From a virus, in the IMG/VR virus record IMGVR_UViG_3300034521_000354, positions 1 to 22,424 of that record: a stretch of DNA of 22,424 bases; one strand, given 5' to 3'. Shown here piece after piece: positions 1 to 22,424 of this stretch. The notes under the pieces are model-generated. The model did not search any database and was not told where the DNA came from. It saw only the letters and a list, made by a program, of their open reading frames with translations. How positions within the stretch are numbered: position 1 is the stretch's first letter; each line of letters starts with the position of its first letter. The position numbers and the translations under genes are program-made.

Positions 1-23
1 TTTTTCATTTTTCTTCCTATAAC

Positions 24-67
24 TTTGCAACCAATTTGGCAAAAATTTGCAGATGGTTTGGCACAAA
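24..67. repeat. Four phased 11-bp direct repeats near window edge
   Basis: Four consecutive 11-bp units begin TTTGCA (24), TTTGGCA (35), TTTGCA (46) and TTTGGCA (57). Units 1/3 and 2/4 match best, so there is also a 22-bp higher-order repeat. The surrounding 1-206 is very AT-rich, shows no convincing ORF and lies downstream of the last gene of the leftward operon. In Mu-like elements the genome end carries tandem roughly 22-bp transposase-binding sites, so an end-binding array is one possible reading; a regulator-binding array is another. The periodicity is seen directly; the role is inference. Confidence 0.55.
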
Positions 68-206
68 AAAGTCAACAAAAAAATAAATAATAGATTAATT
101 GTCTCATTAGTATATTCTGACAATTTGACAGTAAAAAGAGTTGTATATTAAAGAGCATCCATTGTATAATTAATTTAATTTTACAAATGTCCCAATATGA
201 CACACT

Positions 207-977
207 TTATATATTTCTCTTATGACAAATAATAATAAAATCTTCACATATACCCATGTTCTTTCTTTTCTCTGATGTAATTGTTTCAGAATATCTTATC
301 ATTTCTACGAAGAATCCGGAGTTCCTCAACCTGTCTTTAATATCCATCCCATACCATCGAACATGGTCCCATTGTCCGAAATGCTTTTCCCTTTCCTCAG
401 GCGTAATAATAGAAGGGTCTTCATAAGTTTTTTCAAATTTCTCGTTAATTGGCACCATTATAATTGCTATACCCATAGGCTTTAATATTCTATATAATTC
501 ATTAATAGCCTTTTTATCATCCGTGATATGTTCTAATATATGATTGCATATGATATAATCAAAGTAATTGTCCGGGTATTTAATATCTGTTAAATCAATT
601 TTCAATAATCCTTTTTCTGATATATCAGATGGGTAATAATCAATATTTCTTTTATTTTTGAATTTTTCGTAAAAACATAATTCGGGGGCAGGATGCAATA
701 ATTTAAAATTATCTTTCCTTGTTAATATATCTGTATCATTAATCAAATATAACCATAGAAGTCGATGCCTTCGCCAGGCTCCATTATCCGGCGTTAATAA
801 ATCGTTCCTATATTTTAGAAATTGCTTATAAGTTTTACCAGTGATAGGACAATAAACATTATCATCTCTGAAATTTGTTCTAAATAATTGGAACAGATAT
901 TTTAATCGGAATAAAATTTTCCTAAATATAATTCTAATTTGATAGGGGAGATATTTTTTTGCAATTTTTGTGATCAT
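207..977 (-). CDS. SAM-dependent methyltransferase, phage cargo gene
   Basis: A 256-aa class I SAM methyltransferase of the methyltransferase-11 type. A basic, amphipathic N-terminus (1-35) precedes a degenerate zinc-ribbon-like segment: only one Cys of the usual pairs is left (C43; the second pair position reads TPDNG before RRHRLLWLYL at 69-78). The SAM-binding region is at about 92-100 (LHPAPE), followed by acidic D118/D128, the NHILEHITDD motif (145-154) and the family signature FGQWDHVRWYG (200-210). Relatives known to me usually sit in bacterial surface-glycan or glycosyltransferase loci, so the substrate may be a cell-surface sugar, but it cannot be read from the sequence. The start lies 7 nt after the receptor-binding gene stop, so the two are probably cotranscribed. 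Position at the far end of the late operon resembles the moron slot that Mu uses for its modification genes. Confidence 0.8.
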   Translation of the reverse strand: MITKIAKKYLPYQIRIIFRKILFRLKYLFQLFRTNFRDDNVYCPITGKTYKQFLKYRNDLLTPDNGAWRRHRLLWLYLINDTDILTRKDNFKLLHPAPELCFYEKFKNKRNIDYYPSDISEKGLLKIDLTDIKYPDNYFDYIICNHILEHITDDKKAINELYRILKPMGIAIIMVPINEKFEKTYEDPSIITPEEREKHFGQWDHVRWYGMDIKDRLRNSGFFVEMIRYSETITSEKRKNMGICEDFIIICHKRNI

Positions 978-984
978 AATAATC

Positions 985-2628
985 CTATGCTGGTTTAGGG
1001 ATAGAATTCTGGAATGAAATATAACGAATTCCTGTTTCTCTTACATAAGGATAACGCGCAAATCTATTCTTATAATAAGAATATAATACAATCCATCTAT
1101 TAGTTTCTAATTTATGTATTTCACCCCATACCAATTTGGGATTACCTGAGAGACCATCAGGATTTTCATTATAAGCTGAATTCCCTGAGAGTAATGTACC
1201 ATGATTGGTATATGAGCCGGAATTTTCAACATTGGAAGTAGAGACACTTCTTAATTCTAATGCTCCCGTCGTTGTATTCATTAATATTATATATACGGTA
1301 TTATCTATTACTTTTGGCCCCATACACCAATAGGAAGATGACAATATATTAGAATTAATTAAAGTCCAATTTTGTAAATCAGAGCTTCTATATAAAGCGA
1401 TTGACTGTGCAGTTGCAGCATGAGAAAATAAATAAAAATAACTGCCAATTTCAATTAACCCTCCGAACATCCATTTTGAGCCGCTGCCGGCAATAGATGA
1501 AATCGGGTTGAATGTTTTTTTACTCCAATTTATTCCGTCTGTACTTTCGGCAAAGCACCATCTTGCCGAATGTAAACCGCCACCATAATTACTATCGCCT
1601 ACATAAGCCATTATATATTTGCCTTGGATGTTTGAATATATAACACTTCTGAGCCAGGCATTCCCGACATCATAACCTCCGCCATAGATATTTGTATCAA
1701 TATCAAGGACGGGCTTATTACCATTATGTAGTTTTTGCCATGGCGTTTCAAAAAAATGGTCGTTAATATGTTTTACGGCTAAGAATACTCTATCTGCTCT
1801 ACAGAAATCGGATTTTGTACGATCAGTTTCAGCGTCCGCTTCATCTGTTTGATATTTTTGCGTATTCCCAGAGTAATATAAATGTAATAAATTCCCTATT
1901 TGTAAAATTACAGGTCTATATATCTGTGAGCAATCTTCAAATTCAGCTAATTGTAATCCAGCTGTATTTGGATCAGGGCGTGGGGGTAATGCTTCTTTCT
2001 CTTTACAATAACTGGGTAATATGACTTCTCTATAGGGCCTATGTGATCCTGAAGTAGGGAAATAATCTGCATATTTATCGCTCGCTCCCCCGCTCGGCGT
2101 TGCCCATTGTCCGGCTCCATTAAGGAATTGTGAGCTATTGCCGCTAAGCTTGGGCAGAAATCCATGTCTTGTCGTAGTGGCATTAGTTGTACTTTCATCT
2201 TGCAAGTTCAAATCAGTATCTTTAATCTGTGCCCAGTTCCCTTGACCATTCATAAAATTATTAGCGAGATTGTTCAATTTTTTCAAAAATCCATGCCTTG
2301 CAGTTGTAGCATTCTGAGTCGCTTCATCTTGCAATTCCAGATCTGTATCCTTAACCTTAACCCAATTGCCTAAACCATTGAAAAATTGTGACGCTAACCC
2401 GGATAATTTTTTCATAAGTCCATGACGGTCAGTATTAACGTCGAGATTCGCATTGTCTGTAGGCTCGCCGAGTTGATCCAGTTTAACACCGGACATTAAT
2501 GTTTGCGGCGTCACTTTCTTGTTTTTTAACGACGGATCAGTTTCGCTTGCATCTACAATTTCCAGCAAATCCGCTGTCGGGTCTACTTGAGTGATAGTTG
2601 TTAATTCCGTAATTTTTTTGTCAGCCAT
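985..2628 (-). CDS. Tail fibre/receptor-binding protein with beta-propeller C-terminus
   Basis: A 547-aa protein. Residues 1-48 look like the short virion-attachment segment common in phage fibre proteins (ITELTTI... then LLEIVDAS). Three tandem 43-aa repeats follow at roughly 50-92, 93-135 and 136-178; each has an RHG(F/L)..KL core and ends in (N/G)G.G(N/Q)W. After a Gly/Ser hinge (about 176-182) the C-terminal 360 residues look like a glycosidase-type beta-propeller: they contain Asp-box-like turns such as STDGINW and SSDLQNW and many aromatic strands. It probably binds or trims host surface glycan at the tail tip. The ATG has a good AAAGGAG ribosome site. It follows the tail-tip gene by 13 nt and precedes the methyltransferase. 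Enzymatic activity is inference; no catalytic residues were assigned. Confidence 0.8.
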   Translation of the reverse strand: MADKKITELTTITQVDPTADLLEIVDASETDPSLKNKKVTPQTLMSGVKLDQLGEPTDNANLDVNTDRHGLMKKLSGLASQFFNGLGNWVKVKDTDLELQDEATQNATTARHGFLKKLNNLANNFMNGQGNWAQIKDTDLNLQDESTTNATTTRHGFLPKLSGNSSQFLNGAGQWATPSGGASDKYADYFPTSGSHRPYREVILPSYCKEKEALPPRPDPNTAGLQLAEFEDCSQIYRPVILQIGNLLHLYYSGNTQKYQTDEADAETDRTKSDFCRADRVFLAVKHINDHFFETPWQKLHNGNKPVLDIDTNIYGGGYDVGNAWLRSVIYSNIQGKYIMAYVGDSNYGGGLHSARWCFAESTDGINWSKKTFNPISSIAGSGSKWMFGGLIEIGSYFYLFSHAATAQSIALYRSSDLQNWTLINSNILSSSYWCMGPKVIDNTVYIILMNTTTGALELRSVSTSNVENSGSYTNHGTLLSGNSAYNENPDGLSGNPKLVWGEIHKLETNRWIVLYSYYKNRFARYPYVRETGIRYISFQNSIPKPA

Positions 2629-2641
2629 TTTATTAGCTCCT

Positions 2642-4084
2642 TTATATTATTCTTTTATTTCCATCTTCGGTAAGTCGATTATATCCGTCTTCGAGTGTTC
2701 TGTATATTGTTTCCCCTACAATTTGTCCGCCTCCTAGTTCTTCGAGTAATCTTATTGAATCATTCTCGCACAATCTATATGCTCCATCTTCGAGCAGACG
2801 TCGACTATTAGGGATCACTCCAACTTCTCTCATATATATAGTGGTCTGATTTTTAAGTAAATCATATTCGAATTTCGTTGCGCGGAATAGTATATCAGAG
2901 TCGTATAATTTATAATATTGATTTGGCGACCATTGATTATATGTTCCTCTTACGGTTAATTTACATTTCAATCTGGGATATTTAATATAATCCCAGTTTT
3001 GAATGCCCGCCCAATAATAAAGAGAATTATATCCGGCATTAGAGCCGTCAATTTTTTTATAAGTGATTTGGTTAAATTCGACCCAATAGATCTGGGATTG
3101 ATATGAAATTGCAATTCCGGAGAAACCTCCGCCTGGCCATGTGCCCGCCGGCTGGTCAATAATAATTTCTTCGCAATGGTCATCATCTTCCGTATAGTTA
3201 CCATATGTTTCAATATAATAATTAGACTCGTTATTTTTCGGATAAGAACCTTTCCATACTTTAATCTTAATGCCTGCGATCCTATCAATCATTTCATATT
3301 CCGGGGACTCGTATATTTCAGTTTTTTTGATTTCTCTTATAATATTATTTTCTGCAAATCTAGGTAATAAATAAATAGTTCGATTGAAGCCGATGTAAAG
3401 GATTAAATTATAATTTAAACATATTGATTTAAGAAGACTCAATAAATCTTCATAATTATTATCAGCGCTGAAATAAAAAGATAGCGCCGCTCTGAATTCT
3501 GAGAAGGGGAAAGTTAGATACTCGGCGCCCACTAAAATTCTGCCTTCCATAGTAGAATATATCTGTACCTGATTTATATAATTATCATCTTCGAAGATCG
3601 GGTTAATAAAGAAATCCTGAATTATGTCGGGAATCTTTCTAGTAGCGTCCAAATCTGCATAACCAAATGGATTAGTTCTTGGATCGATTTCTTTCAATCG
3701 TGTGGTTTGATCTAAAAAAGTCATTTTAATTACTTTCCCATCAAGAGATAATGTCTCGGGGTCTTTATCTATGTAGCCTTGCCATATCAGATCATCATTT
3801 AACTTTATGTATACGCTGCACCAATTATTCTCAATCCTATCTTTAACATATTTGAATAGTTCTATAATATCCTTTATATGCATATTAAAATATAATTCAA
3901 TATTGATTTCGCCCGGGAAGAAAATTATATCGGAATCTTCATCAGAGCCCAATGTTATATTGCTAATATCCTTAATTATTGCGCTAATAATATATTCAAG
4001 GCTATGAGCTTGTAAAGCAATATCTATAGATAACAGACCGTCGGGAGTAGTAGTTTCTGCATGTATAATACTAATACCTGTCAT
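2642..4084 (-). CDS. Putative tail-tip/hub protein
   Basis: A 480-aa protein between tape measure and receptor-binding gene, the position of distal tail or hub proteins. The sequence is beta-rich, with many short Ile/Tyr/Trp strands and no membrane segment. Residues 80-140 (IKLNDDLIWQGYIDKD... KMTFLDQTTRLKEID) resemble the OB/hub-like N-terminal part of phage tail-tip proteins. The last 55 residues contain degenerate repeats of the type RLLEDG..RL.E (five or so copies), an element often seen in phage tail proteins. The start codon is 1 nt after the tape-measure stop and has no clear ribosome site, so translational coupling is likely. Family assignment rests on position and general character, not on a recognised signature. 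Confidence 0.6.
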   Translation of the reverse strand: MTGISIIHAETTTPDGLLSIDIALQAHSLEYIISAIIKDISNITLGSDEDSDIIFFPGEINIELYFNMHIKDIIELFKYVKDRIENNWCSVYIKLNDDLIWQGYIDKDPETLSLDGKVIKMTFLDQTTRLKEIDPRTNPFGYADLDATRKIPDIIQDFFINPIFEDDNYINQVQIYSTMEGRILVGAEYLTFPFSEFRAALSFYFSADNNYEDLLSLLKSICLNYNLILYIGFNRTIYLLPRFAENNIIREIKKTEIYESPEYEMIDRIAGIKIKVWKGSYPKNNESNYYIETYGNYTEDDDHCEEIIIDQPAGTWPGGGFSGIAISYQSQIYWVEFNQITYKKIDGSNAGYNSLYYWAGIQNWDYIKYPRLKCKLTVRGTYNQWSPNQYYKLYDSDILFRATKFEYDLLKNQTTIYMREVGVIPNSRRLLEDGAYRLCENDSIRLLEELGGGQIVGETIYRTLEDGYNRLTEDGNKRII

Positions 4085-4085
4085 A

Positions 4086-6299
4086 TTAAAATTTTAATTT
4101 ATTTTTCCTGATTTTATTTTTCTCGTATCCAGCGACCCAATCATAACCTTTTAATCTGAAAGATAGTTGATTTGGCCATTCCTCAAGTTTTATGTTCATT
4201 TTTCTCAATTCCTCAATTAGAACATTATTATTATTATCCATCCCTGCATATATTTGAGGTCTGAGTTCTGTCCGGAATAATTCAATGAATGTCTTTTCGG
4301 GCGCTATTATTTCGTCATGCCAGCCTTCGAAAAATCCGATTTCACCTTTTTTAAGTCTTCCGCCTTCCTGGAACCGTGGCGGTTTAGCCTGAGCAATTTC
4401 TTTAATTTGAGCGGCTGCGCTTATTGCTACGGCTCCAGCAGCGATATAATTGAATGGCGGCGGGAAAGCGGCAAGCGCCGTCAGATATGCCTCTTTTGCT
4501 TTCAGAAATGCGTTAAACATTGCCGCTAATTTAGCCATCACGGTATATTGATTAAAACCCGCCGCAATGAAATTAAGCACCTGAGCCTGCAATTGCATTC
4601 TATATGTAGCCTCTTCGCTATATAACCATTTTTCGAATTCAGTTAAATCCTGCGTTATTTTTTTTGAATCTTCAGCATGTTGACTTTCTATATAATTCAA
4701 TGTTTCGGCGCTGATTGTTTTTATTTGTATTTTTTGTCTTTCAGCGGTTTCAAATCCTCTAATATTAGTATCAGTCAAATCTTTATATTGTTTGTATTCG
4801 TTTTCAGTAATTCTGTAATTAATTTCTGTTATATCTTGGCCGTATTTCTCATATAATTTTTTTCTTTCTTCCAGATGTTGTCTCTGTAATAACGTTATTA
4901 AATTTTCATTATCCGTCTCTATCTTGAGCATATTCATTTCATGTTCTTGTCTAAGCTCAAGTTTTTGTCTCAATAAGTCGAATTCTTTCTTTAATTCATC
5001 CTCATTTTTTGAGCCGCCGGTAGATTGCGTATTTTCGAGAGTATGCGGACGTACAATTAATTCGCTTAGCAGTTTATTTCTTTCCTGACTCAGAAGGAAT
5101 TTACGCGTAGAATCAATGTCTTTTTGATTTAATTCTTTTTCGATTTCAGCCAGTCTTAGTTTTCTATAATTTTCATGGTAAATTTTAAGATTCTCCGCCG
5201 CTTTTTCTTCGCCTTCTGCAATACTGAACCATAAACCTGCGATTGCCGTTAGACCAAGAGCGAGCCAACCGGCCGGACCCATGCTAATCTGCAAGGTGGC
5301 AAGACTTACTTTTAATTTCGTTAGCGCCGGGATAAATCCTGTTATTATATTTTTTACAACCGCAGTAATGCCTGTCGCATTAAGCGTTACCATTGCAATT
5401 GTCAAGGTAGAAGTAAGCCCTATAAGCCCGGATAATTCCGGAGATAGTTTGTTTATTTTATTAATAATTTCTGTAATAGCGTCAAGTAGAGGGGCAAGAG
5501 CTTTCCCGATTAATTCTCCGGTAGCTCTTTGAACATTCACCAAGGCATCTCTGAAGTTCGATAATTTTCCCCCGAGCTTTTCAGATTGTTTTTCGAGTAT
5601 TCCATAAAATCTTCCGCCTTCGCTCGTAACGTCTATGAATGCCTGCTTGACCATTTGGGCGGAAATATTCCCTGCTTCCATTTCCTTCTTAAGACTTGCA
5701 ATAGATTTGCCTGTCTTCTCGGCAATTACCTGTAGAGGGTTAAAACCGGCATTGATTAATTGCAGAAGGTCTTGACCCATCAATCTGCCGGCGCTTTGGA
5801 TTTGAGCAAATGCGAGCGTTAGAGATCGTAACTTCTCCGCATTCCCGCCGGAGATGTCTCCTAACATGCGTAATGTAGGCAATATTTCTTCGGCGGCGAT
5901 ATTGAAGTTTAGTAACGTTTTTGCTGCATCTTGTAAAGTGGTAAATTCGAGCGGCGTTTTAGCTGAATATTCCCTCAATTCCCGCATCATTTCAGTAGCT
6001 TTCTCTGCATTCCCTAATAGCACTTCGAAAGCGACTTTTGCCTGTTCATCATTCACATATATGTCTATAGGCGTTGCAAACAAGCCGGATAAAACGCTAA
6101 ATGTTTCCTGGAGCCCTTGAATCAGATTCCTCGCCTGGGCGAAAGAATGCACCATTTTTTCGCCCGAATTTCGACTTTCATTGCCCGCCTGTCTGATTTT
6201 GGATGCGAGTTTATTAAGATCGGTTTCAACCAGGTTAAGGGTTGCAATCGATTCTTTCCCGTCGATTGTTAATTTTAATTTTATTTCGTTGTCAGGCAT
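4086..6299 (-). CDS. Tail tape measure protein
   Basis: A 737-aa tape measure protein that sets tail length and is threaded through the tail tube. The N-terminus (about 1-60) is coiled coil, and residues 70-270 match the classical tape-measure N-terminal domain: VAFEVLLGNAEKATEMMRELREYS, the TPLEFTTLQDAAKTLL segment, and LMGQDLLQLINAGFNPLQVIAEKTGKS. A hydrophobic stretch at about 285-365 is followed by long charged coiled coil (about 370-560). The C-terminal part has the usual Ala-rich segment, then FQEGGRLKKGEIGFFEGWHDEII, common at tape-measure ends. At about 1.5 angstrom per residue the tail would be roughly 110 nm (rule of thumb). No strong ribosome site precedes the ATG. It is separated from the upstream chaperone gene by about 150 nt, the largest gap in this operon. 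Confidence 0.92.
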   Translation of the reverse strand: MPDNEIKLKLTIDGKESIATLNLVETDLNKLASKIRQAGNESRNSGEKMVHSFAQARNLIQGLQETFSVLSGLFATPIDIYVNDEQAKVAFEVLLGNAEKATEMMRELREYSAKTPLEFTTLQDAAKTLLNFNIAAEEILPTLRMLGDISGGNAEKLRSLTLAFAQIQSAGRLMGQDLLQLINAGFNPLQVIAEKTGKSIASLKKEMEAGNISAQMVKQAFIDVTSEGGRFYGILEKQSEKLGGKLSNFRDALVNVQRATGELIGKALAPLLDAITEIINKINKLSPELSGLIGLTSTLTIAMVTLNATGITAVVKNIITGFIPALTKLKVSLATLQISMGPAGWLALGLTAIAGLWFSIAEGEEKAAENLKIYHENYRKLRLAEIEKELNQKDIDSTRKFLLSQERNKLLSELIVRPHTLENTQSTGGSKNEDELKKEFDLLRQKLELRQEHEMNMLKIETDNENLITLLQRQHLEERKKLYEKYGQDITEINYRITENEYKQYKDLTDTNIRGFETAERQKIQIKTISAETLNYIESQHAEDSKKITQDLTEFEKWLYSEEATYRMQLQAQVLNFIAAGFNQYTVMAKLAAMFNAFLKAKEAYLTALAAFPPPFNYIAAGAVAISAAAQIKEIAQAKPPRFQEGGRLKKGEIGFFEGWHDEIIAPEKTFIELFRTELRPQIYAGMDNNNNVLIEELRKMNIKLEEWPNQLSFRLKGYDWVAGYEKNKIRKNKLKF

Positions 6300-6344
6300 T
6301 GATTCTTAATTGTCTTTTCATTATAATTAAAAAGGAGGCGTAAA

Positions 6345-6452
6345 ATGACTTATTTTATAATAATTATAGCGTTAATTATATCTTATTATTTGGCGAATAA
6401 TTTAATTAAGCCTATTGATTCAGATCCATTTCGAAATTATGACGACGATTAA
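6345..6452 (+). CDS. 35-aa membrane protein, opposite strand to tail operon
   Basis: A short plus-strand ORF of 35 codons preceded by an excellent ribosome site (AAAGGAGG, 7 nt before ATG). The product has a hydrophobic stretch at residues 4-18 (Phe/Ile/Leu-rich), then a polar acidic tail ending YDDD. Topology would be a single-pass inner-membrane miniprotein. It fills the otherwise empty interval between the tape-measure start and the end of the frameshifted chaperone extension, with which its stop region overlaps by 4 nt in convergent orientation. No family is recognised. Against it: no obvious plus-strand promoter was identified, and short hydrophobic ORFs arise easily in AT-rich DNA. The strong ribosome site is the main support. 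Confidence 0.5.
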   Translation: MTYFIIIIALIISYYLANNLIKPIDSDPFRNYDDD

Positions 6453-6999
6453 CTTTTCTTATATTTTTTCCATTCCGCAATCCTGAATTTCAACATATTA
6501 AGATATTTTACTCGCTTCATATAATAATAATCATAGCACTCTGCCACATCAATTTTTTCTATTAATGCAGCTTTGCTAATATCTCCTTCGGCGAGTTCAT
6601 ATTTAATAGAATCTATTTCATTAAAATCGATTTGAGGACTATAAGGTATAACGTCTAACTTGCTGAAGCCTTCAAGTTCTTTTTCAGAACGTTTTATCTC
6701 AGTATTTAATCTTATAAGGCGTTCTCGATATTTTTTATCAAACTTTCTTTTCGCGAAAAAAAATCCTCTATGATTTTGGTTATGGTATCAATATCATTCT
6801 CATACAATTCGCCTTCAATGGGATTGTCAAGAATAAGATTCAATAATTGAATTAATAAACCATTTGCGAGCAAAGATATTAATGCATTGGGAGAATTATC
6901 GCCATGCTGTAATTCGGATAATAATTTAATTATCTCCCCCCATTCTTTCAGGGTATATTTTTCTTTCAGTTTATAATTTTTCCCGTTTATCTGGTACAT
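6449..6999 (-). CDS. Frameshifted tail assembly chaperone (G-T-type fusion)
   Basis: The -1 frame that overlaps the end of the 95-aa gene stays open for about 100 codons after it but has no start codon of its own before an internal Met near its C-terminus. Joined by a -1 slip at T TTT TTT (6763-6757), the product is about 183 aa: 81 residues of the short protein, then 102 residues beginning FAKRKFDKKYRERL and ending EWKKYKKS. This is the layout of lambda G/GT and the analogous Mu-type tail chaperones, which sit just upstream of the tape measure, as here. The extension is charged, helical and rich in Lys/Glu/Tyr, as T-domains often are. A second possible slip site, A AAA AAT, lies at 6736-6730. 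No strong downstream stem-loop was seen. The frames and heptamer are observed; the frameshift itself is inferred. Confidence 0.75.
6712..6999 (-). CDS. Tail assembly chaperone, short form
   Basis: A 95-aa protein translated from ATG with AGAGGAG as ribosome site, overlapping the preceding gene by 29 nt. It is mostly helical: MYQINGKNYKLKEKYTLKEWGEIIKLLSEL at the N-terminus, then a Leu/Ile-rich middle. It resembles the gpG-like first half of tail chaperone pairs, which coat the tape measure during tail assembly. The stop TAA at 6714-6712 lies about 43 nt beyond the slippery heptamer, so ordinary translation makes this form and a minority of ribosomes would make the long form. Assignment is from gene order and the frameshift arrangement rather than a sequence signature. 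Confidence 0.75.
   Translation of the reverse strand: MYQINGKNYKLKEKYTLKEWGEIIKLLSELQHGDNSPNALISLLANGLLIQLLNLILDNPIEGELYENDIDTITKIIEDFFSRKESLIKNIENAL
6757..6763 (-). promoter_or_regulatory. Candidate -1 ribosomal slippery heptamer
   Basis: On the coding strand the run of eight T is read GAT TTT TTT TCG, giving T TTT TTT in the zero frame, a canonical X XXY YYZ heptamer. A -1 slip enters the frame that continues open to 6449. It is a plausible alternative that the A AAA AAT at 6736-6730 is used instead. Confidence 0.6.
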
Positions 7000-7222
7000 T
7001 TTTCTCCTCTTTTATCTTTGTTATTTCGCCTTTGCTGACGATTTTATTCCCCGGGATTGATTTTATTAGATAAGATATTGATTCCTCGGGCACATCGCAG
7101 TTCAATGTATCGTTTTCAATAATATTTTGGAGGCGCGTACTGGTATAGAATATCTCATTATTGTTTCTATCGAAAGTTCTTACCGAATAATTTCCTTTAC
7201 CTATTTTAATTTTAAGCTTCAT
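6971..7222 (-). CDS. Small hypothetical tail protein
   Basis: An 83-aa basic protein starting MKLKIKIGKGNYSVRTFDRNNNEIFYTST. The ATG at 7222 is chosen because AAGGAGG lies 7 nt upstream; the longer open frame up to 7345 would overlap the tail tube gene and lacks a ribosome site. The N-terminal half alternates short strands and turns, and the C-terminus is Lys/Glu-rich. It lies between tail tube and tail chaperones, 10 nt after the tube gene and overlapping the next gene by 29 nt. No family recognised; a small tail-associated or chaperone-partner role is inferred from position only. Confidence 0.75.
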   Translation of the reverse strand: MKLKIKIGKGNYSVRTFDRNNNEIFYTSTRLQNIIENDTLNCDVPEESISYLIKSIPGNKIVSKGEITKIKEEKNVPDKREKL

Positions 7223-7232
7223 TATAACCTCC

Positions 7233-8183
7233 TTAATAGCCGAATCTGACAGTTCCGCCGGTCGTACCCTTTGTATCAGAGACATCTCCGCCGTTTGTAT
7301 CGCCATAAAGGAATTGTATCGAATATAACGGCACGCGTCCTTCAAGCGTTATCGCAAGAGTTCTCTCGTCGTCATTAATCATGAATTCGTCAGTCTGTGA
7401 TAATACATTAGCATTGAAATCGAATTTATCATAGTAATTGCCTGCATTCTTTTCCTGCCATATTACAGGATCGAGCAGACCTTTATTAAGACGATTAACA
7501 AGATCTTGAATTGAAGCTTCTCTTCCGGTAATTTGCAGAGTGATCATAATATTATCCGTTAAGGACATATTCACTTCCTCTGCTTTTTTGCTCTCGTTTT
7601 TTATATTGAGTGAGCGTGCAGTAAAATATATAGACGAGCCGAGCGATACCGTAGCGGGCTTTTCAATTTTGTCCAGCCTGGCTGCGCGATATAAGGTAAG
7701 ATCAGTGCCGTCGTCGGTAATGGAAGGGAATGTAACTTCTGTAGTATTGTCGGCGGTATCTATGAATGCAACTGCGTCCTCAAATGGCAATGCCCGTTCT
7801 AGTGTTATTTTGCATCTGCGTCCGTCCATATCATATGTCAAATCGAAGTCCAATCCGAATTCTTTACCATTATCGAATTTGAAGACGTCTTTGTTAGAGG
7901 CATTCTGTTTCTGCGTGATAATCTGCGCGTCTACATTCCCGTTTACCCAATCGAGCATTTTTTTAAGAGTGAAAATCGTAGGCTGCAACATTTCGCCTTC
8001 GAGATTAAAATTGATTGCATTTCGGAATTTGCGTTTGCGGCTATCTTCCTGCTGCTTATAATGACTTATTTTCAATGTTGCATCTTTACGAATTCCGAAT
8101 GCGATTGGGTCTACCGGGGTTGTGCTCAAAGTTCCTTTGTCGCAAAGTACAATTTGTTTTAATCCTGCCGGAGCGTAAGGCAT
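7233..8183 (-). CDS. Putative major tail tube protein
   Basis: A 316-aa protein beginning MPYAPAGLKQIVLCDKGTLS, rich in beta strands, with a middle segment KFDNGKEFGLDFDLTYDMDGRRCKITLERALPF typical of tail-tube-like beta sandwiches, and a Gly/Thr-rich C-terminus after the strand-forming LEGRVPLYSIQFLYG. No sheath-type gene is next to it. The position, between the lysis genes and the chaperone/tape-measure genes, is that of the tube gene in siphovirus-type tails. It starts 1 nt after the holin-like stop; its AAGGAGG ribosome site lies inside the last codons of that gene (Glu-Gly-Gly-stop), coupling the two. Abundance and tube role are inferred from position and composition. Confidence 0.7.
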   Translation of the reverse strand: MPYAPAGLKQIVLCDKGTLSTTPVDPIAFGIRKDATLKISHYKQQEDSRKRKFRNAINFNLEGEMLQPTIFTLKKMLDWVNGNVDAQIITQKQNASNKDVFKFDNGKEFGLDFDLTYDMDGRRCKITLERALPFEDAVAFIDTADNTTEVTFPSITDDGTDLTLYRAARLDKIEKPATVSLGSSIYFTARSLNIKNESKKAEEVNMSLTDNIMITLQITGREASIQDLVNRLNKGLLDPVIWQEKNAGNYYDKFDFNANVLSQTDEFMINDDERTLAITLEGRVPLYSIQFLYGDTNGGDVSDTKGTTGGTVRFGY

Positions 8184-8184
8184 T

Positions 8185-8634
8185 TTATCCTCCTTCTGGT
8201 ATCCTCAACTTAAAGAATGTTAATATTTGTCTGACTATCTCCCAAGTGGATAAACCATTTGCAATTAATGTTGATATAAGTCCGTATATTATTATATAAT
8301 ACCACTCGACGAGATTAAATATCCCAAGATTAAAGATATATCCGAGAGCGCTTAAAATTAATCCTATAACACCGCTGATTATGATAGTATGCCCGTCTTG
8401 AGTGCCTAATAATTTTTTAATATATGCCGTAATGATCAGAATTCCGGCAGAGAGCGCAGAAATCGAAGCGAAGAGATCATCCGGCATAGAAACGTTCTGG
8501 AGCGTATTGACAGCGGCTCCATCTGTTATCGCTGCGAGTAATGGAGGCGAAATACCAGGACAAATAATACTCATAATAGAAATCATTGTCATCGAGATAA
8601 TGATCAGCATTATTATTGTTTTTCTTCTTTTCAT
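8185..8634 (-). CDS. Holin-like membrane protein
   Basis: A 149-aa very hydrophobic protein with four likely membrane segments at about 6-26, 54-74, 83-103 and 109-128, a basic N-terminus (MKRRK) and a short C-terminal tail ending IPEGG. It sits directly downstream of an M15 peptidase gene and a spanin-like gene, so it is the best candidate in the window for the inner-membrane holin that times lysis. The ribosome site GAGGAG precedes the ATG; the spanin-like gene ends 10 nt upstream. The first hydrophobic segment might instead be a signal sequence, giving a three-segment protein. No specific holin family is recognised. Confidence 0.65.
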   Translation of the reverse strand: MKRRKTIIMLIIISMTMISIMSIICPGISPPLLAAITDGAAVNTLQNVSMPDDLFASISALSAGILIITAYIKKLLGTQDGHTIIISGVIGLILSALGYIFNLGIFNLVEWYYIIIYGLISTLIANGLSTWEIVRQILTFFKLRIPEGG

Positions 8635-8644
8635 TTTAGACTCC

Positions 8645-9034
8645 TCATCCTTTTAATCTAATAAGAAATATTATAAATACTATAAGAGGAAGTACTATCA
8701 ACATGGCAAACATTATTTTAATTATTGAGTCTTTTCTCTCAATAATTTTAGTGGTGTTAACTGTGTCAATCTTGAATAATGTTACAGTATCCGGTTTTGC
8801 TTTTATGTAAAATTTTTTCTCAACTGGATAATATTTGACCGTAACAACTGTATCCTTTTCTTTTATTTTGTTTGCTGTGATTGTCGTATCATTAATCACA
8901 TTCGCGAACAAAGTATCTTCAATTATTGGGCTTGCTACTTTTATTGTATCAATCCTTACTTTTTCTATGACTCTGATTTCGGGTTTACACGATAATACAG
9001 ATAAAAGGACTAATATGATTAATATATTTTTCAT
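8645..9034 (-). CDS. Unimolecular-spanin-like lipoprotein
   Basis: A 129-aa protein with the two end signals of a unimolecular spanin. The N-terminus is a lipoprotein signal (MKNILIILVLLSVLS then C16, Lys following), and the C-terminus carries a membrane helix at about 104-125 followed by RLKG. Mature C16 would be anchored in the outer membrane and the C-terminal helix in the inner membrane, with about 85 residues of Thr/Val/Asp-rich, strand-forming periplasmic sequence between. u-Spanins such as T1 gp11 have this topology and fuse the two membranes at the end of lysis. It overlaps the peptidase gene by ATGA. Topology is read from the sequence; function is inferred from topology and neighbours. 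Confidence 0.7.
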   Translation of the reverse strand: MKNILIILVLLSVLSCKPEIRVIEKVRIDTIKVASPIIEDTLFANVINDTTITANKIKEKDTVVTVKYYPVEKKFYIKAKPDTVTLFKIDTVNTTKIIERKDSIIKIMFAMLIVLPLIVFIIFLIRLKG

Positions 9035-9471
9035 ACGTTCAGCTCAATAAACATATTCCTGTTGGGACGTCTATTAGTATAACTTACATGAATCCAGTCG
9101 ACTTCGTGAGATATTTCATATATGCACTGGTCTACGGTTATTATACCCATTTCGGTCATTTTTTTAATTGTATTAAACAACTCATAAACGCTAATATTGC
9201 CATCCATTGGTACAATATCGGCGGCTTCGCCTTTGAGATGTTGGGAATTAGGCTTGCCTCCTACGGCTTTATTCAATTTTTCGCTTCTGTACCCTGAATT
9301 TATTCTAATTGGAGCTCCTACGAAATCTCTTACTCTTTGCAATACATTTTCACATAATGCTCTTAAATTACTTACAACTTCGTCAGAAGGCGTATTGTCT
9401 ATATTAAGACGCTTTGCAGTGGAGCTGCGGATAAATTCATCAAGCGTAAAATTTTGTGTTAATCTTTTCAT
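9031..9471 (-). CDS. M15A-type zinc peptidase, putative endolysin
   Basis: A 146-aa protein of the peptidase M15A (D-Ala-D-Ala carboxypeptidase-like) family, full length for a single-domain phage endolysin. Residues 1-15 are MKRLTQNFTLDEFIR, the usual start. Visible motifs are the SGYRS segment (59-63), the zinc-binding S-Q-H78-L-K-G-E-A-A-D85 and the third ligand region E123..D125-W126-I-H128. It would cleave the peptide stems or cross-bridges of peptidoglycan. No signal peptide is visible, so export through the holin is expected. It overlaps the gp37-like gene and the spanin-like gene by ATGA at either end, forming a compact lysis block. Confidence 0.9.
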   Translation of the reverse strand: MKRLTQNFTLDEFIRSSTAKRLNIDNTPSDEVVSNLRALCENVLQRVRDFVGAPIRINSGYRSEKLNKAVGGKPNSQHLKGEAADIVPMDGNISVYELFNTIKKMTEMGIITVDQCIYEISHEVDWIHVSYTNRRPNRNMFIELNV

Positions 9472-9911
9472 TGAGCTCTTAAATTTTGTTCGAAGAATTC
9501 ACTTGGAACTACGAAAGTTGCGGCATACCACCATTCGCCGTTTTCTTCTTTCAACCATTCGTCTTCTTTGCAATAAATTTTTCTATCTGTTCTGATAGCC
9601 TCTATTTCAATCCCGCTCAGTGTATCAATCGCAAAATCAAGATAGTCCTCGGGCGTATGGTCGGTTCGATGCCTGGCTGCGACTACCACATAGAATTCCA
9701 TATCTCTATTTTGTGCTACAGCATTCTTCAAATCCTTATTAGCGTAATTACTGCCTTTATATATAATTAAATAAGCTCCAACTGGATGTCGCAATACATA
9801 ATTTTCCAATGCGACGGGCAATTCAACGGGTATTCGCTTACTGCTTTCAAGATTTTGCTGTATCGCATATTCAAGCTTCTGTTTTAATATCTCTTTATAT
9901 TCTTTTATCAT
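9468..9911 (-). CDS. Mu gp37-like (DUF1834-type) tail completion protein
   Basis: A 147-aa protein resembling Mu gp37 family members. The N-terminus (MIKEYKEILKQKLEYAIQQNLES) is helical; residues 50-110 alternate strands with the family-like YLIIYKGSNYANK and MEFYVVVAARH; the end carries WWYAATFVVPSEFFEQN. These proteins act at the head-tail boundary or as tail terminators. It overlaps the preceding gp36-like gene by ATGA and the following peptidase gene by ATGA, so this part of the operon is translationally coupled. Confidence 0.7.
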   Translation of the reverse strand: MIKEYKEILKQKLEYAIQQNLESSKRIPVELPVALENYVLRHPVGAYLIIYKGSNYANKDLKNAVAQNRDMEFYVVVAARHRTDHTPEDYLDFAIDTLSGIEIEAIRTDRKIYCKEDEWLKEENGEWWYAATFVVPSEFFEQNLRAQ

Positions 9912-10345
9912 AATTTATCTAACAAATCATCAGTGAATATTCTATCGTCTTCAGTTTTGTTTACTTTGATGTTTCCGGCCGTTTCATTTTTTGGAAGACT
10001 CAATATTATTGTTCCTCTTCTTATCTTAAGCAAATTATCAATCGCGGATTTATATAAATCGCTAATCGACTCAGGCATATCGAGTCTTTTGCGGCGTTTA
10101 TATAAGTTGTAAATAGTAATATCTGCGCATATTGATTCTATCAATTTGGGAACGGGAGTTTGTAAGGGCAAAGGATATTGGTCTCTCAAATAACTATCCA
10201 CCTCAGCCTCTGCCGAACTAATCATATCGTTAAGAACTTCAATATTAACTATGCCCGTATTATTATCATCCGTAAGATTGATTAATTCGGGCTCGTCTAT
10301 ATATTGTTTCAATATGTCGAAATCGATATACATTTTTAAGTCCAT
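9908..10345 (-). CDS. Mu gp36-like (DUF1320-type) head-tail connector protein
   Basis: A 145-aa protein with the pattern of the DUF1320/gp36 family: a Y.D.D.L..Y... start, INLTDD (22-27), then AEAEVDSYLRDQYPLPLQTPVPKLIESICADITIYNLYKRR in the middle, and a C-terminal YKSAIDNLLKIRRGTIIL. Family members are small head-completion or connector proteins. The ATG at 10345 directly abuts the 3' arm of a hairpin and has no ribosome site; an in-frame ATG at 10333 would give 141 aa. It lies 64 nt downstream of the capsid gene. Confidence 0.85.
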   Translation of the reverse strand: MDLKMYIDFDILKQYIDEPELINLTDDNNTGIVNIEVLNDMISSAEAEVDSYLRDQYPLPLQTPVPKLIESICADITIYNLYKRRKRLDMPESISDLYKSAIDNLLKIRRGTIILSLPKNETAGNIKVNKTEDDRIFTDDLLDKL

Positions 10346-10382
10346 GGGGAGCGTCCCGAGATATTTAGGGAAAGGCTCCCCA
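10345..10382 (-). promoter_or_regulatory. Hairpin between capsid and gp36-like gene, abutting start codon
   Basis: On the transcribed (minus) strand TGGGGAGC (10382-10375) pairs perfectly with GCTCCCCA (10352-10345), an 8-bp stem whose last A is the first base of the downstream ATG. Inside, TCCC (10371-10368) and GGGA (10357-10354) can form a second 4-bp stem. No T-tract follows, so it is not a standard terminator. It may protect the capsid mRNA or control translation of the next gene. I recall a published candidate RNA class located downstream of Mu-like gpT genes (Mu-gpT-DE); identity with it is not shown here. Confidence 0.65.
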
Positions 10383-10409
10383 ATCCTATATCATTTGATT
10401 TTTAATTAT

Positions 10410-11327
10410 TTACGGTATTCTGATACCTTCGAGTTTTGCCAAAGCCTTATCATTCAGCAAAGCAAGATCGGCGTCGAATTCCACGCTATGCGTATAATGC
10501 ACTCCTACAAGTCCCAGGTCTTTTACTTCTACGCCGATATTCGTTGCGATACTTAAATCAGCTGCTTCGCCGAAACGGACTGCATAGATCGAACTGCAAT
10601 CTGTGCTTGTGCCAACAGTTTCGGTTTGAGGAATTACGTCGTTTCCGTCCTTATCATAGCCGGCATCGCGCAAAGGAACGCCGTTGAAATATGGAATAAT
10701 CATACCGAAATCGTTCTTCTCCCAGCGGATGAATTCACGCGCAATAGTAGTTAACCTTGACAGCACATATGAATTCATATATAGCACTTGAGCGCCTCCG
10801 GAAACTTTATGTATTAATCTGTTGATCAACTCAAGGAATTTCTGTTGAGCGCTTTTTGCCGTATCGCTATTCCCCAGAGGGACGCTCAGCCCGTTAGTTC
10901 CGGAAGAAATTATCTGACCTGACGGCATAATTTCTTTAAGACCTGCAAATTCGGTAGCGGATTCCTGGCCGTTAAAGAAGAAATGCGTAAATTGCAACCC
11001 CAGATAACCGGCGAAGTTAAGCAGCTCGCGAGCTCTAACGCTTGCGACGTCATTACCTCGGCGTTCATGCGCTCTGTCAACTTGTACTTTATCGCCAAGG
11101 ATTTTCAACGTCGGGTTTTCAAACTGAGGCGTTATCTTATTATCAGGGAAGTCATTGTCAAGAGCTCTGAATTGTCCGCCGCTGGCAGTTGCTGCCTTAC
11201 GCGTATAATCAGCATTGCCCGTAATACTGTAAAATTCTGCAAATTCCAAAACGGGCGATTTCCCCATCATTCGCGCTACTACTTGCTGAGTAGTTGTATC
11301 TTGGCTGGATATTTGATTTAATTTCAT
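10410..11327 (-). CDS. Major capsid protein
   Basis: A 305-aa protein without membrane or signal features, with the look of an HK97-fold capsid subunit. It has a flexible N-terminal arm (1-30), an extended-loop-like region (55-95, ending VQVDRAHERRG), then the long helix with RARELLNFAGYLGLQFTHFFFNG, a P-domain/A-domain mixture with VLYMNSYVLSRLTTIAREF, and the IIPYFNGVPLRDAGYDKDG segment that is typical of small major capsid proteins. It lies immediately after the protease/scaffold gene, as in Mu. It does not obviously match Mu gpT itself. The ATG has an AAGAGG ribosome site. Confidence 0.85.
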   Translation of the reverse strand: MKLNQISSQDTTTQQVVARMMGKSPVLEFAEFYSITGNADYTRKAATASGGQFRALDNDFPDNKITPQFENPTLKILGDKVQVDRAHERRGNDVASVRARELLNFAGYLGLQFTHFFFNGQESATEFAGLKEIMPSGQIISSGTNGLSVPLGNSDTAKSAQQKFLELINRLIHKVSGGAQVLYMNSYVLSRLTTIAREFIRWEKNDFGMIIPYFNGVPLRDAGYDKDGNDVIPQTETVGTSTDCSSIYAVRFGEAADLSIATNIGVEVKDLGLVGVHYTHSVEFDADLALLNDKALAKLEGIRIP

Positions 11328-11346
11328 TTTAACCTCTTTTTTGTAT

Positions 11347-12240
11347 TTATTTCATGTTTTTACGAATTTCATCGGCTAAAATCTTCGAAGGCGGCAATTC
11401 CGGCGTTTCGTTTTTTTTGCCTTGTTCATTGAGATTAATTAATACAGGCAAAGATTCAATGAATTCCATTAATAATTTTTCCGGCTGTTCGGTTTTACCT
11501 TCGCTGAACTCAAAAGCATTAATAGAAGAGACAACTTCATACAGCTTAGCGATATTGCCCGACATTTTCGGTAAGAGCCTGCCTTCTTCTATTTTTTTAT
11601 TCACAAACTCTGCGAATTCTTTGATTTTATTCTGCCTTTTAATTTGTTCAATCTCTTTTTTCAAGCTCTCCTTGTCTGCGTTCAGGGTTTCAAGCTCTTT
11701 TTTCAAATTTTCCGCTTCGGCAGCCTTATTTTTCATTTCCTCGAAATTTTTCAATTTTTCCTGATACTGAGATATTTCGGATTCGAGTTCTTTTATTTTT
11801 TTCAATATCTCGTCTTCTTCATCAATGTCATTGAAATTTTCTGTTTCGAGCGTCTGGACATTTTCATCTCCGGAGAATTCCACATCGGGCAGTCCCTTAA
11901 CAGCCGGCGCGGCGGCTCCCAGAAATCCTACATGCCTTAACGAGCCGTCGGGATAGAGACTAATCGAACGTTTTTTGAAAGCTCCTTTCTGAACCAGCTC
12001 TACGAACTCCGATGCAAGTTGTTTTGGCAACGCATAAAGAGTATCGCCGACTCTTTTTAATTTATCAATCCATCCGAAGGCGGGAGCATTCGTTTCGGGG
12101 TGCCCTATTACAATGGGCGCTTCATGTTTTTGGGGGTCGTATTTTTTTACAATATTATCAAGATCGACTTCTGTCCATTCTTTAGTATTGCCTTTGCTGT
12201 CTGTATGTTTACCCGTTTTGAATATTGCGAACCATTTCAT
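11347..12240 (-). CDS. Mu I-like protease/scaffold protein
   Basis: A 297-aa protein of the Mu-like prophage I family, which combines a capsid maturation protease with the scaffold. Residues 1-120 form the protease part: MKWFAIFKTGKHTDSKG, APIVIGHPETNAPAFGWID (41-59), and KKRSISLYPDGSLRHVGFLG (89-108) before AAAPAVKGLP. Residues about 140-215 are a strongly charged coiled coil (the scaffold part), followed by FAEFVNKKIEEGRLLPK and a C-terminal tail. Ser92 or His47 could be catalytic, but this is a guess. In Mu an internal start makes the scaffold Z alone; a similar internal product is possible here but no clear site was identified. It heads the leftward operon; its ATG has AAGAGG. Confidence 0.9.
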   Translation of the reverse strand: MKWFAIFKTGKHTDSKGNTKEWTEVDLDNIVKKYDPQKHEAPIVIGHPETNAPAFGWIDKLKRVGDTLYALPKQLASEFVELVQKGAFKKRSISLYPDGSLRHVGFLGAAAPAVKGLPDVEFSGDENVQTLETENFNDIDEEDEILKKIKELESEISQYQEKLKNFEEMKNKAAEAENLKKELETLNADKESLKKEIEQIKRQNKIKEFAEFVNKKIEEGRLLPKMSGNIAKLYEVVSSINAFEFSEGKTEQPEKLLMEFIESLPVLINLNEQGKKNETPELPPSKILADEIRKNMK

Positions 12241-12379
12241 TTTTGCCTCTTGTTAATTTGATTTCACTGTTTTAATTTTACGAGCGTAATCTATTCTTCG
12301 CCTATTCATATCTATACTGCACCGTTCATAATCCTTACAAAATTCCATTTAATATATTTCGCCTAAAAAAGAGGCATTG
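12241..12379. promoter_or_regulatory. Divergent promoter region between late operons
   Basis: This 139-nt non-coding interval separates the leftward capsid operon from the rightward packaging operon, so it should contain both promoters. It holds a perfect dyad TTACG-AG-CGTAA (12278-12289) about 40 nt before the leftward start codon, and the 8-mer TTCGCCTA twice in direct orientation (12297-12304 and 12358-12365). No convincing -35/-10 pair was found, which would fit promoters that depend on a Mor/C-type activator. Binding by the Mor-like protein is inference. Confidence 0.5.
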
Positions 12380-12610
12380 ATGGATTTGACTCCGGAGATT
12401 TTGAAAATCCTGGCAAACGGCGGCATATCGTTGATAGTGCTTGTGATTTGGTATATAACGTTCAAGACGACTAATAAACAATATCAAGACGTTGTTGAAA
12501 GATTATTCAAACAAATAGAGCAGGATATTAAATACAAAGAGTTACTTATTGGAATACTGACAAGATTGGAAACAAAAATAGATTATAACAGGAGAAAAAA
12601 TGAACAATGA
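12380..12610 (+). CDS. Small membrane/coiled-coil protein (DUF2730-like position)
   Basis: A 76-aa protein with one membrane helix at about 13-28 (GGISLIVLVIWYITF) and a C-terminal charged coiled coil. Proteins of this build occur just before the small terminase in many Mu-like phages, some annotated as gp25-like or DUF2730; a second holin or antiholin is another possibility. ATG at 12380 is chosen because AAGAGGC precedes it by a suitable spacing; a TTG codon directly before it is less likely. It opens the rightward operon and overlaps the next gene by 11 nt. Confidence 0.75.
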   Translation: MDLTPEILKILANGGISLIVLVIWYITFKTTNKQYQDVVERLFKQIEQDIKYKELLIGILTRLETKIDYNRRKNEQ

Positions 12611-12845
12611 GCTATTAATCGCTAAAGGTAAGCTTGCCGATCTGGAGCGACAATATAAAACATGCGAGATGAAGGCGGAATCGATGCTGATTCAATTGCG
12701 TGAATTGCTCAATCCTTATAGTGAATTCCTTGATCTTGAGCTTGAGAAAGCATTGCTTATGGTTAAAGAATTCAGGGATCTGCAATTGAAAGCGCGCGAA
12801 ATATCAAATCATATATATAAGATTAAAGCGACGTATAACCTATGA
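12600..12845 (+). CDS. Small coiled-coil protein upstream of terminase
   Basis: An 81-aa protein that is almost entirely helical and charged (MNNELLIAKGKLADLERQYKTCEM at the start, then heptad-like Leu spacing through the chain). The ATG has AGGAG 7 nt upstream. It overlaps the membrane protein gene by 11 nt and the small-terminase-like gene by 4 nt. It has the size and location of Mu gp26-type proteins but no clear signature. Function unknown. Confidence 0.75.
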   Translation: MNNELLIAKGKLADLERQYKTCEMKAESMLIQLRELLNPYSEFLDLELEKALLMVKEFRDLQLKAREISNHIYKIKATYNL

Positions 12846-13228
12846 AGAATGCAGCGTTATACGAAGAAGCAAAACGTCTATATGTAAACGAGGGGTTTTC
12901 GCTCGACGCTATAGTGGAATTACTCAAGAAACAAGTATCGAGAAAGACTCTGTACAATTGGAAGATTAAGAATAATTGGGATGCACAGCGCGAAAAATAT
13001 CTTAAAGAGAATGAAGACCTGCAGAATGAAATAAGAGAAATAGCGCGCGTAGCTATTAAAGAAGCAAAAGCAAATCCGACTCCTCATAATATATATGCTG
13101 TAGTAAAAGCGCTCAGCGCTCTTAAATTAATGCAAGGAATAGATTCCGGGACAGAACCATTGGATAAACCGAAAGAAATCAGTAACGAAACTATAAAGTT
13201 CATAACCGATATGTTAGGAATTAATTGA
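12842..13228 (+). CDS. Putative terminase small subunit
   Basis: A 128-aa protein with an N-terminal helix-turn-helix (about 18-46: FSLDAIVELLKKQVSRKTLYNWKIK) of the type found in DUF1804-like small terminases of Mu-family phages, then a helical oligomerisation region (65-108) containing NPTPHNIYAVVKALSALKLMQG. It would recognise the packaging start site. It is coupled by ATGA overlap to the preceding gene. The large terminase is not next but 2.1 kb further on, with four other genes inserted between. Confidence 0.75.
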   Translation: MKNAALYEEAKRLYVNEGFSLDAIVELLKKQVSRKTLYNWKIKNNWDAQREKYLKENEDLQNEIREIARVAIKEAKANPTPHNIYAVVKALSALKLMQGIDSGTEPLDKPKEISNETIKFITDMLGIN

Positions 13229-13271
13229 TTTTAAATTATACTGAGATTGCGAGTTAAAGGTTAATCTTAAA

Positions 13272-13303
13272 TGCGTTCAAAACCCGTTTAATTGCGTTCA
13301 AAA
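13272..13303. repeat. Two 11-bp direct repeats, 21 bp apart
   Basis: TGCGTTCAAAA occurs at 13272-13282 and again at 13293-13303, exactly two helical turns apart. They lie in the 140-nt non-coding interval upstream of the fibre-like gene block. A TATATA element follows at about 13331. The arrangement suggests an operator or activator site; no protein is assigned. Confidence 0.5.
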
Positions 13304-13368
13304 TCAATCAAAATCATTAAGGCAATGTTTTATATACCTTTTACGAAAAACTCGCTTCAGGAGCTTCT

Positions 13369-13692
13369 ATGACAAAGATGGACGAGAGAGGGAATATTTA
13401 TCATACTTCGGGCGAAACTTTTAATTTAAAATTAAATGTGCTCGAAGACGACGTCCCAATTGATTTTGCAAATTGGCACATTGAATTGAAAATATTTAAT
13501 TCCACAGGAGAAATAAAAATATTAAATGAAACCGAAGGCATCGATATAAGCGTCCCCGGCTGGTTAATAATTAAGATGCCGCCGTCTGAGTTACAGCTGC
13601 CCATAGGAACATATTATTATGATCTTAAAGTCACGCGACCTAACGGCGATATAGAAGTATGGTTGAATAATAACAAATTTATTGTAGAATAA
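13369..13692 (+). CDS. BppU-N-like beta-sandwich protein
   Basis: A 107-aa all-beta protein without signal peptide. The pattern (GETFNLKLNVLEDDVPIDFANWHIELKIF, then PGWLIIKMPPSELQLPIGTYYYDLKV, ending NNKFIVE) matches the Ig-like N-terminal domain that anchors baseplate or decoration proteins in many phages (BppU-N type). The likely role is attachment of an adhesin or decoration to the virion. ATG follows CAGGAG. It is the first of four consecutive beta-rich genes between the two terminase subunits. Confidence 0.65.
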   Translation: MTKMDERGNIYHTSGETFNLKLNVLEDDVPIDFANWHIELKIFNSTGEIKILNETEGIDISVPGWLIIKMPPSELQLPIGTYYYDLKVTRPNGDIEVWLNNNKFIVE

Positions 13693-13693
13693 T

Positions 13694-14059
13694 ATGATAA
13701 CTATAATAGTAGATAGAAAGAATATTGGGATTAGCGCTCAGAATAAAGAAATTAAATTCACAATCGCGAGCGGTTCGATTTATTATTCGACCGGGTTAAC
13801 GAATTCATACCAATATACGCTTTCGCAAGTCGATATTGACAATAAATATATTATAATAAGTCAGCTTTCAACGGTCGCGGATAAATCAAAAATTATAGTA
13901 TTGATTGAAAATGCAAGTTTCATCGCAGAATATTTGACTGATTATATAATAGATAGCGAGGGGAAGATTAGTTGGGCTGGATTGGATTTGGAAAATAAAT
14001 TAATGATAGGCGATAAAATAAAAGTTTATTATTATAAGGAGGAAATAACATGGCAATAA
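13694..14059 (+). CDS. Beta-rich virion-associated protein sharing a domain with next gene
   Basis: A 121-aa protein. Residues about 40-117 (YTLSQVDIDNKYIIIS, then DYIIDSEGKISWAGLDLENK and GDKIKVYYY) are homologous by eye to the last 75 residues of the following 246-aa protein (FTLSSTDITNKKITL, then DYIVNTATKEVSWSGLGLDG and GDVIRVTYS). The domain therefore exists here as an almost stand-alone gene and there as a C-terminal module. It starts 1 nt after the preceding stop with no strong ribosome site. Family unknown; a virion surface role is inferred. Confidence 0.65.
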   Translation: MITIIVDRKNIGISAQNKEIKFTIASGSIYYSTGLTNSYQYTLSQVDIDNKYIIISQLSTVADKSKIIVLIENASFIAEYLTDYIIDSEGKISWAGLDLENKLMIGDKIKVYYYKEEITWQ

Positions 14060-14790
14060 TTGATGCAAGATTTATTAAAAAGAACGCAGATACGCTCAAA
14101 AGTAACACTTCTAAGGAATTAGAAGTAAAAATTAAGAGTGGTGGTGTATTGCAGAAAACAGTAGATGGGCTTGAAGTAAAAGTAAATGATACTGTAACAG
14201 CAACTGATAATCTATGGAGCTCTTCAAAAATTTCGAATGAACTATCGCAAAAAGCATCTATATCGTATGTAGATAATGCAGTAGCGGGTTTGAAGTGGAA
14301 ACAACCGGTTATTGATTTCATTGATCAGTCTACTCTTGATGGGTTATCCCCGCAAACAAACGACAGATATATTATAACCGACGGAACGAATATCAACAAA
14401 ATTGCCGAATATGACGGCGCGACCTGGAATTATACCGTTCCTCAAGATAACTGGACTTTGATCCGTAAAAGTAACGATAAAGCTTATAGTTATGACGGAG
14501 ATACATCCTCCTGGGTAGACATCGGCGGAATATCTCAGGTTGAGCAAAGAGTTGTTGAAGAATTTACTCTGTCATCAACGGATATAACAAATAAAAAAAT
14601 TACTTTAACTTACACACCCGTGAATCAAAATTATGTAACATTGGATGTCATAGGCGGCGGAGTGCAGGACAACGGAATAGATTATATCGTAAATACTGCC
14701 ACAAAAGAAGTAAGCTGGTCGGGATTAGGACTTGATGGAATACTTGAAGCCGGGGATGTAATTAGAGTAACTTATAGCAAATTAAGCTAA
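14050..14790 (+). CDS. Fibre-like protein with DUF2793-like middle
   Basis: A 246-aa protein. The N-terminal 60 residues (LQKTVDGLEVKVNDTVTATDNLWSS) are a typical phage fibre shaft. Residues about 75-165 contain GLKWKQPVIDFID, TNDRYIITDGTN and YDGATWNYTVPQ, a pattern known from DUF2793-like phage fibre domains. The C-terminal 75 residues repeat the domain of the upstream 121-aa protein. It is preceded by AAGGAGG and overlaps the upstream gene by 10 nt. The likely role is a virion surface fibre or decoration. Confidence 0.75.
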   Translation: MAIIDARFIKKNADTLKSNTSKELEVKIKSGGVLQKTVDGLEVKVNDTVTATDNLWSSSKISNELSQKASISYVDNAVAGLKWKQPVIDFIDQSTLDGLSPQTNDRYIITDGTNINKIAEYDGATWNYTVPQDNWTLIRKSNDKAYSYDGDTSSWVDIGGISQVEQRVVEEFTLSSTDITNKKITLTYTPVNQNYVTLDVIGGGVQDNGIDYIVNTATKEVSWSGLGLDGILEAGDVIRVTYSKLS

Positions 14791-14800
14791 CGGAGGCTTT

Positions 14801-15370
14801 ATGGGCTTAATAAAAAGTAAATTTATTGATTTACTTGTGGGAGCTTCGCCAGGTGATATTTTATATCGTGGGGCATCTGCATGGCAAAGGTTACCGAAAG
14901 GGAGCGATGGGCAGATATTAAAACTTGTTAGCGGATCACCAAATTGGAGTGATGCTTCAGAGAGTTCAGAACTAATTGCTATGAAGACCAGCGATCAAAG
15001 TATTTCTAATACAACTTCCTTTCAAGATGCAAATATGGGATTAAATGTTGTAGCGGGGACTTATCTCGTTAGTATTAATTTAATAACATATATACAGGAT
15101 GGTGGTATTAATTTTAATTTAACAATACCTTCAGGAACCACATATTTTCTACAGAGGATGTATATAGGAAATTTGTATAGTTCAATATCAGGGAATGATA
15201 TTATAAATTTCTGGATTTCTTCTACTTCTTATCATACATGTATTAAAATAGAGGGACTAATAACATTCATCAACGGCGGCGTATTCTCATTATTATGGGC
15301 ACAAAAAACGAGTCATTCAAATCCGACAATCCTATATAAAGGTAGCAGCTGTAAATTAACAAAAGTTTGA
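14801..15370 (+). CDS. Fibre-tip/receptor-binding-like protein
   Basis: A 189-aa protein. Residues 14-50 carry GDILYRGASAWQRLPKGSDGQ and a G-SPNWSD ending, the linker often preceding phage fibre tips. The remainder is a compact beta-rich domain ending FSLLWAQKTSHSNPTILYKGSSCKLTKV, the pattern of C-terminal trimeric tip domains (C1q/TNF-like) in fibre proteins. It lies 10 nt after the preceding fibre-like gene and has GGAGG before the ATG. The receptor or partner is unknown. Confidence 0.7.
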   Translation: MGLIKSKFIDLLVGASPGDILYRGASAWQRLPKGSDGQILKLVSGSPNWSDASESSELIAMKTSDQSISNTTSFQDANMGLNVVAGTYLVSINLITYIQDGGINFNLTIPSGTTYFLQRMYIGNLYSSISGNDIINFWISSTSYHTCIKIEGLITFINGGVFSLLWAQKTSHSNPTILYKGSSCKLTKV

Positions 15371-15382
15371 ATATATTTAAAT

Positions 15383-16723
15383 ATGAATAAATATTTCCTA
15401 AAATATCAAATTGACTGGCTCAATGACAAAAGCCAGATTAAAATCTGGGAAAAAAGCCGTAGGATAGGAGCTACATATGTTCAAAGTTTTGAAGATGTTT
15501 ATGATGTTGTTAAAGGAGATGTCCCCGCTGTATGGTTTTCATCTGCAGATGAATCGGCAGCGAAGGAATATATAATCTATTGTGCTCAATGGGCAAGAAT
15601 TTTCGATAAAGGCGCTCGAGATCTTGGAGAGCAAGCCCTGGAATCAGATAAATCAATAAAAACATTTACGATTGAATTCTCAAACGGGCGGCGAATAAAT
15701 GCTCTTTCGAGTAATCCGAAGGCTTTCAGAAGCAAGGGCGGCAAAGTAGTGCTTGATGAATTCGCCTGGCATAATGACGCTTTAGCGTTATGGAAAGCGG
15801 CAAAGCCTGTGATAACATGGGGATTCCCATTGCGAATAATATCTACAGATCATGGTAAACAAAGCCTCTTCTTTAAATTTATTGAATCGATTAAAGCTGG
15901 GAAACTTAAATGGTCTCTCCATACTACTACAATATTCGACGCTGTTAATGATGGCTTGGTAGATATAATATTAGGTCGTAAAGCCACCGAAGAAGAAATA
16001 AAAAACTGGCTGAAAGAGCAGGAAGAAGATTGTTTTGATAATAATACCTGGTTGGAAGAATATTGCTGCATCCCAATAGACGAAACAACGGCATTTATTA
16101 GCTACGAGCAGATATACTCGATTGAGAGGAATGACATTTTGAAAGATGAATTATACGACGTACAAAATCTCTATATTGGCGTGGACGTTGGACGGAGAAA
16201 AGATTTAACTGTAATATGGATTGCAGAAGAAAAAGAGAATTTCTTATTTACGCGAAAGGAAATTGAACTTGAAAAAACCCCTTTCAAAATTCAGAAAGAG
16301 ATATTATTCAACTATATGAGCCTGCCCGGCTTCAGGCGCGCATGCATTGATGCCACTGGCCTGGGTATGCAGCTTGCAGAAGAAGCTCAGGATAAATTCG
16401 GTCGCTTCAGGGTCGAACCGATAACATTCACCGGCAAAGTTAAAGAAGAACTCGCTTATAATTTATTAAGACTAGTGGAAGACAAACAAATTTTCATTCC
16501 TGCCGATAAAAATATACGTGAAGATATTCATAGCGTTAGAAAAATAACGACAGCTTCCAACAATATTCGTTTTGACGTACAGCAGAGCGAGGTAAGCGGC
16601 CATGCGGATAGATTTTGGGCTCTCGCGCTATGCTGCTATGCCGCAAAAGGAGCATCGGGGCCAATTATTGTAAAAAGCGCAATGAAGCGCGAAAGCAATA
16701 AATTAATAGAAAATTATTATTGA
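15383..16723 (+). CDS. Terminase large subunit (Mu gp28-like)
   Basis: A 446-aa DNA-packaging motor. Visible elements are the deviant Walker A KSRRIGAT (24-31), Walker B VVLDE (122-126), and the RNase H-like nuclease with D268 in GVDVG, D323 in CIDATGLG and H407/D409 in SGHADRFWALAL. This is the Mu-family ATPase/nuclease arrangement. It is the first of the terminase-portal-F trio and precedes the portal by 7 nt. The ATG has only a weak ribosome site. Confidence 0.93.
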   Translation: MNKYFLKYQIDWLNDKSQIKIWEKSRRIGATYVQSFEDVYDVVKGDVPAVWFSSADESAAKEYIIYCAQWARIFDKGARDLGEQALESDKSIKTFTIEFSNGRRINALSSNPKAFRSKGGKVVLDEFAWHNDALALWKAAKPVITWGFPLRIISTDHGKQSLFFKFIESIKAGKLKWSLHTTTIFDAVNDGLVDIILGRKATEEEIKNWLKEQEEDCFDNNTWLEEYCCIPIDETTAFISYEQIYSIERNDILKDELYDVQNLYIGVDVGRRKDLTVIWIAEEKENFLFTRKEIELEKTPFKIQKEILFNYMSLPGFRRACIDATGLGMQLAEEAQDKFGRFRVEPITFTGKVKEELAYNLLRLVEDKQIFIPADKNIREDIHSVRKITTASNNIRFDVQQSEVSGHADRFWALALCCYAAKGASGPIIVKSAMKRESNKLIENYY

Positions 16724-16730
16724 GGTATAA

Positions 16731-18113
16731 ATGGGAGTCCAGGAATTAACATCCGAAATAGCGATACGACAACATTTTCAGCAAATGATAACCTATTGGA
16801 ATATGCTTCCGGACCCGGATCCTGTGTTGCGCAAAATGGGCAAAGATATAACCATATACGAAGATTTACTCACTGACTCTCACCTATTTTCGACTATTCA
16901 ACAGAGAAAAGCAGGAGTTTTAGCGCAAAATTGGGAGCTACGACAGGAAGAGAGCAACCCAAAAGAATATGAGATAATTAAAGAAATATTCGATAATATT
17001 GATTTTGAAAATATTATAGATCAAATATTAAATGCTCCTTTATTCGGACAGACTATACTCGAAATTGTATGGCAAAAAGACGGCAGCTATTTAATTCCAG
17101 GGAAGATAGAAGAAAAACCTTTGGAATGGTTCTATTATGACGATTATAATAATCTGCGTCTTAAATCGGAAAAAATAAATGATACCGGGGAGTTGTTGAA
17201 TCCCTTAAAATTTATCACTATTCGTTATAAACCGACTTATAAAAATCCGTATGGACAAAGATTATTATCAAGATGCTTTTGGCCTGTAACGTTTAAGAGA
17301 GGCGGATTAAAATTTTGGATTATGTTCACAGAGAAATACGGCAATCCGTTCATATTCGGAAAACAGCCGAGGAATACATCGCAAGAAGATACTAATATAT
17401 TATTGGATGCATTGAAAAATATGATACAGGATGCGGTAGCTGTAATTCCGGATGACTCATCCGTTTCAATTTTAGAAGCATCCAAAACGAGTTCCGTAGA
17501 AACTTTTAAAGAATTAATGAATTTTCTGAATAATGAAATAAGCAAAGCTATATTAACGCAAACGCTGACTACAGAAGTTCAAGATGTCGGAGCATATTCC
17601 GCATCCAAAACCATGAGCGATATGCTGTATTTAGTTCAACAATCCGACAAACGATTGGTAGAAAGAGCGTTTAATAGATTAATCAATTTAATTTATGAAA
17701 TAAATTTTAATTCTAATAATAAGCCGAAATTCATATTATATGAAGAAGAGGACGTCGACAAAACATTGGCCGAGAGGGATCAGATATTGGTAAACACCGG
17801 CGTTAAATTTACGAAAGAATATTATATTAAGAACTATAACCTTATGGAGGATGATTTCGACCTGGCTGATAATATTAGTTCCTTTGCAGAAAAAGCCGGC
17901 GCCGATATATTAGATAAAATCCCGGATAAACTTCTTCAAATGCAGATTGAAGGGACATTAAAACCTATTATATCGCTAATTAATGAAGGCGAATCTTATG
18001 ATATAATTATGGAAAATCTCGCGAAACTATACCCGAAAATGAACGCGAATCAACTTGAAGAATTATTAACTAAATTAATATTCATTAGCGAATTAAATGG
18101 CAGATTATCCTGA
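16731..18113 (+). CDS. Portal protein (Mu gp29-like, DUF935)
   Basis: A 460-aa portal of the DUF935 family, the dodecameric channel through which DNA enters the head. Seen are LPDPDPVLRKMGKDITIYEDLLTDSHLFSTIQQRKAGV in the N-terminal part, then DILN-like FGQTILEIVW, and the central RGGLKFWIMFTEKYGNPFIFGK. Length is somewhat shorter than the typical 500 or so. GAGG precedes the ATG. It overlaps the F-like gene by 17 nt. Confidence 0.92.
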   Translation: MGVQELTSEIAIRQHFQQMITYWNMLPDPDPVLRKMGKDITIYEDLLTDSHLFSTIQQRKAGVLAQNWELRQEESNPKEYEIIKEIFDNIDFENIIDQILNAPLFGQTILEIVWQKDGSYLIPGKIEEKPLEWFYYDDYNNLRLKSEKINDTGELLNPLKFITIRYKPTYKNPYGQRLLSRCFWPVTFKRGGLKFWIMFTEKYGNPFIFGKQPRNTSQEDTNILLDALKNMIQDAVAVIPDDSSVSILEASKTSSVETFKELMNFLNNEISKAILTQTLTTEVQDVGAYSASKTMSDMLYLVQQSDKRLVERAFNRLINLIYEINFNSNNKPKFILYEEEDVDKTLAERDQILVNTGVKFTKEYYIKNYNLMEDDFDLADNISSFAEKAGADILDKIPDKLLQMQIEGTLKPIISLINEGESYDIIMENLAKLYPKMNANQLEELLTKLIFISELNGRLS

Positions 18114-19344
18114 TATAAAGCTCGCTATAGGTCTTAAGCCTGAACAAATTATTGATTGGTATAGAAATAAGGGCTATAAAATTTCCTGGAATTGGAAGGA
18201 TACCTGGGAGGAATCTCATATAAAAGCTTTCACTGTTACGAAGGCAATGAAACTCGATATTCTTTCCGATATAAGGGATGAACTACAAAAATCAATGGAA
18301 GAAGGCTTATCATTCCAACAATTCAAAGAAAACTTAAAACCGGTCTTAAAAGCTAAAGGCTGGTGGGGGAAGGTTAAAGCAAAAGATGTTCCTTCGGATT
18401 TTCCACTGCCGCCAAATATTGACCCGGAAAAAGAAGTGCTTCTCGGTTCGCCATGGCGTCTCAGGACAATATACAGAACAAATATGACCGTTGCATATCA
18501 AGCCGGCCATTATCGTTCCATGATCGATAATATAAAAGACAGACCTTACTGGATGTATAATGCCGTGCTCGATAGTAATACAAGACCATCACACAGGGCA
18601 TTACACGGCAAAGTTTTCCGCGCTGACGATCCTATTTGGGATAAAATTTATCCGCCAAACGATTGGGGCTGCAGATGTACGGTAATCCCTCTTGATAAAG
18701 ATGACCTAAAAGAAATGAATCTAAAAGTAACCAGAGGCAGTGATGAACTCGTTCGCAAGCTAAATCCGGGCAAGGGCTGGGATTATAATCCGGGCAAAGC
18801 AGCGCTTGAGTTTGATACTACATTCGGAGGGAATCTCAAGCTTAACGACAATCAGCCAACATATAAAGATTTTGCAAGACCATCTGTGAAAGATATAAAA
18901 AATAGAATTCCCTCACCAGAAAAATTGCCCTCTGTTAAAGAGATAGGCGAGGAGAAATTTATTGAGCTGCTCAAAAAAGAATTTGATCTTACCAAATCTG
19001 ATTTTTCTGTGCTCAATACGGCTGACGATGATAAAAGTATATTTACATTAGATAGATTAAAACATATTTACGAAAAGCAAGATGGGCGGGAACGTTATGC
19101 ATCTTACATAAAGCCAACATTGCAAGACCCTTCCGAAATCTGGCTATCTGAATATATTAACAAAGAAGGACAAATTGAACTGCGAAAAAGTTATATTGGA
19201 TTATTCAAAGACAAAGATACAAACGAAGATATTTTTGTTGTTTTAAGGCAGGAGAAAGACTCCTTTATTTTTTGGAATGCTTTCGAACGTGAGAGAGGTA
19301 AAATTGATAAATTGAGGAAAGGTTACTTAAAATACTGGAAATGA
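18097..19344 (+). CDS. Mu F-like minor head protein fused to PBECR-type nuclease-like domain
   Basis: A 415-aa two-part protein. Residues about 1-245 are Mu F/SPP1 gp7-like head morphogenesis: YRTNMTVAYQAGHYRSM (126-142), D159-S-N-T-R-P-S-H166 with H170, and the PPNDWGCRC zinc-like motif (186-194). Residues about 283-415 form a separate domain with FTLDRLKHIYE (H323), RERYASYIKPTLQDPSEIW (331-349), RKSYIGLF (363-370), VVLRQ, and a NAFERERG...RKGYL end. This matches by eye the phage-Barnase-EndoU-ColicinE5/D-RelE-like nuclease (PBECR) domains known from fusions with phage head proteins. Such domains may enter the host with the virion. The fusion is seen; toxic nuclease activity is inference. 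It overlaps the portal gene, and ends at the convergent RNA-like element. Confidence 0.88.
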   Translation: MADYPDIKLAIGLKPEQIIDWYRNKGYKISWNWKDTWEESHIKAFTVTKAMKLDILSDIRDELQKSMEEGLSFQQFKENLKPVLKAKGWWGKVKAKDVPSDFPLPPNIDPEKEVLLGSPWRLRTIYRTNMTVAYQAGHYRSMIDNIKDRPYWMYNAVLDSNTRPSHRALHGKVFRADDPIWDKIYPPNDWGCRCTVIPLDKDDLKEMNLKVTRGSDELVRKLNPGKGWDYNPGKAALEFDTTFGGNLKLNDNQPTYKDFARPSVKDIKNRIPSPEKLPSVKEIGEEKFIELLKKEFDLTKSDFSVLNTADDDKSIFTLDRLKHIYEKQDGRERYASYIKPTLQDPSEIWLSEYINKEGQIELRKSYIGLFKDKDTNEDIFVVLRQEKDSFIFWNAFERERGKIDKLRKGYLKYWK

Positions 19345-19345
19345 C

Positions 19346-19419
19346 GCCCAGCCTTTTCAAGTCCCGTGCCTTGCTGGGCACCGCTTTCAGTTAACGCCAC
19401 GGGGCAACTGAAAGGTCGG
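19346..19419. ncRNA. Candidate structured RNA with complementary hairpin loops
   Basis: Between the convergent F-like and gpG-like genes. Hairpin 1 pairs GCCCAGC (19346-19352) with GCTGGGC (19373-19379) around a 20-nt loop. Hairpin 2 pairs CTTTCAGTT (19384-19392) with AACTGAAAG (19406-19414) around a 13-nt loop, and its base may extend by CCG/CGG with a 2-nt bulge. GTCCCGTG in loop 1 (19361-19368) is complementary to CACGGGGC in loop 2 (19398-19405), eight pairs with one G-T. Two perfect stems plus loop complementarity suggests a kissing or pseudoknotted RNA; no T-tract follows closely. Strand of action is unknown. A bidirectional terminator is the main alternative. Confidence 0.6.
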
Positions 19420-19436
19420 TAAACAAATTTATTATT

Positions 19437-19961
19437 TCATCTCTTACTTGTCAATGCCGAAATTATTTTCTCTTTTATCTTCTTAATATCATTTTCATTT
19501 AATTTCATGAACGGTCTGGCTGGTATCCTTATAGAACTCATCTTATTCTGCTTAGGTCTTTTTGTCGATTTCCCCGAGCTCGATTTTCTTAAAAAAGTCT
19601 TTAGTGAACTCCTATGTATTATCCCGCCATAATTTTGTATTGCAGCATAAATCAAATTTGTGCTTACTTGTGCATAATTTTCACCGTAGCTGCTTATTAT
19701 ACTTCTTTTAAGTTGCCCGGTCCTCTGCAATATCTTACCAGGCCAATATCCTTTACTCTGTCTCTGTTTTATTGTTTCGTGTGATAATCTTTGCCATTGT
19801 TTGCCAACTCGTCGCCCTTCCGTTTCAAAATTCTTTAATATTGCCGTTCGCATAGTTTCTGCTACCGCAGCCATTAATTTGCTTTTATCCTGAAGTCTCT
19901 GTTTTAAGAGCTCAATAATTTCTGGTGATTTAAATTCATTTTGCATTATTTTCTGTATCAT
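19437..19961 (-). CDS. Phage virion morphogenesis protein (Mu gpG-like)
   Basis: A protein of about 174 aa in the Mu gpG/virion morphogenesis family. The C-terminal part RLSHETIKQRQSKGYWPGKILQRTGQLKRSI, LIYAAIQNYGGIIHR and IPARPFMKLN matches the family: substrate-like W..L...T...R, GGxI and PARPF..L. It acts in head-tail completion or tail assembly. The start is uncertain: ATG at 19961 (used here), ATG at 19946, or TTG at 19964; all overlap the end of the Mor-like gene. It is the only virion gene of the right-hand leftward block and converges with the F-like gene. Confidence 0.85.
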   Translation of the reverse strand: MIQKIMQNEFKSPEIIELLKQRLQDKSKLMAAVAETMRTAILKNFETEGRRVGKQWQRLSHETIKQRQSKGYWPGKILQRTGQLKRSIISSYGENYAQVSTNLIYAAIQNYGGIIHRSSLKTFLRKSSSGKSTKRPKQNKMSSIRIPARPFMKLNENDIKKIKEKIISALTSKR

Positions 19962-20250
19962 CAAATAAATTTTGTTGATTATTTAATGTAATCTTTTGTG
20001 CACCGATTTTGTAAACTAACCTCTCACTTACTCTTAACTCCCGTGCTAATTCCTTCTCACTCTTAGAACCGAAGTATTTTCTTATATATTCCTCTTTCAT
20101 TTGCATAATGGGTTTTTCCGAAAAATATATTCCTGTTTTAGCAAATATCTCGTATAATTTCATTAAGGTATCAATGCCCACTATTTCTTCAAGGAGTAAA
20201 AGATCATCTTTTAGAAATTTCTTATAATTTATTTTTTTATACCATTCCAT
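19936..20250 (-). CDS. mor: Mor-like transcription activator
   Basis: A 104-aa protein with the pattern of the Mor/C activator family. An N-terminal helical dimerisation segment with LLLLEEIVGIDTLMKLYEIFAKTGIYF (17-43, including G40-x-Y42) is followed by the helix-turn-helix IRKYFGSKSEKELARELRVSERLVYKI (56-82). Mor in Mu activates the middle promoter and C the late promoters; here only one such gene is visible, so it may serve both or a second copy may be outside. Location between GemA and the late genes fits the switch role. It begins 8 nt after the GemA stop, with AAAGG as ribosome site. Confidence 0.85.
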   Translation of the reverse strand: MEWYKKINYKKFLKDDLLLLEEIVGIDTLMKLYEIFAKTGIYFSEKPIMQMKEEYIRKYFGSKSEKELARELRVSERLVYKIGAQKITLNNQQNLFDDTENNAK

Positions 20251-20258
20251 ATATACCT

Positions 20259-20693
20259 TTATAATGATTTTATCGCTTTTACTATTTTCCTAATATCAGA
20301 AATAAGCAGCCATTCAAGGCGCTCTTTCCCTGTTATTCGTTTGACGAATGAGAGAAAAGCTGCTTCAGTTTTATTATGAACTCGGCGCGACGTCATCCAC
20401 ATCGCTTCGATCATTCTCAGTTGCCGCGGAGTTGCGTAATGCTCCTTAAGTTTTTCATTATAACGTATTCCGAGTTCGTCGTATTTCCGGCGAATATTAT
20501 CTCTGCGCATCTTCTTCAATTCCGGGGGCAATAGTTTCTCCAGCTTTTTTATAAAATCCTGCGCGTCTTCATATGATAATTCTTTTGATGTTGTAGCTCC
20601 GTAGCCTTCCAAAGCGGCGCCGTATTCTTCGTCTGATAATCCAAGTCTGTTTTTAAGAGTATGTATTTTTTTTATTTGTTCTTTTGTTATCAT
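20259..20693 (-). CDS. gemA: GemA-like (Mu gp16, DUF1018) regulatory protein
   Basis: A 144-aa protein of the GemA/gp16 family. Recognisable are ITKEQIKKIHTLKNRLGLSDEEYGAALEGYG at the N-terminus, SYEDAQDFIKKLEK (40-53), then YATPRQLRMIEAMWMTSRRV in the second half and the end LISDIRKIVKAIKSL. In Mu GemA affects host gene expression and DNA supercoiling during early growth, and its gene precedes mor, as it does here. It overlaps the upstream winged-helix gene by ATGA. Confidence 0.93.
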   Translation of the reverse strand: MITKEQIKKIHTLKNRLGLSDEEYGAALEGYGATTSKELSYEDAQDFIKKLEKLLPPELKKMRRDNIRRKYDELGIRYNEKLKEHYATPRQLRMIEAMWMTSRRVHNKTEAAFLSFVKRITGKERLEWLLISDIRKIVKAIKSL

Positions 20694-20998
20694 TGGAAAT
20701 CTAACCTAAGTTGTTCGCTTATCTTTTTAGCTTTCCATAAACTTACCGCTTTCCCGCTCGTAGGACTTATCCCTACGTCATAGAAATATACAAGTCCCAT
20801 TTCTCTCAATTCGTAAACGCGAGGCGTTATCTGATGCGGATAACAATTCAATGTAATCGCGATAAATTCGGTGCTGCAAGGTCCGTATTCTTTGATTATA
20901 TTATAAACCCTGCGCTGACTTTTGTTTAATTTTTCCAGCTGATCAAGATATGCCAAGTCTCTTATTTTTTCCGGGTAATATCCTTCTCTCTTACGCAT
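20690..20998 (-). CDS. Winged-helix-like protein
   Basis: A 102-aa protein with a winged-helix pattern: LNKSQRRVYNIIKEYGPCSTEFIAITLNCYPHQITPRVYELREMGLVYF (24-72), where the Cys/Ser region is the turn and the HQITPRVYELREMG helix the recognition helix, then a strand-turn-strand wing (YDVGISPTSGKAVSLWK). The likely role is DNA binding in middle or early regulation; target unknown. It overlaps the upstream gene by 8 nt and GemA by 4 nt. Confidence 0.75.
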   Translation of the reverse strand: MRKREGYYPEKIRDLAYLDQLEKLNKSQRRVYNIIKEYGPCSTEFIAITLNCYPHQITPRVYELREMGLVYFYDVGISPTSGKAVSLWKAKKISEQLRLDFQ

Positions 20999-21362
20999 TG
21001 TGCTTGCACATTATATTATTATTATATGCCTCCCAGGTGAAATATTTGCTCCCCCCCTTTTTTTTCTTCGCTCCTTCTTTATCCCATAATTTAATTTTAT
21101 TCTTATGAAGTAGATTCGATAAATATTGAGCTGAAATGCCATATTTCCTCCGTATCTGCTGCCTGGTCATTTTTTTCTTCTTATATATTTCAATGATCTC
21201 TTCGACGTTAAATTTTTGCTTGGTATCCCATAATTCCATGCCGGATTCTTTTATTTTTTTATATAGATACATTTCATTTATTCCATATTGCGCCACTATG
21301 CTTTTTCTGTCCATTATGCGATTCTTGTAGTAGTTTAATATTTCCTCAATATTGTATTTCAT
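20991..21362 (-). CDS. Tandem helix-turn-helix protein
   Basis: A 123-aa protein built from an internal duplication: two ~45-aa units, residues about 3-47 and 50-95, each of the form (Y/F)N(I/V)EEI...YK, then a Q/R-I-x-x-x-YGI turn and a LYKKIK/LSNLLHK recognition-like helix, ending ELWD or KLWD. A basic, Lys-rich C-terminus follows. ATG at 21362 is used; an ATG at 21425 is possible but would overlap the upstream gene by 53 nt. A run of eight A then seven G (coding strand; forward 21051-21065) sits near the 3' end and could slip. Likely a small DNA-binding regulator. Confidence 0.7.
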   Translation of the reverse strand: MKYNIEEILNYYKNRIMDRKSIVAQYGINEMYLYKKIKESGMELWDTKQKFNVEEIIEIYKKKKMTRQQIRRKYGISAQYLSNLLHKNKIKLWDKEGAKKKKGGSKYFTWEAYNNNIMCKHNA

Positions 21363-21372
21363 AACCGGCTCT

Positions 21373-21558
21373 CTAACAATTTCGTTTTTTCTCGTAGATT
21401 TGCCAGAATAATCTTGAACGTTCATTATCGTCGTGTACTTTATTTATATATTTCCTGGCTCTGATTTGCTGTATAATATCGTTTAATGTAACTTTAAGCG
21501 CCTTTCTAACAGATTTTATTGCTAATCTCCAATGACTTTTAGCTGATAATGATAACAT
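21373..21558 (-). CDS. Basic 61-aa hypothetical protein
   Basis: A small basic, helical protein (MLSLSAKSHWRLAIKSVRK at the start, NDIIQQIRARKYINK in the middle). A G-run directly upstream (TAG of the preceding gene followed by G8, then AGTATG) is its ribosome-binding region. It lies 10 nt before the next gene and 10 nt after the one upstream. No family recognised. Confidence 0.6.
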   Translation of the reverse strand: MLSLSAKSHWRLAIKSVRKALKVTLNDIIQQIRARKYINKVHDDNERSRLFWQIYEKKRNC

Positions 21559-21568
21559 ACTCCCCCCC

Positions 21569-21862
21569 CTATGCTATTTCAAATCTGGGATGCGCGTTTC
21601 CGGAGTCGTCTATGATTACGACATCGTGAATTACGAATAATCCTCCGAGCGTATAGTCGCATCCTTTAGCTTCAGTAAAGCTGCCGATGCAGCTGAACCC
21701 GAAGTAATTGAATACGTCTTTTATATCTATACCGGCGTCGAGGAAATCCTGAACTGTTTGCTCGCATTTGCACGCGGGACATATTACTTTCCAATTTTCT
21801 ATTTTCTCGCCGTGCCTTTCGCGCAGCGAATCGATATATTCTTTAATTTTCATCTGTTTCAT
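21569..21862 (-). CDS. Cys-rich small hypothetical protein
   Basis: A 97-aa protein with a possible zinc ribbon: CPAC-K-C at 28-33 (VICPACKCEQ), then FSCIGSFTEAKGCDY with two further Cys (about 53 and 64). An N-terminal amphipathic helix (KIKEYIDSLRERHGEKIENWK) precedes it. The AAGGAG ribosome site is 7 nt before the ATG. It lies after the truncated methyltransferase gene. Function is unknown; the Cys pattern suggests metal binding. Confidence 0.65.
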   Translation of the reverse strand: MKQMKIKEYIDSLRERHGEKIENWKVICPACKCEQTVQDFLDAGIDIKDVFNYFGFSCIGSFTEAKGCDYTLGGLFVIHDVVIIDDSGNAHPRFEIA

Positions 21863-21908
21863 TGATACTCTCCTTGATTCTATAATTTTGATTTATTATC
21901 TCTTAGAT

Positions 21909-22250
21909 TTAATTGTCCCAAAAAACGCATTTAGCATTATATTTTAATAGAATTATTTCTTGATATAAACGCATGTCAGGATAATTAGCTATGCCTTTCC
22001 TTTTATGGTTAAGATTATGATTAATACGTGAATGCGTTGTACACGGCGGCGAAGACCAAATAAAATCATACTCATTTAAATGATCTAACAGGTACTGATG
22101 TGCATCGCCTACAATAATTTCGTCATGAGGAAAGAAACGTTGATATATCCCTGCTATATTAGGATCTATTTCTACTGCTGTAACCTTCGCCCAGGAAGGC
22201 CATAATCTTCTGTTTCCTCCTATTCCGCTATATAGATTCAATACCTTCAT
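21909..22250 (-). pseudogene. Truncated cytosine-5 DNA methyltransferase
   Basis: Only 113 aa remain of a phage-type C5 DNA methyltransferase. Motif I is intact (LNLYSGIGGN, 5-13), followed by motif II (VTAVEID) and the catalytic SSPPC70-T-T-H-S motif IV. The coding frame then ends NAKCVFWDN-TAA, where relatives continue with the ENV motif, target-recognition region and motifs VIII-X. No further methyltransferase sequence follows before the next gene at 21862. The end (VFWDN) resembles a later segment of the family (HYFWSN), which would fit an internal deletion. It is probably inactive alone, unless its missing half is elsewhere. Confidence 0.75.
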
Positions 22251-22270
22251 TGTAATCCTGTAGTTAAATT

Positions 22271-22330
22271 GAGGGGCGGGACTGCGATTGTCCCGTAGCG
22301 GCGAGGGCGGACCGCTTTGCCCCTCGCGGT
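22271..22330. other. GC-rich double-hairpin intergenic element
   Basis: A GC-rich 60-nt segment in otherwise AT-rich DNA. Hairpin A pairs CGGGAC (22277-22282) with GTCCCG (22290-22295) around 7 nt. Hairpin B pairs GCGAGGG (22301-22307) with CCCTCGC (22321-22327), with an inner GCGG/CCGC. No T-tract follows in either direction, so it is not a standard terminator. It may be an mRNA processing or boundary element, or a REP-like palindromic insertion. Confidence 0.5.
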
Positions 22331-22333
22331 TAA

Positions 22334-22424
22334 TTAAATATCTATTGAAAAATATTTCCTGTATTCAACCACACTTGAAAGTACGTTTTTCTTTGCGCTT
22401 CTGGGTATTGACGCGTCGAACGTT
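22334..22424 (-). CDS. C-terminal end of an upstream gene (partial)
   Basis: An open frame runs in from the window edge on the minus strand and ends at TAA (22336-22334). The visible 29 residues read ...ASIPRSAKKNVLSSVVEYRKYFSIDI. It shares direction with the downstream early/middle genes. Too little is visible to name it. Confidence 0.4.
   Translation of the reverse strand, partial: TFDASIPRSAKKNVLSSVVEYRKYFSIDI

Follow-up and report, generated by a model that had tools for sequence, protein, structure and literature searches.

The window analysed here, the whole 22.4-kb (22,424-nt) virus contig of a Mu-like phage, carries genes for terminase, a Mu-type portal and MuF on its plus strand and genes for gpG, a Mor-like activator and GemA on its minus strand. 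The gpG gene shares the strand of Mor and GemA (19437-22250, minus) and converges with the late genes, unlike in Mu, where F and G are co-directional. The layout is that of a MuF toxin of a tailed phage, with a MuF domain followed by a C-terminal effector domain in a gene placed just 3' of the portal gene (PF06074).

18097-19344, plus strand: MuF-like minor head protein (F gene; Pfam PF04233, 99.2 bits)
MuF residues 294-414, plus strand: C-terminal PBECR2 domain (PF18810, 83.9 bits)
19437-19964, minus strand: gpG-like tail-completion/neck protein (Phage_tail_S; PF05069, 83.5 bits; phrog_26)

Family membership predicts that the PBECR2 domain is an RNase delivered by the virion. Iyer et al. 2017 (PMC5512222) treat PBECR2 as a predicted RNase thought to be injected along with the DNA, describe Mu's domain as inactive and suggest RNA binding for that inactive domain. 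The structure model of the window's domain (pLDDT 86.8) has helices followed by a sheet; structure comparison gave weak matches, with two CDI toxins among the best rows (Z 4.5 and 3.8), and a Foldseek search found no match at E <= 1e-3, which says nothing against BECR membership. The slot after MuF toxins is normally occupied by a small ORF that is interpreted as encoding immunity (PMC5576092), and protein immunity in this setting is also described in PMC12226406. In the window, the MuF stop at 19344 and the convergent gpG end at 19437 enclose 92 nt, in which no small immunity ORF lies directly 3' of MuF and the RNA described below is the sole occupant.

A conserved kissing-loop structure in the MuF-gpG gap

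A sequence-only reading of the gap had proposed two perfect stems whose loops pair over 8 nt. Both stems were borne out (stem 1, 19346-19352/19373-19379, 7 bp; stem 2, 19384-19392/19406-19414, 9 bp), within a full structure that is longer than had been proposed (19346-19420) and whose 3' end abuts the MuF stop codon.

19345-19420, minus strand: small kissing-loop RNA of about 76 nt (covariance model R1, 97.8 bits; 19-sequence alignment)
19380-19420, minus strand: 5' hairpin A, helices ACCG/CGGT and CTTTCAGTT/AACTGAAAG, inner GC/GC
19346-19379, minus strand: 3' hairpin B, helices GCCCAG/CTGGGC and CAAG/CTTG
19398-19403, minus strand: kissing half in loop A (RNA CCCGUG), pairs with 19363-19368
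19363-19368, minus strand: kissing half in loop B (RNA CACGGG), pairs with 19398-19403

In the RNA sense, the ACCG/CGGT helix lengthens hairpin A beyond the proposed stem, and the inner GC/GC closes a 6-nt loop, CCCGTG, with a 3-nt bulge on the 3' side. Inside loop 1, hairpin B forms a second helix (CAAG/CTTG, 19358-19361/19370-19373), with the loop GCACGGGA and a 6-nt bulge, AAAAGG, on the 3' side. The proposed loop-loop pairing is retained in its six Watson-Crick pairs (19363-19368/19398-19403), while its G-T pair exists on the plus strand only and becomes A-C on the RNA strand. The homologues confirm, well beyond chance expectation, that the arrangement is no accident, in agreement with 0 of 20,000 dinucleotide shuffles containing two such stems and a 6-bp loop-loop match, by criteria that were fixed after the real case was known. 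The fold energy of the region is unremarkable by itself (z -1.6 on the plus strand and -1.2 on the minus strand).

Homologues were collected by following MuF and gpG relatives among viral contigs, by running two pattern scans and by searching with the covariance model R1. The RNA family was found at the same MuF-gpG junction in these relatives, among them two genome-contig records with the labels Ignavibacterium and Bacteroidetes/Chlorobi group, and further matches came from six more genomes of the same class; a wider search of the phylum added zero genomes. Pattern matches in unrelated genomes (Collinsella, others) turned out on inspection to be chance matches in other sequence. In the alignment of 19 sequences, 18 of them distinct, 89.9% of cells pair, as against 30-41% with the partner slid, and compensatory changes on both sides occur at 25 of 31 pairs. 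The kissing helix is paired in 108/108 cells and shows double changes at three of its six positions, with the exchanges C-G/U-A, C-G/G-C and U-A/U-G/C-G. The covariance check that had been suggested for the two-hairpin model thus revealed compensatory changes in all helices, the loop-loop helix among them, and a conserved structured RNA lies at the junction. The further suggestion of a new family of kissing-loop phage RNA is supported by the 19 aligned homologues, by their covariation and by Rfam, which gave no match at gathering score and nothing credible at a low threshold. A blastn search against phage records gave no match to the element.

By covariance model matches there is one RNA copy per phage, except for two in the chimeric contig L107. 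The two inverted copies of L107/L112 had been considered as an invertible segment and were rejected as such, with CRISPR-like repeats joined to phage genes pointing to a probable chimeric assembly. This contig consists of two related phage segments joined via CRISPR-like repeats, and since the joins fall inside phage genes, assembly via spacer-protospacer identity is suggested, i.e., a host with spacers against the phage. In L010 (4242-4332, and likewise in L111), an IS-end-like sequence of about 20 nt replaces part of RNA loop A relative to the near-identical L009. The MuF gene of L103 (2907-5258) carries an intein-like insertion that brings the protein to 783 aa and itself contains a 295-aa ORF in the opposite orientation.

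Strand, promoter and terminator

The direction of the RNA was assessed from wobble pairs and promoter-like sequence. GU-type changes favour the minus strand (23 GU versus 6 AC cells, many of the 23 coming from one pair), and the wobbles of the kissing helix are all G-U on that strand, so that the RNA strand is probably minus. These changes, together with a promoter at a fixed place, also argue against an element that acts as DNA only.

19424-19454, minus strand: predicted RNA promoter, TTGACA (19454-19449), 17 nt, TAAATTTG (19431-19424)

The -10 box of the window is of the Bacteroidetes type (TAnnTTTG) and lies 3 nt before the first RNA base. By eye, a TTGACA-like box just before hairpin A was recognised in nearly all members, a TAnnTTTG-like box in most, and a U-run or separate terminator after the RNA in about eight. 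The 3' end of gpG overlaps the -35 region, and because the -35 box of the window coincides with the last gpG codons, part of its conservation may be coding. Sigma70-like promoters were scored in the gaps of 39 phages, and the best score was 9.04 on the minus strand versus 7.94 on the plus strand (p 1.8e-6) and 7.70 in shuffles (p 1.4e-9). Read from these sequence features, the RNA appears to be a small minus-strand gene with promoter-like sequence of its own and a predicted transcript.

RNA presence is tied to an intact effector domain

Comparison of Mu-like phages revealed an RNA-sized gap beside 38/38 MuF proteins scored as nuclease-competent and 3/41 others, where long MuF proteins counted as competent unless they stood on an "inactive" list, which was compiled with the gaps already known; the Fisher p for this association (2e-19) takes no account of phylogeny. 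With catalytic residues assigned by alignment only, an RNA-sized gap or recognisable RNA accompanied the MuF-C His motif in 14/14 alignable cases with the His and 0/8 without it, as scored by eye. In a set of 99 non-redundant MuF loci, the short MuF proteins, which have no C-terminal domain, end within 11 nt of gpG in 27 of 39 cases, and 40 of 54 long ones are followed by an 83-157-nt gap. Six long MuF genes have a gap of <=26 nt (Mu, MuM16-1, DMS3, D3112, L265 and L098), and three short-MuF loci with gaps of at least 75 nt run counter to the linkage. Some short-MuF phages (L090, L091, L094, L100, L243, L247, L249, L255 and L261) has MuF-gpG gaps of 808-951 nt, several of which start a gene reading MTIDKKHLLNWVGGKRLLRK that is methyltransferase-like by eye.

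Closely related phages bring the two traits into direct comparison. L033 (motif HADSQKH, gap 128) and L038 (motif lost, gap 20) are 94% identical over MuF residues 1-290; L264/L266 contrast with L265/L268 in the same way, L264 and L265 being a close pair that differs in both traits; and L012, from the window's own clade, has neither the PBECR2 domain nor the RNA. Neither the His motif nor the RNA is present in Mu, D108, DMS3, D3112 and MuM16-1. Mapped onto a tree built from the MuF part, the traits undergo about 18 and 17 changes that mostly coincide, and about 5 of 6 independent supported pairs are concordant and none discordant, although the pair test on supported branches alone is not significant (p 0.06). 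This tree test omitted SuMu, MH238466 and 3927AP2, which all have the gap; no His motif was recognised in SuMu, and the other two carry no His-motif score. The PBECR2 relatives L010 and L025 have Tyr in place of His, and the RNA is nonetheless present. Overall, the presence of the RNA is tied to an intact effector domain, and it tracks this domain rather than convergence, since structured RNAs also occur where F and gpG are co-directional. Retention of the RNA together with an intact key residue gives it the look of an RNA antidote.

Other structured RNAs in the same slot

In other Mu-like phages, the MuF-gpG slot holds different structured minus-strand RNAs. Their gaps fold better than shuffles (mean z -1.06, versus -0.06 for coding controls) and also carry minus-strand promoters. 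Several apparent families can be distinguished, including three-way-junction-like RNAs (L194, L195, L197 and L198), tRNA-like RNAs (L264, L266, L033, L041, L044, L057 and Pasteurella phage Pmp9) and further ones, and no common ancestry was detectable among the families of different phages. The tRNA-like members combine a GGTTCGAnnCC T-arm-like hairpin with a cloverleaf-like fold on the minus strand. They differ from tRNA genes in that ARAGORN called none of the slot RNAs with a normal anticodon, its one call being tRNA-???. For the window RNA, which is not tRNA-shaped, ARAGORN gave 0 genes and no cloverleaf with an anticodon. For L041, Rfam gave a tRNA match (36.7 bits) under permissive filters only, and it was gone at gathering settings. 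In SuMu (L192, 1506-1706), a 67-aa ORF stands after the tRNA-like gap and before gpG, possibly a protein immunity gene in addition to the RNA.

Orphan copies in bacterial genomes

Copies of the RNA away from the MuF-gpG junction were found in two genomes. L290 holds two (7935-8025 and 8334-8407, minus strand) past the trailer end of a CRISPR array of type II-C, where they adjoin degenerate repeats; one of the two copies has an insertion in hairpin A. In L291, a tandem pair (6323-6478, plus strand) lies close to genes for an SRP RNA and an AstE-like protein and has a promoter and a terminator; the kissing loops differ between the two copies and are fully compensated. Among the ORFs examined beside the L290 and L291 orphans, no toxin gene was recognised.

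Proposed function and alternative explanations

Taken together, these observations make it probable, though with a good deal of room for doubt, that the RNA serves as an antidote, or decoy, to the virion-delivered RNase. Polymerase would start a few bases upstream of hairpin A and produce a minus-strand RNA of about 76 nt, whose two adjacent hairpins would be locked by the 6-bp kissing-loop helix. MuF, a late-gene product, would carry the PBECR2 RNase in the virion to the next host, while the RNA, transcribed from its own promoter both in the lysogen and in the producing cell, would bind the nuclease domain, acting as an inhibitor or as a decoy that resists cleavage, and would thereby protect the producer and its lysogenic siblings. 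Structured RNAs that appear unrelated to it would serve other BECR subtypes from the same slot in other Mu-like phages, and the orphan copies in bacterial chromosomes would represent acquired immunity. The corresponding general claim, to which we give slightly less than even weight, is of an RNA immunity class by which Mu-like phages guard producers from their own virion-delivered BECR RNases through dedicated antisense-strand RNAs (kissing-loop, three-way-junction and tRNA-like) that are lost with nuclease inactivation, with bacteria keeping orphans as acquired immunity.

Among the alternatives, a role as partner, substrate or cargo of MuF, whether bound by the BECR domain, packaged or injected in RNP form, or required for head assembly in a pRNA-like manner, is rather unlikely but fares best. 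Such a role would fit the position of the RNA beside a head gene, its loss upon domain inactivation and the RNA binding that Iyer et al. suggest for Mu's inactive domain; yet phages with an inactive domain (Mu, DMS3) assemble without the RNA, the chromosomal orphans have no MuF beside them, and late cargo would not be expected to have its own promoter. We consider it unlikely, too, and more so, that the RNA regulates the late operon as a cis-antisense transcript, limiting MuF nuclease synthesis or read-through. The minus-strand promoter is indeed aimed at the 3' end of F, and the RNA abuts or overlaps the F stop codon, but antisense action needs no conserved fold, whereas this fold covaries; moreover, in several members a terminator immediately follows the RNA and would halt transcription before F, and orphan copies exist.

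The sequence-only reading had also offered an exonuclease-resistant 3' end or a bidirectional stop, and a terminator or 3'-end protector for the gpG and F transcripts now appears very improbable, even though GC-rich hairpins do stand between convergent genes and the gpG operon could read into them. The window's copy has no U-tract, in five members a strong terminator stands separately next to the RNA, and the element has a minus-strand promoter of its own; structured RNAs also lie between co-directional F and gpG, the window's family also occurs as orphans, and the RNA vanishes with nuclease inactivation, following the nuclease and not convergence. An RNA anti-CRISPR or tracrRNA mimic, brought to mind by the two orphan copies at the far end of the type II-C array, is hardly credible, as no anti-repeat was found adjoining the L290 copies, a tracrRNA-like sequence belonging to that locus lies upstream of cas9 and is not matched by the RNA covariance model, and no CRISPR array came to notice at the other orphan locus.

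If the antidote reading is true, the polymorphic toxins of a widespread phage group have a second kind of immunity, one that consists of RNA, and the absence of the RNA in classic Mu is explained by its inactive domain. PBECR and MuF-C domains would acquire a testable partner that may reveal their natural target, for which the tRNA-like partners hint at tRNA or another structured RNA. It would also establish a new family of natural kissing-loop RNAs with a protein target and make a simple neutralisation experiment possible.

Comparison with known systems

Among the open-access papers searched, none was found to report an RNA partner for MuF or PBECR proteins. The PBECR2/MuF_C domains of Iyer et al. 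2017 (PF18810, PF18819) are the same domains as here, and the passages of that paper that were consulted describe no RNA partner for them. With the MuF polymorphic toxins of Jamet et al. 2017, the window shares the MuF N-terminal domain, the C-terminal effector, the place after the portal and an occupied immunity slot; the slot of those toxins contains a small immunity ORF, whereas that of the window contains an RNA gene.

The closest functional analogue would be the antitoxins of type III toxin-antitoxin systems, although the operon layout differs. As in ToxIN, CptIN and TenpIN, an RNA with loop tertiary pairing lies beside a predicted endoribonuclease, and it is pseudoknotted through a covarying intramolecular kissing-loop helix, where ToxI forms an H-type pseudoknot. 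The definition of type III systems (PMC5086642) has the RNA as tandem repeats in the toxin's operon, placed before the toxin gene with an intervening terminator, and tandem copies of the window's family are found at one orphan locus. By contrast, the window RNA follows the toxin gene, is encoded on the other strand under its own promoter and usually occurs as a single copy; the putatively inhibited toxin is not ToxN-like but a BECR domain carried by a phage head protein.
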